64,000 bases of DNA from Microbacterium hatanonis. GTDB lineage: Bacteria > Actinomycetota > Actinomycetes > Actinomycetales > Microbacteriaceae. The notes beneath the pieces were generated by a model, which was given only the letters and a program-made list of their open reading frames with translations, was not told where the DNA came from and did no database searches. Made by a program: the position numbers and the translations under genes. How positions within the stretch are numbered: the stretch's first letter is position 1; each line of letters starts with the position of its first letter. The DNA is taken from assembly GCF_008017415.1 (NCBI RefSeq), contig NZ_VRSV01000001.1, positions 1,984,001 through 2,048,000 of the forward strand, in the 5' to 3' direction. Shown here piece by piece: positions 1 to 64,000 of the stretch.

Positions 1-1356
<1,356 letters not shown>

Positions 1357-1359
1357 TCA

Positions 1360-1365
1360 AGTCTA
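1360..1365 (-). promoter_or_regulatory. Putative -10 box of glf
   Basis: TAGACT on the minus strand, matching TANNNT. It would give a leader of about 20 nt that includes an AAAGGA ribosome binding site before the GTG start of glf. No clear -35 was identified. Confidence 0.4.
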
Positions 1366-1388
1366 GACGGCCGCCCCGCCGCGCATTT

Positions 1389-2504
1389 TCAGCTATGGCG
1401 CTGTCGCACGGCCGCGGCGATGGCGAGGAACGCCCGGGTGTTCGACGCGTATGTCACCGAGCGGAGCCTCGCAGCCGCGGCGTCGACGCGGGACTGGGAC
1501 GCGTCCAGATCGTCCAGCACATGTTCGGCGAGCGAGGCCAGGGCCTCACCGTCGCCCGGTGGGGCGTAGAGCGCCTCATCACCCATCGATGCCCGGACGC
1601 CACCGATGTCGGTGGACACCACGGCGGCTCCGCTTAGCGTCGCCTCCGCCGGCGGGAGGTGCCACCCCTCTGCATCGCTCCCGCACAGGTAGACGGATGC
1701 AGACCTATAGAGCTCGCGCAGCACCTCGGGCGACGGGTCGGACACGTACTCCACCCCCGGAGCGAGCGGACGCGGCGGGACAGGATCGATCCCGAAGGCG
1801 ACCACCCGCACATCCGGGCGGCGGGCACGGACGGCGCCGAGCGCTTCCGCGACGACATCGGGCCGTTTGTACCCGTGAGGAGAGAGCAGCGACATCACCA
1901 TCGGGCGGCGCTCCGCGAGCGGAGCGCCGGTCGGGAACGAATCGACGTCGAGCGCATTCGTCAGCAGGACGCTGGAGAGTCCCGCCCGCGAACACAGGTC
2001 TGCGAGCCAGGGGGCGATGACTATCCGCTCGTCAGCGCGCGCCCAGGCGCGACGGATCACATCCTCCGGGGCCGCCCAGGTCTCGAAGTGCTGGATGAGG
2101 GCGAGAGACGTCGCGCCCGCACGCCGGGCGACGTGAGCGACGTACGCCGTGGTCTGCACCGCGGTCGCCACGACGACAGACCGCCGGCCCAGCTTCGGAC
2201 GCGGTCGGGCAGCGGTGACCTTCACCTGCACGCGCTCGTCGAAGTGGTACCACGGGATGGAGGTGGTCGCGCGCCCCATCAGCCGCCGTCGCCACAGACC
2301 CGCCGCAAGTATCCCGGCACGGAACAGCGAGAGCCTTCCATTCTCGAACGCGTTGAAGAACGGGCTGTGCCAGACCGTCACACCGACGCCCTGGCTGACG
2401 AGCGCGTCCGCGTACTCGTAGACCACCTTGTACCCGCCGATAGGGGTCGGGGCCGGAGCAGGCAGCAGGAAGTGGACGTCCGAGACAGGCTCGTCGGCGC
2501 TCAT
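1389..2504 (-). CDS. Family 4 glycosyltransferase
   Basis: A 371 aa GT-B fold glycosyltransferase. A glycine-rich N-terminal loop (PAPTPIGGYKVVYEYADAL) precedes an acceptor-side domain. In the C-terminal half, SLLSPHGYKRPDVVAEAL and SDAEGWHLPPAEATLSG give the E-x7-E type nucleotide-sugar motif, followed by GGVRASMGDEALYAPPGD, typical of GT4 enzymes. The ATG at 2504 overlaps the flippase stop (ATGA); the reading frame stays open further upstream but that extension lies inside the flippase gene. The sugar and linkage cannot be told from sequence; the setting implies surface polysaccharide assembly. Confidence 0.85.
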   Translation of the reverse strand: MSADEPVSDVHFLLPAPAPTPIGGYKVVYEYADALVSQGVGVTVWHSPFFNAFENGRLSLFRAGILAAGLWRRRLMGRATTSIPWYHFDERVQVKVTAARPRPKLGRRSVVVATAVQTTAYVAHVARRAGATSLALIQHFETWAAPEDVIRRAWARADERIVIAPWLADLCSRAGLSSVLLTNALDVDSFPTGAPLAERRPMVMSLLSPHGYKRPDVVAEALGAVRARRPDVRVVAFGIDPVPPRPLAPGVEYVSDPSPEVLRELYRSASVYLCGSDAEGWHLPPAEATLSGAAVVSTDIGGVRASMGDEALYAPPGDGEALASLAEHVLDDLDASQSRVDAAAARLRSVTYASNTRAFLAIAAAVRQRHS

Positions 2505-3739
2505 CGCGCCGCCGCCCCGGAAGCGAGCGGCTCGGCCAATCCGGTCCGTCGCGAGTACCAGACGCAGCACAGCAGTGTGAACACCTCGCTGAGGGCGAGG
2601 CCTGCGGCGACTCCGACCGGACCGAAAGCTATCCCGCCGATGAGCATCCCCGACAGGCCCAGGATCGCACTCGCCGTCGTGACCCAGAGAACCGAGCCCT
2701 CCCGCCGTGCCGGGAGCAGCACGTTGCGTATCAACGGCGTGGAGGTGGAGATCGCGATGTACGACACTCCGAGCCAGAAGAGCATCGCGGGGTCGGCTGC
2801 GAGCTCCTCCCCGAAGATGAGCTGACTCGCGGGGACTCCGAGGAAGACGAGGAAGGCGAACCCCACCAGCCCGAGGGCGAGCATGATCCCGATGGACGCG
2901 AGGTTGCGCGCGCGACGATGATCCCCGCGCGCCTCGAGCGCCCACCCCTGCAAGGCGTTCCCCATGGCGACCACACCGAGGAGACCGTAGCGATAGATGC
3001 GGTCGCTCGATCCGTACGATGCGGAAGCGGCGGGCGACGACGTGGCCGCGACGATGGGCACCGGCGCGTTCGAGTAGAGATTGCCGACGACCTCGACACC
3101 CCAGGCGGAGCGCAGTCCCTGGATATCCGACCGGACTCGGCGCCATCCCACCCACCGCGGGAACACCCGACGAAGGTGGACGAGGTGGAACGCGAGAACC
3201 CCCGCGACCGCCGCCACGATCATGGCGACGCCGTACCAGACCACGTCACCCGTCCACAGCAGCAGGCCGATGGCTATCGCCGTCGCGATCGCCCGGGGCA
3301 CGATCTCGAACCACACGATGATCGAGATGGACGACACACCGACCGCGTACCAGCTCACACCGAACCCGCCCAGCGCCCCGGCGATCGCGAACGTCACGGC
3401 GACGCCGACCGTCGCACCGGGAGCGAGGAGCGCGCCGATGATGGCCGCACCCACGGCCACGGCCGCGATGATGGGCAGTCGCGCGTAGAACGACCGACCG
3501 TAGAGCTCGTGGCGGGCTTCAGAGGATGTCTCCACGGCGACCATGGGCGTGCCCAGCGCGTTCCACCCGACGTAGCCGACCGCGGCGGCGTATGTGCCGA
3601 CGGCTTGGCCGACGTTGAACGCGACCCATCCGTCCTCACCGCTGGCGCGTCCCACGATCGGGATGGCCACGAAGGGCAGGATGGCCGAGATGAAAGGAAG
3701 TGTGGAGAATCCGGCAAGACGTCGGATGAGAGTGGCCAC
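2501..3739 (-). CDS. Wzx/MATE-like polysaccharide flippase
   Basis: A 412 aa polytopic membrane protein with about 12 hydrophobic segments and short loops. It begins RRLAGFSTLPFISAILPFVAIPIVGRA, typical of lipid-linked oligosaccharide flippases, which move undecaprenyl-linked repeat units across the membrane. The GTG start lies 6 nt after TAGTCT (minus strand), so the mRNA is probably leaderless. Downstream it overlaps a GT4 gene by 4 nt. The same locus also encodes an ABC-type polysaccharide exporter at 16.2-17.8 kb, so two different export routes seem to coexist. Confidence 0.8.
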   Translation of the reverse strand: MATLIRRLAGFSTLPFISAILPFVAIPIVGRASGEDGWVAFNVGQAVGTYAAAVGYVGWNALGTPMVAVETSSEARHELYGRSFYARLPIIAAVAVGAAIIGALLAPGATVGVAVTFAIAGALGGFGVSWYAVGVSSISIIVWFEIVPRAIATAIAIGLLLWTGDVVWYGVAMIVAAVAGVLAFHLVHLRRVFPRWVGWRRVRSDIQGLRSAWGVEVVGNLYSNAPVPIVAATSSPAASASYGSSDRIYRYGLLGVVAMGNALQGWALEARGDHRRARNLASIGIMLALGLVGFAFLVFLGVPASQLIFGEELAADPAMLFWLGVSYIAISTSTPLIRNVLLPARREGSVLWVTTASAILGLSGMLIGGIAFGPVGVAAGLALSEVFTLLCCVWYSRRTGLAEPLASGAAAR

Positions 3740-3745
3740 CCGAAG

Positions 3746-3751
3746 AGACTA
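3746..3751 (-). promoter_or_regulatory. Leaderless -10 box of the flippase gene
   Basis: TAGTCT on the minus strand, 6 nt before the GTG at 3739, placing the transcript start at the start codon. The gap of about 150 nt to the divergent DUF6541 gene at 3893 must hold promoters for both directions. Confidence 0.5.
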
Positions 3752-3892
3752 GTTGACCTCTATTCGAGAACCCGCGGCGGCGCCTCTCGGAGTCCGTCGA
3801 TGTGTGTCCGTTATCCTTCCCTGCGGGCTCGGTGCCGATATGCGCCGAGTTCGAGCCCCCCGGGCCCCGCGCGCTGAGCGAAAGACATATGA

Positions 3893-5827
3893 ATGACCTG
3901 GATCGATCTCGCCGTCGCCGGCGCCCTCACCGCGGCCGTGGTCGTCCTCCCGGGGATCGTGCTCGCCCTCGTGATGGGACTGCGCGGGCTCGCCTCCTGG
4001 GCTGCTGCCTTCCCGTTCGGAGTCACCGTCATCAGCACGGCGTCCGTGGCCGCCCCGCTCATCGGTCTGGCCTGGTCGCCGCTGCCCGTCGTCCTCGTGA
4101 CGGTCGTCTTCGCCGCCGTGATCGTGGGCGTCCGGCTCGCCGCGAATCGGGGGTGGCGGTTGCGCGCGCCCCAACCGGTGGAGCGGGGCAGGTGGGTCAT
4201 CGCCGCGGTGGTGGCCGCGGGGATCGTGGTCGCTGCGCAGGTCGTCGTCGTCATCGGGGCGCCCGACAACATCTCCCAGACGTTCGACAACATCTTCCAT
4301 CTGAATGCCGTGCGATACGCACTGGACAACGGGAACGCGTCGCCGTTGTTCGTGGGATCGATGACCAGTACGAGCGGTGGCATGTGGTTCTACCCCACCG
4401 CATGGCACGCAACGGCCGCTCTGGTCGTCCAGGCGACCGGCGCATCGATCCCGGTCGCCGCCAACGCGATGGCGCTCGTGTTCTCCGCGCTCGCGTGGCC
4501 GGCGGGGGCGATGTGGCTGACGTCCGAGCTCTTCGGGCGTGGGCGCGGAACCGCGATCGGCGCGGGGTTGGCGATCATCGGGTCGGCGTCGTTCCCGTTG
4601 CTGATGATCGATTACGGCGTGCTCTACCCGCTCCACATGGGGCTCGCCGTTCTTCCTGCCGCCCTCGCGCTCGCGCTGCGCGCGCTGCGGATCACCTCTC
4701 CCGGGGGTCTGCCCGCGGCACTGGCCGTGGTCGGCACCCTTGGGACGCTGCCTGGCCTGGCCGTCGCACACCCCGGTGCTCTCGTCGCGTGGATCGTCTT
4801 CGTCTCGGTGGGAATCGTGTTCACCGCGGTTCGCGCCTGGAAGGGTTCGCGCTCGCGAGGTCAGCGTGCCCTCGTCGTGGTTTTCGTCGCTGCCTACGCG
4901 ATCGTCGCCGCCGCCGTCTGGTGGGTCCTGCGCCCGCCGGCCGCGGCTCGGACATGGCAGCCCGAGATGACCGTCGCCCAGGCGATGGGAGAGGTGTCGT
5001 TCGCATCTCCCTACCGCGCCCCGCTCGCACTGCTCGTCGCCGTTCTCATGATCGCGGGAGTCGTCTGGGCCGTGCGGTCGCGCCGTCGCGCTCCCCTCTA
5101 CGCCGTTGTCGCGCTGCTCGCCGTCGGCGGCCTGTACGTGGTGGTCGCTGCGCTCCCCTACTTCGAGATTCGAGACGTACTGACGGGCAGCTGGTACAAC
5201 AACCTCCCCCGCGTCGCGGCGATCCTTCCGACCGCGGTGGTCCCTCTCGCCGGTGCGGGCGCCCTGTTCCTGTCGGCCGGCGTGCGAGGGGCGGCTCGAC
5301 GGATGCGACTGCGCGGCCCTCTTCAGGCGATCGCGACTGCGGGCGTCCTGCTCATCGCCGTCGTCGCCGCGCTCCTGCCGATGCGGACGCCCATTGATAC
5401 AGCGCAGGCGAACTACACGTTGGACGCCGACTCCCCCCTGGTCTCGGCCGACGAGATGGCCCTCATGCGGCGACTCGACGACGAGGTCGAGCCGGACGCG
5501 GTGATCGCCGGGAGCCCGTGGACGGGTGCCGGGCTGGCCTACGCCATCAGCGGGCGAGAGGTTCTCCAACCCCACACCCTCATGGACATCACGAGCGAGA
5601 TGACCGCCATCAACGACGGCCTCGATCGCGCGGCGCCGGGCGGTACGGTGTGCCGGGCGGTCGACGACACCAGGGTTCGATACGTCCTCGACTTCGGCAC
5701 CCGGGAGGTCCACGGAGGCAATCACCCCTATCCCGGATTCAGCCGACTCGCCGCCTCGAAGGCTGTCGAACTCGTCGACGAGGAGGGCGACGCACGCCTC
5801 TACCGCATCGTCGGTTGCGCACGATGA
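3893..5827 (+). CDS. DUF6541 family polytopic membrane protein
   Basis: A 644 aa protein with more than ten hydrophobic segments through most of its length and a soluble C-terminal part from about residue 500 (PIDTAQANYTLDADSPLVSADEMALMRRL). It matches the DUF6541 type of actinobacterial membrane protein common in surface glycan loci, with overall architecture like a GT-C enzyme (inference). An extracellular-type loop after the first helices has NISQTFDNIFHLNAVRYAL and TSTSGGMWFYPTAWH. It is divergent from the flippase and overlaps the next glycosyltransferase by 4 nt. Function is unproven. Confidence 0.7.
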   Translation: MTWIDLAVAGALTAAVVVLPGIVLALVMGLRGLASWAAAFPFGVTVISTASVAAPLIGLAWSPLPVVLVTVVFAAVIVGVRLAANRGWRLRAPQPVERGRWVIAAVVAAGIVVAAQVVVVIGAPDNISQTFDNIFHLNAVRYALDNGNASPLFVGSMTSTSGGMWFYPTAWHATAALVVQATGASIPVAANAMALVFSALAWPAGAMWLTSELFGRGRGTAIGAGLAIIGSASFPLLMIDYGVLYPLHMGLAVLPAALALALRALRITSPGGLPAALAVVGTLGTLPGLAVAHPGALVAWIVFVSVGIVFTAVRAWKGSRSRGQRALVVVFVAAYAIVAAAVWWVLRPPAAARTWQPEMTVAQAMGEVSFASPYRAPLALLVAVLMIAGVVWAVRSRRRAPLYAVVALLAVGGLYVVVAALPYFEIRDVLTGSWYNNLPRVAAILPTAVVPLAGAGALFLSAGVRGAARRMRLRGPLQAIATAGVLLIAVVAALLPMRTPIDTAQANYTLDADSPLVSADEMALMRRLDDEVEPDAVIAGSPWTGAGLAYAISGREVLQPHTLMDITSEMTAINDGLDRAAPGGTVCRAVDDTRVRYVLDFGTREVHGGNHPYPGFSRLAASKAVELVDEEGDARLYRIVGCAR

Positions 5828-6729
5828 GCGACGACCCCGTCGTCGTCGACATCATGCTCCCCTTCTGGGGACCACCCGAGCTCCTGTTCGAGGCGGTGCG
5901 GAGCGTTCTCGATCAGAGCGATCCGGGATGGCGTCTGACCGTCATCGATGACGCCTACCCGAGCGAGTCGGTGCCCCAGTTCTTCGCCGATCTCGATGAC
6001 GAACGAGTGCGCTATCTGCGAAACGACAGCAACGTCGGCATCATGGAGAACTTCCGTCGCTGCGCCGAGCTCGCCTCCGCGGAATACACCACCATCTTGG
6101 GCTCCGACGACCGTCTGCTCCCCGACTACGTCCGGTTGCTCCGGACCTTCGTCGCGCGGTTCCCCGACGTCGACATCTTCGCCCCCGCGGTCGTCGTGAT
6201 CGACGAGAACGGCGATCCCCACCGCCCGCTGGCCGATCGCGTCAAAGGGCTTCTGACACCGCCGCCCGCGGCGGGACCCGTTCGCCTCGAGGGCGAGGCC
6301 CTCGTGGCAAGCCTCGTTCGCGGCAACTGGCTCTACTGGCCCTCGCTGGCCATCCGCACCGCGCGGCTGAAGCAGATCCCGTTTCGGCTCGACCTGCCGA
6401 TCATCCTCGACCTGGCCTTCATCCTCGACGTCGCCTTCGATGGCGGCGCTGTGATGTACATGAACGGTGAGCCGTCGTTCGAGTACCGACGGCACGAGTC
6501 GAGCCTGTCCCAGACGGCGATCTCCGACGGCGTCCGGTTCCGCGACGAAGCTCGATTCCACCGGGAGGTCAGCCTCCGTGCGCGCACACGCGGATGGCGG
6601 AGAGCGGCGCGGTGGGCGGCACTGCGCCCGTCATCGCGACTCCACTCCGCCGCCGCGCTGCCGGGTGCCGTGCGGTCACGCGACTCCGCCGCTTCTTCTG
6701 CAGCGGCGAGGAACGTCTTCGGACGGTGA
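5824..6729 (+). CDS. Family 2 glycosyltransferase
   Basis: A 301 aa GT-A fold enzyme. The N-terminus VDIMLPFWGPPELLFEAVRS and WRLTVIDDAYPS give the nucleotide-binding strand and first acidic pair. NVGIMENFRRCAELASAEY followed by ILGSDDRLLPDYV gives the metal-binding DxD equivalent. A C-terminal basic tail (RARTRGWRRAARW) suggests membrane-surface attachment. The start ATG overlaps the DUF6541 stop (ATGA), so the two form an operon. It converges on the next gene with a 1-nt gap. Donor and acceptor are unknown. Confidence 0.87.
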   Translation: MSDDPVVVDIMLPFWGPPELLFEAVRSVLDQSDPGWRLTVIDDAYPSESVPQFFADLDDERVRYLRNDSNVGIMENFRRCAELASAEYTTILGSDDRLLPDYVRLLRTFVARFPDVDIFAPAVVVIDENGDPHRPLADRVKGLLTPPPAAGPVRLEGEALVASLVRGNWLYWPSLAIRTARLKQIPFRLDLPIILDLAFILDVAFDGGAVMYMNGEPSFEYRRHESSLSQTAISDGVRFRDEARFHREVSLRARTRGWRRAARWAALRPSSRLHSAAALPGAVRSRDSAASSAAARNVFGR

Positions 6730-6730
6730 G

Positions 6731-7510
6731 CTAGGCCTTGCTCCGCGGCCGACGGCGGATGCGGCGGACGGCCTCGATCGAGCACCGTACGAGCATGACC
6801 CGGGCACGGAGAACCGCCCGCACTCCTCGCGGACGCGAAGGCGACGCATTCGCCTCGTGCAGTCGCCGTTGCACCGAGGGCGAGTGCACGTGCTCGAGAG
6901 TGGCCGACGCGTTCGCGACCGTTGCGATCCACAGATCGTGCGACTCGGTGAGGAACGTCGGGAACGGCAGCACCGTCGAGAGGAATTCTCGACGCACCGC
7001 CATCGCGCAGCCGAAGTATGGGGCGATCCCCGCCCAGATGGTCAGCTGACGCCGGATTCGATCGGACGGACGGGATCGCCCCAGCCGCCACGGGCGCCTC
7101 GTCAGAGGGTGCGGAAGAGGTGCGCCGTCGCCCAACAGGACGAGGTCGGATGCGGCGACCTCAGCCGAGTCCACGGCAGCGCACAGCAGGTCACGCCGTC
7201 CGGGGATCCAGACGTCGTCTTGATCGGAGAGCAGGATCACCTCGCGTGACGCCAGCGACAGAGCGTGCTCGAAGGTCGCCACGTATCCCCGATTCGCCTT
7301 CTGCCTGATCAGGCGCACTCGTGGATCGTCGAACGCTTCGATGAGGGCGACACTGTCGTCCGTGCTCGCGTCATCGACGATCACGATCTCGTCATCGGAA
7401 CGGAGCTCGACGAGAATGGAGTCCAGCTGCGGCGTGAGCCACCGCGCGCCGTTGTACACCGCCATGCAGACCGAGACGCTCGGGCCCGTCGGCGCAGGAG
7501 TGGTGGCCAC
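6731..7510 (-). CDS. Family 2 glycosyltransferase
   Basis: A 259 aa GT2 enzyme with the classic start SVSVCMAVYNGARWLTPQLDSIL, then DDEIVIVDDASTDDS and RGYVATFEHALSLAS, and the metal-binding segment LLSDQDDVW near residue 95. This layout resembles rhamnosyltransferase-type GT2 proteins of surface glycan loci. The GTG start has a GGAGG upstream. It is transcribed divergently from the GT2 gene at 7630. The arginine-rich C-terminus (RRIRRRPRSKA) could bind the membrane. Confidence 0.87.
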   Translation of the reverse strand: MATTPAPTGPSVSVCMAVYNGARWLTPQLDSILVELRSDDEIVIVDDASTDDSVALIEAFDDPRVRLIRQKANRGYVATFEHALSLASREVILLSDQDDVWIPGRRDLLCAAVDSAEVAASDLVLLGDGAPLPHPLTRRPWRLGRSRPSDRIRRQLTIWAGIAPYFGCAMAVRREFLSTVLPFPTFLTESHDLWIATVANASATLEHVHSPSVQRRLHEANASPSRPRGVRAVLRARVMLVRCSIEAVRRIRRRPRSKA

Positions 7511-7572
7511 TGTGAGTCCTCCGGTCGAATGCGCGATGAACGGCGCATCCCGTGCACCGCGCCCGCGCCATC

Positions 7573-7578
7573 TAGACT
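7573..7578 (+). promoter_or_regulatory. Putative -10 box of the GT2 gene at 7630
   Basis: TAGACT, giving a leader of roughly 45 nt that contains a GCGCC/GGCGC hairpin and a GGGAGGA ribosome binding site before the ATG at 7630. Confidence 0.4.
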
Positions 7579-7629
7579 ATCCACAGCGCCGAAGGGCGCC
7601 GGCATGCAACTCAATCGGGAGGACGATCG

Positions 7630-8625
7630 ATGCTCCGTCCCACACCGGGCGCCATCGTCATGGCCGCCTACGAGCCCGACCCGGAGCTCTTCCGTCGGCA
7701 GATCCGATCCATCGCGGCCCAGACGGTCACGGATTTCATCTGCGTGATCTCTCCTGACAGCGACCCCGCACCGATCCGCGCCCTCCTGTCCGAAGCCGCG
7801 CCGGGCGACGAGCGATTCACCGTCATCGACACGGGCGGCGAGCGGCTCGGCTTCTATCTGAACTTCGAACGCGGCCTGCTGTCCGTGCCGCCCCAGGCCG
7901 AGTGGGTCGCACTCGCCGACCAGGACGACTGGTGGTACCCCGAGAAGCTCGAGACGCTGCTCCCTCACCTCACGACCCACGGAATGGTCTCCGGTCAGGC
8001 TCGCCTCGTCGAATACCCGTCGGGCGCCGTCCTCGGTCAGACCGATCGGCGTAACGGCACTCTCGAGCGACTCATGCTCAGCAATCAGTTCACCGGTTCG
8101 CTCAGTGTGCTCCGCCGCGAACTGCTGGAACTCGCCCTCCCCTTCCCGCGGCTGAGCACGAGGGCAGCAGCGCACGATCACTGGCTGGCCGTCTGCGCCG
8201 CAGCGACATCAGGCACACACATCACGAGCGACGTCGTGCAGGATTACGTCCAGCATTCCGCGAACGTGTTCGGCGATCCGACCTCCATGCCCTCACGCCC
8301 CAGCCTCATCCAGTCGTGGCGGAATGCTCGAAAGATGAGCCGCGGCGCGGAGGGCGATGACGGCGTTCTCGCGGTCGTGCGCACCACGTACAACGTCTAC
8401 GTGGGCTGGCGTCAGGCGATGACGTCCACGCTTGCGCAACGACGGGACGACGACGCGTCACTGAACGTCCTAGAACGGAGCTTCGGGTCGCGACGACGCC
8501 TGCGGGCTCTCCTTCCCAACCTCCGTGTCGCAGTACGAGACGGTTATGTCCCCCGCGGGTTCGCTGTGCAGTATCTGGCGAGCTGGATGTGCGGGACGAT
8601 CACTCCGCGGCGCCGTCGCGGCTGA
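7630..8625 (+). CDS. Family 2 glycosyltransferase
   Basis: A 331 aa GT2 protein. PGAIVMAAYEPDPELFRRQIRSI gives the first strand and LGFYLNFERGLLSVP plus LADQDDWWYPEKLE gives the DxD-type metal site near residue 98. The following LSNQFTGSLSVLRRELLELALPFP is common in GT2 enzymes of rhamnan and galactan loci. A GGAGGA site precedes the ATG. The 3' end overlaps the convergent GT2 gene by 26 nt, so the last residues are coded on both strands. Sugar specificity is unknown. Confidence 0.85.
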   Translation: MLRPTPGAIVMAAYEPDPELFRRQIRSIAAQTVTDFICVISPDSDPAPIRALLSEAAPGDERFTVIDTGGERLGFYLNFERGLLSVPPQAEWVALADQDDWWYPEKLETLLPHLTTHGMVSGQARLVEYPSGAVLGQTDRRNGTLERLMLSNQFTGSLSVLRRELLELALPFPRLSTRAAAHDHWLAVCAAATSGTHITSDVVQDYVQHSANVFGDPTSMPSRPSLIQSWRNARKMSRGAEGDDGVLAVVRTTYNVYVGWRQAMTSTLAQRRDDDASLNVLERSFGSRRRLRALLPNLRVAVRDGYVPRGFAVQYLASWMCGTITPRRRRG

Positions 8626-9550
8626 CCTCGACACCGCTCCATCGCACACCCTCGGCCACTGTCGCGAGCCGGTCCGGCAGACGACCCATGGTGCCCCGGA
8701 AGCCCGCGGACAGACCCCGTGCGACGATCTGCGCGAGTGCCCGGCGCGGCCGAGCCCCGAGAACCGAGACGACGAAGTAGGCGAGATCTACGCCTGCATC
8801 AGTGAGCACTCGCACCGGAGCCCGCCGCACATACGACCGACTGAATACGACACGGTTGCGGGCCCGGTAGAAATACCGGAAAGGGGTGCTGACCGACGTC
8901 GTGATGTGGAGGCCCGGAGCCAAGCTCAACCGGACCGTGCGTCCGAGCGAGTGCGGCATCGACACACCCCGCGCTGCGAGAACCTCCCAGCCGCGGGTCA
9001 GCGCCCGCATCTCGAACTCCGTGTCGACGAGGTCGATGAAGTAGTCGTCACGAAGAGTCCCGAGCGCACTCCACGCTTCGCGCGGAACGAGCATCCCCGA
9101 CTGGATGACCTTCCTCGCCCGACACAGGCCCGGCGCGATATCCGCTCCGCGCGACTGTGCCGTGTCCGCGAAGAACTCCGGAACGATCGCGGCGACCGAT
9201 GACGACGATTCTCGCGCCCTGGAGAGGGCGTCGCTCATCCGCCCGACGAAGTCCGTCGGTGGCGCGGAGTCCTGGTCGAACGTGAAGACGGCGGCGGCAC
9301 CCGACGACAGCGCACGCTCGACGCCGACGTTCAAGGCGTGCGCTATGCCTCGGTTCTCCGCATGACGAACGACATCGGCACCGGCGACCGCCGCAGCCTC
9401 GTACACGGCGTCCGATCGGGGCCCGCTTCCGTCGTCGACCACCACGACGTCGCAATCACGGGCGAGCAGAGCGACGAGGTCGGCGAGAGCCGCCGGGGGC
9501 CGGAAGGACGCGATGACGGCCGATGGTCTCGTGGAATCGTCGGTCATCAC
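8600..9550 (-). CDS. Family 2 glycosyltransferase (rhamnosyltransferase-like)
   Basis: A 316 aa GT2 enzyme: SAVIASFRPPAALADLVALLA, VVVVDDGSG, then NRGIAHALNVGVERAL and FTFDQDSAPP (metal-binding DQD near residue 98). PREAWSALGTLRDDYFIDLVDTEF follows, characteristic of RfbN/RfbF-like rhamnosyltransferases, so a dTDP-rhamnose donor from the rml genes nearby is plausible (inference). Start: GTG at 9550 overlaps the DUF2304 stop (GTGA); an ATG at 9547 is the in-frame alternative. It is the last gene of a GT2-DUF2304-GT2 operon. Confidence 0.87.
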   Translation of the reverse strand: MMTDDSTRPSAVIASFRPPAALADLVALLARDCDVVVVDDGSGPRSDAVYEAAAVAGADVVRHAENRGIAHALNVGVERALSSGAAAVFTFDQDSAPPTDFVGRMSDALSRARESSSSVAAIVPEFFADTAQSRGADIAPGLCRARKVIQSGMLVPREAWSALGTLRDDYFIDLVDTEFEMRALTRGWEVLAARGVSMPHSLGRTVRLSLAPGLHITTSVSTPFRYFYRARNRVVFSRSYVRRAPVRVLTDAGVDLAYFVVSVLGARPRRALAQIVARGLSAGFRGTMGRLPDRLATVAEGVRWSGVEVSRDGAAE

Positions 9551-9939
9551 CGATCGGAGCCGTCAGCGGGATCGGTCGGGGCAGCGGAGCCTGCGTCGAC
9601 GGACCCCTGCAGCCGCTCCACGCCCTCGCGGAGCACCGCGACCTCCTCTGCCAGACGGCGGATCTCCTCCTCCGCCTGCGACTGCTCCCACGAGAGGTGC
9701 AGCGCAACGCCGAGCAGCAGAAGGATCGCCAGCGTGAAAAGGAGGTTCGCTGGCAACTGGAAGCCGAGCGATACGGTCGCCCACATGAGCAGCTGGGGAA
9801 AGATCCCGAGGATGAGCACGGCCGCGCCGATGATCAGCCACAGGACGGCGTACTTCTCGCGCAGCTGACGTCGCAGCAGCATGGTGACGACGGCGACGAC
9901 GAGTGCGACGGCGAGCAGAATCGCCCCGAGAACCATCAT
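9547..9939 (-). CDS. DUF2304 small membrane protein
   Basis: 130 aa. An N-terminal helix (VLGAILLAVALVVAVVTML) is followed by RRQLREKYAVLWLIIGAAVLIL and a third hydrophobic segment, then a charged coiled-coil tail (EEEIRRLAEEVAVLREGVERL). LREKYAVLWL is the hallmark of DUF2304 proteins, usually found beside dolichyl-phosphate-mannose-synthase-like GT2 genes and thought to assist lipid-linked sugar synthesis or flipping (family knowledge). ATGA overlap with the upstream GT2 and 4-nt overlap with the downstream GT2 place it in the middle of a tightly coupled operon. Confidence 0.82.
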   Translation of the reverse strand: MMVLGAILLAVALVVAVVTMLLRRQLREKYAVLWLIIGAAVLILGIFPQLLMWATVSLGFQLPANLLFTLAILLLLGVALHLSWEQSQAEEEIRRLAEEVAVLREGVERLQGSVDAGSAAPTDPADGSDR

Positions 9940-10673
9940 GCGCGCGCTCCCGGGCTCGTCGGTCCCGTCGGTCGTCGCATGATCGCAAGCATCAGGGCGA
10001 AGACTGATCGGAGAAGGTAGATCGTCGATCCGAGTGCGCCCTGACTGGGACGTCCGCCTTGTCGCGGTCTCATCGCCACCGGCACCTGCGTCACAGTGAG
10101 GCCGACGTGCGCTGCCGCCACGAGGCTGTCGATGGTGTCTCCGAGGTACTCCGCCGGGTAGTAGCGGACGTACTGATCGATGGCGTGCCGATTCGCGGCT
10201 CGGAAGCCGCTCGTGACGTCTGTGAGACGGGTCTTCGCGACACGCGACAAGATGGAGGCGAGAAAGACCATCGCCCATCGTCGAGGCCCCCGCGCCGAGA
10301 ACTCTCCGACTTCGGCGAAACGCGCTCCGATGGAGATGTCGGCGCGATCGAGGCCTTCGAGCACGGAGACGATGTCTCGGGGGTTGTGCTGGCCGTCCGC
10401 GTCCACCTGGATCGCACGGGCGAAGCCGTGCCGCTGGGCGAAGACATATCCCGCTCGCATCGCTCCCCCGACTCCGAGGTTGAACGGCAGAACCAGGACA
10501 CGCGCTCCCGCCGCCTTCGCCACTGCGGCTGTAGCGTCGGTGGATCCGTCGTCGACGACGAGCACGTGCGCCGCCGGGAGTTCGCTGCGTATCTCTCGAA
10601 CCGTGTTGCCGACGTTCCCCTCTTCGTTCCAGGCCGGGACGATGATCAGAAGATCGGCGAGCGACGAGGGCAT
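9936..10673 (-). CDS. Polyprenyl-phosphate GT2 (dolichol-phosphate mannose synthase-like)
   Basis: A 245 aa GT2 of the DPM1/GtrB class: LLIIVPAWNEEGNVGNTVREI, LVVDDGSTDATAAVA, LPFNLGVGGAMRAGYVFA, then AIQVDADGQHNPRDI with the DxD near residue 95. These enzymes transfer a hexose from a nucleotide sugar to polyprenyl phosphate at the inner membrane face. No long C-terminal membrane domain is present; the DUF2304 partner follows. The ATG lies 6 nt behind TAGAAT, so the operon is probably leaderless. Confidence 0.88.
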   Translation of the reverse strand: MPSSLADLLIIVPAWNEEGNVGNTVREIRSELPAAHVLVVDDGSTDATAAVAKAAGARVLVLPFNLGVGGAMRAGYVFAQRHGFARAIQVDADGQHNPRDIVSVLEGLDRADISIGARFAEVGEFSARGPRRWAMVFLASILSRVAKTRLTDVTSGFRAANRHAIDQYVRYYPAEYLGDTIDSLVAAAHVGLTVTQVPVAMRPRQGGRPSQGALGSTIYLLRSVFALMLAIMRRPTGPTSPGARA

Positions 10674-10679
10674 GCTCTC

Positions 10680-10685
10680 ATTCTA
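10680..10685 (-). promoter_or_regulatory. Leaderless -10 box of the GT2-DUF2304-GT2 operon
   Basis: TAGAAT on the minus strand with a 6-nt spacer to the ATG at 10673. Confidence 0.55.
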
Positions 10686-10709
10686 GGCGGGCGGTACGCG
10701 TCGACCCGG

Positions 10710-12782
10710 TCAGCGGGGCATCGCCGGACCGAACGTGTACGAGGCGCGGAAGGATTCCGGCAGCCGTTCCACGACGGGCCAGCGCGGGCTGGCGAGGCGC
10801 GTGAGCGTCTCGACGTCCGGAACCAGTCTGAGCGTTCCACCGGTGACGTAGAAGATGTCGGGATCACCGAACTGCACGAATGATCCGTCGGTCAGGTACG
10901 GGGCTCCCGAAGGGACGCGCGCGATCGACGCCGCCGACCACGACAGGAAGACCAGCGGCCGCCCGGCGTTGAGTCGCTGGAGCGTCTGCTGGTCCCGCAC
11001 GTGTCGGAGCGTCCCGTCCGAGTAGACGAGAACGGGGTCCGCAGCCGGGTTCTTGACGAAGAACGGAGTGCTGACCGCATTGCCCCTGCGGGGAAGGACG
11101 GCGCAGATCGATTCCGGGAGAGCCGGCGCCGCAGCGGATGGCACCGCACCGTTGACGGGGACGATGCCCGTTCCCGCGACCGCGAACACGGAGCCGCCGC
11201 AGGTGAGAACAGGGCTGAGGGTCACGTTCGATTTCGTGAAGCCGCTCAGGGTGCCGTCGGCGTAGATCCGATACCGGGTCACGCCCGCGTCGCGCGCGGT
11301 GTCGAACGAATCGACGTAGACCAGATCCGCCGCCGTTCCCGTGAGGTAGACGTTGGGCGTGGACTGCTCTTTCGCGAGGATCCCCGAGGCGAGAACCGGA
11401 CGCCCGAGCGGAATGCCGGCCGCAGAGGCGGCCTTCATCGTCGCCACGTAGGTCGGACGTGAGCCGGTGAGCTCGGCCCACGCCCAATCGTCGACGACAT
11501 AGCGCTTCTGGTTGTCCCGCCAGACGTAGTAGTCGACCGATCCCTCGGCCTTGAAGTAGTCGCCGACAGCGTCCCCGGTGCGGTAGGCATCGATGTGCGA
11601 GGGAGACAGGTTGACGTAGTCGCCGAACGCATACCCGAATCGGGCGATGAGGTCACCACTGGAGAACCAGTGCTTCGTGCCGTCGCTCTCGAGGAGGTAC
11701 AGCGCACCGTTGCGAGCATCGTGAACGTAGCGCGAGGCATCCCTGCCTGCCGGCAGCGAGGTCAGATAGGTATCGGGAACTGTGGACACTGTGGGCAACG
11801 CCGACATCAGCACCCGCAGCGTGGCCTCATCCGGGATGTAGTGCTTGACACCCTCGGTCACGAAGTACATCGCCGGCGACGAAGCAGACTTCACGATCGG
11901 GGCGTACCGCGTCTGAAGGCTGCCGAACCAGTCTGAGAAGTAGTTGTAGAAGTTGCGGTTGCCGTAACTCGAGCACCCGTCGCCCTCGCCGTATCCTGCA
12001 CGAAGCGCTGCCGCGTTGGGCTGATACGGCGTGTAGTAGTAGAGGTTCGCCGTGGCCTGGTTCTCGATGTAGACCGGCGAAGAACCGCAGGACTGATTCG
12101 GGTTGAACTGCACGTTCCACGTCTTGCCCGGTGTGTACCAGTTGAAGTACGTGCTCTGCCCGTACAGCTTGAACTGTCGAGCGGCGCCGTACACCTGGTT
12201 GTAGAACCCGTAGTACCTCGTGTCGCATGCGGCCGTGTCCGGGCACCCCTGCCCCATCGCGATCGTGTACCGCCAGTCCGACGGCCACGTATGTGTGACG
12301 AGTCCCTGCTCCTTCTGGAGCGTCGCCAGGATCACCTGCGGGTTGATACCGCACGCGGCGGCCACCTTCTGGATGATGCGCGCCGCCGACTCCGCAGTCG
12401 CACCGTCGTATCGGCCGCAGTAAGCGTCGGCCGCACGGGTGACGGTGTCCTGGCGGAAGTCCTTCAAGCAGGTGTAACCGGACTGACAGTTCGGCACGCG
12501 GGTGCGCAGGAACGCGTCGATCTGCGCCTCCGACATCGTCGTGGAGTCGTAGAAGACCGCGTTCGAGATGATGTTCCCGGGACGGAACTGCGAGAGATCG
12601 GCGGCGGACAGCACCTGACGAGAGGAAACGGCGGACTGCGTCCCCGCAGCGGCGACGGAGGACTGCACCTCCACAGCGGCGACAGCGACGTTCGGTGTCG
12701 CACCGATCAGCGCGAGCGCCGCGGCGAACGCCAGGAACAACCGGAGCGGACGCGAGCGCGCTGTGTTAGATCTCACCGGCAT
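10710..12782 (-). CDS. Secreted protein: lysozyme-like N-terminal domain plus repeat region
   Basis: 690 aa from the ATG that starts a clear signal peptide (SNTARSRPLRLFLAFAAALALIGATPNVAVA). The frame is open further upstream but that part lacks a signal and runs into the rmlA start. Residues about 65-290 contain MSEAQIDAFLRTRVPNC, ADAYCGRYDG, then IQKVAAACGINPQVILATLQKEQGLV, where the glutamate sits as in lysozyme/transglycosylase folds, and many Cys, Tyr and Asn residues. From about residue 300 there are roughly six degenerate repeats of about 60 aa built on a Y-V-x-x-G-x-K-H-x-I-P-D-x-x-T-L pattern. A wall-acting enzyme or surface-binding protein is inferred; no function is proven. It is divergent from rmlA. 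Confidence 0.72.
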   Translation of the reverse strand: MPVRSNTARSRPLRLFLAFAAALALIGATPNVAVAAVEVQSSVAAAGTQSAVSSRQVLSAADLSQFRPGNIISNAVFYDSTTMSEAQIDAFLRTRVPNCQSGYTCLKDFRQDTVTRAADAYCGRYDGATAESAARIIQKVAAACGINPQVILATLQKEQGLVTHTWPSDWRYTIAMGQGCPDTAACDTRYYGFYNQVYGAARQFKLYGQSTYFNWYTPGKTWNVQFNPNQSCGSSPVYIENQATANLYYYTPYQPNAAALRAGYGEGDGCSSYGNRNFYNYFSDWFGSLQTRYAPIVKSASSPAMYFVTEGVKHYIPDEATLRVLMSALPTVSTVPDTYLTSLPAGRDASRYVHDARNGALYLLESDGTKHWFSSGDLIARFGYAFGDYVNLSPSHIDAYRTGDAVGDYFKAEGSVDYYVWRDNQKRYVVDDWAWAELTGSRPTYVATMKAASAAGIPLGRPVLASGILAKEQSTPNVYLTGTAADLVYVDSFDTARDAGVTRYRIYADGTLSGFTKSNVTLSPVLTCGGSVFAVAGTGIVPVNGAVPSAAAPALPESICAVLPRRGNAVSTPFFVKNPAADPVLVYSDGTLRHVRDQQTLQRLNAGRPLVFLSWSAASIARVPSGAPYLTDGSFVQFGDPDIFYVTGGTLRLVPDVETLTRLASPRWPVVERLPESFRASYTFGPAMPR

Positions 12783-12867
12783 ATTCTTGCGGACAACCCT
12801 GGTGCGACCACGGCGATACGGGTTCGACACGCCAGAGTCGGCGACCCCGGTGTGGCACGATTGACGG

Positions 12868-13737
12868 GTGAAGGGCATAATTCTCGCCGGTGGTTCTGGC
12901 ACGCGCTTGCATCCGATCACGCTGGGTGTGTCGAAGCAGTTGATCCCGGTGTACGACAAGCCGATGGTGTACTACCCGTTGTCGACGTTGATGTTGGCGG
13001 GTATCCGGGACATCCTGGTGATCACGACGCCGCATGATGCGGAGCACTTCGAGCGTCTTCTGGGTGACGGGTCGAAGTTCGGGATCAATCTGTCGTTCGC
13101 GGCGCAGCCGTCGCCGGATGGGTTGGCGCAGGCGTTCACGATCGGTGCGGATCACATCGGTGATGACAAGGTCGCGCTCGTGCTGGGTGACAACCTGTTG
13201 TACGGGCCTGGTCTGGGGTCGCAGTTGTCCCGGTACGCGGATGTCGACGGGGGTGCGGTGTTCGCGTATTACGTCGCGGAGCCGTCGGCGTACGGGGTGG
13301 TGGAGTTCGATGCGGCGGGGCGGGCGGTGTCTCTGGAGGAGAAGCCTGCGGAGCCGAAGAGCAATTACGCGGTCCCGGGTCTGTACTTCTATGACAACGA
13401 TGTGATCGAGATCGCCCGGAACCTGTCTCCGTCGCCGCGGGGCGAGTACGAGATCACCGATGTGAACCGTGCGTATCTGGAGGCGGGGAAGCTGCAGGTC
13501 GAGGTCCTCCCCCGCGGTACGGCGTGGCTGGATACCGGCACGTTCGATCAGATGATGGACGCCGGCGAGTACGTGCGCACCATGGAGCGGCGCACCGGGA
13601 TGCGGATCGGGGTGCCCGAGGAAGTCGCGTGGCGGCAGGGGTTCCTCTCCGACGCGGAGCTGGAAGAACGTGCGGGCAAGCTCGTGAAGTCGGGGTACGG
13701 GACGTACCTGTTGGATCTGTTGAAGCGGGGGAAGTAG
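12868..13737 (+). CDS. rmlA: Glucose-1-phosphate thymidylyltransferase
   Basis: Makes dTDP-glucose from glucose 1-phosphate and dTTP, the first step of dTDP-L-rhamnose synthesis. 289 aa, full family length. [22 protein letters not shown] is the nucleotide-binding signature; [28 protein letters not shown] and [20 protein letters not shown] also fit RmlA. Starts at GTG. Codon use is unlike the neighbours: third positions are mostly G (gtg, ttg, ccg), whereas rmlB downstream is C-rich at that position, hinting at a different history. rmlB follows after 3 nt. Confidence 0.95.
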
Positions 13738-14739
<1,002 letters not shown>

Positions 14740-14744
14740 CCCCG

Positions 14745-16160
14745 ATGACCGAGTACGCCAAGCCGCTCTCCGTCACCGAAACCCCGATTCCCGGACTGGT
14801 CGTCTTCGATCTGCCCGTCCACGGCGACGCGCGCGGATGGTTCAAGGAGAACTGGCAGCGGGAGAAGATGACCGCCCTCGGGCTGCCGGACTTCGGACCG
14901 GTGCAGAACAACATCTCCTTCAACGACGCGGCCGGGACCACGCGCGGCATCCACGCGGAACCGTGGGACAAGTGGGTGTCCGTCGCGACAGGACGGATCT
15001 TCGGTGCCTGGGTCGACCTCCGTGAGGGAGAGACATTCGGGGCTGTCTACACGACCGAGCTCGACCCCTCGAAGGCGATCTTCGTCCCCCGTGGCGTCGG
15101 CAACAGCTACCAGACCCTGGACGAGAACACCGCCTACACCTACCTCGTCAACGACCACTGGTCCCCCACCGCTTCCTACACCTTCCTCAACCTCGCCGAC
15201 GAGACCGCCGCGATAACCTGGCCCATCCCACTGGACCAGGTCGAGATCAGCGACAAAGACAAGGCACACCCTCGCTTGCAGGACGTGACCCCGATGCCCC
15301 CGGCGAAGATCCTCGTCACCGGGTCGAACGGGCAACTCGGCAAGGCCCTTCGCGATGCGCTCGGCGACGCGCCCCACGTCGAATACACCACCCGCGACAC
15401 CCTCGACCTGACGGATCCCGAACTCGGCACGGCCCGACGGTGGCGAGATTACGACACCATCATCAACGCCGCGGCCTACACCGCCGTCGATAAAGCCGAG
15501 ACCCCCGAGGGGCGCGCCGCAGCGTGGGCGGCGAACGTGACCGCCGTGACGGGCCTCGCTACGATCGCCGCCCAGAACGGCATCACCCTGGTCCACGTCT
15601 CGAGCGACTACGTGTTCGACGGAACGAAAGACGGCGCCTACGGCGAGAGCGACCCCGTGTCACCGCTCGGCGTCTACGGACAGACGAAGGCCGCCGGCGA
15701 CGCCGCGGTGGCCACCGTTCCCCGCCACTACATCGTCCGCACCAGCTGGGTCATCGGCGACGGCAACAACTTCGTCCGCACGATGGCCTCCCTCGCCGAA
15801 CGCGGGATCGACCCCGCCGTCGTCGACGACCAATACGGCCGGCTCACGTTCACGCCGACCATCGCCGACGCCATCCGACACCTCCTCGACACCCGCGCGC
15901 CCTACGGCACGTACAACGTCACCAACACCGGCGAGCCCACCACGTGGTACGACATCGCGCGCGACGTCTACCGACTCACCGGACACGACCCCGACCGCGT
16001 CACCCCCGTCGACACCGCCGCCTACTTCGAGAACGCCGCAGGACCCGTCTCCCCGCGTCCGCGCAACAGCACCCTCGACCTCGCCCGCATCACAGCGACG
16101 GGCTTCACACCCGACGACGCGCGCGAGCTGACCGCGGGGTGGTTGAGCAGCCCCGCCTGA
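14745..16160 (+). CDS. rmlCD: Fused dTDP-4-dehydrorhamnose 3,5-epimerase and reductase
   Basis: A 471 aa bifunctional protein completing dTDP-L-rhamnose synthesis. Residues 1-185 are RmlC-like: HGDARGWFKENWQREKM, QNNISFNDAAGTTRGIHAEP (His pair region) and FVPRGVGNSYQTLDENTAYTYL. From about residue 187, ILVTGSNGQLGKALRDALG opens the RmlD half with YTAVDKAETPEGRAA, VHVSSDYVFDGTKDG and YGQTKAAGD (YxxxK). Fusion makes one polypeptide perform both last steps. The layout is known in Microbacteriaceae. The ATG at 14745 follows the rmlB stop by 5 nt. Confidence 0.92.
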   Translation: MTEYAKPLSVTETPIPGLVVFDLPVHGDARGWFKENWQREKMTALGLPDFGPVQNNISFNDAAGTTRGIHAEPWDKWVSVATGRIFGAWVDLREGETFGAVYTTELDPSKAIFVPRGVGNSYQTLDENTAYTYLVNDHWSPTASYTFLNLADETAAITWPIPLDQVEISDKDKAHPRLQDVTPMPPAKILVTGSNGQLGKALRDALGDAPHVEYTTRDTLDLTDPELGTARRWRDYDTIINAAAYTAVDKAETPEGRAAAWAANVTAVTGLATIAAQNGITLVHVSSDYVFDGTKDGAYGESDPVSPLGVYGQTKAAGDAAVATVPRHYIVRTSWVIGDGNNFVRTMASLAERGIDPAVVDDQYGRLTFTPTIADAIRHLLDTRAPYGTYNVTNTGEPTTWYDIARDVYRLTGHDPDRVTPVDTAAYFENAAGPVSPRPRNSTLDLARITATGFTPDDARELTAGWLSSPA

Positions 16161-16246
16161 CCCGCGCGGCCTGCTGTGGTGCGAGCGCACAGCCGATCGC
16201 GATTACAGTAGATGACCGCGCGCCCGAGCGCCGTGAAAGAAGACCC

Positions 16247-17101
16247 ATGTCCGATCAGTCCTCATTTGTCGCTCCCGGCAGAAGCGTCGGGCTGGCAGAC
16301 GTCTTCCGCCGTCGATATCTTCTGTCGTTGATCGTCCGCAAGGAGATCGGCATCCGCTACCGCGGATCCGTGCTCGGGTGGATGTGGTCGTACGTCAAAC
16401 CGCTCGTGCAGTTCGTCGTGTTCTACCTCGCCATCGGCGTCTTCCTCGGGATGAACGGGCGCGTGGAGTACTTCCCGCTCTATCTGCTCGCGGGCATCAC
16501 CGTGGTCACGTTCTTCAGCGAGGCCTTCACCAACGGCACCCGTTCGCTGGTCGACAACGCGGCGCTCATCAAGAAGATCTACCTCCCCCGAGAGATGTTC
16601 CCTGTCGCGAGTGTCTTGGTCGCGGCCGTCAACATCCTGCCGCAGATCCTCGTCGTCACGGTCATCGCTGTCTTCTTCGGCTGGGCACCATCGGCGCTGC
16701 ACATCGCAGCCCTCCTGCTCGGCCTGGTCATCGTGGCCATGCTGGCCACCGGGCTCGGCCTGCTGTTCGGGGCTGTGAACGTCACGTTCCGCGACGCGCA
16801 GAGCTTCGTGGAGATCATCACCATGTGCGCGGTGTGGGCCTCGCCCGTGATGTACCAGTGGGAGATGGTGCAGCAGAAGGTTCCGGACTGGCTGTTCGTC
16901 CTCTATCGGATGAACCCGATCACGGCGGCGGTCGAGCTGTTCCACTTCGGCATCTGGTTCCCCCTGGAGCCCGTGGATGGACAGTTGATTCCCGACATGT
17001 GGCTCTTCGCGGGGATCGGCACGGTCCTCTCCCTCGCTTTTCTCGTGATCGGTCAGCTGGTGTTCCGGCGGTTGGAGGGACGTTTTGCACAGGATCTCTG
17101 A
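16247..17101 (+). CDS. Polysaccharide ABC exporter permease (Wzm/TagG-like)
   Basis: 284 aa inner-membrane protein with six predicted helices. LSLIVRKEIGIRYRGSVLGWMWSYVKPL is the conserved N-terminal amphipathic segment of ABC-2 type O-antigen and teichoic acid permeases, followed by VFYLAIGVFL, ASVLVAAVNILPQILVV and ASPVMYQWEMVQQKVPDW. It pairs with the ATPase that overlaps its 3' end, exporting undecaprenyl-linked polymer. A GAAAGAAGA site precedes the ATG. It lies 86 nt after rmlCD. Confidence 0.9.
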   Translation: MSDQSSFVAPGRSVGLADVFRRRYLLSLIVRKEIGIRYRGSVLGWMWSYVKPLVQFVVFYLAIGVFLGMNGRVEYFPLYLLAGITVVTFFSEAFTNGTRSLVDNAALIKKIYLPREMFPVASVLVAAVNILPQILVVTVIAVFFGWAPSALHIAALLLGLVIVAMLATGLGLLFGAVNVTFRDAQSFVEIITMCAVWASPVMYQWEMVQQKVPDWLFVLYRMNPITAAVELFHFGIWFPLEPVDGQLIPDMWLFAGIGTVLSLAFLVIGQLVFRRLEGRFAQDL

Positions 17102-17834
17102 GGCTGTGACGACATCGAACAACCGCATCGTGGTGGACGGCGTGCACAAGGAGTTCAAACTCCGTCACACGCACTCCATCAAGGAGACCTTCGTCGCGGC
17201 GGTCCGCCGGAAGCCGTTGACCACAAAATTCCACGCTCTGGACGGGATCTCCTTCGAGGTGGGACAGGGCGAATCGATCGCCCTCCTGGGATACAACGGC
17301 TCGGGCAAGTCGACCATGTTGAAGCTGATCTCCGGGGTCCTTCTACCCGACACCGGGCGCGTGCTCACCCGAGGGCGCGTTGCGGGGCTCATAGAGGTCG
17401 GGGCGGGCTTCCACCCGGACCTCTCCGGCCGCGAGAACATCTTCCTCAATGCCGCGATCCTGGGCATGAGCAAGAAGGAGACGGAAGAGCGCTACGACGA
17501 TATCGTCGCGTTCAGCGAGATCGAGCAGTTCATCGACACCGAGGTGAAGCACTACTCGTCGGGGATGTTCCTGAGGCTGGCGTTCTCCGTCGCGATCCAC
17601 ACCGAGGTCGACATCCTCCTCATCGACGAGATCCTCTCGGTCGGAGACGAGCCCTTCCAGCAGAAGTGCCTGGCGCGGATCCGTGAGCTGCACGCGAAAG
17701 GGAAGACCCTCGTCGTCGTCAGTCACGACCTCGACATGGTCTCCGATCTCTGCGAACGCGGCATCCTTCTGAAGGACGGCAAGGTCAGGTACGACGGCGC
17801 GAGCAAGGACGCCGTCGCTCTGATGCGCAACTGA
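17085..17834 (+). CDS. Polysaccharide ABC exporter ATPase (Wzt/TagH-like)
   Basis: ATPase partner of the Wzm-like permease. Walker A LLGYNGSGKSTMLKLISG, the polysaccharide-exporter segment GLIEVGAGFHPDLSGRENIFLNAA, signature HYSSGMFLRLAFSVAIH, Walker B ILLIDEILSVGD and the switch His in VVVSHDLDMV are all present. It has no C-terminal carbohydrate-binding extension. Start: TTG at 17085 has a good GGAGG 6 nt upstream; GTG at 17106 is the alternative with a poor site. With TTG the gene overlaps the permease by 17 nt. It converges on the next gene with a 14-nt gap. Confidence 0.9.
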   Translation: MHRISEAVTTSNNRIVVDGVHKEFKLRHTHSIKETFVAAVRRKPLTTKFHALDGISFEVGQGESIALLGYNGSGKSTMLKLISGVLLPDTGRVLTRGRVAGLIEVGAGFHPDLSGRENIFLNAAILGMSKKETEERYDDIVAFSEIEQFIDTEVKHYSSGMFLRLAFSVAIHTEVDILLIDEILSVGDEPFQQKCLARIRELHAKGKTLVVVSHDLDMVSDLCERGILLKDGKVRYDGASKDAVALMRN

Positions 17835-17848
17835 TCCTCGGACGCCGA

Positions 17849-18943
17849 TCAGAGGTCGGCGTGGAGCGCCCACACGCGCTCGGCCGATTCGCGCCATGAG
17901 AAGGCCTGCGCCCGATCGCGGGACAGCACCCGCAGCCGGTCGGCCGCATCACCGGCGGCCCGCACCAGCGCCGCACCGAGCTCTTCCTGCCAGACGAGGA
18001 TCCCGGCGTCCACGAGCACCTCGCGGTGCACGGGTGAATCCGCCGCGACGACGGGTACGCCCAACGCGAGCGCCTCGACGACGCGCCAGGGCCAGTCCGA
18101 CCGCATCGACGGCGCGAGCAGCACGCTCGCACCTCCCAGGACGGCCGCGCGGTCCCAGGTCTCGAGCGCACCGCGAACGTGCACGCGCGAGGCCGCGAGC
18201 CCAGCGGCTGACGCGAGATCCGCCACGGCCGGCTCCTCGCCCTCGGGGCAGTCGAGCACGACGACGTCAGCGGTCTCGCCCGACTCGACGACGGCGCGGA
18301 ACGCGTGCGCGAGTCCGTCCGATTCCACGGCACCGCCGGCGACGGCGATGAATGAGGAGGGCAGGTCGAGGGCGCGCAGGCGCCCGACGTGATCGTTGGG
18401 CACCCGGAACCCCACGGGTGCGGCGCCGGAGATGACGCGCACCCGCCGGCCGAAACGGCCGAGCTCGCCGAGCCTCGAGGCGAGCGCATGAGTGGGGACG
18501 ACGATCGCATCCGCGTGCTTCTCGGCGCGCTTGAGCATCGCCTTGTACCAGACGACCTCGGTGCGCGAGAGGGTGTCGGGCGCCTCCCAGGCGCGGAGAT
18601 CCCAGACGGTGGCCACGAGCTGGTGCGTGTCGTTGACCCGGTCGTGCCGCACGAGTGGCGCGAGCAGCGTCGGCGAGTGGATCATGCCCTTTCCGACGCC
18701 CGGGGCGATGCCGAGCTGCCACGACGCGGCGAGCTCGCGGCGGGCGAGGCCGAGCCGGTGCACGTCGGCGAGACCCGCAGCATCCGCGTCGTCGAGCCCC
18801 GGAGACGGCACGATCCCCTCGACGACGCATCCCGACGGCGCGGTCTCGGCCAGGGCGCGGACGAGTTCTCGCGACGCCTCGGCGAGCGCCGGGGCTGTCG
18901 GAGCGACGAGCTGGTCGAGGACGACGCGCAGCGCAACCGTCAC
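17849..18943 (-). CDS. Family 4 glycosyltransferase
   Basis: A 364 aa GT-B protein. N-terminal half: RVVLDQLVAPTAPALAEASREL and GKGMIHSPTLLAPLVRH. C-terminal half: ISGAAPVGFRVPND, RVHVRGALETWDRAAVLGGASVLLAPS and WRVVEALALGVPVVAADSPVHREVL, the donor-binding motif of GT4 enzymes (E replaces the usual first motif Glu spacing). The GTG start overlaps the stop of the LCP gene (GTGA), so it is expressed with purE and lcp. Co-expression with an LCP ligase suggests a role in wall glycopolymer synthesis (inference). Confidence 0.82.
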   Translation of the reverse strand: MTVALRVVLDQLVAPTAPALAEASRELVRALAETAPSGCVVEGIVPSPGLDDADAAGLADVHRLGLARRELAASWQLGIAPGVGKGMIHSPTLLAPLVRHDRVNDTHQLVATVWDLRAWEAPDTLSRTEVVWYKAMLKRAEKHADAIVVPTHALASRLGELGRFGRRVRVISGAAPVGFRVPNDHVGRLRALDLPSSFIAVAGGAVESDGLAHAFRAVVESGETADVVVLDCPEGEEPAVADLASAAGLAASRVHVRGALETWDRAAVLGGASVLLAPSMRSDWPWRVVEALALGVPVVAADSPVHREVLVDAGILVWQEELGAALVRAAGDAADRLRVLSRDRAQAFSWRESAERVWALHADL

Positions 18944-20406
18944 TCGGTCGGCTCCGGGGTCGGTGGATGCAGCGTGCTGTCGACGAGCTGCTGGATGTAC
19001 GCGACGTCGGGCGAGTCCTGAACGATCTGGTGCGCCTCGGGCGTGAGCTCGATCGTCGTGACCGGCTGCTCCTTCGCCTTCAGAGCGAGGTCGACCAGAG
19101 TGGGGAGCAGCCCCTGCGGCAGGTCGGTCTGCACGAGGTTCGTGCCGGCGGTCGCGACGCTCTGGAAGCGGGTGAGCACGGTCTCGGGGGTGAACTGAGC
19201 GAGGATCGCTTCCTGCAGCTGGCGCTGGCGCAGCATCCGGTCCCAGTCGCTCGTCGTGTACCGCGAACGGGCGTACCACTGGGCCGTGTCGCCGTCCATG
19301 TGCTGCGGACCGGCCTCGATCCACCCGATGGCCCAGTCTTCGGCGGGCTCGCCCGTGTACTGCGGCCCGCCGCCCTTGGGCAGGCGCTGTGCGACGTCGA
19401 TGTCGACCCCGCCGAGCGCGTCGATCATGGCGGCGAAGCCGTGCATGTCGATGAAGACGTAGTACGGGATGGTGATGCCGAGGAGCCCTTCGGCTGCGTC
19501 CTTGGTCGCTTCGACACCGGGCTCTGAGCCGTTGGCGACGGCGTCGGGGTAGAGGGCGTTGCCGTCGCGGCACACCTCGACCTCGGTGCGCAGCTGGTTG
19601 ATGCCGCTCCCCCACCCGCAGGTGGCACTGGACTTGCCCTCGTGCACGTCGGGGTAGAGGTCTTGCATCGGTCCTGGCGCGAACGGGAAGTGCCCGAGGT
19701 CGCGCGGGATGCCGGTGATGGTCGTCGCGCCGGTCTCGGCGTTGACCGAGACGACCGAGATGCTGTCGAAGCGCATGGAATCGCGCCCCTCGCCGCTGTC
19801 CGCGCCGAGGAGAAGGATGTTGTAGTAGCCGTCCGACGGTGGGACGACCGCGGCCGAGGAGCCGAAGATCGCTCCGAGAGCCTCGCGGGTCGAACCGGCG
19901 ACCTGCGCGCCGTACGCCGCCGTGGTCGACGACGCGGCGACGAGGATGATCGCGAGGGCGGGGATCCCGATGCGCGAGAGCGTCTTGACCCGCACGAGCC
20001 GCACGAGCCGCAGCGTGTCGACGGTGAGCACGATCCAGAGCACGGCGTAGGCGATGAAGAGCCCCTGCACGATGAGGAGGGGGATCGGGCGCAGGAGCGA
20101 CAGCGGAGCGGGGAGCCAGGCCCCCGAGGCGATGCTGAAAGTGCCGGAGGGCCAGAGCAGCGCTCCGAGGCCCGCGAAGACGACGAGCAGCCACATGAAG
20201 ACCGTGGCGCCGAGTCCGAAGCGTCCGAGCTTGCGGCTTCCGGCGAGCACCTGGGCCGAGCCGGGCAGCAGGAAGTTGAGCGCGACCAGCCACCAGCCGC
20301 GTTTCGTCATCATGCCGGCGGAGGTGACGTCGGGATTGCGGATCGGACGCGACTCGACGACGCTCTTGCGCACCGGGCGCTGGAGCGGCGGGCTGGCCAC
20401 GCTCAC
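18940..20406 (-). CDS. LCP (LytR-CpsA-Psr) family wall glycopolymer ligase
   Basis: 488 aa. LCP enzymes transfer undecaprenyl-linked glycopolymers to peptidoglycan outside the cell. The N-terminus has four hydrophobic segments up to about residue 175 ([22 protein letters not shown] begins the first). The LCP domain follows: [19 protein letters not shown] with the conserved Arg/Asp set [21 protein letters not shown], and [41 protein letters not shown] is also typical. GTG start overlapping the purE stop (GTGA). It probably anchors the polymer made by this locus. Confidence 0.92.
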
Positions 20407-20918
20407 AACGACTCCTTCAGCCGGCGGTTCTTCTCCTCGACCTGCGCCTCGAGGTCCCGGGCGAAGGTTTCCACGCGGTCGGCGATCGCGGCGTCTCCGG
20501 CACCGAGGATGCGGGCCGCGAGGAGTCCGGCGTTCTTGGCGCCGTTGATCGAGACGGTCGCGACCGGGATGCCCGCGGGCATCTGCACGATGCTCAGCAG
20601 CGAGTCCAGGCCGTCGAGCGTCGCGAGCTGCACGGGGACGCCGATGACGGGGAGAGCCGTGACGGAGGCGAGCATGCCCGGGAGATGCGCCGCACCGCCG
20701 GCCCCGGCGATGATCACGCGGAGACCGCGCTCCCGCGCCTCGCGGCCGTACCTGAGGAGCTTGTCGGGCGTGCGGTGGGCCGAGACGACCTCCACCTCGT
20801 GCGCGATCCCGAAGTCGGTGAGGGCCTGCGAAGCATCCGCCATCACCCTCCAATCGGAATCGGAGCCCATGACGACGCCGACCACGGGCGCGTCGGAAGA
20901 ATGCAGCGGTCGGGTCAC
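20403..20918 (-). CDS. purE: N5-carboxyaminoimidazole ribonucleotide mutase
   Basis: Purine biosynthesis: converts N5-CAIR from PurK to [26 protein letters not shown] and [15 protein letters not shown] are the class I PurE signatures, followed by [18 protein letters not shown] and [23 protein letters not shown]. Start choice: GTG at 20918 lies 7 nt behind TAGCCT, the spacing of other leaderless genes in this window; ATG at 20924 or 20939 are in-frame alternatives but neither has a ribosome binding site. The 3' end overlaps the LCP gene by 4 nt, an unusual operon partner. Confidence 0.93.
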
Positions 20919-20925
20919 GCCCATA

Positions 20926-20931
20926 AGGCTA
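20926..20931 (-). promoter_or_regulatory. -10 box of purE
   Basis: TAGCCT on the minus strand with a 7-nt spacer to the GTG at 20918. If it is the promoter, the ATG at 20924 lies too close to the box to be transcribed, which is why the GTG start is preferred. Confidence 0.45.
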
Positions 20932-21076
20932 GGACGCATCGCTGGAAGATCACCGCAACGCGCGGCAGTCGGGAGCGACTCGGATGCCGCGCACCCCCGC
21001 CGACCCTTCGACCGGGCTCGCGCACCGGGGCGCGTCGTCGGTCATGTCGGCCTGTCCTGGCCGCCTCGACGCGCGG

Positions 21077-21700
21077 TCAGGCTCCCAGAGTCGCCAGGAT
21101 GTCTTCGACGTACCCGTCGAGAGGGTGGTTCAGCCACGAGGTCGCCACCCAGACATTGCCTCGAAGAGCGTGCGTCTCGCCGCGGACATAGGGGACGTCG
21201 TCCAGGCTCACCCCGCGCTGTTCGATGCTGCAGACCGTACCGCCGCCCTGGTCGCCGCAGCCGAACCCGCCCTCCGCGAGCTCCGTCTCGATCGCCGCGG
21301 CCTGCGCCGCGTCGACGACCGTGACGTTCGTCGTGATACCGACGCTGCCGGGCGCCCCCCACGAGCAGCGGAGGGTGGGCAGGGTTTCGAGGTCGCCCAG
21401 CAGCGCCGCGTTCTGCGTCGCCAGCATCGTGACGGCCGGATCGTTCAGAGGCAGGCCTTCCTGCTCCAGCGACGATAGCATCGCCGGCGAATAGATCTGC
21501 GCGCAGTCGTCGGGCAGGGCGATGCCGGCAGTCGTCTCGGAGGCCTCGGGCGTGGGCGACGGGTCGGCTGCGGCCGACGATGTCGGCGTCGCCGAGGTGG
21601 GAGCCTCCGACGGGGTGGTCGCCGACTCGGCGACGCATCCGGAGAGCACGACGGCGAGCAGCAGGGTGGTCACGCCGATCGTCGAACGGCTGCGGAACAT
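21077..21700 (-). CDS. Secreted lipoprotein of unknown function
   Basis: 207 aa. The signal peptide SRSTIGVTTLLLAVVLSGC ends in a clean lipobox (LSGC, Cys at about residue 21), so the mature protein is lipid-anchored on the outer face of the membrane. A Ser/Thr/Ala/Pro-rich linker of about 40 aa follows, then a compact domain with four Cys (DDCAQIYS, LRCSWG, FGCGDQ, TVCSIEQ) that could form two disulfides. The ATG has AGGAGG upstream. No family is recognised. It sits between purE and purK with no evident link to purines. Confidence 0.75.
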   Translation of the reverse strand: MFRSRSTIGVTTLLLAVVLSGCVAESATTPSEAPTSATPTSSAAADPSPTPEASETTAGIALPDDCAQIYSPAMLSSLEQEGLPLNDPAVTMLATQNAALLGDLETLPTLRCSWGAPGSVGITTNVTVVDAAQAAAIETELAEGGFGCGDQGGGTVCSIEQRGVSLDDVPYVRGETHALRGNVWVATSWLNHPLDGYVEDILATLGA

Positions 21701-21827
21701 GGCGCCTCCTGGGGTCGTGCTCGACAGTAGTCGACCGCTCGGACCGGCCCGCGTCGACGCTCCGACCGACCCGCCGCCGGTGGCCGAGCTGTGGCAGGCG
21801 TCCGAGGTGATCACCGGCTCGCCTGCC

Positions 21828-21833
21828 TAGACT
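21828..21833 (+). promoter_or_regulatory. Leaderless -10 box of the alpha/beta hydrolase gene
   Basis: TAGACT, 8 nt before the ATG at 21842; no Shine-Dalgarno sequence precedes that start. Confidence 0.45.
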
Positions 21834-21841
21834 TCTCGACG

Positions 21842-22741
21842 ATGGACACCCGCGTCGCGCCCCTGGATCGGGCCTTCGTCGACGTCGGCGGCCGACGAGT
21901 CGAGGTCTTCGACGCGGGCTCGTCGCCGGTCGGCACCGCGGTCGTGGTGCTGCTCACCGGGGCGGGCGACACCGCCCGCTCGTGGCTGCCTCTCCAGACG
22001 GTGCTCGCGCGCACGGTGCGCGTGATCTCCTACGAGCGCTCGGGGATCGGAGAGAGCTCACCCGGCTCCCCCCGCACGATCGACGGCCTCGTCGCCGAGC
22101 TCGAGGGCGTCATCGCCGCGCTCGCACCCGCTGCCCGGGTGCTGCTGGTCGGCCACTCGTTCGGCGCGCTCATCGCACGCGTGTACGCCGCACGGCACCC
22201 CGATCGAGCCGCCGGCCTCGTCATGCTCGACGCGACGCCCGACCGGCTCGCCTCCGACCCGGTGCGCCGCCGGGGCTACCGTCTCTACGCCGAGAGCATC
22301 GCCACGTCACGTCGGGTGCTGCCCGCTCCCCTGTTCGCCCGCCTGGTGCGGCGCAACGCGCTGCCGCTGTACCCCGGACGCGGGCCGTTCCTCGCAGCGC
22401 TCACGCCCCGGGCACGCGACGAGTGGCACCGCGCCGTGACCGCCCTCTTCCTCGGTGACGCGGTCGAGGAGATGCGGGCGGTGCTCCCCGGAACCGTCGC
22501 GGCGGCAGCCGAACTGGGCGACGCGATGCACGGCGACCTGCCGGTGGCGCTGCTGACGAGCGGCACCTACGGCCGCGGGTGGATCACGATGCACGATGCG
22601 GTCGCGCTGCGCTACCCGAATGCGACGCACCGCCTTTCGGGCGACCGTTTCCACAACGTGCACATGCGTCATTTCGAGCGGATCGCCGAGACGGTGCGCG
22701 CGATGCTCGATGCCGCGTCGGACGAGCCGCGCGCCCGGTGA
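21842..22741 (+). CDS. Alpha/beta hydrolase
   Basis: 299 aa. VVLLTGAGDTARSWLPL gives the oxyanion-region loop, VISYERSGIGESS the strand-3 turn, and VLLVGHSFGALIARVYA the nucleophile elbow (Ser in GHSFG, near residue 105). The catalytic acid and His are probably in the C-terminal part (RFHNVHMRHFERI). Substrate unknown. The upstream in-frame extension lacks features and the TAGACT box 8 nt before the ATG supports this start. It is followed after 38 nt by a PPOX-type oxidoreductase gene on the same strand. Confidence 0.85.
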   Translation: MDTRVAPLDRAFVDVGGRRVEVFDAGSSPVGTAVVVLLTGAGDTARSWLPLQTVLARTVRVISYERSGIGESSPGSPRTIDGLVAELEGVIAALAPAARVLLVGHSFGALIARVYAARHPDRAAGLVMLDATPDRLASDPVRRRGYRLYAESIATSRRVLPAPLFARLVRRNALPLYPGRGPFLAALTPRARDEWHRAVTALFLGDAVEEMRAVLPGTVAAAAELGDAMHGDLPVALLTSGTYGRGWITMHDAVALRYPNATHRLSGDRFHNVHMRHFERIAETVRAMLDAASDEPRAR

Positions 22742-22779
22742 GGGCTCAGACTGGGAGCCCACCCCTCGAGGAGATTCCG

Positions 22780-23172
22780 ATGCCATTGCCCGACGCCCTG
22801 CTCGACCTGCTGCGCCAGCCGAGCCCCTGCTTCCTGTCCACGATCATGCCCGACGGGTCGCCCCAGGTGACCGAGACGTGGGTCGACACCGACGGCGACC
22901 ACGTCGTGATCAACACGGTCGTCGGCTTCGTGAAAGTGCGCAACGTCGAGCGCGACCCGCGTGTGGCGGTCGCCATCCAGGATCCGTCGAACCCGTTCCG
23001 CTACATCCAGGTGCGCGGCAGGGTCGTCGGCATGACGACCGAGGGCGCGGTCGAGAGCATCGAGGCGCTCTCGCAGAAGTACACCGGCCGGCCCTACCCC
23101 TGGTACGGCGGACGCGACCAGCAGCGCATCATCCTCACCATCGCGGCCGACAGCATCAGCGGCCAGGGATAG
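22780..23172 (+). CDS. PPOX-class F420-dependent or FMN-binding oxidoreductase
   Basis: 130 aa split-barrel protein. PCFLSTIMPDGSPQVTETWVDTDGDHVVINT is the characteristic N-terminal pattern of pyridoxamine-phosphate-oxidase-like proteins, followed by KVRNVERDPRVAVAI and YIQVRGRVVGM. GGRDQQRIILTIAADSISG ends the domain. In actinobacteria many such proteins bind F420; which cofactor this one uses cannot be settled here. GAGGAG stands 7-8 nt before the ATG. It converges on purK with a 10-nt gap. Confidence 0.86.
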   Translation: MPLPDALLDLLRQPSPCFLSTIMPDGSPQVTETWVDTDGDHVVINTVVGFVKVRNVERDPRVAVAIQDPSNPFRYIQVRGRVVGMTTEGAVESIEALSQKYTGRPYPWYGGRDQQRIILTIAADSISGQG

Positions 23173-23182
23173 CGGAGCGGGA

Positions 23183-24319
23183 TCAGTCGAGGAAGACAGA
23201 GGCTGCGGCGCGGGCCTCGTAGACGACGTCGTCGAGATCTTCGCCGGCCACGGTGACGTGCCCCACCTTGCGACCGGGCCGCGGGGCCTTGCCGTAGGTG
23301 TGGATCTTCGCCGCGGGGTGCGACGCCATCGCCGCGTCGAAGCGATCGTCGAGCCCGCCCTGCGCGGGGCCGCCGAGGATGTTGACCATCACGGTCCACG
23401 GGCGGGTGGCCTCGGTCGCTCCGAACGGCAGATCGAGCACGGCGCGCAGATGCTGCTCGAACTGGCTCGTCACGGCGCCGTCCTGGGTCCAGTGGCCGCT
23501 GTTGTGCGGGCGCATGGCGAGCTCGTTGACGAGGATGCGGCCGTCGACGGTCTCGAACAGCTCGACCGCCAGCATCCCGGTGACCCCGATCCCCTCGGCG
23601 ATCGCCATCCCGATGTCCTCCGCCGCGAGCGCCAGACGTTCGCTCGCCCGCGGCGCCGGGGCGACGACCTCCACGCAGACGCCGTCGCGCTGGACCGTCT
23701 CGACGAGCGGGAAGGCCCGCATGCCGCCGGACGGGCGACGCGCGATCTGCTGGGCGAGCTCGCGCGAGAAGTCGACGAGCTCCTCCACGAGCAGCTCGCC
23801 GCCGCGGGCGTCCTCGGCGAGCGCGGCGAACCAGTCCGCAGCCTCGGTGGCGGCCGAGACGACGCGCACACCCTTGCCGTCGTATCCGCCGCGAGGGGTC
23901 TTCACGACCGCACGCCCGCCGTGGGCGTCGATGAAGTCCTGCAGCTGGGCGGCGTCGGACACGGCGGCCCAGTCGGGCTGCGGCATGCCGAGCTCGGTCA
24001 TCCGCGCCCGCAGCACCAGCTTGTCCTGGGCGACGGCGAGGGCGTCGGGGCCGGGGTGCACGGCGACGCCGGCGGCGACCAGCGCCGCGAGCACCTCCTG
24101 CGGGACGTGCTCGTGGTCGAACGTGATGACGTCGACGTCGCGGGCGAACGCGAGCACCGTCTCGGCGTCGCGGTAATCGCCGACCGCCGTGGCCGCGAGA
24201 CCCGCGGCCATCCCGGTCTCCTCGGCCAGCACGCGCAGCTCGATCCCGAGTTCGACCGCGGGCGCGATCATCATCCGCGCCAACTGGCCACCGCCGACCA
24301 CACCCACACGCAGTGTCAT
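23183..24319 (-). CDS. purK: N5-carboxyaminoimidazole ribonucleotide synthase
   Basis: ATP-grasp enzyme forming N5-CAIR from AIR, bicarbonate and ATP, the substrate of PurE. 378 aa. VGVVGGGQLARMMIAPAVELGI is the N-terminal signature; VVKTPRGGYDGKGVRV gives the ATP-binding loop, LLVEELVDFSRELAQQIAR and NELAMRPHNSGHWTQDG the catalytic segment. GAGGGA precedes the ATG at 24319; the frame extends upstream without a better site. purE lies 2.3 kb away on the same strand with three unrelated genes between, so the usual purEK pair is split. Confidence 0.95.
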   Translation of the reverse strand: MTLRVGVVGGGQLARMMIAPAVELGIELRVLAEETGMAAGLAATAVGDYRDAETVLAFARDVDVITFDHEHVPQEVLAALVAAGVAVHPGPDALAVAQDKLVLRARMTELGMPQPDWAAVSDAAQLQDFIDAHGGRAVVKTPRGGYDGKGVRVVSAATEAADWFAALAEDARGGELLVEELVDFSRELAQQIARRPSGGMRAFPLVETVQRDGVCVEVVAPAPRASERLALAAEDIGMAIAEGIGVTGMLAVELFETVDGRILVNELAMRPHNSGHWTQDGAVTSQFEQHLRAVLDLPFGATEATRPWTVMVNILGGPAQGGLDDRFDAAMASHPAAKIHTYGKAPRPGRKVGHVTVAGEDLDDVVYEARAAASVFLD

Positions 24320-24374
24320 GCCACTCCCTCGTTCGAGTCCGTCGCTCCCATCTTCGCGCACTCGCGCTCGATGG

Positions 24375-24929
24375 TCAGGAGGGCAGCGGCGGCGGGGTCA
24401 GGCTCTGGGAGTCGCGGTGGGCGAGGATCTGGTTGACCTCGACCTGGTCGACCAGCACTTCGTAGACGAGGGCGACGTTCGCGATGCGCCGCAGACGCAC
24501 GGGCGCGTCCACGCCGTTCGACAGCACGAGGGTGCCCCCGCCGCCGATGCGCTGGAGGATTCCGCGCTTGAGTTGCACCGTGTATCCGCGAACATGGGAC
24601 AGCTCTGCGCGGCGACGGCCGAACGGGCCCGATCGGGCGATCACGCGACGCGTGGTGATCGTGTAGCGCTGCGCCCACCAGCTGACGAACGGCAGCACGA
24701 CGAGGAGAAGCACGACGGCGCCGGCGGCGCTCAGCAGCATCCAGTCGGCGAACGGCTCGCGCAGGTTGTCGTAGAAGTACCCGACCGCGCCGGCGACCGC
24801 GATGAGGACGACGGCCGACCAGAACAGCCGGGTCGCGCGCGGGCGGAGGCGCGCCACCCGCAGCTCGGGCGTCGGCGCTCCGGGCGCCGGCGTCAGCGGG
24901 CGCCCCCCGAGGGTCGTCGGCTGGGTCAC
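24375..24929 (-). CDS. PH-domain membrane protein
   Basis: 184 aa with two hydrophobic segments (ATRLFWSAVVLIAVAGAVGYF and the segment from WMLLSAAGAVVLLLVVLPF) followed by YTITTRRVIARSGPFGRRRAEL, the start of a bacterial PH (YdbS/YdbT-like, DUF304) domain. The TT/R-V-I pattern and the following beta strands support the family. Role unknown; such proteins are membrane-associated. GTG start. It lies between purK and birA, all on the minus strand. Confidence 0.82.
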   Translation of the reverse strand: MTQPTTLGGRPLTPAPGAPTPELRVARLRPRATRLFWSAVVLIAVAGAVGYFYDNLREPFADWMLLSAAGAVVLLLVVLPFVSWWAQRYTITTRRVIARSGPFGRRRAELSHVRGYTVQLKRGILQRIGGGGTLVLSNGVDAPVRLRRIANVALVYEVLVDQVEVNQILAHRDSQSLTPPPLPS

Positions 24930-25004
24930 GCACTCATTGTCACCCGCCCCGCCGACGTCGGGGTGATCCCACGCGGCACGCCGGTCAACGAGACGGCGGA
25001 CGGC

Positions 25005-25799
25005 TCAGCGCACGTGCTGCACGTCGCCGGCCGCGACCGGCGTCTCCACACCGTCGACGACCACGACGAGGCGCCCGTCGGGGTCGATGCGCTGCGCACG
25101 ACCCTCCAGCGCCCTGTCGTCGGGCAGCGACACGACGACATCGCGGCCGAGCGTCGCGCACAGGCTCTCGACCTCCCCCAGAACGTTCGCCGCGGCGGCG
25201 TCACCGCCGAGTGTGATGAGCGCCTGGAGCTGCTCGTCGAGCGCGCGCAGGAAGTCGGCCAGCAGCCGGTCGTCGTCGCACTCCGCTCCGACCGCGGCGA
25301 ACGAGGTCGCCGTAGAGACGGGGAGGTCGGCCCGGGTCATACGGGTGTTGACTCCGGCTCCGACGACGACCGCGTCCATCGTGCCGGGGAGGGCTTCGGC
25401 GAGGATGCCGCAGATCTTCGCGCCGTCGACGAGCACGTCATTCGGCCACTTCAGCTGGGTCGTGTTGCCCGTGCCCTTCAACTGCGCGGCCACCGCGCGG
25501 GTCATCGCCGCCCCCGCGATGAGCGGGATCCACCCGCGCGAAGCGGCGGGAAGCCCCTCGACCCGCACGAGCACCGAGACGGCGAGGGCCGTGCCCGGCG
25601 GCGCGGTCCAGGTGCGTCCGAGCCGCCCGCGTCCGGCGCGCTGGTCGGTCGTCACGAGCGCGGCCAGGTGCGGCCAGCCCTCGGGGTCGGCGGATGCGGC
25701 GGCGACCGCGTCGGCGTTGGTCGAATCGGTGGTCGCGACCACCTGCAGGCGCGGACTGACGGCGGCGGCGAGCGGGTAGCCCTCGGCGGGGATCGGCAT
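25005..25799 (-). CDS. birA: Biotin-[acetyl-CoA-carboxylase] ligase
   Basis: Attaches biotin to the carrier domain of acyl-CoA carboxylase; its likely target is the AccA protein encoded at 34.1 kb. 264 aa. ATTDSTNADAV, TTDQRAGRGRLGRTWTAPPG (biotin-AMP loop), QLKWPNDVLVDGAKICGIL and VVGAGVNTRMTRADLP are family signatures. There is no N-terminal DNA-binding domain, so it is a monofunctional ligase. The ATG at 25799 sits 6 nt behind TAGGGT, favouring a leaderless start; GTG at 25805 is the in-frame alternative. Confidence 0.94.
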   Translation of the reverse strand: MPIPAEGYPLAAAVSPRLQVVATTDSTNADAVAAASADPEGWPHLAALVTTDQRAGRGRLGRTWTAPPGTALAVSVLVRVEGLPAASRGWIPLIAGAAMTRAVAAQLKGTGNTTQLKWPNDVLVDGAKICGILAEALPGTMDAVVVGAGVNTRMTRADLPVSTATSFAAVGAECDDDRLLADFLRALDEQLQALITLGGDAAAANVLGEVESLCATLGRDVVVSLPDDRALEGRAQRIDPDGRLVVVVDGVETPVAAGDVQHVR

Positions 25800-25805
25800 G
25801 GCCAC

Positions 25806-25811
25806 ACCCTA
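25806..25811 (-). promoter_or_regulatory. Leaderless -10 box of birA
   Basis: TAGGGT on the minus strand with a 6-nt spacer to the ATG at 25799. Confidence 0.5.
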
Positions 25812-25877
25812 CGCGGGCCCGCACCGCGCAGCATCCGATGTTGACAGCCCGGCCCGCCTCAGCCGCTCGACCCGAAT

Positions 25878-25943
25878 CGGTGAAATCGGCCGGAGTCGGT
25901 GCGCGTCGACGTGAACACGCACCGAATCGGGCCGATTTCACCG
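25878..25943. repeat. Long palindrome P1, upstream boundary of DUF559 cassette 1
   Basis: Arms of 26 nt at 25878-25903 and 25918-25943 pair with 24 of 26 matches around a 14-nt loop that itself contains the palindrome CGTCGACG. The same element, with 2 mismatches in its right arm, recurs at 26915-26982 on the other side of the DUF559 gene. It lies in the 5' gap between birA and the DUF559 gene. Confidence 0.9.
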
Positions 25944-26051
25944 CGGACACGGAAGAAGGGACGCGTCCTCCCCAGGCGGTCTGCGGCGGGATCTCTCCCC
26001 ATTCGCCCTCTTTGCATCCGCGGGCCGCGAGCACGCGGCAACGGTGGGCGG

Positions 26052-26897
26052 ATGGGTTCGAGCACGAGATCTCTGCGGCACCTCGTCGTCGCGCGCGGTT
26101 ACGTCCATCTGGCGGAGGTCCGCGAGGCCGGGTGGCGACCCGACGCCATCCGCGCGGCCGTCACGAGGGAAGGGCTGGTGCGAGCGGGCCGCGACTGGGT
26201 GCTGCTTCCCAGCGCACCCCCGGAACTGCTGCTCGCCGCCCGAACCGGCTGCGCGGTCACCTGCGTCTCGGCGGCATCGCTGCGCACGCTCTGGCGCGCC
26301 GACGACGACCGCGCCGTCCATCTGGCGGTGCCCAGAGGAGCGCGCAGCTCGCCGGCCGGCGCACACGGACATTGGGGCGCCGGCGTCGTTCCGCGGCCCC
26401 GGCGTCTTCTCGTCGACGCGGTCGAGAACATGCTCGCCGCCGTGGCGACCTGTCGTCCTCACGAACAAGCCCTCGCGATCTGGGAATCGGCGGCGCGCGC
26501 CCGCCTCATCACCGTCGAGGGCATCGGGGCGATCGACTGGCGCGGCGAGCGGGCTCGCGCCCTCCGCGACGAGACCACCGCTCTGTCGCACTCGGGCCTC
26601 GAGACCTTCTTCGTCTCGCGGATGCGGCGGCGAGGCGTCGAGGTTCGACAGCAGGTCAAGATCGACGGCCATCACGTCGACGGCCTCATCGGCGCCCGGC
26701 TCATCGTGCAGATCGACGGCTTCGCCCACCACTCCGATCCGCGACAACGTCGATCCGACATCGCCCACGACCGCCGGCTGCGGTTGCTCGGATACACCGT
26801 GCTGCGTTTCGATTACCGCGAGATCGTCGACGATTGGACCCGGGTGGAGGCCACCGTCCTGGCCGCCATGGCGCAGAATCTTCACCTCGCGCGATGA
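26052..26897 (+). CDS. DUF559-type nuclease-like protein with AbiEi-like N-terminus
   Basis: 281 aa. Residues 1-95 look like the winged-helix AbiEi-type domain (RHLVVARGYVHLAEVREAG, then VREGLVRAGRDWVLL-like strand). The C-terminal part is a Vsr/PD-(D/E)xK fold: HSGLETFF (Glu about 184), HHVDGLIGARLIVQIDGFAHH (Asp about 210, then Q-x-D at about 222), and RRLRLLGYTVLRFDYREIV. Gln stands where most family members have Glu, so catalytic activity is uncertain. No Shine-Dalgarno site is obvious at the ATG. The gene is bracketed by palindromes P1 and P2 and is the only gene between birA and accD. A similar protein is encoded at 50.3 kb. Confidence 0.78.
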   Translation: MGSSTRSLRHLVVARGYVHLAEVREAGWRPDAIRAAVTREGLVRAGRDWVLLPSAPPELLLAARTGCAVTCVSAASLRTLWRADDDRAVHLAVPRGARSSPAGAHGHWGAGVVPRPRRLLVDAVENMLAAVATCRPHEQALAIWESAARARLITVEGIGAIDWRGERARALRDETTALSHSGLETFFVSRMRRRGVEVRQQVKIDGHHVDGLIGARLIVQIDGFAHHSDPRQRRSDIAHDRRLRLLGYTVLRFDYREIVDDWTRVEATVLAAMAQNLHLAR

Positions 26898-26914
26898 CCC
26901 GCCCCCTATCCGAA

Positions 26915-26982
26915 TCGGTGCGTTCGGCGCGTTTCGGTGACCGCGAGGGGGTAGTCGCACCGAATCGCGCCGAATTCACCGA
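26915..26982. repeat. Long palindrome P2, downstream boundary of DUF559 cassette 1
   Basis: Arms of 25 nt at 26915-26939 and 26958-26982 pair with 22 of 25 matches around an 18-nt loop. It starts 17 nt after the DUF559 stop codon, so it may also act as a terminator. Its right arm matches that of P1 at 24 of 26 positions. Confidence 0.88.
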
Positions 26983-27053
26983 CATGCGCAGGGCGACAGG
27001 GGATCCGGCGAGTCGTTGTGCCGACCCTCCAAGGCCGAGAGGGAGCCCGCCGC

Positions 27054-27059
27054 TAGTGT
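27054..27059 (+). promoter_or_regulatory. Leaderless -10 box of accD
   Basis: TAGTGT with a 7-nt spacer to the GTG at 27067. The promoter lies just downstream of palindrome P2. Confidence 0.5.
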
Positions 27060-27066
27060 GGAACGC

Positions 27067-28656
27067 GTGACAGAGCAGCCCGACCACGCGACCACCGCCG
27101 GCAAGATCGCCGACCTCCGCACGAGGTACCAGGAGGCGGTCGTCGATGCCGAGGCCGCCGCCCAGGCCAAGCAGCACGCGAAGGGCAAGTTCACCGCCCG
27201 CGAACGCATCGCCCTGCTGGTCGATCCGGGCTCGTTCGTCGAACTCGACGAGTACGTCCGCCACCGCACGACGGCCTTCGGCATGGACAAGTCGCGACCC
27301 TACGGCGACTCCGTCGTCACCGGCACGGGAACGATCCACGGCCGCACGGTCGCCGTCTACGCGCAGGACTTCTCCACCTTCGGCGGCTCGCTCGGCGAGG
27401 CGGCCGGCGACAAGATCATCAAGGTGATGGAGCTCGCGCTGCGCAGCGGCATCCCCATCATCGGCATCCTCGACTCCGGCGGCGCCCGCATCCAGGAGGG
27501 CGTGGTCGCCCTCGGCAAGTACGGCGAGATCTTCCGCCTGAACACCGCGGCCTCGGGTGTCATCCCCCAGATCTCGCTCATCATGGGCCCCGCGGCGGGC
27601 GGCGCGGTCTACTCCCCCGCCCTCACCGACTTCGTGATCATGGTCGACAAGACGAGCCAGATGTTCGTCACCGGACCCGACGTCATCAAGACCGTGACCG
27701 GCGAGGACGTCGGCATGGAGGAGCTCGGCGGCGCCTACACGCACAACACCCGCTCCGGCGTCGCGCACTACCTGGCCGAGGACGAGGACGACGCGATCGA
27801 CTACGCGCGCACGCTGCTCGGGTTCCTCCCCGACAACAACATGGCCGAGACGCCCGTGTTCGACACCGGTTTCGAATTCGAGACCACGGATGCTGACCGG
27901 TCGCTCAACAGCGTCATCCCCGACTCCCCCAACCAGCCCTACGACATCAACACCGTGATCGGTCGCCTGATGGACGACGGCGAGTTCCTCGAGGTGCAGC
28001 CGCTGTTCGCCCCGAACATCGTGATCGGGTTCGGTCGCGTCGAGGGGCGCACGGTCGGCATCATCGCGAATCAGCCGTCGCAGATGGCCGGCACGCTCAA
28101 CATCGAAGCCGGCGAGAAGGCCAGCCGCTTCGTGAGGTTCTGCGATGCGTTCTCGGTGCCGATCGTCACCCTCGTCGACGTGCCCGGCTACCTGCCCGGC
28201 ACCGACCAGGAGTGGACCGGCGTCATCCGCCGCGGCGCGAAGCTGCTCTACGCGTACGCCGAGGCCACCGTGCCCCTGGTGACCGTCATCCTTCGCAAGG
28301 CCTACGGCGGCGCATACATCGTCATGGGCTCGAAGCAGCTCGGCGCCGACATCAACCTCGCGTGGCCGACCGCCGAGATCGCCGTCATGGGCGGGCAGGG
28401 CGCTGTGAACATCCTCTACCGCGGCGAGATCAAGCGCGCCGAGGAGGCTGGCGAAGACGTCGCGGCCGTGCGGGCGCGTCTCGCGAGCGAGTACACCTAC
28501 AACGTCGCCTCCCCGTTCCTGGCCGCCGAGCGCGGCGAGCTCGACGGCATCATCGAACCCGCCCAGACGCGCGTGTCGATCGCGAAGGCCCTCCGCGCCC
28601 TCCGCAACAAGCGTGCGACCCAGCCGGCCAAGAAGCACGGGAACATCCCCCTGTGA
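27067..28656 (+). CDS. accD: Acyl-CoA carboxylase beta (carboxyltransferase) subunit
   Basis: Moves the carboxyl group from carboxybiotin to acetyl- or propionyl-CoA; feeds fatty-acid synthesis. 529 aa, full length. [21 protein letters not shown] is the N-terminal carboxyltransferase signature; [38 protein letters not shown], and in the second half [17 protein letters not shown] and [19 protein letters not shown] are diagnostic of PccB/AccD5-type subunits. GTG start, probably leaderless. The epsilon subunit gene overlaps its stop. Which acyl-CoA it prefers is not resolved here. Confidence 0.95.
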
Positions 28657-28886
28657 GCGACAGCACGGCGGCCGATGATGCGACGCCTCCCGACATCCGG
28701 GTGCGGCGCGGAAACCCGACCGACGAAGAACTCGCCGCGCTGATCGCGGTCGTCGGCGGCGCCTACCTCGCGGAGGCCGCGGAAACAGCTGTCGTGCCCC
28801 CCACCCGTTCGCGGTGGGAGCTCTCGGCTCGCGCCCTGCGTCGCCCCCTCGACCGCGATCGCGGTTGGGGCGGATTCAGCGACTGA
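28653..28886 (+). CDS. accE: Acyl-CoA carboxylase epsilon subunit
   Basis: 77 aa. [23 protein letters not shown] is the hallmark of the small epsilon subunits that stabilise actinobacterial acyl-CoA carboxylase complexes. The C-terminal [23 protein letters not shown] also fits (W..S..R.. then a GWGGF-type end). GTG start overlapping the accD stop (GTGA), so the two are translationally coupled. Confidence 0.92.
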
Positions 28887-29044
28887 ACGGGCGACAGGCT
28901 AACCGTTTGTCCCCCGAAATACCTACAGACGCGGGTGTTCGGGTCGCAGATACTGAATGAGCTGGAACGCATTACGCGTTCGGCCGACCTGCTCTTTAGA
29001 GCCAGGCTCGGTCCCGCGGGCGGTTTTCGGGTAACCGCTCGCTC
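28887..29044 (+). other. Unexplained intergenic stretch with paired hairpins
   Basis: No gene was found here. It contains an inverted repeat GAACGC-ATTAC-GCGTTC (28965-28981) and a 10-bp imperfect hairpin (29016-29025 with 29033-29042), and it is followed immediately by the terminator at 29045-29077. It may be the accDE 3' untranslated region or an independent small RNA. Confidence 0.35.
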
Positions 29045-29077
29045 GGCGAGGGGCGGGCGGCTTCGCCGCCCCTCGCC
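29045..29077 (+). terminator. Rho-independent terminator after accDE
   Basis: Stem of 12 bp (GGCGAGGGGCGG with CCGCCCCTCGCC) around a 9-nt loop, followed by a T/C tract TTCTCTTTCTTCTCTT. The orientation fits transcripts from accDE or from the unexplained stretch just upstream. Confidence 0.75.
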
Positions 29078-29093
29078 TTCTCTTTCTTCTCTT

Positions 29094-29129
29094 CCACCGT
29101 CCTGGACCCCTCCCCTACCGGGACGGTGG
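29094..29129. repeat. Inverted repeat at the 3' end of the two-component operon
   Basis: CCACCGTCCTGG at 29094-29105 pairs with CCGGGACGGTGG at 29118-29129 (11 of 12). It lies between the accDE terminator and the stop of the convergent membrane-protein gene. No T tract follows on the minus strand, so a terminator role is only possible. Confidence 0.45.
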
Positions 29130-29150
29130 AGGAGAAGACTTCGGTGCGCG

Positions 29151-30173
29151 TCAGGGTCTGCGGATCTCGCGCCAGAGGTCGACGCTGTCCTCGTCGGACA
29201 GGCTCTCCCCGTCGCCGGAACGCCCGACGACGGTGATGGCGATCTGCGCGTGCGGCGAGGTGCGGATGATCAGACGGGTGGATGCGGCGTCGCGCAGCGT
29301 GTCGGCGAGCTCGGCGCGGACGATCGCCAGCGCGGCGTCGTCCAGGTCTTCGAGACCGCCCTCGTCGAACATCGTCACCGCGGAGCCGCGGCGACGCGCA
29401 GCCTCCAGTTCGGCCCGCACCGCGTCGTCGAGGAGACGGCGGCCACGGAGTTCGTCGCGCAGGCGCCCCTCGGCCAGTCGCGCATCGACGCGCTCCTCCG
29501 GCCGGAGGTTGCCACCGGTCTCGATCGTGCGGCCCAGCACGGGACCGGCGGCCTGGAGGGCACGCTGCACCTGCACTCGGCGCTCGCGCTGGCGCCCCAC
29601 CTGCGAGGCCTGCCAGGCGGAGGCCGCCTGCTGCAGGCTCGCGAGCTGCTCGGTGTCTCGGGCGGCGCGATCGAGGGCGTACATGAGCAATTGCGCGGCA
29701 GCGACCCACACGATCGAGCCGGGCAGGCCGAGGCTGAGAGCGGCGAGCGGGCCGAGCCACAGGACGGCCGACACCGACATCAGTCCGACGCCGATCCAGG
29801 CCGTCACGGGGCGCCGGCGCACCATGACCACCGTCATCAGCGCACCGATGCCGCCGATGAACCAGGTGGCGAACGGAAGACTGCGCGATTCGACCGGCAC
29901 TGCAAAGAGGATCGCGTTGGGGACGACGACCGCCGCGACCAGAGAGAGCAGGGCGAGCCACAGCGGGAGGGTGGCGCGGGGAACGGCGCCGGTCGCCGCG
30001 GCGCCCGGGCGGTAGCCCCAGAAGATCACCGTCCACGTGACGACGAGATAGAGCGTCAGGGCGAGGTAGGTCAGCCAGGGCTCGTGAACGGCACCGGTGA
30101 AGAGCAGTCCGCGCGCGGCGAGATAGGCCGTGAAGGCCACTCCGATGACGGAGACGATTCCGCGGACGGTCAC
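29151..30173 (-). CDS. Membrane protein of a two-component operon, function unknown
   Basis: 340 aa. Five or so hydrophobic segments in the first 170 residues (for example GIVSVIGVAFTAYLAARGLLF, and LALTLYLVVTWTVIFW), then an Arg/Gln-rich coiled-coil stretch (AARDTEQLASLQQAASAWQ, RQRERRVQVQRALQ) and a C-terminal cytoplasmic domain ending LIIRTSPHAQIAITVVGRSG. The layout resembles a sensor but no kinase motifs (H box, ATP-binding N/G boxes) are seen. The GTG start overlaps the histidine kinase stop (GTGA), so it is co-produced with the kinase and may modulate it (inference). Confidence 0.7.
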   Translation of the reverse strand: MTVRGIVSVIGVAFTAYLAARGLLFTGAVHEPWLTYLALTLYLVVTWTVIFWGYRPGAAATGAVPRATLPLWLALLSLVAAVVVPNAILFAVPVESRSLPFATWFIGGIGALMTVVMVRRRPVTAWIGVGLMSVSAVLWLGPLAALSLGLPGSIVWVAAAQLLMYALDRAARDTEQLASLQQAASAWQASQVGRQRERRVQVQRALQAAGPVLGRTIETGGNLRPEERVDARLAEGRLRDELRGRRLLDDAVRAELEAARRRGSAVTMFDEGGLEDLDDAALAIVRAELADTLRDAASTRLIIRTSPHAQIAITVVGRSGDGESLSDEDSVDLWREIRRP

Positions 30174-31423
30174 CAGCGATCACCGCTTTCCCAGTGGAGG
30201 GTGACGGTCGTGCCGTTCGCCCCCGATTCGATCTCGGTGCGACCGCCGACAGCGGTCACACGTGCCTGGATCGACCCGCGGATGCCCAGGCGGTCGTCGG
30301 GGATGCGGTCGATGTCGAACCCGCCGCCCGCGTCGCGCACCCGCACGGTGACTCCGCCCGGCTCCGCGCGCCCGCGCAGCTCCACTCCGAGCCCGGCGGC
30401 GTCGGCATGCTGCACGGCGTTGGCGACGGCCTGCATCGCGGCGAGCACCAGCGCGCGCGCCACGCGCCCCGGCACGCGGGGCGTCTCGTCGTCGAGCCGC
30501 CGGAGGACCGCGGTCTCGACGCCCATCTCCCGCGCGGCCGACTCGATCTCGTCGGCGAGGTGCGCAGCATCCACCGGCTCGTCGCTGCCCTCCCACGCGT
30601 CCTTCTCCGCGTTGGCGAGACGCGTCAGTGCCTCTCGCGCCATGCTGACGGCGAGCGTGCGCTCACGCGGCGTGCCGGCGCGTTCGGCGGCGAGAAGGGC
30701 GCCGAGCACGCTGTCGTGCATGAGCGCCGCGACGGCGACGCGCTCGCGCTCGGTGGCGGCCGCCGCTGCCGCCGCCGCGTAGCTCGCGACAGCACGCGCC
30801 CGCGTCTCGTCGACGTTCGCGGCGACCGAGCGGTACGTCCAGCCCAGCACCACGAGAACACTGCCGAGGATGATCGCGAACGACACGTCGAGGCCGACGG
30901 GCACGAAGAACGCCTCGTCGAAGTCGCCCTGCACGAGGCGGGTGAGACCGAACAGCAACGGCGCCGCGATCGTGACGGCGATCTGGAGGGCGAGCGGGAG
31001 GGCGACGACGGTCGCGGCGGTGGCCACCGTCAGCAGATAGAAGGTCCAGGGCTCTTCGGTCGGCGAGGGCTGCGACCCCACCGTCGCGATCGGCCAGAGC
31101 GCCAGGGCGCCCAGGTAGACGACGACGAAGACGCCCGCGAAGACCCGGGCGAATCGGCCCATCAGGCACGCCACGATCATCGCGGCGAGGGGCAGGAAGA
31201 CGGCCGCGACCAGCGGCGTGTGCCAGCCCTCGCGCTCGTCGCCCGGGCCCAGGGCCGCAACGAAGGCCTGCAGCGCGAAAACGAAGCTGCCCGCGCCGAT
31301 CAGCAGTTCGCTGACGCGCTCGATGCGGGTGCGGGTGAAGGATCCGTATCCCTCCGCGGTCTCACGAGTGTGAGGGATGCGCCCCCACGCCTCGTTGAGC
31401 ACCGACCTGCCCGCTTCAGCCAT
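30170..31423 (-). CDS. NarL-type sensor histidine kinase
   Basis: 417 aa. Several hydrophobic segments in residues 40-205, then the dimerisation segment TERERVAVAALMHDSVLGALL with the phosphoacceptor His at about residue 236 (HD, HisKA_3-type). The ATP-binding part includes VLAAMQAVANAVQHADAAG (N box), VRVRDAGGGFDIDRIPDDRLGIRGSI (G boxes) and GGRTEIESGANGTTVTLHW. It overlaps its response regulator by 8 nt and the next membrane protein by 4 nt. The stimulus is unknown; the operon begins with an RNA methyltransferase. Confidence 0.88.
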   Translation of the reverse strand: MAEAGRSVLNEAWGRIPHTRETAEGYGSFTRTRIERVSELLIGAGSFVFALQAFVAALGPGDEREGWHTPLVAAVFLPLAAMIVACLMGRFARVFAGVFVVVYLGALALWPIATVGSQPSPTEEPWTFYLLTVATAATVVALPLALQIAVTIAAPLLFGLTRLVQGDFDEAFFVPVGLDVSFAIILGSVLVVLGWTYRSVAANVDETRARAVASYAAAAAAAATERERVAVAALMHDSVLGALLAAERAGTPRERTLAVSMAREALTRLANAEKDAWEGSDEPVDAAHLADEIESAAREMGVETAVLRRLDDETPRVPGRVARALVLAAMQAVANAVQHADAAGLGVELRGRAEPGGVTVRVRDAGGGFDIDRIPDDRLGIRGSIQARVTAVGGRTEIESGANGTTVTLHWESGDRW

Positions 31424-32078
31424 GGCGTTCTCCGTCGGACGGACCGATGATGCCGTCCTCCATGGCGCGCAACCGCAGGTCGATCTTCGTCGGAGCCGGT
31501 CTCCCGACCTCGACGTACTTGACTCTGACCCGCGTGATGTTCTCCTTCGCCGTGGAGTACGCCACCCCCAGCCGATCGGCCACGACCTTGAGCGGAAGCC
31601 CGGCCGCGTACAGCCGCAACACCTCGCGCTCGCGCACGGACAACTGAGCGTCGGCGAACTCGCGGTCGCCCTCGACGGCGCTCGCCCACTCGACGTTGTT
31701 CAGCAGCTCGCCACGGGCCACCGTGAGGATGGCGCCGATCACCTCGTGGATCGGCGACGCCTTGCTCACGATCCCGGCGGCACCCCACGACAACGCCTCG
31801 CGCACGGCCGCGGGCCGGTCGGCGACGCTGTGGATCAGCACGCTCGATCCGTCACCCACGAGACGCTGCACGTTCTCGGCGACCGTCGTGCCGTCGCCCA
31901 GCGTGAGGTCGAGCACGACGACGTCGGCCGGCGACTCGTCGGCGGCCAGCCGCCACTGCAGGTACTCGGTCACGTTGCTTCCCGAGAAGACGACCGCGGT
32001 CGATTCTTCGCCGGCGCAGGCGGCCTCAAGTCCGAGTCGCACCGACTCGTGATCGTCGATCAGCGCGACTCGCGTCAT
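31416..32078 (-). CDS. LuxR/NarL-family response regulator
   Basis: 220 aa. Receiver domain: VALIDDHESVRLGLEAA with the acidic pair, phospho-acceptor Asp at about residue 57 in VVVLDLTLG, then IHSVADRPAAV and GIVSKASP (conserved Ser/Lys). The C-terminal LuxR helix-turn-helix is QLSVREREVLRLYAAGLPLKVVADRLGVAYSTAKENI. It overlaps the kinase by 8 nt, the expected cognate pair. The ATG overlaps the RNA methyltransferase stop (ATGA). Targets unknown. Confidence 0.92.
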   Translation of the reverse strand: MTRVALIDDHESVRLGLEAACAGEESTAVVFSGSNVTEYLQWRLAADESPADVVVLDLTLGDGTTVAENVQRLVGDGSSVLIHSVADRPAAVREALSWGAAGIVSKASPIHEVIGAILTVARGELLNNVEWASAVEGDREFADAQLSVREREVLRLYAAGLPLKVVADRLGVAYSTAKENITRVRVKYVEVGRPAPTKIDLRLRAMEDGIIGPSDGERHG

Positions 32079-33349
32079 GTCGACATCGTATCCGTGTCGC
32101 GCTCCAGCACCGCGAGCGCCTCGACATGATGGGAGTTCGGGAACAGGTCGACGGCGCGCACCCCGCGGCGGGCGGAGTACCCGAGGTCGGCGAACGTGCG
32201 GAGGTCACGGGCGAGCGCGACCGGGTCGCAGGCGACGTAGGCGACGACCGCGGGCGACAGCGCCGCGATGCCCCGCACGACCTCGCGGCCGGCCCCGGCG
32301 CGCGGCGGGTCGAGGAGCACCACGCCCTGCGAGAGCCGCTCGCGCTCGCGGGGGGATGCTTCGGCCGCGAGCTTCGCGACGAAACGGTCGACGCGCGCGG
32401 TCTCGGCGCGGGCTCCGACCCACTCCGCGAGATTCTCACCGGCATGCTCGGTGGCGCGGGCGTCCGACTCCACCGACGTCACCCGGGTCGTCGGGCCTCC
32501 GAGGTCGCCGAGCGTCGCGGCGAAGAGCCCGACCCCGCCGTAGAGGTCGAGGTGCCAGGCGTCGGGATCGATCCGACCGAGCTCCTCGCTCACCATGCGG
32601 GTGAGCGTGTGCGCGGCCAGGCGGTGCACCTGCCAGAACCCCCGGTCGTCGACGCGGAACTCGCGCTCCCCGACACGCTCGACGACGACCTCCGGCATGC
32701 CCGGTGCGCGGCGCTCGGAGTCGGGTCGGGCGAGCACGCGGACGCGTCCGTCCGCCGGCTGCACCAGGTCGATGCGACCCGGGGCTCCCGAGCGCAGGCC
32801 CAGGGCGGCGCGTTCGACGGCGGCGGTCGCGAGCGGGAGGTCGTCGACCTCGACCACCGTGTTGCTGCGCGGGGCGTACGGGCCGACGCGGCCCTCGTCG
32901 TCGACGTGCAGGCTGACGCGGGTGCGCCACCCGGTGCCGTCGGCGGTCTCGGCCGGGAGGGTGCCGGACGACGGCTCCTCCATCGCGACCGGGAAGTCGG
33001 TGAACCGCCCGATGCGCTGCAGTGCGTCGGCGAAGACGTCGAGCTTCAGCTGCCGCTGACGGGCGAGCGCGACGTGTCCGAAGTCGGCGCCGCCGGCGCG
33101 GCGCTCCGGGGCGACGGAGATGTCGGCCGCGCCCCAGACGTGCGGGCGACGGTCGGGCGACGCATCCAGGATCTCGAGGGCCTCGGCCCGCCAGAACGAC
33201 GACTTCGATGTGTCGGTCAGCCGCGCGCGCACCCGCTCGCCGGGGATGGCGTCGGGGACGAACACGACCCGACCTTCGTGTCTGGCCACGAACACGCCGC
33301 CGTGAGCGACACCCGTGACGTCGAGGTCGACGAGATCTCCTGATTGCAT
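32075..33349 (-). CDS. TrmA/RumA-like RNA (uracil-C5) methyltransferase
   Basis: 424 aa. An N-terminal TRAM domain (GDLVDLDVTGVAHGGVFVARHEG, then VPGERVRARLTD-like) precedes a class I SAM methyltransferase: WHLDLYGGVGLFAATLGDLG, VESDARATEHAGENL, LLDPPRAGAGREVVRG and the catalytic VAYVACDPVALARDL. The only cysteine is the catalytic one, so the 4Fe-4S cluster of classical RumA is absent. The target uracil (rRNA or tRNA) is unresolved. It heads a four-gene operon with the two-component system. Confidence 0.87.
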   Translation of the reverse strand: MQSGDLVDLDVTGVAHGGVFVARHEGRVVFVPDAIPGERVRARLTDTSKSSFWRAEALEILDASPDRRPHVWGAADISVAPERRAGGADFGHVALARQRQLKLDVFADALQRIGRFTDFPVAMEEPSSGTLPAETADGTGWRTRVSLHVDDEGRVGPYAPRSNTVVEVDDLPLATAAVERAALGLRSGAPGRIDLVQPADGRVRVLARPDSERRAPGMPEVVVERVGEREFRVDDRGFWQVHRLAAHTLTRMVSEELGRIDPDAWHLDLYGGVGLFAATLGDLGGPTTRVTSVESDARATEHAGENLAEWVGARAETARVDRFVAKLAAEASPRERERLSQGVVLLDPPRAGAGREVVRGIAALSPAVVAYVACDPVALARDLRTFADLGYSARRGVRAVDLFPNSHHVEALAVLERDTDTMST

Positions 33350-33411
33350 CCCCCGAGCTTTTCACGTCGCGACCGCCGCGGCGACCGCGACGCGACGCGG
33401 GATCGGCCCGG

Positions 33412-33417
33412 TACCGT
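33412..33417 (+). promoter_or_regulatory. Leaderless -10 box of maf
   Basis: TACCGT, with a 6-nt spacer to the ATG at 33424. A GAGG also lies just before the ATG, so a leadered start is not excluded. Confidence 0.4.
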
Positions 33418-33423
33418 CGAGGC

Positions 33424-34059
33424 ATGCGCGTCTGCCTCGCCTCCACGTCCCCGGCCCGACTGATGCTCCTTCGTCAAGCGGGGATCGAACCCCTGACCAT
33501 GGCTCCGGATGTCGATGAAGAGGTGGCCGTCGCCCAGGTCGAAGCAGCCGAGGGACGCCGCCTGCCCGCGCCCGAGCACGTTCTTCTGCTCGCACGCCGC
33601 AAGGCCGCCGACGTCGCCGAGAGGCTCGACCCCGCATTCGACGGCATCGTCATCGGCGGTGACTCGATGTTCGCGCTCGGCGACGAGATCCTGGGGAAGC
33701 CCTACACCGCCGACAACGCGATCTCCCGCTGGAATCGGATGCGGGGCGCCACCGGCGTGCTGCACTCGGGCCACAGCGTGCTCCGCGTCGTGCCCGGCGA
33801 AGAGCCTCGCGAAGCATTCGCGGTCGCCGAAGCATCCGTGACCTTCTCCGCCGACATCACCGACGACGAGGTGGCCGCCTACGTCGCGACCGGCGAACCG
33901 CTGCATGTCGCCGGGGCCTTCACCGTCGACAGCCTGGGCGGTGCGTTCATCGATCGGATCGACGGCGACCCCTCCACCGTGGTCGGGATGTCGCTGTCGA
34001 CACTGCGCGTGCTGGTGCGCCGTCTCGACGTGGAATGGACCGCTCTCTGGAATCGGTGA
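33424..34059 (+). CDS. maf: Maf-like nucleotide pyrophosphatase
   Basis: Hydrolyses non-canonical or modified nucleoside triphosphates (family role). 211 aa. The N-terminal signature RVCLASTSPARLMLLRQAGI, the conserved GIVIGGDSMFALGDEILGKP, and SRWNRMRGATGVLHSGHSVL fit Maf. TDDEVAAYVATGEPLHVAGAF and GSFIDRIDGDPSTVVGMSLSTLRVLL-type ending are also present. It is close to accA, a common actinobacterial arrangement next to acyl-CoA carboxylase genes. Confidence 0.92.
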   Translation: MRVCLASTSPARLMLLRQAGIEPLTMAPDVDEEVAVAQVEAAEGRRLPAPEHVLLLARRKAADVAERLDPAFDGIVIGGDSMFALGDEILGKPYTADNAISRWNRMRGATGVLHSGHSVLRVVPGEEPREAFAVAEASVTFSADITDDEVAAYVATGEPLHVAGAFTVDSLGGAFIDRIDGDPSTVVGMSLSTLRVLVRRLDVEWTALWNR

Positions 34060-34126
34060 GAGACACCCGACACGTTTGACTCATTTTCTTGTGGAGTGGC
34101 GCTAAAGGCGCGCCCCGCTCCGTCGA

Positions 34127-34132
34127 TAGGCT
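34127..34132 (+). promoter_or_regulatory. Leaderless -10 box of accA
   Basis: TAGGCT with a 7-nt spacer to the ATG at 34140. Confidence 0.5.
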
Positions 34133-34139
34133 GACTCTT

Positions 34140-35900
34140 ATGCCGAAGATCGCCAAGGTGCTCATCGCGAACCGCGGCGAGATCGCCGTTCGTGTCATCC
34201 GCGCGGCGCGCGACTCGGGCAAAGCGTCCGTCGCCGTCTACGCCGACCAAGACCGAGACGCCCTCCACGCGCGTCTCGCCGACGAGGCCTATGCCCTCGA
34301 GGGCGCGACCAGCGCCGAGACCTACCTCTCGATCGAGAAGATCCTCTCCATCGCCCGACGCTCCGGTGCCGACGCCGTGCATCCCGGCTACGGCTTCCTC
34401 GCCGAGAACGCCGACTTCGCCCGCGCCGTGATCGGCGCAGGACTCGTGTGGATCGGCCCCTCGCCCGACGCCATCGAAGCGCTCGGCGACAAGGTCACCG
34501 CGCGCCACGTCGCGGAGAAGGTCGGCGCGCCGCTGGCTCCGGGCACTCCCGGCCCCGTGGCCGACGCCTCCGAGGTCGTCGCCTTCGCCGACGTGCACGG
34601 ACTCCCGATCGCCATCAAGGCCGCATACGGCGGCGGCGGGCGCGGCCTGAAGGTCGCGCGCACCGCCGAAGAGATCCCCGAGATGTTCGACTCGGCCACC
34701 CGCGAGGCGATCACCGCGTTCGGTCGCGGCGAGTGCTTCGTCGAGAAGTACCTCGACAAGCCGCGCCACGTCGAGACGCAGTGCCTGGCGGATGCCGCGG
34801 GCAACGTCGTCGTCGTCTCCACGCGCGACTGCTCGCTGCAGCGGCGTCACCAGAAGCTCGTCGAGGAGGCGCCCGCGCCGTTCCTCACCCCGGAGCAGAA
34901 CGACATCCTCTACACCGCGTCGAAGGCGATCCTCCGCGAGGTCGGATACGTGGGGGCGGGGACGTGCGAGTTCCTCATCGGTGCCGACGGCACGATCTCG
35001 TTCCTCGAGGTCAACACCCGCCTGCAGGTCGAGCACCCGGTCTCCGAGGAGATCACGGGCATCGACCTCGTGCGCGAGCAGTTCCGCCTCGCCGAGGGCG
35101 GAGTGCTCGACTACGACGACCCGGTGCCGACCGGCCACTCGATCGAGTTCCGCATCAACGGCGAAGACCCGGGCCGGGGCTTCCTCCCCCAGCCGGGCCC
35201 CATCCACGTCTTCAAGACGTTCGGCGGCCCGGGCATCCGCCTCGATTCGGGCGTCACCGCCGGCGACAGCGTCAGCGGCGCGTTCGACTCGCTGCTCGGC
35301 AAGATCATCGTCACCGGTCGTGACCGCGACGAGGCCCTCGAGCGCGCGCGCCGCGCACTCGACGAGTTCGAGGTCGCGGGCCTGCCGACGGTGCTGCCCT
35401 TCCACCGCAAGGTCGTGCGAGAGCCCGCGTTCACGGCCGAGGACGGCCGGTTCGGGGTCTTCACCCGCTGGATCGAGACCGAGTTCGTCAACGACATCCC
35501 GGCGTGGGACGGCGAGCTCGACGCTCCCGCCGCAGCCCCCGCGCGGCACACGGTGGTCGTCGAGGTCGGCGGCAAGCGCCTCGAGGTGAACCTCCCCGAC
35601 CGCGTCGCCGCAGCTCCGGCCGGCCGCCCGGTGGCGACCGCTCCGTCGCGGCGCGCGCACGCAGCATCCGGCATCTCGGGCGCGACCGGCGACACGGTCA
35701 AGTCGCCCATGCAGGCCACGATCGTGAAGATCGCCGTCGAGGAGGGGCAGCAGGTCGTCAAGGGCGACCTCGTCGTCGTGCTCGAGGCGATGAAGATGGA
35801 GCAGCCCATCCAGGCCCACAAGGACGGCGTCGTCGGCTCGATCGACGCCACCCCCGGCACCACCGTCTCCGCCGGCCACGCTCTCCTGACGATCGCGTAG
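34140..35900 (+). CDS. accA: Acyl-CoA carboxylase alpha subunit (biotin carboxylase plus biotin carrier)
   Basis: 586 aa. [23 protein letters not shown] opens the biotin carboxylase domain; [21 protein letters not shown] is the ATP-grasp loop, and [22 protein letters not shown] the catalytic segment. A linker region from about residue 455 leads to the biotinyl domain with [12 protein letters not shown]; the target Lys is at about residue 552. It pairs with AccD and AccE (27-28.9 kb) and is the likely substrate of BirA. A leaderless start at 34140 is supported by TAGGCT 7 nt upstream. Confidence 0.95.
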
Positions 35901-35953
35901 CCCGTCCGGCGCGGTTCGGCCTGCGTGGTCGGGCGCATGAGATCAGCCCGCGA

Positions 35954-36054
35954 GATCAGGAATGTGGCGCATTCCTGCAACTGACCACACCGATCTGTGC
36001 AGTCATTCGCCGGAAACTGGCGCACTTACGGGCACGGCCCGGGGCGGGCGGATG
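35954..36054. repeat. 101-bp direct repeat copy R1
   Basis: Nearly identical (97 of 101) to R2 at 36250-36350. It includes an imperfect palindrome centred on CACACCGATCTGTG with the flanks GGCGCA on both sides of a stem, and homology continues about 20 nt further upstream. Confidence 0.92.
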
Positions 36055-36191
36055 TTGCGGGACGGGCGGATGCTGCGCAACCGGCGGATGCTGCGGGTCG
36101 GGCGGATGCTGCGCAACCGGCGGATGCTGCGGGTCGGGCGGATGCTGCGCAACCGGCGGATGCTGCGGGTCGGGCGGATGCTGCGGCCTAC
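36048..36191. repeat. 18-bp tandem array, about 8 units
   Basis: Units begin at 36048, 36066, 36084, 36102, 36120, 36138, 36156 and 36174. GCGGATGCTGCGCAACCG and GCGGATGCTGCGGGTCGG alternate, giving a 36-bp higher-order period. The constant core GCGGATGCTGCG is also frequent elsewhere in the window. Confidence 0.92.
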
Positions 36192-36249
36192 GCCGGTCGA
36201 CCTACGCCGGTAGGCCTGCGCGATCAGGCCCACGAGATCGGGCCCGCGT

Positions 36250-36350
36250 GATCAGGAATGTGGCGCATTCCTGCAACTGACCACACCGATCTGTGCAGTC
36301 ATTCGCCGGGAACTGGCGCAGTCACGGGCACGGCCCGGAGCGGGCGGATG
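36250..36350. repeat. 101-bp direct repeat copy R2
   Basis: Second copy, 4 mismatches to R1, offset by 296 nt. It is followed at once by a shorter 18-bp array, as R1 is. Confidence 0.92.
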
Positions 36351-36397
36351 CTGCGGGTCGGGCGGATGCTGCGAGCCGGGCGGATGCGGCGAGCCGA
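36344..36397. repeat. 18-bp tandem array, 3 units
   Basis: Units start at 36344, 36362 and 36380; the third is degenerate (GCGGATGCGGCGAGCCGA). It ends 8 nt before the lpdA stop codon, so the array abuts the 3' end of lpdA. Confidence 0.88.
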
Positions 36398-36405
36398 CCG
36401 CCGAG

Positions 36406-37866
36406 TCAGGTGTCGAGGTCGTTGCGGTCGACGACGTGCATCGCACGGGTCGCGTCGGTGATGCTCGCCGACAGCGACGGGTAAACGGCGAAGACGCGGG
36501 AGACCTGGTCGATCGTGAGGCGCCGTTCGACCGCGATCGCGATGGGGTAGATGAGCTCCGACGCGCGAGGGCCGACGATGACGCCGCCGATGACGGTGCC
36601 GCTCCCCTGCCGCGCGATGATCTTGACGAAGCCGTCTTTGATGCCCTGCATCTTCGCGCGCGGGTTCGCCGAGAGGGGGAGCTTGCGCACGACCCCGTCG
36701 ATGCGTCCGTCGGCGATGTCCTGCTCCGACCAGCCGACGGTGGCGATCTCGGGCGCGGTGAAGATGTTCGCCGAGATGCGGCGGCGCTCGAGCGGGATGA
36801 CCACGTCGCCGAGCGCGTGGAAGATCGCCGTGCGGCCCTGCATGGAGGCGACCGATGCCAGCGGCACGAACGTGGTGCAGTCGCCGGCGGCGTAGATGTT
36901 GGGCACGGAGGTGCGCGCGACGCGGTTCACGCGGATGTTGCCCGACGAGGTCAGCTGCACGCCGGCCTCCTCGAGTCCGATGCCGGCGGTGTTGGGGATC
37001 GAGCCGACCGCCATGAGGCAGTGGCTGCCCTCGACCGTCCGCCCGTCGGCGAGGGTCACGACGACGCCGTCGCCGGTGTTGACCACGCTCTCGGCGCGAG
37101 CCTTTGACAGCAGCGTCATGCCGCCGCGCTCGAAGACCTTCTCGAGCACCGCCGCGGCGTCGGAGTCCTCGCCGGGGAGCACCTGATCGCGGCTGGAGAC
37201 GAGCGTGACCTTCGACCCGAGGTTCATGTAGGCCGAGGCGAACTCGGCGCCCGTGACGCCGGAGCCGACGACGATGAGGTGCTTCGGCAGCGAGCGCATG
37301 CCGTAGAGCTGGGTCCAGGTGAGGATGCGGTCGCCGTCGGGCTTGGCGGAGGGGAGTTCACGCGGCGACGAACCGACTGAGACGAGCAGGGTGTCCGCCT
37401 CCACGCGGTCGAAGTCGGTGCCGCCCGGTTCGGTGGCGATCACGACGGCGGAGTCGCCCTCGAGCCGCCCGTGTCCGGAGACGATGCGCACACCCGCCTC
37501 GACGAGCGAGGCGCGCATGTCGTCGGACTGCTGACGGGCGAGGGAGAGCAGCCGCGTGTTCACGGCGGCGAGGTTGATGGCGACCTCGGGCTGCAGCGGC
37601 TTGCCGTCGCCGCCCTTCGCGAACAGCTGCACGCCCAGGGCGCTCGCGCCCTTGATCGCGACCGCGGCATCGGCCGTCGCGATGAGGGTCTTCGACGGCA
37701 CGACGTCGGTCATGACCGCGGCGCCGCCGACGCTCGCGCGCTCGACGAGGGTCACCTCGGCTCCGAGCTGGGCGGCGGCGAGCGCCGCTTCGTAACCGCC
37801 GGGGCCACCGCCGATGATGGCGACGCGCTGGGTTCGCTCGAAGCTGAGGGAGGACATGTACTCCAT
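36406..37866 (-). CDS. LpdA-like NAD(P)H-quinone dehydrogenase
   Basis: 486 aa flavoprotein of the dihydrolipoamide dehydrogenase superfamily. FAD motif VAIIGGGPGGYEAALAAAQLGAE, NAD(P) motif HLIVVGSGVTGAEFASAYMNLG, and NIYAAGDCTTFVPLASVASMQG are present. At the usual redox-active site the sequence reads SVGGAAVMTDVVPSKTLI, so both cysteines of the CxxxxC pair are absent; it cannot be a lipoamide dehydrogenase and fits the actinobacterial quinone-reductase subgroup. Start ATG at 37866; an in-frame ATG at 37857 is an alternative. Divergent from the purine nucleoside phosphorylase gene. Confidence 0.86.
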   Translation of the reverse strand: MEYMSSLSFERTQRVAIIGGGPGGYEAALAAAQLGAEVTLVERASVGGAAVMTDVVPSKTLIATADAAVAIKGASALGVQLFAKGGDGKPLQPEVAINLAAVNTRLLSLARQQSDDMRASLVEAGVRIVSGHGRLEGDSAVVIATEPGGTDFDRVEADTLLVSVGSSPRELPSAKPDGDRILTWTQLYGMRSLPKHLIVVGSGVTGAEFASAYMNLGSKVTLVSSRDQVLPGEDSDAAAVLEKVFERGGMTLLSKARAESVVNTGDGVVVTLADGRTVEGSHCLMAVGSIPNTAGIGLEEAGVQLTSSGNIRVNRVARTSVPNIYAAGDCTTFVPLASVASMQGRTAIFHALGDVVIPLERRRISANIFTAPEIATVGWSEQDIADGRIDGVVRKLPLSANPRAKMQGIKDGFVKIIARQGSGTVIGGVIVGPRASELIYPIAIAVERRLTIDQVSRVFAVYPSLSASITDATRAMHVVDRNDLDT

Positions 37867-37907
37867 TCTGTCGCGCGTCGCGTGTGGCGACGAAACGCGG
37901 CGATTCC

Positions 37908-37913
37908 TAGAGT
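37908..37913 (+). promoter_or_regulatory. Leaderless -10 box of the purine nucleoside phosphorylase gene
   Basis: TAGAGT with a 6-nt spacer to the ATG at 37920. Confidence 0.5.
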
Positions 37914-37919
37914 GGGCTC

Positions 37920-38753
37920 ATGTCCTCATCTGCCGAGAACCCTCTCGATGACCCCACGGCCGATCCGTTCGAGATCGCCGCCACCGCCGCCGCCGACATC
38001 GTGCGCCTGACCGGCGTCGAGCGCCACGACATCGCCGTCACTCTGGGGAGCGGGTGGGGGCGCGCCGCCGAGCTCATCGGCGAGACCGTCGCGTCGTTCC
38101 CCGCGACGGAGGTCACCGGGTTCAGCGCGCCGGCACTCGCCGGGCACGCCGGCACGCTGCGGAGCGTGCGCACCCCCGCGGGAAAGCACGTGCTCGTCAT
38201 CGGGGCCCGCACGCACTTCTACGAGAACCACGGCGTTCGCCGCGTCGTGCACAGCGTGCGCACGGCCGCAGCATCCGGTGCCTCCACCATGATCCTCACC
38301 AACGGCGCCGGAGGCATCCGCGAGACGTGGACGCCCGGACAGCCGGTGCTGATCAGCGACCACATCAACCTCACCGCCGCCTCACCTCTCGAGGGCGCGA
38401 CCTTCGTCGACCTCACCGACCTGTACTCCTCACGACTGCGCGACCTCGCCCGCACGATCGACCCGAGTCTCGACGAGGGCGTCTACTGCCAGTTCCGCGG
38501 CCCCCACTACGAGACGCCCGCCGAGGTGCAGATGGCGAAGACCATCGGCGGGCACATCGTCGGCATGTCGACGGCGCTCGAGGCGATCGCGGCCCGCCAG
38601 GCGGGCATGGAGATCCTCGGCTTCTCGCTCATCACGAACCTCGCCGCCGGCATCCAGACCACGCCGTTGAGCCACGCCGAGGTGCTCGAGGCCGGCCGCG
38701 ACGCCGAGCCCGTGATCTCCGCCCTGCTCGCCCGGGTCATCGAGGCGCTGTGA
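37920..38753 (+). CDS. Purine-nucleoside phosphorylase
   Basis: Cleaves purine nucleosides with phosphate into base and (deoxy)ribose 1-phosphate. 277 aa, trimeric PNP family: IAVTLGSGWGRAAELIGETV, VLVIGARTHFYENHGVRRVVHSV, MILTNGAGGIRETWTPGQPVLISDHIN, GVYCQFRGPHYETPAEVQM and GMSTALEAIAARQAGMEILGFSLITN. GTGA overlap with the phosphohexomutase gene gives a salvage operon: the mutase can take the sugar phosphate onward. Confidence 0.94.
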   Translation: MSSSAENPLDDPTADPFEIAATAAADIVRLTGVERHDIAVTLGSGWGRAAELIGETVASFPATEVTGFSAPALAGHAGTLRSVRTPAGKHVLVIGARTHFYENHGVRRVVHSVRTAAASGASTMILTNGAGGIRETWTPGQPVLISDHINLTAASPLEGATFVDLTDLYSSRLRDLARTIDPSLDEGVYCQFRGPHYETPAEVQMAKTIGGHIVGMSTALEAIAARQAGMEILGFSLITNLAAGIQTTPLSHAEVLEAGRDAEPVISALLARVIEAL

Positions 38754-40462
38754 GCGCCGACGGGGCGACCCTCACCGACGACCTGCTGGAGGCAGCCCGC
38801 GCCTGGTTGGCGCAGGACCCCGACGGACAGACCCGCGACGAGCTGCGCGCGCTGATCAGTCGCACCGAGGAGGCGGATGCTGCGGCGGCGGCCGAGCTCG
38901 CGAACCGCTTCTCGCAGCGCCTGGCGTTCGGCACCGCGGGATTGCGCGGCGCGCTGGGCGCAGGACCCAACCGCATGAACCGCGTGCTGGTGGCTCAGGC
39001 CGCCGCGGGACTCGCGGCGTTCCTGCGGGAGCGCGCGGACGACGGCGACGCGCCGTCGGTCGTCATCGGCTACGACGGTCGTCGCAACTCCGACGTGTTC
39101 GCGCGCGACTCGGCCGAGATCTTCGCCGGCGCCGGGCTGCACGCGATCCTCCTGCCGCGGATGCTCCCCACCCCCGTGCTCGCCTTCGCCGTGCGCCACC
39201 TCGGCGCGTCGGCGGGCGTCATGGTCACCGCCAGCCACAATCCGCCCGACGACAACGGCTACAAGGTCTACCTCGGCGGCGACGACGACGGCGCGCAGAT
39301 CGTCTCGCCCAGCGACTCGTCGATCGCGGCGCACATCCAGCGCATCGCCGACACGACCGAGCTCGGAGAACTCCCCCGCTCCGTCGGGTACTCGAACGCC
39401 GACGAGTCGCTCGTGGAGGCCTACGTCGCGGCGACCGCGGCCGTCTCCCCCGCGCCCGCCGGCGCAGACGGACTCCGCTGGGTCTACACCGCGATGCACG
39501 GCGTCGGGTGGGAGACCCTCTCGCGCATCGTCGAGTCGGCCGGCTACCCGGCGCCGATCCCGGTCGAGGCCCAGCTGCATCCCGACGGCGCGTTCCCCAC
39601 GGTGGCGTTCCCCAACCCCGAGGAACCCGGCGCCCTCGACCTCGCGTACGAGACCGCGCGTGAGAGCTCTGCCGACCTGATCATCGCCAACGACCCCGAC
39701 GCCGACCGCCTGGCGGTGGCGATCCCGGATGCTTCGGCAAACGGCGGCTGGCGGATGCTCAGCGGCAACGACGTCGGGCTGCTGCTCGGCTGGCGCGCGG
39801 CGCGCGCGGCCGTGGACGAGCACGGCGTGCCGCGCGACCCGTCGGCGTCGCTCGCCTGCTCGCTCGTCTCGTCGCCCGGGCTCGGGCGCATCGCGGAGCA
39901 CTACGGACTCGGCTTCCACGAGACGTTGACGGGCTTCAAATGGATCTCGCGCGCCCCGGGTCTCGTCTACGGGTACGAGGAGGCCCTCGGGTACCTCGTC
40001 AACCCCGGCACGGTGCGCGACAAGGACGGCATCTCCGCGGCGATCGCAATGCTCGGTCTCGTCGGTCAGGCACGCGAGGACGGTCGGACCATCGCCGACG
40101 TGCTCGCCGAGTTCCGCGAGACCTTCGGCGCCTTCGCAAGCGACCAGATCTCCATCCGCGTCGACGACGTGGCCGAGATCGCCGCCATGATGGCGGCGTT
40201 GCGCGACGACCTGCCGCAGACGGTCGGCGGGGTCGCCGCATCCCAGGTCGACGACCTGCGTGACGGGCTCGGCGACCTGCCGCCCGGAGACGTGCTGCGT
40301 TTCTCGCTCGAAGACGGCTCCCGCCTCATCGTGCGCCCGAGCGGCACCGAGCCGAAGCTGAAGCTCTACCTCGACGTGCGCGCGGCGACCGAGAAGAAGG
40401 CGCGCAAACGCCTGGCGGAACTCGCCGCGGGCGCCCGCGAGATGCTCGACGCCGTGCGCTGA
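38750..40462 (+). CDS. Phosphohexomutase/phosphopentomutase family (PMM/PGM)
   Basis: 570 aa alpha-D-phosphohexomutase. FGTAGLRGALGAGPNRMNRVL opens the family; the phosphoserine loop is GVMVTASHNPPDDNGYKVY; the metal loop is ANDPDADRLAVAIPD; the sugar loop is GYEEALGYLVNP; the phosphate loop is RPSGTEPKLKLYLDV. The length and GFKWISRAPG motif match PGM2-type phosphopentomutase/phosphoglucomutase rather than the short bacterial PMM. Coupled to PNP, conversion of (deoxy)ribose 1-phosphate to the 5-phosphate is the likeliest role (inference). GTG start in a GTGA overlap. Confidence 0.9.
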   Translation: MSADGATLTDDLLEAARAWLAQDPDGQTRDELRALISRTEEADAAAAAELANRFSQRLAFGTAGLRGALGAGPNRMNRVLVAQAAAGLAAFLRERADDGDAPSVVIGYDGRRNSDVFARDSAEIFAGAGLHAILLPRMLPTPVLAFAVRHLGASAGVMVTASHNPPDDNGYKVYLGGDDDGAQIVSPSDSSIAAHIQRIADTTELGELPRSVGYSNADESLVEAYVAATAAVSPAPAGADGLRWVYTAMHGVGWETLSRIVESAGYPAPIPVEAQLHPDGAFPTVAFPNPEEPGALDLAYETARESSADLIIANDPDADRLAVAIPDASANGGWRMLSGNDVGLLLGWRAARAAVDEHGVPRDPSASLACSLVSSPGLGRIAEHYGLGFHETLTGFKWISRAPGLVYGYEEALGYLVNPGTVRDKDGISAAIAMLGLVGQAREDGRTIADVLAEFRETFGAFASDQISIRVDDVAEIAAMMAALRDDLPQTVGGVAASQVDDLRDGLGDLPPGDVLRFSLEDGSRLIVRPSGTEPKLKLYLDVRAATEKKARKRLAELAAGAREMLDAVR

Positions 40463-40491
40463 CGCTCGAGCCCCGCGCCGACGCTCCGCGC

Positions 40492-40586
40492 CGGGTCGGG
40501 GCGCACATCTCCGGGTTCGGGGCGCGGATTTCGGGTCGGGGCGGGGAATCCCGCGCCCCGATGCGAGTTCTGCGCCCCGAACGGGG
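40492..40586. repeat. Inverted repeat element A, left boundary of the GNAT cassette
   Basis: Built from three 20-bp units in one orientation (core CGGGTTCGGGGCGC) followed by two in the opposite orientation. The reverse complement aligns along its length with element B at 41559-41653, so A and B are long inverted repeats flanking 40587-41558. Confidence 0.85.
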
Positions 40587-40676
40587 CTTCCTCCCCAGGC
40601 GACCGGGAACGGCGAGTATCCACCGGAGCGGCGGGATCAGGCTGCGGGGCGGCGCACCACGCTGAGACTCGGGGGC

Positions 40677-40970
40677 ATGGTCTCGCCGTTCGCCGTCCCC
40701 TTGCTCCGCCGGGGCGACCTCCAGACCAGGGCAGCGGCCCTGCGGCAGGTCGCTCACCCCTCGCCCGGCACGTACCTGACCGATCGCGCCGAGGAGTTCC
40801 GCGAGACCGCGCGCGAAGTCGTCCAGCGCTCCGCCGACGGCCGGGCACGGGCGCACCGCATCCTCGCGTTCGCCGACGGCCGGGCGCAGTTGCCCGGTGG
40901 GGCTCCTTCGGGATCACCCCGCCGCGTGAGGCGGATGCTGCGGCCCGGGCGTCGCGCCGGCGAGCCCTAG
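40677..40970 (+). CDS. Small protein of unknown function
   Basis: 97 aa, basic (many Arg), starting MVSPFAVPLLRRGDLQTRA. Third codon positions are strongly G/C throughout, as in real genes here, and the ATG follows GGGGGC. It lies between inverted repeat A and the GNAT gene. No family is recognised; the segment FRETAREVVQRSADGRARAHRIL may form a helix. Its stop codon overlaps the -10 box of the GNAT gene. It could be a spurious frame. Confidence 0.4.
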   Translation: MVSPFAVPLLRRGDLQTRAAALRQVAHPSPGTYLTDRAEEFRETAREVVQRSADGRARAHRILAFADGRAQLPGGAPSGSPRRVRRMLRPGRRAGEP

Positions 40971-40973
40971 GCT
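40968..40973 (+). promoter_or_regulatory. Leaderless -10 box of the GNAT gene
   Basis: TAGGCT with a 6-nt spacer to the ATG at 40980. The first three bases are also the stop codon of the small protein gene. Confidence 0.5.
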
Positions 40974-40979
40974 CGTCGC

Positions 40980-41558
40980 ATGGATCTGGTCGAACCCCTC
41001 ACGCTCGAGAACGCCTACGTCCGGCTGGAGCCGCTCGAGGCCCGCCACGCCGGCGACCTCGCGGTCGCAGCATCCGGTCTCGAGCACGCCTGGTACACGA
41101 GCGTGCCGTTGCCGGACGCCGTTCCCGCGGAGATCACCGCTCGGCTCGCGATGCGCGACAGCGGCTCGATGAACCCGTGGGCGGTGGTGCTCCCCGACGG
41201 TACGGCGGTCGGCATGACCACATTCTGCAACATCGATCAGGCGAACCGGCACGTCGAGATCGGCTACACCTGGCTGTCGCCTCGCGTGCAGCGCAGCGCG
41301 GTCAACAGCGCGGCCAAGCTGCTCCTCCTCGGGCACGCTTTCGGGGAGTGCGAGGCCATCGCGGTGGAGTTCCGCACCCACTGGCACAATAGGCAGTCCC
41401 GCGCGGCGATCGAGCGCCTCGGCGCGCGCCAGGACGGCGTTCTGCGCAACCACCGCGTGGATGCCGACGGCATCCTCCGCGACACGGTCGTGTACTCGAT
41501 CCTGCCGGGCGAGTGGCCGGGTGTCCGTCGCGGCCTGGAGGCGCGCCTCGCGCGCTGA
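40980..41558 (+). CDS. GNAT acetyltransferase (RimJ/RimL type)
   Basis: 192 aa. YVRLEPLEARHAGDLAVAA, WAVVLPDGTAVGMTTFCNIDQANRHVEIGYTWL and LLLLGHAFGECEAIAVEFRTHWHNRQSRAAIERLGARQDGVLRNHR are the RimJ/RimL signature (acetyl-CoA-binding loop, then the H..N..SR..IE-LG pattern). It acetylates a small molecule or N-terminus; the substrate is unknown. Element B begins at the base after its stop codon, so the repeat may terminate its transcript. It sits alone between two long inverted repeats. Confidence 0.88.
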   Translation: MDLVEPLTLENAYVRLEPLEARHAGDLAVAASGLEHAWYTSVPLPDAVPAEITARLAMRDSGSMNPWAVVLPDGTAVGMTTFCNIDQANRHVEIGYTWLSPRVQRSAVNSAAKLLLLGHAFGECEAIAVEFRTHWHNRQSRAAIERLGARQDGVLRNHRVDADGILRDTVVYSILPGEWPGVRRGLEARLAR

Positions 41559-41653
41559 CCCTTTCGGGGCGCGATCTTCTCCTCGGGGCGCGGGATTGCA
41601 CGCCCCGACCCGAGAACCGCGCCCCGAACCCGGAGAAACCCGCCCCGAACCCG
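41559..41653. repeat. Inverted repeat element B, right boundary of the GNAT cassette
   Basis: Two units with core TCGGGGCG in direct and three in reverse orientation, the mirror image of element A (three and two). It starts immediately after the GNAT stop codon. Confidence 0.85.
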
Positions 41654-41672
41654 AGGGCCGGGGCGGCGGACG

Positions 41673-43598
41673 TCAGCCGTCGATGACGGCGACCAGCTCG
41701 TCGAGGAATGCCGCGAAGTCGGTGCCGCGTCGCACGATCCGCTGCACGCTGTCGCGCTCGCTGAACACCTCGACGAACTGCTCGAAGACGGTCTGGAACG
41801 CCTCGCGGTCGGTCTCGCTGAACGCGACGAGCGCCACCACCTGCACGCGCCCCTCACCCCAGGGGATCGAGGGATCGGCGATGCCGATCGCGATCCGCGT
41901 GCGCGAGGCGGTCATGCCCATCGCGTGCGGCACGGCGAGCGCGTCGGTGAACGCGGTCGACGACAGCGCCTCGCGCTCGATCGCGCGCTCGACGTAGTCG
42001 TCGTCGATGACGGACTGCGCCACGAGCATCGACCCGAGCTCGCGGATCACCCCCGACTCCCCCTCGCCCGCGTCGATGCCGCGGACGAACGCGGTGGGGT
42101 CGAAGTACCGCTCGAGCTCGGTGCGCAGCCGCGCCAGCCGGCGCCCGCGCCGGATGCGGCCGGCCGCCGCCTGCACGCGCTCCACGTCGCTGTCGGTGAG
42201 GAACGGCTGGATGCGCACGATGCGGTCGCTCGGGCGTGCCGGGTCGATCGTCGAGAGCACGAGGTCGGTGTCGATCGACTCCCAGTCGGGATCGACGCGG
42301 GTCTCGACGCCGACGACCTCGATGGCCTGGCCCAGCGAGCGGTCGACGCTCGAGCGCAGCAGCTCGTGCAGCTCGTAGTAGCCGGGGCACACGATGGTCG
42401 CCGTGAGCAGCTGGTCCGCTCGCCTGCTGCGCTCGAGGCGCCCGCCGACGTGCATCGCGATGTAGGCGATCTCGTCGTCCTGGATGGGGATGCCGAGACT
42501 CTGCTGCAAGCCGCTGGCGATGTAGACCGCGACGTCGAAGATCATCGGGTACGTCGACTTCAGCGAGCGCGTCAGGGGGTTCCGCGACCACGCCTGCTCC
42601 TTCGCGCGGTGCAGGAGGTTCTGCACGTGCAGGGCGAGGCGGAGGATGAAGTCCTCGTGCGCGATGTCGACGAGGAAGTCGGCGGCCGCCTGCTCGACGA
42701 CGGCACGGACGGATGCTTCGACCTCGGGATCGAGTCGCGCTCGCGCATCGTCGGCGGAGGGAGCACCGGGGGCGACGACCCGGGTGAGCACGAGTGTGGC
42801 GAGGTGCTCGCGGTCGCCCGTTCCCAGCTGCACGCCGAGGTGGCGGAGAGTGAGGCGGTCGAGGAGGCCCGCGACCTCGGAGTGGGCGGCGGAGCTGTCG
42901 GTCGACGCGCGCTCGAGGGCACGGTCGCGGGTGATCCGATCTGCGGCGATCGCGATGTGCATCACGACGTCGCCGATCCCGAACTCGTTGACGAAGTAGC
43001 CCATCCCGCCCAGCTCCCCGACGAGCTCGGACTTGAACGGTCCGAACGCGCGGGCACCCACCGACCCCTCACCGAGGGTGCGGCGGAGCGCGGCGAGGTC
43101 GAACAGCCCCGCATCCATCTCGTCGTGGGCGAGCTTGCTCAGGAGCCGCCGCTGCGCCATCTCGGTGCCGCGCAAGCGCGCGGTCGACGCGGAACGCTCC
43201 AGGGTCAGCTCGGTGCCGCCGAGGAGTCCGCGCACCCGGGCGAGGTCGGCGTCGAGAGTGGCGGTGCTGACGTGAAGCGAATCCGCCGTCTCGAACACGT
43301 CGATGCCGTCGGGCGAATCCAGGAGCGACCGCACGAGGGTGTGGAGACGGTCGCGGGGGGTGCCCGCCTCGGGCGCACTGCCGGCGCGCTGGGCCGCCGC
43401 AGCATCCGCCCCCGCCCGGTAGCCCGAGGGACCCGACTCGATCGCGGTCCCGTCCGGAACGCGGGCGTTGACGGCGTTGACGTACGACCGGATGCTGCGG
43501 GGCGTCACGCCCAGGGAGTCGGCGAGCGTCGCTGCCGTCTCCCACTCGCCGTTCCGGGTCAGCAGGGCGAGCAGGCGATCCTGCCTCGCTCGTGTCAC
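41673..43598 (-). CDS. PRD-type PTS regulator (MtlR-like)
   Basis: 641 aa. N-terminal winged-helix (RQDRLLALLTRNGEWETAATLADSLGVTPRSIRSY) and a second helix-turn-helix, two PRD domains (HIAIAADRITRDRAL and DEIAYIAMHVGGRLERSRR), an EIIB-like part (ATIVCPGYYELHELLRSS) and a C-terminal EIIA-like domain (SSTAFTDALAVPHAMGMTASR). This is the architecture of mannitol operon activators, regulated by PTS phosphorylation. The GTG at 43598 has GGAGG 5 nt upstream; the longer frame to 43676 lacks such a site. Divergent from the mannitol operon it presumably controls. Confidence 0.9.
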   Translation of the reverse strand: MTRARQDRLLALLTRNGEWETAATLADSLGVTPRSIRSYVNAVNARVPDGTAIESGPSGYRAGADAAAAQRAGSAPEAGTPRDRLHTLVRSLLDSPDGIDVFETADSLHVSTATLDADLARVRGLLGGTELTLERSASTARLRGTEMAQRRLLSKLAHDEMDAGLFDLAALRRTLGEGSVGARAFGPFKSELVGELGGMGYFVNEFGIGDVVMHIAIAADRITRDRALERASTDSSAAHSEVAGLLDRLTLRHLGVQLGTGDREHLATLVLTRVVAPGAPSADDARARLDPEVEASVRAVVEQAAADFLVDIAHEDFILRLALHVQNLLHRAKEQAWSRNPLTRSLKSTYPMIFDVAVYIASGLQQSLGIPIQDDEIAYIAMHVGGRLERSRRADQLLTATIVCPGYYELHELLRSSVDRSLGQAIEVVGVETRVDPDWESIDTDLVLSTIDPARPSDRIVRIQPFLTDSDVERVQAAAGRIRRGRRLARLRTELERYFDPTAFVRGIDAGEGESGVIRELGSMLVAQSVIDDDYVERAIEREALSSTAFTDALAVPHAMGMTASRTRIAIGIADPSIPWGEGRVQVVALVAFSETDREAFQTVFEQFVEVFSERDSVQRIVRRGTDFAAFLDELVAVIDG

Positions 43599-43761
43599 GT
43601 CGTCCTCCACGTCCGCCGTCGTGTCGCGGAAGCCTTCCCAGTCAATCACGCGCCGACCCCTCGGGCGGCGGCCCACCAGCGTTCATTCCGGGGGGTGGGA
43701 AACGAACCTGGTTGTCGTCTCCCAGCCTTCTCACAAGAATGGGCGAGAAGGAGGCGGATCG
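43599..43761. promoter_or_regulatory. Divergent regulatory region of the mannitol operon and its regulator
   Basis: 163 nt separate the regulator GTG and the EIIB ATG. It holds GGAGG sites for both genes and a partly symmetric segment around 43697-43724 (GGGAAACGAACC then GGTTGTCGTCTCCC) that could be an operator. No clear -10 pair was seen on the plus strand. Confidence 0.4.
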
Positions 43762-44100
43762 ATGAGGATCCTCGTGGTCTGTGGTGCGGGTGCGTCGAGC
43801 ACCTTCGTCGCGCAACGCGTGCGGCACGCCGCTCATGACCGCGGCCTTTCCTACACCGCGTTCGCCGGTACCGACAGATCGCTCCCGATCGATCTGGACG
43901 CCGCGGACATGGTGCTGGTCGGACCCCACTTGGCCGACTCGCTCGAGAGGATCGAGAGGGATGCCGCGGCCCGTGGCGTCGTGGTGGTCCTCCTCCCGGA
44001 CGACGTCTTCACCGACCTGTCCGGCACGCGGACCCTCGACCTGGTCGAGCAGGCCGTGCACAACTCCCCGGCACGCGACACCGACCCCCTCGACGCCTGA
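43762..44100 (+). CDS. Orphan PTS EIIB protein (lactose/cellobiose type)
   Basis: 112 aa. The N-terminus RILVVCGAGASSTFVAQRVRHAA carries the phosphoryl-accepting Cys (residue 7) of the ChbB/LacB class, and ADMVLVGPHLADSLERI matches the family VLLGPQ..L..I segment. No partner EIIA or EIIC of this class is encoded in the window, while the operon has a complete mannitol IICB and IIA of its own. It opens the operon with a strong GGAGG site. A regulatory target, perhaps the divergent PRD protein, is possible (inference). Confidence 0.82.
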   Translation: MRILVVCGAGASSTFVAQRVRHAAHDRGLSYTAFAGTDRSLPIDLDAADMVLVGPHLADSLERIERDAAARGVVVVLLPDDVFTDLSGTRTLDLVEQAVHNSPARDTDPLDA

Positions 44101-44113
44101 GAAAGGACCACCC

Positions 44114-44389
44114 ATGCCCCAGATCACCCGGACGGTGCGGATCGGCTCGTCCCACGGGCTGCACGCCCGCCCCGCGAAGCTGTTCGCCCAGGCGGCGAAG
44201 GACTCCGGCATCCCCGTCACCATCGCGAAGGACGCGGGGGCGCCGGTGAACGCCGCCAGCATCCTCGGGGTGATCGCCCTCGGGCTCGACCAGGGCGACT
44301 ACGTCACCCTCTCCGCCGACGGCGCCAACGCCGAGGCGACGGTCGACGCCCTCGCCGAACTCCTGACCACCGACCACGACGCAGCATGA
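44114..44389 (+). CDS. ptsH: Phosphocarrier protein HPr
   Basis: 91 aa. VRIGSSHGLHARPAKLFAQAAKD contains the active-site His17 in the HGLHARP motif; NAASILGVIALGLDQGD holds the region of the regulatory serine (Ser49). Carries phosphate from enzyme I to the EIIA proteins. A GAAAGGA site precedes the ATG. The stop overlaps ptsI (ATGA). Here the general PTS genes lie inside the mannitol operon. Confidence 0.95.
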   Translation: MPQITRTVRIGSSHGLHARPAKLFAQAAKDSGIPVTIAKDAGAPVNAASILGVIALGLDQGDYVTLSADGANAEATVDALAELLTTDHDAA

Positions 44390-46095
44390 CGGGAACCGAG
44401 ACCATGACGGAACTTCGCGGAGTCGGAATCGGCCTGGGGGTCGCCCAGGGACCGGTCGCACGGATGGCGGAGCCCCTCCCCGCTCCGAAGGACGCCCCCA
44501 GCGAAAGGAGCGTCGACGAGGAATCGTCACGCGTCCGCGAGGCGGTCGCCGCCGTCGCACGCGAGCTCGAGGAGCGCGGCAACACCGCGGGCGGCGCCGC
44601 CCGCGACGTGCTCGAGGCCCAGGCCATGATGGCCGAGGACCCGACGCTCGAAGCCGAGGTCGACACCCGCCTGCAGGCCGGGAAGACCGGCGAGTGGGCC
44701 GTCTACGATGCGTTCGCGTCGTTCCGCGAGCAGCTCACCGCCCTCGGCGGCTATCTGGGCGAGCGCGCCGCCGACCTCGACGACGTCGCCCAGCGCGTCA
44801 TCGCCCGACTCCGGGGCGTCGCCGCCCCCGGCATCCCCGACCCCGGTCACCCGTTCGTGCTGGTCGCCACAGACCTCGCCCCCGCCGACACCGCACTGCT
44901 CGACCTCGACAAGGTGCTCGCGCTCATCACGACCGAGGGCGGTCCCACGTCGCACACGGCGATCCTCGCCCGCGAGAAGTCGATCGTCGCCGTCGTCGGC
45001 GCCGCGCACGCTGCGAGCCTCACCGAGGGCGAGACGGTGATCGTGGATGCTGCCGCCAACCTCGTCGTGACCTCCCCGTCCGACGACGAGCTCGCCCGCG
45101 CCCTGACCCGCGCCGCCGATCGTGCGGCCGCAGCATCCGCCCCCATCACCCCGGGCGCGCTCGCCGACGGCACCGCGGTGCCGCTGCTGGCGAACCTCGG
45201 CAAGCCCGGCGGCGCCTCCGAGGCGGTCGAGCTGGGCGCCGAAGGCGTCGGCCTGTTCCGCACGGAGTTCCTCTTCCTCAGCTCGAGCTCGGCCCCCACC
45301 GTCGAGGAGCAGCGCACGGCCTACACCGAACTGCTGGCCGCCTTCCCCGGCAAGAAGGTCGTCGTGCGCGTGCTCGACGCCGGTGCCGACAAACCCCTGC
45401 CGTTCCTCAACGACGCGCACGAGGAGAACCCGGCACTCGGCCTCCGAGGCCTCCGCGCCCTCCGCGCCAGCGAAGACATCCTGCGCGAGCAGCTCACCGC
45501 GCTCGCAGAGGCGGATGCGGCGACGCGACGCTCCCCGGAGGGGCCGGCCGATCTGTGGGTCATGGCGCCCATGGTCTCGACCGTCGAGGAGACCGAGTAC
45601 TTCGTCTCTCTGGCGAAGGACTACGGACTGAAGACCGCGGGCGTGATGGTCGAGGTGCCCTCATCGGCGCTCCTGGCCGACCGCATCTTCCGCCACGCCG
45701 ACTTCGCCTCCATCGGCACGAACGACCTCACGCAGTACACGCTCGCCGCCGACCGCCTGCTCGGCTCGGTGGCATCGTTCCAGGATCCGTGGCACCCCGC
45801 GGTGCTCCGCCTGGTGCGCGAGGTGGGAGCGGCGGGAGCGGCGTCGGGCAAGCCCGTCGGCATCTGCGGCGAGGCGGCGGCCGACCCGCTTCTGGCCGTG
45901 GTGCTCGTCGGTCTCGGCGCGACCACGCTCTCCATGGCGCCGACGGCCCTGGCCGACGTGCGCGCCACCCTCCTCACCCACACTCTCGACGATGCCCGAC
46001 GCATCGCCGAGGCAGCACTGGCCGCCGATGGCGCGGCCACCGCACGCGAGGCGGCGACAGCGGCCGCCTCTTCACAGAAAGCAGCAGAACAATGA
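44386..46095 (+). CDS. ptsI: PTS enzyme I (phosphoenolpyruvate-protein phosphotransferase)
   Basis: Takes phosphate from PEP and hands it to HPr. 569 aa. The phospho-histidine motif ITTEGGPTSHTAILAREKSIVAV places the active His at about residue 190; LANLGKPGGASEAVELGAEGVGLFRTEFLFL and APMVSTVEETEYF, VEVPSSALLADRIF, TNDLTQYTLAADRL and GICGEAAADP are the C-terminal PEP-binding motifs. The ATG overlaps the ptsH stop. Full length. Confidence 0.96.
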   Translation: MTGTETMTELRGVGIGLGVAQGPVARMAEPLPAPKDAPSERSVDEESSRVREAVAAVARELEERGNTAGGAARDVLEAQAMMAEDPTLEAEVDTRLQAGKTGEWAVYDAFASFREQLTALGGYLGERAADLDDVAQRVIARLRGVAAPGIPDPGHPFVLVATDLAPADTALLDLDKVLALITTEGGPTSHTAILAREKSIVAVVGAAHAASLTEGETVIVDAAANLVVTSPSDDELARALTRAADRAAAASAPITPGALADGTAVPLLANLGKPGGASEAVELGAEGVGLFRTEFLFLSSSSAPTVEEQRTAYTELLAAFPGKKVVVRVLDAGADKPLPFLNDAHEENPALGLRGLRALRASEDILREQLTALAEADAATRRSPEGPADLWVMAPMVSTVEETEYFVSLAKDYGLKTAGVMVEVPSSALLADRIFRHADFASIGTNDLTQYTLAADRLLGSVASFQDPWHPAVLRLVREVGAAGAASGKPVGICGEAAADPLLAVVLVGLGATTLSMAPTALADVRATLLTHTLDDARRIAEAALAADGAATAREAATAAASSQKAAEQ

Positions 46096-47702
46096 CAACG
46101 ACGTCGAAAGACGTGACGAGCACCACCGGCGGCGCACGCGTCGCGGTGCAGCGCTTCGGCACGTTCCTCTCGGGCATGATCATGCCCCTCATCCCCGCGC
46201 TCATCGCCTGGGGCATCTTCACGGCCTTCTTCATCGAGAAGGGCTGGACGCCCAACGACCAGCTCGCCACGATCGTCGGCCCGTTCATCCACTACCTGCT
46301 GCCGGTCCTCATCGCCTACCTCGGCGGCCACCTGGTCTACGCCGTGCGCGGCGGCGTCGTGGGTGCGATCGCCACGTTCGGCGTCATCGCGGGCTCGGAC
46401 TACCTCATCGCCCAGGTCAACCTGACCCTTCCCGCCGACAACCAGCTCGGCGAGATCAACATGTTCATCGGCGCGATGATCATGGCCCCGCTCGCCGCGT
46501 GGACGATGAAGCAGCTCGACAAGCTCTGGGACGGCAAGATCAAGGCCGGCTTCGAGATGCTCGTCAACATGTTCTCGGCCGGCATCTGGGGCTTCGTGAT
46601 GGCGATCGTCGGGTTCTACCCGCTGGCGTTCCTCATCAACGGCCTCATGAACGTGCTCAGCACCGCGGTGAACTTCCTCGTCGACACGGGACTCCTGCCG
46701 CTGACGAGCATCCTGATCGAGCCGGCGAAGGTGCTCTTCCTCAACAACGCCATCAACCACGGCGTGCTGACTCCGCTCGGCATCCAGCAGGCGGCCGACA
46801 GCGACACCGGCGGGTCGATCCTGTTCCTGCTCGAGGCCAACCCCGGCCCCGGCGTCGGCCTGCTGCTCGCCTTCACGTTCTTCGGGCTCGGTGCGGCGCG
46901 TGCGTCCGCTCCGGGTGCGGCGATCATCCAGTTCTTCGGCGGCATCCACGAGGTGTACTTCCCGTACGCGCTCATGAAGCCGACCCTCATCCTCGCCCTC
47001 ATCGGCGGCGGTATGACGGGCGTCACGACCAACCTGCTGCTGGGCGGCCAGCTGCGCGCTCCCGCGGCTCCGGGCAGCATCCTCGCGGTGCTGGCTCAGG
47101 TGGCCGACAACCGGTACTTCGCGGTGATCCTCTCCGTGGTGCTGTCGGCCGCGGTGACGTTCCTCATCTCGGCGATCATCCTGCGGGCCTCGCGCAAGCG
47201 GGATCTGCTCGCCGAGGGCGACGCCTTCTCCGCCGCCATCTCGAAGACGTCGGCGAACAAGGGCAAGTCGTCCGCCGCTCTCGACGCACTCCGGGCTTCG
47301 GACGGCCGCGACCGCGAAGCCGTGCGCGAGGCCGAGGAAGCCGTCGACCGCCTCGAGACCGAGGAGGAGACCGGTGGGGCTCTCAGCGGCGGCATCGTCG
47401 CCACGAAGCAGATCCAGAACGTGGTCTTCGCCTGCGACGCCGGTATGGGCTCCTCTGCGATGGGCGCGAGCGTGCTGCGCAACAAGTTCAAGAAGGCCGG
47501 CCTCACCGACGTCACGGTGACCAACAAGGCCATCGCGAACCTCGACCCGTCGGCGGACCTCGTCATCACGCAGGCCCAGCTCACCGACCGCGCGCGCAAG
47601 CAGACGCCCGGATCGATCCACGTGTCGGTCGACAACTTCATGAACTCGCCGAAGTACGACGAGGTCGTGGAGCTCGTGCGCGACCAGCACGACGACAAGT
47701 AA
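46092..47702 (+). CDS. mtlA: PTS mannitol transporter EIICB
   Basis: 536 aa. The EIIC part spans residues about 15-370 with eight or so membrane segments (RFGTFLSGMIMPLIPALIAWG, GGHLVYAVRGGVVGAIATFGVI, NNAINHGVLTPLGIQQA, FGGIHEVYFPYALMKP). After a charged linker, the EIIB domain starts QNVVFACDAGMGSSAMGASVL with the phosphorylated Cys at about residue 448. No EIIA domain is fused; mtlF supplies it. ATGA overlap with ptsI. A hairpin follows the gene. Confidence 0.95.
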   Translation: MTTTSKDVTSTTGGARVAVQRFGTFLSGMIMPLIPALIAWGIFTAFFIEKGWTPNDQLATIVGPFIHYLLPVLIAYLGGHLVYAVRGGVVGAIATFGVIAGSDYLIAQVNLTLPADNQLGEINMFIGAMIMAPLAAWTMKQLDKLWDGKIKAGFEMLVNMFSAGIWGFVMAIVGFYPLAFLINGLMNVLSTAVNFLVDTGLLPLTSILIEPAKVLFLNNAINHGVLTPLGIQQAADSDTGGSILFLLEANPGPGVGLLLAFTFFGLGAARASAPGAAIIQFFGGIHEVYFPYALMKPTLILALIGGGMTGVTTNLLLGGQLRAPAAPGSILAVLAQVADNRYFAVILSVVLSAAVTFLISAIILRASRKRDLLAEGDAFSAAISKTSANKGKSSAALDALRASDGRDREAVREAEEAVDRLETEEETGGALSGGIVATKQIQNVVFACDAGMGSSAMGASVLRNKFKKAGLTDVTVTNKAIANLDPSADLVITQAQLTDRARKQTPGSIHVSVDNFMNSPKYDEVVELVRDQHDDK

Positions 47703-47713
47703 GACACAGCACA

Positions 47714-47751
47714 CCTACGAGGCCGGGCGCGCGAAGCCCCGGCCTCGTAGG
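47714..47751 (+). terminator. Strong hairpin between mtlA and mtlF
   Basis: CCTACGAGGCCGGG pairs perfectly with CCCGGCCTCGTAGG over 14 bp. Only a short CTTT follows, so it could be a partial terminator or an mRNA-stabilising element that sets the mtlA to mtlF ratio. Confidence 0.6.
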
Positions 47752-47805
47752 CTTTGACCCACGGATGCTTCGGCACCCGACCCCTCGAAACGAAAGGCGA
47801 ACGAC

Positions 47806-48246
47806 ATGCCACGCGACGTTCTCAGCATCGGCCAGGTCCGCATCCACAGCGGCGGCGCGACCCGTGAAGAGGCGATGAAGGAGGCCGCCGACATCCTCGA
47901 ATCGGCCGGCGCCGTGACGTCGAAGTACTTCGACGCGATGCAGCAGCGCGAGGAGACCGTCTCGACCTACATGGGCAACGAGCTCGCCATCCCCCACGGC
48001 ACGAACGAGACGAAGGACGCGATCCTCGAGTCCGCGCTCTCGGTGGTCCGCTACGACGGCGGGGTCGACTGGGGCGGAGAGCCGGTGACCTTCGTCATCG
48101 GCATCGCCGGCAAGGGCGACGAGCACCTCGAGATCCTCTCGCAGATCGCGATCCTCTTCTCCGACGAGGACGAGGTCGCCCGCCTGAAGCAGGCCGACGC
48201 CCCCGAGGCGCTCTACCAGGCCCTCGCCGCGGTCAACGACGCATGA
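47806..48246 (+). CDS. mtlF: PTS mannitol EIIA component
   Basis: 146 aa. SAGAVTSKYFDAMQQREETVSTYMGNELAIPHGTNETKD contains the phosphorylated His at about residue 64 (AIPHGT). FVIGIAGKGDEHLEILSQIA is the other conserved EIIA-mannitol/fructose segment. Receives phosphate from HPr and passes it to the EIIB domain of MtlA. A CGAAAGG site lies upstream. Its stop overlaps mtlD (ATGA). Confidence 0.94.
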   Translation: MPRDVLSIGQVRIHSGGATREEAMKEAADILESAGAVTSKYFDAMQQREETVSTYMGNELAIPHGTNETKDAILESALSVVRYDGGVDWGGEPVTFVIGIAGKGDEHLEILSQIAILFSDEDEVARLKQADAPEALYQALAAVNDA

Positions 48247-49397
48247 AGGCCGTCCATTTCGGCGCCGGCAACATCGGGCGGGGCTTCGTCGGGGTGCTCC
48301 TGCACCAGGGCGGCTACGACCTCGTGTTCTCCGACGTCGCAGCGTCTCTCGTCGATGCGATCAACGACGCATCCGAGTACACGGTGCACGAGGTCGGCGA
48401 GGGCGGGGTCGACACCGTCGTCACCGGTTTCCGGGCGATCAACAGCGCGACCGACGCTCCCGCGCTCGTGGATGAGATCGCGGGCGCGAACGTCGTCACG
48501 ACGGCCGTCGGACCGACGATCCTGAAGTTCGTCGCGCCGCACATCGTGGCGGGCCTCGGGCTGCGCGACCCCGCGTCGCCGCCGCTGCAGATCATGGCGT
48601 GCGAGAACGCGATCGGCGCGACCGACACCCTCCGCGAAGAGATGGCGAACGCCGCCGGAGACGCGTGGGATGCCGTCTCGGCCCGGGCCGTCTTCGCCAA
48701 CACGGCCGTCGACCGCATCGTTCCGGCCCAGGCACCGGGCGAAGGCATCGACGTCACGGTCGAGCCGTTCTTCGAGTGGGCCATCGAACGCGGACCGTTC
48801 GGCGAGGACCCGCCGCAGATCCCGGGCGCGCACTTCGTCGACGACCTGACGCCGTACATCGAGCGCAAGCTCTTCACGGTCAACACCGGCCACGCCACCA
48901 CCGCGTACTTCGGTGCCGAAGCGGGAATCGAGCGCATCTCCGACGCACTGGCCGATCCCGGCATCGCCGAGAAGGTCGAGAGCGCCCTGCGCGAGACGTC
49001 GGAGCTGCTCATCGTGAAGCACGAGCTCGACGCCGCGACGCAGCACGAGTACCGCGCGACCATCCTGCAGCGGTTCCGAAACCCCGCGCTCCCCGACACC
49101 GTGTGGCGTGTCGGTCGGCAACCGCTGCGCAAGCTCTCGCGGCACGAGCGCTTCGTCGGCCCCGCCGCCGAAGCCGTCGACCGGGGCCTCCCCGTCGACG
49201 CCCTCGTCGCCGCGATCGGCGCCGCCCTGCGGTTCTCCGATCAGGAGGACGCCCAGGCCGTCGATCTCCAGCGGATGCTGCGCGAGCAGTCGGCCGCGGA
49301 GTTCACCGCCTCGGTGACGGGCCTCGACGCGCAGCATCCGCTCTTCGCCCGTATCGAGGCGCAGGTCGCCGCGCGGCAGGCGGAGCTGGCAGCCTGA
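48243..49397 (+). CDS. mtlD: Mannitol-1-phosphate 5-dehydrogenase
   Basis: Oxidises imported mannitol 1-phosphate to fructose 6-phosphate. 384 aa. KAVHFGAGNIGRGFVGVLLHQGGYDLVFSDV is the NAD-binding start; ENAIGATDTLREEM, ERKLFTVNTGHATTAYFG and the polyol dehydrogenase catalytic segment VKHELDAATQHEYRATIL are present. Last of the mtl genes, coupled to mtlF. The next gene starts 2 nt after its stop. Confidence 0.95.
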   Translation: MKAVHFGAGNIGRGFVGVLLHQGGYDLVFSDVAASLVDAINDASEYTVHEVGEGGVDTVVTGFRAINSATDAPALVDEIAGANVVTTAVGPTILKFVAPHIVAGLGLRDPASPPLQIMACENAIGATDTLREEMANAAGDAWDAVSARAVFANTAVDRIVPAQAPGEGIDVTVEPFFEWAIERGPFGEDPPQIPGAHFVDDLTPYIERKLFTVNTGHATTAYFGAEAGIERISDALADPGIAEKVESALRETSELLIVKHELDAATQHEYRATILQRFRNPALPDTVWRVGRQPLRKLSRHERFVGPAAEAVDRGLPVDALVAAIGAALRFSDQEDAQAVDLQRMLREQSAAEFTASVTGLDAQHPLFARIEAQVAARQAELAA

Positions 49398-49398
49398 C

Positions 49399-50187
49399 GT
49401 GACCGATCCGCTCGACGCGACGCCGGCCGGGGATGCTCCCCCGCGCCGGCGTCGCCGGTTCCGCGCGCTGCGCTGGACCCTCGGCATCATCGGCGGCCTC
49501 GTCGTCGCGCTGATCATCGGCGTCCTCGTCTGGAGCCAGGTCGGCGTCATGGGCGCCGAGGCCGGTCCGCTCGACGCGGTCAGGAGCGATCCCGCGATCT
49601 CGGTCGCCGACGACGGCGCGGGCATCGTGCTCGCCCCGGCCGACGGCGGCAGCGACGTCGGGCTCGTCTTCATTCCCGGCGCGAAGGTCGACCCGTGGGC
49701 GTACGCGGCGAAGCTCTCGCGCCTGGTCGCCGACGACGGCGTGACGGTCGTCATCACGCGGCCGTGGCTGAATCTCGCCTTCTTCGACCCGCGCCCGCTC
49801 GACACGTTCACCTCGCTCGCGCCCGACGTCGAGGCGTGGGCGGTCGGTGGGCACTCGCTCGGAGGCGTCCGGGCGTGCCAGCTCGCCCCCGACGCCGACG
49901 CGCTCGTGCTGTTCGCGTCGTACTGCGCGAACGACCTCACCGGATCCGGTCTTCCCGTACTGAGCCTCGCGGGCTCCGACGACGGCCTGTCGACGCCGCA
50001 GAAGATCGCCGACGCGAAAGGCGAGCTGCCCGCCGGCGCGGAATTCGTCGAGATCGCCGGCGCCTCGCACGCATCCTTCGGCGACTACGGCCCGCAGGCC
50101 GGCGACGGCACCCCGACGATCTCGGACGCCGACATGACCGCGGCTCTGACCGACGCGATCGCCCCGTTCCTCGCCGCGCTCCCCTGA
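49399..50187 (+). CDS. Membrane-anchored alpha/beta hydrolase
   Basis: 262 aa. An Arg-rich cytoplasmic start (PPRRRRRFRALRW) and one membrane helix (TLGIIGGLVVALIIGVLVWSQ) put the catalytic domain outside. VGLVFIPGAKVDPWAYAAKLSRLVADDGVTVVI and AVGGHSLGGVRACQLA (nucleophile Ser in GHSLGG, near residue 155) fit the AB hydrolase 5 type. FASYCANDL and SLAGSDDGLSTPQK follow, and GASHASFGDYG supplies the His. GTG start 2 nt after mtlD; a link to mannitol use is not evident. Substrate unknown. Confidence 0.82.
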   Translation: MTDPLDATPAGDAPPRRRRRFRALRWTLGIIGGLVVALIIGVLVWSQVGVMGAEAGPLDAVRSDPAISVADDGAGIVLAPADGGSDVGLVFIPGAKVDPWAYAAKLSRLVADDGVTVVITRPWLNLAFFDPRPLDTFTSLAPDVEAWAVGGHSLGGVRACQLAPDADALVLFASYCANDLTGSGLPVLSLAGSDDGLSTPQKIADAKGELPAGAEFVEIAGASHASFGDYGPQAGDGTPTISDADMTAALTDAIAPFLAALP

Positions 50188-50208
50188 GCCCGCCTCTCCC
50201 CCCGACCG

Positions 50209-50259
50209 TGTCCCGATCCCGCCGGGAAAGAGTGCTTCGTTCCCGGCGGGATCGGGACA
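50209..50259. repeat. Perfect palindrome H1, 3' boundary of DUF559 cassette 2
   Basis: TGTCCCGATCCCGCCGGGAA at 50209-50228 pairs perfectly over 20 bp with 50240-50259 around an 11-nt loop. It ends 1 nt before the stop codon of the minus-strand DUF559 gene, so it is positioned to terminate that transcript and also that of the hydrolase on the plus strand. Confidence 0.95.
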
Positions 50260-51177
50260 TCAACCCCGCGACGGCGACCACCCGGCGCGCAGCAACGCCT
50301 CCCGCACGAGGAAGACAGCCGGTTTGCCGCCATCGCGCAGGTGGTGCCGCAGCACTCGCACCACATCCCAACCCGCGCGGCGTATGGCCGGCCAGCGATC
50401 GGAGTCTCGTTCGAACTGCCGGACGTCGAAGGCATGCTGCCGGCCGTCGTACTCCGTCCCGACGCGCCACCGCGGATAGGCCAGATCGAGCCGCGCCACG
50501 AACCGGCCGCTCGTGTCCCGCAGCACCCAGTTGAGCTCGGGCTCCGGCAGACCGGCTCGCGCCAGCACCAGGCGCAGCCGGGACTTCTCGGACGACTCCG
50601 AACCCGCACGGATGGCATCGAGCGCGGCGCGCAACCGCTCCGCGCCCACCCCGCCCATCGCCGCTGCCTCGCAGCGCAGCTCCTCGAGCGTGGCGCAGCG
50701 GCCGCGCCCGACGAGATAGTCACCCGCCGCCACGAGATCGTCGAGGCTCCATGATGCGCCGGCCTGCCGCCAGGCCCTGGCGGGCGACTCGACGGGGAGT
50801 CCCCCGATGAGATGCACCGCCGCATCCCGGTGCTGGAGCCGGTGGCCGATCACCCCCTTCACCCGCGGCTCGCGCTGCGGACGGTGGGCGCTGACGTGCA
50901 CCTCACTACCGGAGCGGCCCGAGGGCATCGGCGCACCCCAGAGGGCGAGGGCCGTGCCGTGGCTGAAGAACTGCCAGGGCGCGATCCGTGCGGCGAACTG
51001 CTGACACTGCCGAAGAAGTCCGTACGAGCCAGCGTCCTTATGGTCGCGCACGCCCGGAAAGGGGATGGTGAGATCGCGGGCGTCGAGCCGTCCGGCGCGC
51101 ACGCCGGCCCGCTGGGCGTCATGGATGGAGAACGGTCCTGCACGAAGTTCGGCGGGCAGATCGGCGGGAGGGCGCAT
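50260..51177 (-). CDS. DUF559-type nuclease-like protein
   Basis: 305 aa. The N-terminus FSIHDAQRAGVRAGRLDARDL resembles the AbiEi-type winged helix of such proteins. The C-terminal domain has the Vsr/PD-(D/E)xK set: SSEKSRLRLVLARAG (Glu), FVARLDLAYPRWRVGTEYDGR (Asp, then E-Y-D) and RRAGWDVVRVLRHHL. Unlike the 26-kb protein it keeps Glu in the third motif. It shares layout rather than close identity with that protein. It is bracketed by palindromes H1 and H2 and has no functional neighbour (hydrolase on one side, adenosine deaminase on the other). Confidence 0.77.
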   Translation of the reverse strand: MRPPADLPAELRAGPFSIHDAQRAGVRAGRLDARDLTIPFPGVRDHKDAGSYGLLRQCQQFAARIAPWQFFSHGTALALWGAPMPSGRSGSEVHVSAHRPQREPRVKGVIGHRLQHRDAAVHLIGGLPVESPARAWRQAGASWSLDDLVAAGDYLVGRGRCATLEELRCEAAAMGGVGAERLRAALDAIRAGSESSEKSRLRLVLARAGLPEPELNWVLRDTSGRFVARLDLAYPRWRVGTEYDGRQHAFDVRQFERDSDRWPAIRRAGWDVVRVLRHHLRDGGKPAVFLVREALLRAGWSPSRG

Positions 51178-51269
51178 CGCCCGATCCTGGCCGCCACATC
51201 ACCGTCCGCGACTCCGTCGGCACTCTTCTGTCCAGAACCCCCGCCGCCCGTCCCCCTGTGGAGGACGAG

Positions 51270-51326
51270 CGATGTCCCCATCCCGCCGGGAAAAGAGCCC
51301 GCATTCCTGGCCGGATGGGGACATCG
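51270..51326. repeat. Palindrome H2, 5' boundary of DUF559 cassette 2
   Basis: Arms of 23 nt pair with 2 mismatches around an 11-nt loop. Its left arm (TGTCCCCATCCCGCCGGGAA) differs from that of H1 at one position. It lies about 95 nt upstream of the DUF559 start and just beyond the 3' end of the adenosine deaminase gene. Confidence 0.93.
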
Positions 51327-51348
51327 GCGCCGAGGTCAGGCGCAGACG

Positions 51349-52464
51349 TCAGGCCCCGAAGCCGGCGGCGATGAGCTCGATGAGCTCCTCGCGCTCCTCG
51401 ACGGGCAGGAAGGCGCCCGCGGCGGCGTTGAGCTGGAACGCCTCGAGGTCGCCGAGGTCGTAGCCGAAGGCGTCGACGAGCAGCGAGAGCTCGCGCGTGA
51501 GGCTCGTGCGGCTCATCGTGCGGTTGTCGACGTTCACCGTGACCGAGAAACCGAGCTGGTAGAGCAGATCGAACGGGTGGTCCTCGATCGCGGTGCCCCA
51601 CGCTTCGATCGCACCGGTCTGCAGGTTCGACGAGGGCGACAGCTCCAGCGTGATCTCGCGGTCGCGCACCCACCGGGCGAGATCGCCGAACTGCACCATC
51701 ACCTCTTCGCCCGAGCGCTCGATGACGTTGAGGTCGGAGGCGAGACGCACACCGTGGCCGAGACGCAGCGCACGGCCGTCGAGCAGGGCGGAACGGATGC
51801 TGTCGAGCCCGGCCGCCTCTCCGGCGTGCACCGTCGTCGGGAAGAACTCTCGCGCGAGGTAGTCGAACGCGTCACGGTGCAGCGCCGGGAGGTATCCGTC
51901 TTCGGGACCGGCGATGTCGAACCCGACCACTCCGCGTCCTCGCCACGACACGGCCAGCTCGGCGAGCTCGCGCACGCGCTCGGTCTGGCGCATGCCCGAG
52001 ATCAGCTGACCGACGCGGATGTCGCGGCCCGCTGCCTCCGCGGCATCCTCACCCTCTTCGATGCCCTCCTGCACGGCGTCGACGACGTCGTCGAGGGACA
52101 GACCACCGGCGAGGTGCTGCTCGGGCGCCCAGCGCACCTCGCCGTAGATCACGCCGTCGGCGGCGAGGTCCTCGACGAACTCCCGTGCGACGCGCGTGAG
52201 GTTCTCGCGCGTCTGCATGACGCCGATCGTGAGGTCGAACGTCTTGAGGTACTCCACGAGCGACCCCGAGTCCCCCTTCTCGGCGAACCAGTCGGCGAGG
52301 TCGTCACCGTCGTCGACGGGGAGGTCGACACCCGCCGCATCGGCGAGCTCGACGATGGTGTCGGGGCGTACCCCTCCGTCGAGGTGGTCGTGCAACGACA
52401 CCTTGGGCAGGCCGCGGAGCGACATCCCCTCGAGGCGGGCGTCTCCGTGCTGATCGATCGACAT
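51349..52464 (-). CDS. add: Adenosine deaminase
   Basis: 371 aa metallo-deaminase. GLPKVSLHDHLDGGVRPDTI has the zinc-binding H-x-H; EVRWAPEQHL, TTVHAGEAAGLDSIRSAL (His and catalytic Glu) and RLGHGVRLASD, then NVDNRTMSRTSLTRE complete the family. Converts adenosine to inosine, which PNP at 37.9 kb can use. AGGAGG precedes the ATG at 52464; the frame extends upstream without support. Last gene of the nucleoside salvage cluster. Confidence 0.94.
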   Translation of the reverse strand: MSIDQHGDARLEGMSLRGLPKVSLHDHLDGGVRPDTIVELADAAGVDLPVDDGDDLADWFAEKGDSGSLVEYLKTFDLTIGVMQTRENLTRVAREFVEDLAADGVIYGEVRWAPEQHLAGGLSLDDVVDAVQEGIEEGEDAAEAAGRDIRVGQLISGMRQTERVRELAELAVSWRGRGVVGFDIAGPEDGYLPALHRDAFDYLAREFFPTTVHAGEAAGLDSIRSALLDGRALRLGHGVRLASDLNVIERSGEEVMVQFGDLARWVRDREITLELSPSSNLQTGAIEAWGTAIEDHPFDLLYQLGFSVTVNVDNRTMSRTSLTRELSLLVDAFGYDLGDLEAFQLNAAAGAFLPVEEREELIELIAAGFGA

Positions 52465-52489
52465 GGCTTCCTCCTGTGCGCGGGTTCGG

Positions 52490-53791
52490 TCAGGCCGTGA
52501 TGCGCTCACGGACCAGTGGCAGCACGTCGACCGCCGAGTCGGCGATCTCCCATGCTCCCGCGACGGCCTCGAGAGCGCGGCCGAACCGCTTCTCATCATC
52601 GGCCGACAGGGTGAACAGCGGTTGACCAGCCGTCACCCGATCGCCGGGCTTGACGTGCAGGTCGATGCCTGCGGCGTGGATGACGGGGTCGACGGCGCGG
52701 GCACGACCGGCACCCAGCCGCCAGGCGCCGACGCCGAACGGCAGCGCGTCGACGCGCTGCACGATGCCGGCCCGCTCGGCCGTGACGACGTGCGTCTCGC
52801 GCGGCGTGGGAAGCGCCGCATCCGGATCGCCGTCCTGCGCGACGATCATCGCGCGCCAGGCGTCCATGGCGCGGCCGTCGGCCAGGGCCGCCTCGACGTC
52901 GGCGTCCGGCTGTCCGGCGAGGGCGAGCATCTCGCGGGCGAGCGCGAGCGTGAGCTCGACGACGTCGGCCGGTCCGCCGCCGGCGAGCACCTCGACCGAT
53001 TCGCGCACCTCGTTGGCGTTGCCGATCGCGAGGCCCAGGGGCGTGTTCATGTCGGTGAGGAGCGCGGTGGTCGACACGCCCGAGTCGGTGCCCAGCGCGA
53101 CCATGGTGCGAGCGAGCTCGCGCGCGCGATCGATGTCCTGCATGAAGGCGCCGGAGCCGAACTTCACATCGAGCACGAGCGCATCGGTGCCCTCGGCGAT
53201 CTTCTTCGACATGATGCTCGACGCGATCAGCGGGATCGCCTCGACCGTCCCCGTGACGTCGCGCAACGCGTAGAGCTTCTTGTCGGCCGGGGCGAGACCC
53301 GAACCGGCCGCGCAGATGACGGCTCCGACGTCGCGGAGCTGCGCGAGCATCTCGTCGTTCGACAGGGCCGCACGCCAGCCAGGGATCGACTCGAGCTTGT
53401 CGAGCGTGCCGCCGGTGTGGCCGAGTCCGCGACCCGACAGCTGCGGCACGGCGACGCCGAACGCGGCGACCAACGGTGCCAGCGGGAGGGTGATCTTGTC
53501 GCCCACTCCCCCGGTCGAGTGCTTGTCGACGGTGGGCTTGCCGAGGGAGGAGAACTCCATGCGCTCGCCCGAGGCGATCATGGCGTCGGTCATCACCCGG
53601 ATCTCGTCGCGCGACATGCCGTTCAGGAGCACCGCCATGGCGAACGCCGACATCTGCGCGTCGGAGACGTAGCCCTTCGTGTAGTGCTCGATCATCCAGC
53701 GCAGCGCCGGCTCGGGCACGGCCTGGCCGTCGCGCTTCGCGCGGATGATGTCGACGGCGTCGTGCGGATGCACCTCGGACTGCGCGCTCAT
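52490..53791 (-). CDS. deoA: Thymidine/pyrimidine-nucleoside phosphorylase
   Basis: 433 aa. HDAVDIIRAKRDGQAVPEPALRWM, then DKHSTGGVGDKITLPLAPLVAAFG (phosphate-binding, family signature), SGRGLGHTGGTLDKLESIPG, and GLAPADKKLYALRDVTGTVE. The C-terminal domain VHAAGIDLHVKPGDRVTAGQPL-like segment is also typical. Cleaves thymidine, uridine or deoxyuridine with phosphate. ATGA overlap with cdd. The cluster order suits uptake, deamination then phosphorolysis. Confidence 0.95.
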   Translation of the reverse strand: MSAQSEVHPHDAVDIIRAKRDGQAVPEPALRWMIEHYTKGYVSDAQMSAFAMAVLLNGMSRDEIRVMTDAMIASGERMEFSSLGKPTVDKHSTGGVGDKITLPLAPLVAAFGVAVPQLSGRGLGHTGGTLDKLESIPGWRAALSNDEMLAQLRDVGAVICAAGSGLAPADKKLYALRDVTGTVEAIPLIASSIMSKKIAEGTDALVLDVKFGSGAFMQDIDRARELARTMVALGTDSGVSTTALLTDMNTPLGLAIGNANEVRESVEVLAGGGPADVVELTLALAREMLALAGQPDADVEAALADGRAMDAWRAMIVAQDGDPDAALPTPRETHVVTAERAGIVQRVDALPFGVGAWRLGAGRARAVDPVIHAAGIDLHVKPGDRVTAGQPLFTLSADDEKRFGRALEAVAGAWEIADSAVDVLPLVRERITA

Positions 53792-54189
53792 CGGGCCGCC
53801 TCCTCGAGGTCGCGCGGGCCGAAGGCGTCGGGCAGCACCTCGTCGATCGTGCGGATCCCCGACACGGTCTCGAGAAGCATGCCCGGGATGGCGTGCTCGA
53901 AGAGCAGCTGCCGGCACCGGCCGCACGGCATGAGCGTGCGGCCGTCGCCGTCGACGCACACGAACGCCACCAGCTGGCCGCCGCCAGAGCGGTGCAGCTC
54001 GCTCACGAGCCCGCACTCGGCGCACAGGGTCACGCCGTAGGAGGCGTTCTCGACGTTGCACCCCGACACGATGCGCCCGTCGCTGACGAGGGCCGCAGCC
54101 CCCACCTTGAAGCGGGAGTACGGTGCGTACGCGTGGTGCATGGCCTCGGTGGCCACGGTGCGCAGCTCGTCCCAGTCGATGTCGGTCAT
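53788..54189 (-). CDS. cdd: Cytidine deaminase
   Basis: 133 aa, homotetrameric type. YAPYSRFKVGAAALVSDGRIVSGCNVENASYGVTLCAE carries the zinc-binding Cys and catalytic Glu; LMPCGRCRQLLFEH supplies the other two cysteines. Converts cytidine or deoxycytidine to uridine products for deoA. It starts 39 nt after the permease stop and overlaps deoA by 4 nt. Confidence 0.95.
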   Translation of the reverse strand: MTDIDWDELRTVATEAMHHAYAPYSRFKVGAAALVSDGRIVSGCNVENASYGVTLCAECGLVSELHRSGGGQLVAFVCVDGDGRTLMPCGRCRQLLFEHAIPGMLLETVSGIRTIDEVLPDAFGPRDLEEAAR

Positions 54190-54228
54190 CTGTCCTTCTC
54201 GTCGTGAATCGGATGCTTGGGCAGGGCG

Positions 54229-55515
54229 TCAGCCCTTGATGTACGGCTTGCCCGCGGCCGCAGGTCCCCGGACGCGGCCCGCCAGGCCCACCACCGCGAA
54301 GATGGTCACCAGGTAGGGCAGCATCGCCAGGAAGTCTCCGGGGATCGGCGACCCGAGGTTGCCGAGCAGGGTCTGGAGGTTGGTGGCGAACCCGAACAGG
54401 AGCGCCGCCAGCGTGGCGCGCACCGGGTCCCACCCGCCGAAGATCACCGCGGCGAGGGCGATGAAGCCGAGGCCGTTGGTCATCTCCTTGTCGAAGCTGC
54501 CGACGGCGCCGAGGGTGAAGTACGCACCGCCGATGCCCGCGATGCCGCCGGCGAGCAGCAGGTTCCAGAAGCGGGTCGGGTTGACCTTGATGCCGACGGT
54601 GTCGGCGGCCTGCGGGTGCTCGCCGACGGCGCGAAGGCGCAGACCCCAGCGCGTCTTGTAGAGCCCCCACGCCACCGCGGGAACCGCGATGTACATGAGG
54701 TAGACGATGAGCGTCTGGTTGAACAGCACGGGCCCGAGCACCGGGATCTCGCTGAGGCCGGGGATGGCCCAGCGCGGGAAGCGCGGGGGGCTGTTGAGGG
54801 TGGCGCCGTTGGGCACCATGATCGCTCCGTGCAGGAAGCTCGTGAGACCCGTGATGAGCACGTTGAGCACGACGCCGACGATCACCTGGTCGACGAGATA
54901 GCGGATGGCGAAGAGACCGAGGACGGCTCCGACGAGGGCTCCGGCGAAGATGGCCGCGACGAGGCCGAGCACGTAGCTGCCCGTGATCGTGCCGACCAGC
55001 GCGCTCGTGAAGGCCGCGAGGAGGAACTGGGCCTCGATCGCGACGTTGACCACGCCCACCCGCTCGCCGATGACGCCGCCGAGCGCTCCGAAGACCAGCG
55101 GCACGGACAGCGAGATCGCACCGAAGAGCAGACCGGTGACGGGGACGAGGCCGTCCGCCGCCGACCAGGTGAGGAATCCGAACACGCCGACCAGCGCGAC
55201 GAGGATGGCGAGCCACAGCCCCGGGCGTCGGTAGCGCAGCGTCGACCAGACCGAGTACGCGGTGGCGAGGGCGAGGAGGATCGCGCACACCAGCACCGTC
55301 GGCCAGGTGGGCACGAGGATGTCGGGTGCGGTCCACGACGACGCTCGGTCGGCGAGGCGGTACGTGCTGACGCCCGTGCGTCCGGCGGGAAGGGCGAGCA
55401 GCAGCAGGAGGATCGTCGCCACGCCGAACGTGATCGACCCCTTCCAGCTGCGCTGGCGCGACATCTCGAGTCCGAGGTCGACGGGGACGTTGTCCTTGAC
55501 CGTGGCGGCGCTCAT
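54229..55515 (-). CDS. Nucleoside ABC importer permease
   Basis: 428 aa with about ten membrane segments. Matches BmpB/NupQ-type permeases of the BPD_transp_2 family: FGALGGVIGERVGVVNVAIEAQFLLAAF (EGQ/EAQ motif), then VDQVIVGVVLNVLITGLTSFLH and RTRWGLRLRAVGEHPQAADTVGIKVN. ATGA overlap with the other permease. Together with the BMP lipoprotein and ATPase it imports nucleosides. Confidence 0.9.
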   Translation of the reverse strand: MSAATVKDNVPVDLGLEMSRQRSWKGSITFGVATILLLLLALPAGRTGVSTYRLADRASSWTAPDILVPTWPTVLVCAILLALATAYSVWSTLRYRRPGLWLAILVALVGVFGFLTWSAADGLVPVTGLLFGAISLSVPLVFGALGGVIGERVGVVNVAIEAQFLLAAFTSALVGTITGSYVLGLVAAIFAGALVGAVLGLFAIRYLVDQVIVGVVLNVLITGLTSFLHGAIMVPNGATLNSPPRFPRWAIPGLSEIPVLGPVLFNQTLIVYLMYIAVPAVAWGLYKTRWGLRLRAVGEHPQAADTVGIKVNPTRFWNLLLAGGIAGIGGAYFTLGAVGSFDKEMTNGLGFIALAAVIFGGWDPVRATLAALLFGFATNLQTLLGNLGSPIPGDFLAMLPYLVTIFAVVGLAGRVRGPAAAGKPYIKG

Positions 55516-56788
55516 GCCGACACCGCCTTCCGTGCGGCGCGGCGCGTTCGCCGGGTGGGCGTCGCGGGGTCTTTCGGGAGGAAGAAGATCGTCCGCACCA
55601 GCGGTGGAGCCGCGATGAACAGCACGATCAGCGCCTGCACGACGAGCACGATGTCGACCGGGATGTTCTCCGCGATCTGCATCGTGAAGCTGCCCGCCTT
55701 GAGGGCGCCGAAGAGGATGCCCGCGGCGAAGACGCCCCACGCCCGGCTGCGGCCGAGCAGCGCCACGGTGATGGCGTCGAAGCCGATGCCGGCGTCGATG
55801 CCGTTGCCGAAGCCGCTCGTGATCGTGCCCGAGATCTGGTTCACACCGGCGAGACCGGCCAGCGCACCGGCGAGGGCCATCGCGTAGATGAGGATGCGCC
55901 CGACCTTCACGCCCGACGCGCGCGCCGCATGCGGGTTCTCGCCGACGGCACGCATCCGGAAACCGAGCGAGGACCGCTCGATCAGCCACCAGACGAAGAC
56001 CGTGGCCACGATCGCGACGAGGAACCCCCAGTTGACCGTGAGCGGCGCGGGGAAGATCGCGGGGAACTGCGCCGACACGGGCGTCGCCTGGGAGATCGGC
56101 TGCGATCCGCCCGGCCGCATCAGCAGACCCGGCGTCGAGAGCAACCACGACACGAAGTAGAACGCGACGAAGTTGAGCATGATCGTGAGGATCACCTCGT
56201 GCGCGCCGGTACGGGCTTTGAGCACGCCGACGATGCCGCCCCACACGGCCCCTCCGGCGAGGCCGGCGAGGATCGTGAGCGGGAGGTGGATCCACAGCGG
56301 CGCCTCGACCGAGAAGGCCACGAAGGCGGCCGTCGCGGCACCGATGAGCAGCTGACCGCGGCCACCGATGTTGAACAGACCGACGCGGAACGCGAGTCCG
56401 ACGCCGAGGCCGGCGGCGATCAGGGGCGTCGCGAAGTTCAGCGTGTCGGTGAGCGGCTTGATCGCCCGGAGGAAGTCGGGAGCATCGTAGTTGTAGATCG
56501 CGCCGCGGAAGAGCGCGGAGTAGGTGCCTGCGAAGGCGTCCCACACCGCGCCGAGCATGTCGCCCGGGCGGGCGAAGAAGTAGCCGGCCGTGCGGATCAC
56601 GTTCTGATCGGTCAGGGCGACGAGCAGACCGCCGATCAGCATCGACAGCACGATGGCCAGCACCGTGGTGACGACGTTGCCGCGCAGGAGGTCTGCGACG
56701 AAGGCGTTCTGCCGCGGCGCCGGAGGCGAGGACGGCGTCTGGCCCGCCAGCGGACCGGTGGCCGCGGGAAGCTCGGAGGAGGTGTCGG

Positions 56789-56792
<4 letters not shown>
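55512..56792 (-). CDS. Nucleoside ABC importer permease
   Basis: 426 aa, about ten membrane segments after a 25-aa Pro-rich cytoplasmic start. [36 protein letters not shown] is the BPD_transp_2 signature with [37 protein letters not shown] and [24 protein letters not shown] follow. ATGA overlaps with both the ATPase gene and the second permease. The two permeases probably form the heterodimeric channel. Confidence 0.9.
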
Positions 56793-58303
<1,511 letters not shown>

Positions 58304-58309
58304 GACGTC

Positions 58310-58315
58310 AATCTA
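58310..58315 (-). promoter_or_regulatory. Leaderless -10 box of the ABC ATPase and salvage operon
   Basis: TAGATT on the minus strand with a 6-nt spacer to the ATG at 58303. It lies downstream of the bmp terminator, so the operon does not depend on read-through. Confidence 0.5.
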
Positions 58316-58320
58316 ATCGA

Positions 58321-58393
58321 GAGGACGGGGCGGCAGGAGGCCGGCGGCCCGATCGAAAGGACGGGGACGGCAGGAGGCCGGCGGCCCGATCGA
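58321..58393. repeat. Tandem duplication of a 36-37 bp unit
   Basis: Copies at 58321-58356 and 58357-58393 differ by one substitution and one inserted base. The core is CGGCAGGAGGCCGGCGGCCC. It lies between the bmp terminator and the ATPase promoter; no gene. Confidence 0.85.
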
Positions 58394-58421
58394 GGGGGAA
58401 GTGGGTGGCACGAAGCCGGGC

Positions 58422-58461
58422 ACGACCACGGCCAGCCGGATCACCGGCTGGCCGTGGTCGT
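58422..58461 (-). terminator. Strong hairpin after the bmp gene
   Basis: ACGACCACGGCCAGCCGG (58422-58439) pairs perfectly with 58444-58461 over 18 bp around the 4-nt loop ATCA. It starts 8 nt after the bmp stop and separates the abundant binding protein from the membrane components. No T tract follows, so it acts as an intrinsic terminator or an mRNA 3'-end stabiliser. Confidence 0.75.
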
Positions 58462-58468
58462 AGCGAGA

Positions 58469-59587
58469 TCAGCCCTGGGCGGGCGACGACACCGATTCGG
58501 CGTCGATCGTGCCGTCGATGATCCCCTGACGGATCGTCTCCAGCTCGTCGGCGAGGCCGAGCGCGACCTCGTTCTCGAAGTCGTGGAAGCTCGAGATGCC
58601 CACGCCGTCGTTCTCCAGCACGCCGACGAACGGAGTGGTGTCGAACCCGCCGGCGGCGGCTTCCATCGCGGCTTCGTAGACGGCGACGTCCATGCCCTTG
58701 AGGATCGAGACGAGCAGCAGGTCGGCGACCGTCGGGTCGGTCTCGTAGACGTCCGCGTCGACGCCGAGCAGCGCAATGTTGCCGCCCGAGTCACGGATGG
58801 CCTGCGCGGCCGACTGGTAGATCGGGCCACCGACGGGCAGCAGCACGTCGACGTCCTGGTCGATGATGCCCTGAGCGAGCTGCTTGGCGACGTCGTTCGC
58901 GGCGAAGGCGTTGGTGAACTGGCCCTCCTGCGTGGCCGAGTCCCAACCGACGACCTGCACGTCGGTGCCCTTCTCGGAGTTGTAGTACTCGACGCCGCTC
59001 TGGAAGCCGTCCATGAAGATCGTCACCGGCGGGATCTTCGCTCCGCCGAAGGTGCCGACCTTGCCGGTCTGCGTGTACGAGGCGGCGGTGTAGCCGCCGA
59101 GGAATGCGGCCTGAGCGGTGTCGAACAGCAGCGGCTTGATGTTCGGCGCGTCGGTGGTGCCGTCGAAGTCGTTGTCGGCGGCGTCGTCGATGATCGCGAA
59201 CTCGACGTCGGGGTTGGCGAGAGCCGCCTCCACCGTCGGGGCGCTCAGGTTGAAGCCGACCGACACGATGAACGTGCAGTTCGCCGCGACGAGTCCGTCG
59301 AGGTTGGAGGCGTAGTCGGAGGCCGAGGCGGACTCCGTGCTGGTGACCTCGACGCCCAGCTCATCGGCGGCGCGGTTGAGCCCCTCGAAGCCGAGCTGGT
59401 TGAACGACTTGTCGTCGAATCCGCCCTCGTCCGAGACCATGCAGGGCTTGAACCCGTCGACCACCGTCGCGGCGCTGCCGCTCTCGGCGGGTGCGGCGGC
59501 GTCCGGCGCGGATCCACAGGCGGTCAGCAGCGCGAGGGTACCGACCATCGCGAGACCGCTGAGAACGGCCTTCTTCGTCGTCTTCAC
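58469..59587 (-). CDS. BMP-family nucleoside-binding lipoprotein
   Basis: 372 aa. Signal KTTKKAVLSGLAMVGTLALL ends in lipobox LTAC (mature Cys about residue 24). CMVSDEGGFDDKSFNQLGFEGL is the hallmark of the Med/BMP (PnrA-like) solute receptors; FIVSVGFNLSAPTVEAA and GAKIPPVTIFMDGFQSGVEYYN fit. The GTG has GGAGG upstream; an upstream extension of the frame has no signal. Binds nucleosides outside the cell for the ABC importer downstream. Confidence 0.93.
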   Translation of the reverse strand: MKTTKKAVLSGLAMVGTLALLTACGSAPDAAAPAESGSAATVVDGFKPCMVSDEGGFDDKSFNQLGFEGLNRAADELGVEVTSTESASASDYASNLDGLVAANCTFIVSVGFNLSAPTVEAALANPDVEFAIIDDAADNDFDGTTDAPNIKPLLFDTAQAAFLGGYTAASYTQTGKVGTFGGAKIPPVTIFMDGFQSGVEYYNSEKGTDVQVVGWDSATQEGQFTNAFAANDVAKQLAQGIIDQDVDVLLPVGGPIYQSAAQAIRDSGGNIALLGVDADVYETDPTVADLLLVSILKGMDVAVYEAAMEAAAGGFDTTPFVGVLENDGVGISSFHDFENEVALGLADELETIRQGIIDGTIDAESVSSPAQG

Positions 59588-59636
59588 AAAGTCCTCCAGA
59601 ACGGGGGTGCGACCTCCGGGTTCGGAGATCGATGCA

Positions 59637-59656
59637 GTCACATTACATATTGTGAC
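59637..59656 (-). promoter_or_regulatory. Palindromic operator overlapping the bmp promoter
   Basis: GTCACATTACATATTGTGAC with perfect 6-bp arms (GTCACA/TGTGAC). On the minus strand it contains TAATGT, a fit to the -10 consensus about 45-50 nt before the GTG of bmp, so a repressor bound here would block transcription. The regulator is not in the window. Confidence 0.55.
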
Positions 59657-59773
59657 GCTCCGCTCCACGGCCCGAACGGGGGCCGAGGGCCAATGGTTAC
59701 AAAGACGCAACAGAGGGGACACGGATGCTGCGCCCGGGCCGCCGATCGCGGTGAGGTCCGCAGCATCCGCCCG

Positions 59774-60892
59774 TCAGAGCACGTCGTTGCGCCCGGTGAG
59801 TTTCAGTGCGTCGACGACGCCCTTGACGCGCTGCGCGTTGTCGCTGGTCGTGACCAGGAGCGCGTCGGGGGTGTCGACCACCACGATGTCGTGAACGCCG
59901 ATCAGGCTGATCACGCGACTGGTCTGCGAGACGACGATGCCGCTCGAGGAGTCGGCGAGCACACGGGCGGTGCTGCCGAGGATCGCGAGCTCGCCCTTCC
60001 CGCCGTGGGAGTTGAGCTTCGCGAGGCTGGCGAAGTCCCCCACGTCGTCCCAGTCGAAGTGACCGGGGATCACGGCGAGACGCCCCTTGTCGGCGGCCGG
60101 CTCGGCCACGGCGTAGTCGATCGCGATCTTCTTGATCGTCGGCCACACCCGATCGACGACGGGCCCGCGGCGGTCGCGATCGTCCCAGGCCTCGGCGAGC
60201 TCCATGAGACCGGCGTGCAGCTCGGGTTCGTTGGCCTCGATCTCGGCGAGGAGCACGTCGGCCCGCGTGATGAACATGCCCGCGTTCCAGAGGTAGGCGC
60301 GGTCGGCGAAGTAGGCCTGCGCGGTCGCGAGGTCGGGCTTCTCGACGAAGCGCTCGACGAGCGCGGCCTCGGGGGCGCCCTCGACGTCGAGCTCATCGGC
60401 CTTCTTGATGTACCCGAATCCGATCGACGCCTCGCTCGGCTGGATGCCGATGGTGCAGATGTATCCCTCCCGGGCGACCGCGACGGCCTGCTGCACGGCG
60501 AACGCGAACGTGTTCGTCCCTCGGATCACGTGGTCGGCGGCGAAGGAACCGATCACGACGTCGGGCTCGCGGCGCACGAGGATCGCGGCGGCCAGACCGA
60601 TGGCGGCCGCCGAGTCGCGCGGCTCGGACTCGAGGATGACGTTCTTGTCGGCGATGCCCGGCAGCTCGCGTTCCACCGCGGCACGGTGCGCGCGCCCGGT
60701 GACCACGGCGATGCGGTCACGCCCCGTGAGCGGCTCGAGGCGGTCCCAGGTGTCGCGGAGCAGGGTCTGACCCGACCCCGTCAGGTCATGGAGGAACTTC
60801 GGCGCCTCGGCGCGCGAGAGAGGCCACAGCCGGCTGCCGATCCCCCCGGCGGGGATCACGGCGTAGAAGTCGTCGAGGGGGTGAGAAGCCAT
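59774..60892 (-). CDS. Mannose-1-phosphate guanylyltransferase
   Basis: 372 aa nucleotidyltransferase: FYAVIPAGGIGSRLWPLSRAEAPKFLHDL is the signature, with GSGQTLLRDTWDRL; FAADHVIRGTNTFAFAV, FGYIKKADEL, ERFVEKPDLATAQAYF and LWNAGMFITRADVLL follow, and GHFDWDDVGDFASL near the C-terminus. It makes GDP-mannose for glycan and lipid mannosylation. No phosphomannose isomerase domain is fused. The ATG lies 6 nt behind TACCCT. Located far from the polysaccharide locus; divergent from sdh. Confidence 0.92.
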   Translation of the reverse strand: MASHPLDDFYAVIPAGGIGSRLWPLSRAEAPKFLHDLTGSGQTLLRDTWDRLEPLTGRDRIAVVTGRAHRAAVERELPGIADKNVILESEPRDSAAAIGLAAAILVRREPDVVIGSFAADHVIRGTNTFAFAVQQAVAVAREGYICTIGIQPSEASIGFGYIKKADELDVEGAPEAALVERFVEKPDLATAQAYFADRAYLWNAGMFITRADVLLAEIEANEPELHAGLMELAEAWDDRDRRGPVVDRVWPTIKKIAIDYAVAEPAADKGRLAVIPGHFDWDDVGDFASLAKLNSHGGKGELAILGSTARVLADSSSGIVVSQTSRVISLIGVHDIVVVDTPDALLVTTSDNAQRVKGVVDALKLTGRNDVL

Positions 60893-60898
60893 GCCGCC

Positions 60899-60904
60899 AG
60901 GGTA
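60899..60904 (-). promoter_or_regulatory. Leaderless -10 box of the mannose-1-phosphate guanylyltransferase gene
   Basis: TACCCT on the minus strand with a 6-nt spacer to the ATG at 60892. Confidence 0.45.
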
Positions 60905-60959
60905 GTGGCGCGAAGGGGCTCCGCCCGTCGCGGCCGGGTGACCGGCATGTAAACGATTC

Positions 60960-60973
60960 TCTCGATATCGAGA
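60960..60973. promoter_or_regulatory. Perfect 14-bp palindrome upstream of sdhC
   Basis: TCTCGATATCGAGA, 40-50 nt upstream of the putative sdh -10 box TAGAAT (61015-61020). Nearby TTAGGAGGGCCTTAGG (60977-60992) has one half of a DtxR/IdeR-type iron box. It is a likely regulator binding site; which regulator is unknown. Confidence 0.5.
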
Positions 60974-61014
60974 TAGTTAGGAGGGCCTTAGGGGCGGACC
61001 TATGAGGCGCCGAA

Positions 61015-61020
61015 TAGAAT
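61015..61020 (+). promoter_or_regulatory. Putative -10 box of sdhCDAB
   Basis: TAGAAT, followed by a leader of about 80 nt ending in a GGGAGGA ribosome binding site before the GTG of sdhC. This operon is leadered, unlike many others here. Confidence 0.45.
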
Positions 61021-61105
61021 TGCGAAGCGCTCGCGCGCCGTCCGGGCTGCCCCGTGCGGGGGCATCGAATCGCCCCGAAACCGTGTTCGATCAGGGAGGA
61101 CGACC

Positions 61106-61540
61106 GTGTCAGCACCTGCACGCGTCACACCGTCGATATCCGAGACCACCTCGAAAGTCCCTCGCGGCACCCTCTACCGGGGTAACGAGGGAATGTGGTC
61201 GTGGGTGCTCCATCGCATCACCGGCATCGCGATCTTCTTCTTCCTCCTGGTGCACATCCTCGACACCGCGCTGATCCGCGTGTCGCCCGAGGCGTACGAC
61301 GCCGTGATCGGCACGTACAAGAACCCGATCATGGGTCTCGGTGAGGTCGCCCTCGTCGGTGCGATCGCGTATCACGCCTACAACGGGCTGCGCATCATCC
61401 TCGTCGACTTCTGGGGATGGGCCACCCGCCACCAGCGTCAGCTCTGGTGGGGCGTGCTCGGTCTCTGGGTCGTCACGATGCTCGGTTTCACGCCGCGCCA
61501 CCTCATCAACGTCTTCTCGAACATGGGAGTCGGACACTGA
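61106..61540 (+). CDS. sdhC: Succinate dehydrogenase cytochrome b556 subunit
   Basis: 144 aa membrane anchor of complex II. Three helices; GMWSWVLHRITGIAIFFFLLVHILDTAL contains the HRITG signature and a candidate heme-ligand His, and ALVGAIAYHAYNGLRIILVDF the second. Hands electrons from SdhB to quinone. GTG start with GGGAGGA upstream. TGATG overlap with sdhD. Confidence 0.94.
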   Translation: MSAPARVTPSISETTSKVPRGTLYRGNEGMWSWVLHRITGIAIFFFLLVHILDTALIRVSPEAYDAVIGTYKNPIMGLGEVALVGAIAYHAYNGLRIILVDFWGWATRHQRQLWWGVLGLWVVTMLGFTPRHLINVFSNMGVGH

Positions 61541-61986
61541 TGACCACCGCAGACCTCGCGGCACCGCGCACCCCCTACGTCCGCAAGAAGGGCGTCAACC
61601 TCGAGAAGTGGGGCTGGCTCTACATGCGCGCCTCCGGCGTGCTGCTGATCATCCTGATCTTCGGCCACCTGTTCTCGAACCTCCTGACCAACGACGGCAT
61701 CCACCAGATCGACTTCGCCTTCGTCGCCGGCAAGCTCGCCTCGCCGTTCTGGCAGTGGTGGGACGTCGCGATGCTCTGGCTCGCCCTCATCCACGGCGCG
61801 AACGGCATGCGCACGATCGTGAACGACTACGTCGCGACGCCGCTCATCCGCCGCATCCTGGTGTGGTCGCTCTGGACCTCGGCGGCATTCCTGATCCTCC
61901 TCGGCACGCTCGTCGTCTTCACGTTCGACCCGTGCATCGGGGTCAACGAGGCCAGCGTCCTCTGGGAAACCTGCACCGGCGCCTGA
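61540..61986 (+). CDS. sdhD: Succinate dehydrogenase membrane anchor subunit
   Basis: 148 aa, three membrane helices: [47 protein letters not shown] and [22 protein letters not shown]. The HGANGMRTI segment and the first-helix His are conserved in actinobacterial SdhD. Its ATG shares one base with the sdhC stop (TGATG). The other half of the quinone/heme anchor. Confidence 0.92.
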
Positions 61987-62035
61987 TCCGCACCTCCCCT
62001 CGCCCGCACTTCACCGACAGCAGAGGCATCTCCCC

Positions 62036-63865
<1,830 letters not shown>

Positions 63866-63867
63866 CC

Positions 63868-64000
63868 ATGGCATCGACAGTCATCGACACGACGGACGCC
63901 ACGGCGGAGGCCTCGGAGACCACGGCCGACACCGGCATCCAGTCGTTCATCGTCACCTTCAACGTGCGCCGGTTCGACCCGGAGTCCGACACCGAGCCGC
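63868..64000 (+). CDS. sdhB: Succinate dehydrogenase iron-sulfur subunit, N-terminal fragment
   Basis: Only 44 codons are visible; the gene is cut by the right edge. Start ATG 2 nt after the sdhA stop with GAGAGGA upstream. IQSFIVTFNVRRFDPESD is the beginning of the 2Fe-2S ferredoxin-like domain (family: V..RF.PE.D). Cluster-binding cysteines lie outside the window. The position after sdhA supports the call. Confidence 0.9.
   Translation, partial: MASTVIDTTDATAEASETTADTGIQSFIVTFNVRRFDPESDTEP

Follow-up and report, generated by a model that had tools for sequence, protein, structure and literature searches.

To our knowledge, the HUH RAYTs are the single kind of dedicated enzyme associated with REP-like palindromes. 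In REP/RAYT systems (REPtrons), a single-copy, domesticated-looking gene is flanked by its own palindromes, and related palindromes with gene-matched specificity are dispersed in the same genome, some of them in coding regions (PMC2817692, PMC3733652, PMC8266576). The REP hairpins of these REPtrons are cleaved and joined by TnpA_REP (PMC8266576). Other REP families have been reported without a dedicated transposase, among them the CGTC-tagged REPs, which are short dispersed palindromes and in some cases intragenic (PMC3733652). Paired inverted repeats are also bound by proteins of type IV toxin-antitoxin systems: for autoregulation, AbiEi attaches to two such repeats of 23 bp in its own promoter, while Rv2827c has four binding repeats (PMC7319586).

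Here we describe a DUF559 gene from a genome of Microbacterium, a group of soil actinobacteria, that is bounded by two copies of a long palindrome, an association that recurs at many loci of the Microbacteriaceae. It seems to be an undescribed analogue of the REP palindrome systems that relies on a different, unrelated enzyme, and we found no paper in the open-access literature describing an association of DUF559 with palindromes.

Results

The gene and its palindromes, P1 and P2, are located between birA and an accD-type carboxyltransferase gene in the 64-kb window, i.e., the whole stretch of DNA that was analysed (Table 1). In agreement with the initial annotation, no other gene lies between these two neighbours, gene and palindromes form a unit, and P1 and P2 are related, their right arms (CGCACCGAATCGGGCCGATTTCACCG and CGCACCGAATCGCGCCGAATTCACCG) being identical at 24 of 26 positions. 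Both palindromes are long and imperfect, and together they constitute direct repeats (72% over 72 nt). Their predicted folding is markedly stable, with z-scores of -6.2 for P1 and -4.7 for P2 and no equally good structure among 200 shuffles. At this locus, Rfam gave no match at gathering thresholds, and the promoter and terminator scan called neither element. The small palindrome CGTCGACG that had been pointed out in the loop of P1 is indeed there, but the 91% orthologues do not share it, having GTCCAGGTAGAC as their loop sequence, and so it is probably incidental. Only seven palindromes of the strength of P1 and P2 occur in the window, four of which flank two DUF559-type genes. Other strong palindromes at 29085-29138, 40515-40582, and 58422-58461 of the window have no link to DUF559 and are possibly terminators.

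Table 1. Position of the two palindrome-flanked DUF559-type genes and of neighbouring features in the window
Feature	Position	Strand	Remarks
birA	25005..25805	-	left neighbour; divergent from accD
P1 palindrome	25878..25943		upstream of DUF559 gene; 8-nt loop in stem; arms 25878-25906/25915-25943, complementarity 90%
P1 words	CGGTG 25878-25882, 25897-25901; CACCG 25920-25924, 25939-25943		CACCG is the reverse form
DUF559 / REase_MTES_1575 protein	26052..26897	+	281 aa; predicted AbiEi-like residues 3-176, predicted Vsr/EDxHD-like nuclease ~179-281
P2 palindrome	26915..26982		downstream of DUF559 gene, beginning 18 nt past its stop codon; arms 26915-26939/26958-26982, complementarity 88%
P2 words	CGGTG 26916-26920, 26935-26939; CACCG 26958-26962, 26977-26981
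accD-type carboxyltransferase	27067..28656	+	right neighbour
Unit-2 palindrome	50209..50259		abuts stop codon of unit-2 gene; 3 further dispersed copies in genome
Unit-2 gene, MTES_1575/DUF559-like	50260..51177	-	canonical E-x-D-G-x-x-H (TEYDGRQH)
Unit-2 palindrome	51270..51326		upstream of unit-2 gene

The birA-accD gap measures 1261 bp in this genome, compared with 152 bp in genomes G020 and G006, both of which have neither gene nor palindrome there. From the single sequence the unit had looked inserted, which the comparison with relatives does not support, the empty gaps of G020 and G006 aside. DUF559 orthologues occupy the same gap at no fewer than 15 other Microbacterium loci, with one and the same orientation at all those whose two flanks could be compared, and in a quick tree the genes from this gap form one clade (SH-aLRT 98). 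Moreover, two related genomes, G140 and G050, share the unit and its flanks with the genome studied here, and no target duplication was evident by eye at the outer ends of P1 and P2, the unit being old. In the birA-accD gap the DUF559 gene is of long standing, and some species have lost it or never had it. It stands alone in intergenic DNA, and an empty form of the gap exists.

On the basis of its sequence, the protein belongs to DUF559 (PF04480; E 2.6e-10, 40.6 bits against a curated cut-off of 20.6) and falls slightly under the cut-off of REase_MTES_1575 (PF18741; 36.3 against 38.2 bits). Both models match all 38 aligned homologues at E < 0.1, and NCBIfam has no model for the protein. Its AlphaFold2 (AF2) model, with a pLDDT of 93.6, points to two modules. 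Residues 3-176 of the model resemble the AbiEi antitoxin (6y8q; Foldseek E 8.1e-5, Z 8.5), and the AbiEi_4 Pfam model matches 11 of the 38 homologues. Residues 179-281 of the predicted structure resemble I-Bth0305I (Z 13.4), NGO0050 (Z 12.8), and Vsr (Z 11.2), and the model and these matches give this part a PD-(D/E)XK nuclease fold. The prediction is thus a two-part protein, in which a DNA-binding module of the AbiEi type is followed by a nuclease of the Vsr/I-Bth0305I type. No Y1 transposase was found among the 38 members, for which Pfam returned, apart from some weak models, only DUF559, MTES_1575, and AbiEi_4.

The set of catalytic acids typical of this fold is incomplete. While D210 is invariant, one acid is replaced by Gln220, which confirms the earlier suggestion of a Gln in place of the third catalytic acid: in the alignment it occupies the place of the catalytic Glu that NGO0050 and I-Bth0305I have, and it is present in 38 of 38 homologues. 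Since Gln220 is invariant, like D210, D222, R233, D236, and D240, it is a family trait and not a sign of decay, and QxDG was found at this position on reading 25 of the 118 DUF559 loci individually. With Gln220 in place of a catalytic acid, the nuclease may have a changed activity or none.

The protein of the second palindrome-flanked gene in the window (unit 2) has a Glu at the position of Gln220, and its palindromes are shorter and simpler than P1 and P2. Profile comparison relates it weakly to the first protein, and its AF2 model, built from two sequences only, has a pLDDT of 39.5 and was set aside. A third unit in this genome (L064 1403-2511; C1:155.3-156.4 kb) encodes a 300-aa protein that is 48% identical to that of unit 2 and is flanked by a different palindrome pair (CTGAGAGTCCACAACACCCGGACG...).

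The association extends well beyond these units. A palindrome is found beside the gene at 65 of 118 distinct Microbacteriaceae DUF559 loci and on both sides at 23. A gene flanked by its own palindromes is a trait shared with REPtrons. Because the inverted-repeat (IR) score used is ungapped, weak palindromes are missed, and about 45% of the loci have none at the threshold used. Palindromes lie just downstream of the stop codon at 46 of these loci and upstream at 42; for the upstream ones, the median distance from their end to the aligned start is 150 nt. In an adjacency test with a threshold of IR score >=15, 39 of 70 loci had a palindrome within 300 nt of the gene and 0 of 70 had one at 900-1200 nt on either side; the corresponding value for shuffled sequence is 0.24%. 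The 57.9 kb of intergenic DNA beside DUF559 contain 84 palindromes, while 11 were found in 31.2 kb taken from elsewhere between genes (P 6e-26). With 20 expected from the latter, the excess is approximately fourfold.

The same pattern is seen in Cryobacterium, Leifsonia, Okibacterium, and Mycetocola. Beyond the Microbacteriaceae it is seldom seen: the one clear pair comes from a different actinobacterial family (locus L312, genome G412), where matching long palindromes lie at -755 and +247 from the start of the DUF559 domain. The 118 loci are distributed over a few conserved genomic positions, five of which account for 77 loci. One locus (L232) on a contig labelled Planococcus sp. APC 4015 consists of Microbacterium-like DNA and occupies the same position as locus L095; the assembly is probably mislabelled or contaminated.

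The palindromes share a common anatomy. Exact 5-mer repeats within an arm recur at an offset of 18 in 19 of 55 palindromes and at an offset of 19 likewise in 19 of 55, where fewer than one each was expected, and as the word occurs twice per arm, there are four words per palindrome. Among 17 P1-family copies from three genomes, conservation is highest in the words and a TCGG/CCGA core and among the lowest in the loop; no GTAG is conserved at the foot of the palindrome in this alignment. Base-pair covariation, assessed in six copies, is weakly above that of shuffles. The palindrome differs between gene lineages, even at the same place in other genomes. At the birA-accD orthologues, for example, the word varies (CGGTG, GCAGG, GAGG) and a spacer such as AATCGGCC persists. 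Protein identity and palindrome similarity are correlated (Mantel rho 0.31, 0 of 200 permutations), a covariation to which descent of whole loci from common ancestors contributes. In 28 of 31 comparisons (P 3e-8), the upstream and downstream palindromes of one locus are closer to each other than to those of loci at the same position, and therefore the two ends evolve in concert. Gene and palindromes are long-term residents that are inherited vertically at few conserved positions and co-evolve.

Copies of the palindromes also occur away from the gene. In this genome, five additional members of the P1 family were located (C1:549963, 1056832, 1066406, 1969579, and C2:109818), none of which adjoins DUF559, and its sites number seven here, seven in G140, three in G050, and none in G020, with one weak match in G006. 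Among 99 genomes, the P1 model detected only this genome (G000), G050, and the weak G006 match (E 0.007); G140 came from a later search. The palindrome had been described as private to the unit; as copies lie elsewhere in the genome without the gene, this does not hold for the unit, but it does hold for the gene lineage (G000, G050, and G140, with the weak G006 match). The L095 family has six sites in its own genome (G011) and none in seven others, and the unit-2 family has five sites in this genome, where it was searched. Copy numbers in these three gene families are low, with 3-7 sites each. As in REPtrons, the palindromes are dispersed and, apart from the one weak P1-model match in G006, are absent from genomes without the gene, which was checked for the P1 and L095 families.

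Most dispersed copies are intergenic and several lie near the 3' ends of genes, while one P1-family copy is in frame within an ABC ATPase fusion ORF and one unit-2 copy is in frame within a helicase ORF. Several P1-family sites are common to this genome and its close relative G140. Two of them were compared with G050, where they are decayed and not cleanly empty, and no recent transposition was seen; the P1 copies are hence old and vertically inherited. Another strong palindrome of this genome (CGAGGGTGCCCGTTTCCGCC...; L068 1227-1294) lies beside no identified DUF559 gene.

At two positions the gene has been inverted between homologous neighbours. Beside a gene for 6-phosphofructokinase (named from its translation), the DUF559 gene has the opposite orientation at 6 of 29 loci (23 versus 6), and at the second position it is reversed at 3 of 10 (7 versus 3). 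In the pairs inspected, flanking homology stops near the palindromes, and recombination between palindromes would be the simplest account of the inversions.

Discussion

That the DUF559 gene and its palindromes are coupled seems to us very probable. We also lean, with less assurance, towards reading them as a coupled pair akin to REP/RAYT but with an unrelated enzyme. The resemblance to REPtrons lies in the predicted fold, the putative AbiEi-like reader, the lineage-private dispersal, and the concerted evolution taken together. However, RAYTs are HUH tyrosine transposases, whereas the enzyme here is predicted to be an AbiEi-like protein with a Vsr/EDxHD-like nuclease. In addition, the palindromes are longer than those of REP/RAYT (45-95 nt, with two words per arm) and low in copy number, and the P1 family has no GTAG tag. 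The CGTC-tagged REPs are similar in being dispersed and partly intragenic, but they are found in other bacteria and have another sequence.

Each half of the protein has its own closest relatives. Like AbiEi and Rv2827c, it has the predicted N-terminal fold and DNA-binding architecture of a type IV antitoxin. In contrast to AbiEi systems, it is fused to a nuclease domain, its palindromes are also downstream and dispersed, and there is no adjacent AbiEii nucleotidyltransferase toxin gene, the neighbours being birA and accD. The catalytic domain appears to have the fold of the EDxHD homing endonuclease I-Bth0305I and of Vsr, and a stand-alone, possibly selfish gene is a further point of similarity. 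Unlike in these enzymes, the gene lies outside an intron or intein and is flanked by palindromes, and the protein has a Gln in place of an acid and an AbiEi-like DNA-binding part.

On the basis of these features, we propose the following mechanism. Each DUF559 protein would have a cognate palindrome in which one arm holds two copies of a short word, spaced by 18-19 bp, and the opposite arm holds them inverted. Such palindromes lie on both sides of the gene, ahead of the promoter region and right after the stop codon, and a few more are found elsewhere in the same genome, mostly intergenic. The AbiEi-like N-terminal module would read the words; such an arm reader is plausible given that AbiEi proteins bind paired 23-bp inverted repeats. 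The Vsr/I-Bth0305I-like C-terminal domain would then nick or cut the palindrome, probably in an extruded or single-stranded form. Host repair may copy the palindrome to other sites and homogenise both ends, as dispersal and concerted evolution suggest, and the flanking palindromes may occasionally recombine and flip the gene. What the analysis shows is the association, privacy in two families and dispersal in three, covariation, the word period, concerted evolution, and a predicted fold, while recognition, cleavage, copying, and mobilisation of the palindrome by the DUF559 protein are inferred, and so is the cause of the inversions. Whether the protein actively disperses its palindrome seems to us evenly balanced. 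More tentatively still, and with some doubt, we suggest that the Microbacteriaceae contain a widespread second and independent class of palindrome-propagating systems, in which an AbiEi-type reader fused to a PD-(D/E)XK (Vsr/EDxHD-type) nuclease would recognise its own four-word palindrome, copy it, and keep the copies alike, and could turn its gene around between two such palindromes.

The strongest rival explanation is that the protein is simply an AbiEi-like autoregulator, with the palindromes as its operators and the dispersed copies as a small regulon or chance relics, since this covers both binding and covariation, though not the downstream and dispersed copies. The match of the N-terminal 176 residues to AbiEi and an arm length of about 26 bp, near the 23 bp of the AbiEi repeats, fit an operator, and covariation of word and protein is expected of operators too; autoregulation of the AbiEi type also accounts for the upstream copy without any mobility (PMC7319586). 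It is somewhat peculiar, however, that operators should be at least as common downstream of the gene (46 loci) as upstream (42), and that the upstream ones should stop short of the aligned start by 150 nt (median). Moreover, several dispersed copies lie near 3' ends or in ORFs rather than at promoters, and an operator role alone does not explain dispersal. We consider this explanation rather unlikely, though it deserves to be taken seriously.

It is far less probable that the whole palindrome-gene-palindrome unit is mobile and that lone palindromes are scars of recombination between its direct repeats, in the manner of solo LTRs. The palindromes on the two sides of the gene repeat each other directly, with up to 97% identity in L095, and the gap without the gene in G020 and G006 would suit such a loss, yet no scar is present in that gap, none of 11 dispersed sites convincingly matched the flanks of 150 DUF559 loci, and complete units remain at few conserved positions. 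We regard as slighter again the chance that the palindromes are ordinary structural sequence, acting as factor-independent terminators or insulators and lying only by chance next to a stand-alone gene: their tight position after the stop codon, the dispersed copies near gene 3' ends, and the strong hairpins would suit this role, but P1 and P2 have no T tract and no terminator call, and terminators would not be expected to lie upstream as well, to covary with the protein, to be private in sequence to a gene lineage, or to contain words with a period of 18-19 bp. Finally, that a mobile unit entered the birA-accD gap recently, as the initial annotation had it, would agree with the 152-bp gaps of G020 and G006 but is highly improbable in view of the single clade of orthologues in the same gap, the unit and flanks common to G140 and G050, and the lack of an evident target duplication. 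The initial annotation had named the gene in relatives and P1-like copies without the gene as findings that would count against it; both are partly borne out in so far as recent insertion is concerned, and the association itself has been strengthened.

If the proposed partnership of gene and palindrome is correct, DUF559, a large family of unknown function, gains a testable substrate and role, and many DUF559 genes of the Microbacteriaceae can be read as such units. It would also mean that palindrome-gene partnerships arose more than once. The natural pairs of co-varying proteins and words could reveal a DNA-recognition code.

Tandem extra palindromes were observed beside the same DUF559 gene at two loci (L130 2431-2638 and L159 2382-2619), which suggests local multiplication.

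Follow-up and report, generated by a model that had tools for sequence, protein, structure and literature searches.

The segment from position 50209 to 51326 of the window, i.e., of the whole 64,000-nucleotide stretch of Microbacterium hatanonis DNA analysed here, is probably a REPtron-like unit, in which a single-copy gene for a predicted nuclease is accompanied by two cognate flanking palindromes and by solitary palindrome copies dispersed elsewhere. This arrangement, which occurs in Microbacterium and related soil bacteria, looks like an undescribed counterpart, of separate evolutionary origin, to the REP/RAYT "selfish palindrome" systems known elsewhere among bacteria. The DNA displays a recurring anatomy with a matched flanking pair, co-variation of palindromes and protein, and dispersed copies of fixed length whose arms covary; it also displays gain and loss of solitary copies and of whole cassettes, and a conserved active site. 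The features of the locus and its neighbours are as follows.

49399 to 50187, plus strand: alpha/beta-hydrolase (abhydrolase) gene, neighbour of the insertion site, convergent with the cassette gene
50209 to 51326, no strand assigned: the cassette as a whole (1118 bp), made up of palindrome, gene and palindrome, with abhydrolase on one side and adenosine deaminase on the other
50209 to 50259, no strand assigned: H1, palindrome 3' of the gene, with perfect 20-bp arms and an 11-nt centre, touching the stop codon
50260 to 51177, minus strand: gene for the 305-aa protein, with an AbiEi-like N-terminal region (residues 10-185) and a Vsr-like PD-(D/E)XK (DUF559/MTES_1575) domain (residues ~195-298)
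50434 to 50586, minus strand: predicted nuclease active site from the homologue alignment, E198, D231, E242-Y243-D244 and H248
50623 to 51150, minus strand: AbiEi-like (type IV antitoxin, DNA-binding) N-terminal region, from PADLOC AbiEi models
51270 to 51326, no strand assigned: H2, palindrome 5' of the gene, with 23-bp arms and 2 mismatches, 92 bp from the start codon
51349 to 52464, minus strand: adenosine deaminase gene, neighbour of the insertion site, flanking the cassette

The arms of H1 (50209-50228 and 50240-50259) form the exact 20-bp inverted repeat that a preliminary description of this DNA had reported, and inward extension brings them to 23 bp at 96%. The same description had H1 ending 1 nt from the stop codon; H1 abuts that codon (50260-50262, minus strand) directly. 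It had portrayed H2 as the same hairpin with one change in the left arm and a stem longer by 3 nt. The 23-bp arms of H2 (51270-51292 and 51304-51326, 91% complementary) and the one-base difference in the left arm bear this out, but the right arm carries three changes in addition; in that arm a G-C to C-G change at stem position 7 compensates the change on the left. When 60-nt stretches of H1 and H2 are compared as direct repeats they are 75% identical. The 64-kb window contains 4 occurrences of the 20-nt arm, where chance would give 0.03. Relative to shuffled sequence, the DNA folding of H1 has a z of -11.0 and that of H2 a z of -5.6. Elsewhere in the window, a perfect hairpin with an 18-bp stem and a loop of 4 nt stands alone at 58422-58461 and is possibly a terminator.

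The group to which the C-terminal domain of the 305-aa protein is assigned, DUF559/REase_MTES_1575, was earlier described as a Vsr-type REase (PMC3710099). Taken alone, the window protein gives sub-threshold Pfam matches (MTES_1575, E=0.004; DUF559, E=0.12); across the family, MTES_1575 (PF18741) is matched by all 35 of 35 members, at best with 3.6e-8, and DUF559 (PF04480) by 28 of the 35. Ten residues, S195, R202, D231, E242, Y243, G245, H248, Q254, D258 and R261, are invariant in 35 homologues, of which at least 90% also keep E198. The third motif is indeed the E-Y-D that had been noted, E242-Y243-D244, the first two of its residues being invariant in the family. Compared between this genome (G000) and Microbacterium sp. 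Gd 4-13 (G050), the nearest of the genomes in the set, the gene has a dN/dS of ~0.08 and is thus under purifying selection; with its catalytic residues conserved, the protein could, at the level of sequence, be the active nuclease that was first suspected. Synonymous divergence of the cassette gene between the same two genomes is 0.11, about half of the 0.20 of adenosine deaminase, hinting that species have recently exchanged the cassette. The top PDB sequence match is 3hrl, an endonuclease-like protein (E=6e-5). In an AlphaFold model of modest confidence built from six sequences (pLDDT 64) the order of elements fits the alpha-beta-beta-beta-alpha-beta nuclease fold. With this model Foldseek returned nothing significant; a plausible match of the predicted C-terminal domain was to the Vsr-like homing endonuclease I-Bth0305I (3r3p), at a probability of 0.77, a TM by target of 0.68 and an E of 1.1. 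The N-terminus is matched by PADLOC AbiEi models (E=1.7e-6), as are 22 of the 35 family members, and the protein family has no match to PF01797, the HUH/Y1 transposase domain.

A homologue of the 305-aa gene is present in 134 of 198 related genomes searched; Microbacterium testaceum has one (L092). Many of the homologues have flanking palindromes ~50-65 bp long, with 5' and 3' copies that are alike within a locus and differ from those of other lineages (e.g., TGTCCCACTTGTGCACG, GAGTGTCCAAGACACGCCG, TTCATAGCGCGCAGATGG and TGTGGGCGTGAGTTTGG). They usually lie 0-10 bp past the stop codon and ~90-135 bp ahead of the start. Over 86 homologous loci in the Micrococcales, the first 250 bp beside the gene contain palindromes at 23 times the density of the zone from 250 to 1400 bp. 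A palindrome stands on each side in 35 of these 86 loci, and in 31 of the 35 the 5' and 3' members are at least 76% identical, mismatched pairs averaging 61%. The suspicion that both hairpins go with the gene, and are not independent terminators, is upheld at the level of sequence by matching palindromes around homologues in many species. Pairs of other sequence were also seen in a different genus of the family and in further families of the order, and no matched pair was seen at homologues belonging to other classes of the phylum. About half of the examined loci lack a clear palindrome on one side or both, which counts against the REPtron-like reading. Divergence of the protein is correlated in Mantel tests with that of the 3' palindrome (r=0.55) and of the 5' palindrome (r=0.52), and divergence of the two palindromes with one another (r=0.61), with p=0.0005 in all three cases. 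In ~10 Microbacterium species the homologue is still found beside adenosine deaminase, with palindromes of other sequence where these were read, and the flanking pair therefore changes in concert at a fixed locus.

The same layout had been proposed for a second DUF559 gene of the window, at 26 kb, and it does recur there with palindromes of its own.

25872 to 25943, no strand assigned: 5' palindrome of the second cassette, which belongs to a different DUF559 subfamily
26052 to 26897, plus strand: the DUF559 gene itself, coding for 281 aa
26910 to 26982, no strand assigned: 3' palindrome of the second cassette, beginning 13 bp past the stop codon

These two palindromes are 72% identical to each other and differ in sequence from H1 and H2. 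The 26-kb protein is a clear Pfam DUF559 match, and BLASTP finds no significant similarity between it and the 305-aa protein, in keeping with the earlier view that the two are only remotely alike. Several other DUF559 paralogues of this genome have no flanking palindromes, a further point against the REPtron-like reading, and the association with palindromes is not universal across the DUF559 superfamily. A further palindrome family of 70-71 bp, GGTTYGGGGCGC...GCGCCCCRAACC, is represented in the window at 40514-40583 and is common to other Microbacterium (L052 813-882, L255 2215-2285 and L257 1394-1464).

Palindromes of these kinds also occur as solitary copies. One set in this genome belongs to a paralogue of the 305-aa gene at C1:155339-156220, which is 49% identical to it and is bracketed by a different palindrome, with the consensus TGAGAGTCCAnrACACCCGG-N18-CCGGGTGTynTGGACTCTCA. 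This palindrome has 24 copies in the genome, with near-identical arms in unrelated flanks and a core of 50 nt in 23 copies and 49 in one; the reversed-pattern control has no occurrence in the genome. Of its 19 arm pairs 12 are invariant, and the variable pairs covary, 94.7% being paired, with 18 double changes as compared to 7.1 +/- 2.1 in shuffles. The H type is represented in this genome by the 2 flanking palindromes and 4 related solitary copies, plus one TGTCCCACTT-type copy. The exact palindrome TGTCCCACTT...AAGTGGGACA, in the form TGTCCCACTTN(28-33)AAGTGGGACA, was found in 28 of 119 Microbacterium genomes, at 1-36 copies each, and in 0 of 79 non-Microbacterium genomes, the reversed-pattern control also giving 0. 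Exact palindromes are concentrated where a close homologue of the gene is present (25 of 44 such genomes, versus 3 of the 75 others; p=7e-11); the hairpins are thus not distributed without relation to DUF559 genes, though solitary copies do exist. The flanking palindrome of the same genome is the best match for a solitary copy in just 8 of 20 cases, since neighbouring species share types; this, too, counts against the REPtron-like reading. Some copies form regular, BIME-like arrays with 74-bp and 63-bp spacing. At the end of one palindrome array, in another genome (G008, L243 1732-1857), there is a 21-bp tandem repeat of half-palindromes (ACCGGAACTGGGACATGCCCC). A search of Rfam yielded nothing meaningful, the only matches being two weak ones of plant miRNAs to a repeat array.

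Comparison with the sister species Gd 4-13 provides a view of how these copies come and go. Orthologous flanks could be located there for all 28 hairpin sites tested (24 of the paralogue type and 4 of the H type). Many of the sites are common to both genomes, with compensatory changes in the arms despite diverged intergenic flanks. All 4 solitary H-type copies are nevertheless absent from the orthologous sites, as are at least 3 copies of the paralogue type, and H-type palindromes in the sister genome are confined to the surroundings of the gene. Loop sequences vary widely from copy to copy and many solitary sites are common to the sister species; for these reasons any spread of the palindromes is slow. 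For the solitary copies, no target-site duplication or precise insertion boundary was definable at the compared sites. Whole cassettes vary as well. In a Microbacterium genome without the cassette (G025), abhydrolase and adenosine deaminase stand next to each other, with 3 bp between their stop codons. In yet another (G051), this junction is occupied by a DUF559 cassette of a different kind, whose palindromes are of the CTGCACAACTCCTCAA type (L272 350-1493), suggesting that the junction is a favoured insertion site. A decayed DUF559 cassette, with internal deletions and one palindrome lost, is found elsewhere in the present genome (C1:1780000-1784000, L244) and is intact in Gd 4-13 (L212).

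The main alternative to a REPtron-like unit, although a rather unlikely one, is that the protein is an autoregulator of the AbiEi type with a regulon. The palindromes would then be duplex binding sites, the flanking copies serving autoregulation and the dispersed ones acting elsewhere in gene control or defence, with nothing being mobilised. The match of the N-terminus to AbiEi models is what such a regulator would have, and AbiEi proteins are reported to autoregulate by binding inverted repeats (PMC7319586). The fixed spacing of half-sites and the invariant arm bases would suit a dimer on duplex DNA, and many palindrome sites are conserved between the sister species. Autoregulation, however, has no need of a palindrome at the 3' end of the gene. 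Most of the solitary copies are placed downstream of genes (11 in convergent, 11 in tandem and 1 in divergent settings) and not at divergent promoters, and the tandem arrays and the gain and loss of copies between sister species also speak against a regulon. There is, moreover, no AbiEii-type nucleotidyltransferase toxin gene directly beside the 305-aa gene, whose neighbours are the abhydrolase and adenosine deaminase genes instead. Two independent half-sites would not require the covariation of the arms, which points rather to a paired hairpin as what is recognised, or repaired; the constant length of the centre favours a fixed geometry.

We hold it quite doubtful that the cassette moves in its entirety, as a small insertion sequence with palindromic ends, and that the solitary palindromes are its relics or MITE-like derivatives. 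The clean presence or absence of the 1.1-kb cassette between adjacent genes, the different DUF559 cassette found at the same site in G051 and the decayed cassette in this genome are what a moving element would leave behind. Each gene type, however, is single-copy in this genome and outnumbered by solitary palindromes, the gene stays beside adenosine deaminase in those ~10 Microbacterium species while its palindromes change, and no terminal duplication was seen at the compared sites. It is most improbable that the palindromes are ordinary factor-independent terminators resembling one another by chance, a role that stable hairpins lying mainly 3' of genes would suit and that may be a side function of theirs, but one that as a full explanation is rejected on account of the fixed length and sequence-specific arms, conserved genome-wide, and of the matching of two palindromes around a single gene, one of them ahead of its start, the turnover of copies between species also standing against it.

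In the REPtron-like reading, which is the most parsimonious one, the protein would recognise its own palindrome, as a hairpin or cruciform or as a symmetric duplex site, the AbiEi-like region and/or the hairpin form providing the means of recognition. The nuclease would then cut or nick at the recognised palindrome, and repair of the break would copy or convert palindromes to new sites; the same repair would keep the two flanking copies alike. PD-(D/E)XK enzymes hydrolyse DNA without a covalent tyrosine link, and for this reason spread is expected to proceed through break repair or homing-type conversion, not through single-strand transposition in the style suggested for RAYTs. We consider it an evenly balanced question whether the Actinobacteria have evolved a second kind of REP-like system that owes nothing to HUH transposases. 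Its enzyme would be a Vsr-like nuclease carrying an AbiEi-type DNA-binding region, and would maintain and spread its cognate palindromes by cutting them and drawing on host repair. If this is true, many "hypothetical" DUF559 proteins of the Micrococcales, including both of those in the window, would be enzymes of such systems. A non-homologous nuclease in a REPtron-type arrangement would mean that this life-style arose more than once; it would also point to spread by break repair and give a function to part of the large uncharacterised DUF559 family.

To our knowledge, HUH/Y1 transposases are the only dedicated enzymes described for REPs. A conventional RAYT is ruled out as the mobiliser here, as PF01797 (HUH/Y1) has no match in 10 Microbacterium genomes, control genomes being positive. 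Among the short repeats of bacteria, REP palindromes form a common class, and their mode of spread is still unresolved (PMC8266576). Our literature survey, in which preprints and most subscription journals were outside the scope, found no report tying DUF559 or MTES_1575 domains to flanking or dispersed palindromes, and nothing linking these domains or AbiEi-like nucleases to REP-like palindromes. The system would accordingly be new by its enzyme and its chemistry; the organisational analogy with REP and RAYT appears close, and the function is one that we propose from sequence.

Among known systems, the REPtron (REP plus RAYT/TnpA-REP; PMC2817692, PMC8266576) resembles the present one in having a single-copy gene between two related palindromes, in the co-evolution of gene and palindrome at a fixed genomic position with palindromicity kept, and in dispersed intergenic copies that are partly arrayed and whose distribution is linked to the gene. 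The REPtron enzyme, however, is an HUH/Y1 transposase, in contrast to the Vsr-like PD-(D/E)XK nuclease with an AbiEi-like region found here, and REPtron copies number in the hundreds, compared to tens here. By inspection, none of the arm families that were read contains a GTAG tag, the arms starting with TGTCCC or TGAGAGTCC. The system is set apart from REPtrons because these defining features, the enzyme family and the tag, fail (PMC2817692, PMC8266576). The TIRYT/TIRtron (PMC3733652) likewise has long inverted repeats that flank a gene and also form small dispersed families, but its enzyme is an HUH tyrosine transposase. The AbiEi antitoxin of type IV toxin-antitoxin systems (PMC7319586, PMC3985639) shares the N-terminal similarity and binds inverted repeats; here, by contrast, there is a fusion to a nuclease, no adjacent AbiEii toxin, and repeats that stand on both sides of the gene and are dispersed as well. 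The nuclease domain itself belongs to the DUF559/REase_MTES_1575 family (PF04480, PF18741; PMC3710099). I-Bth0305I, a Vsr-like (EDxHD) homing endonuclease (3r3p), is a site-specific nuclease to which the C-terminal domain bears a predicted likeness in fold (a weak match, E 1.1); the present gene has no intron or intein, but is accompanied instead by flanking and dispersed palindromes.
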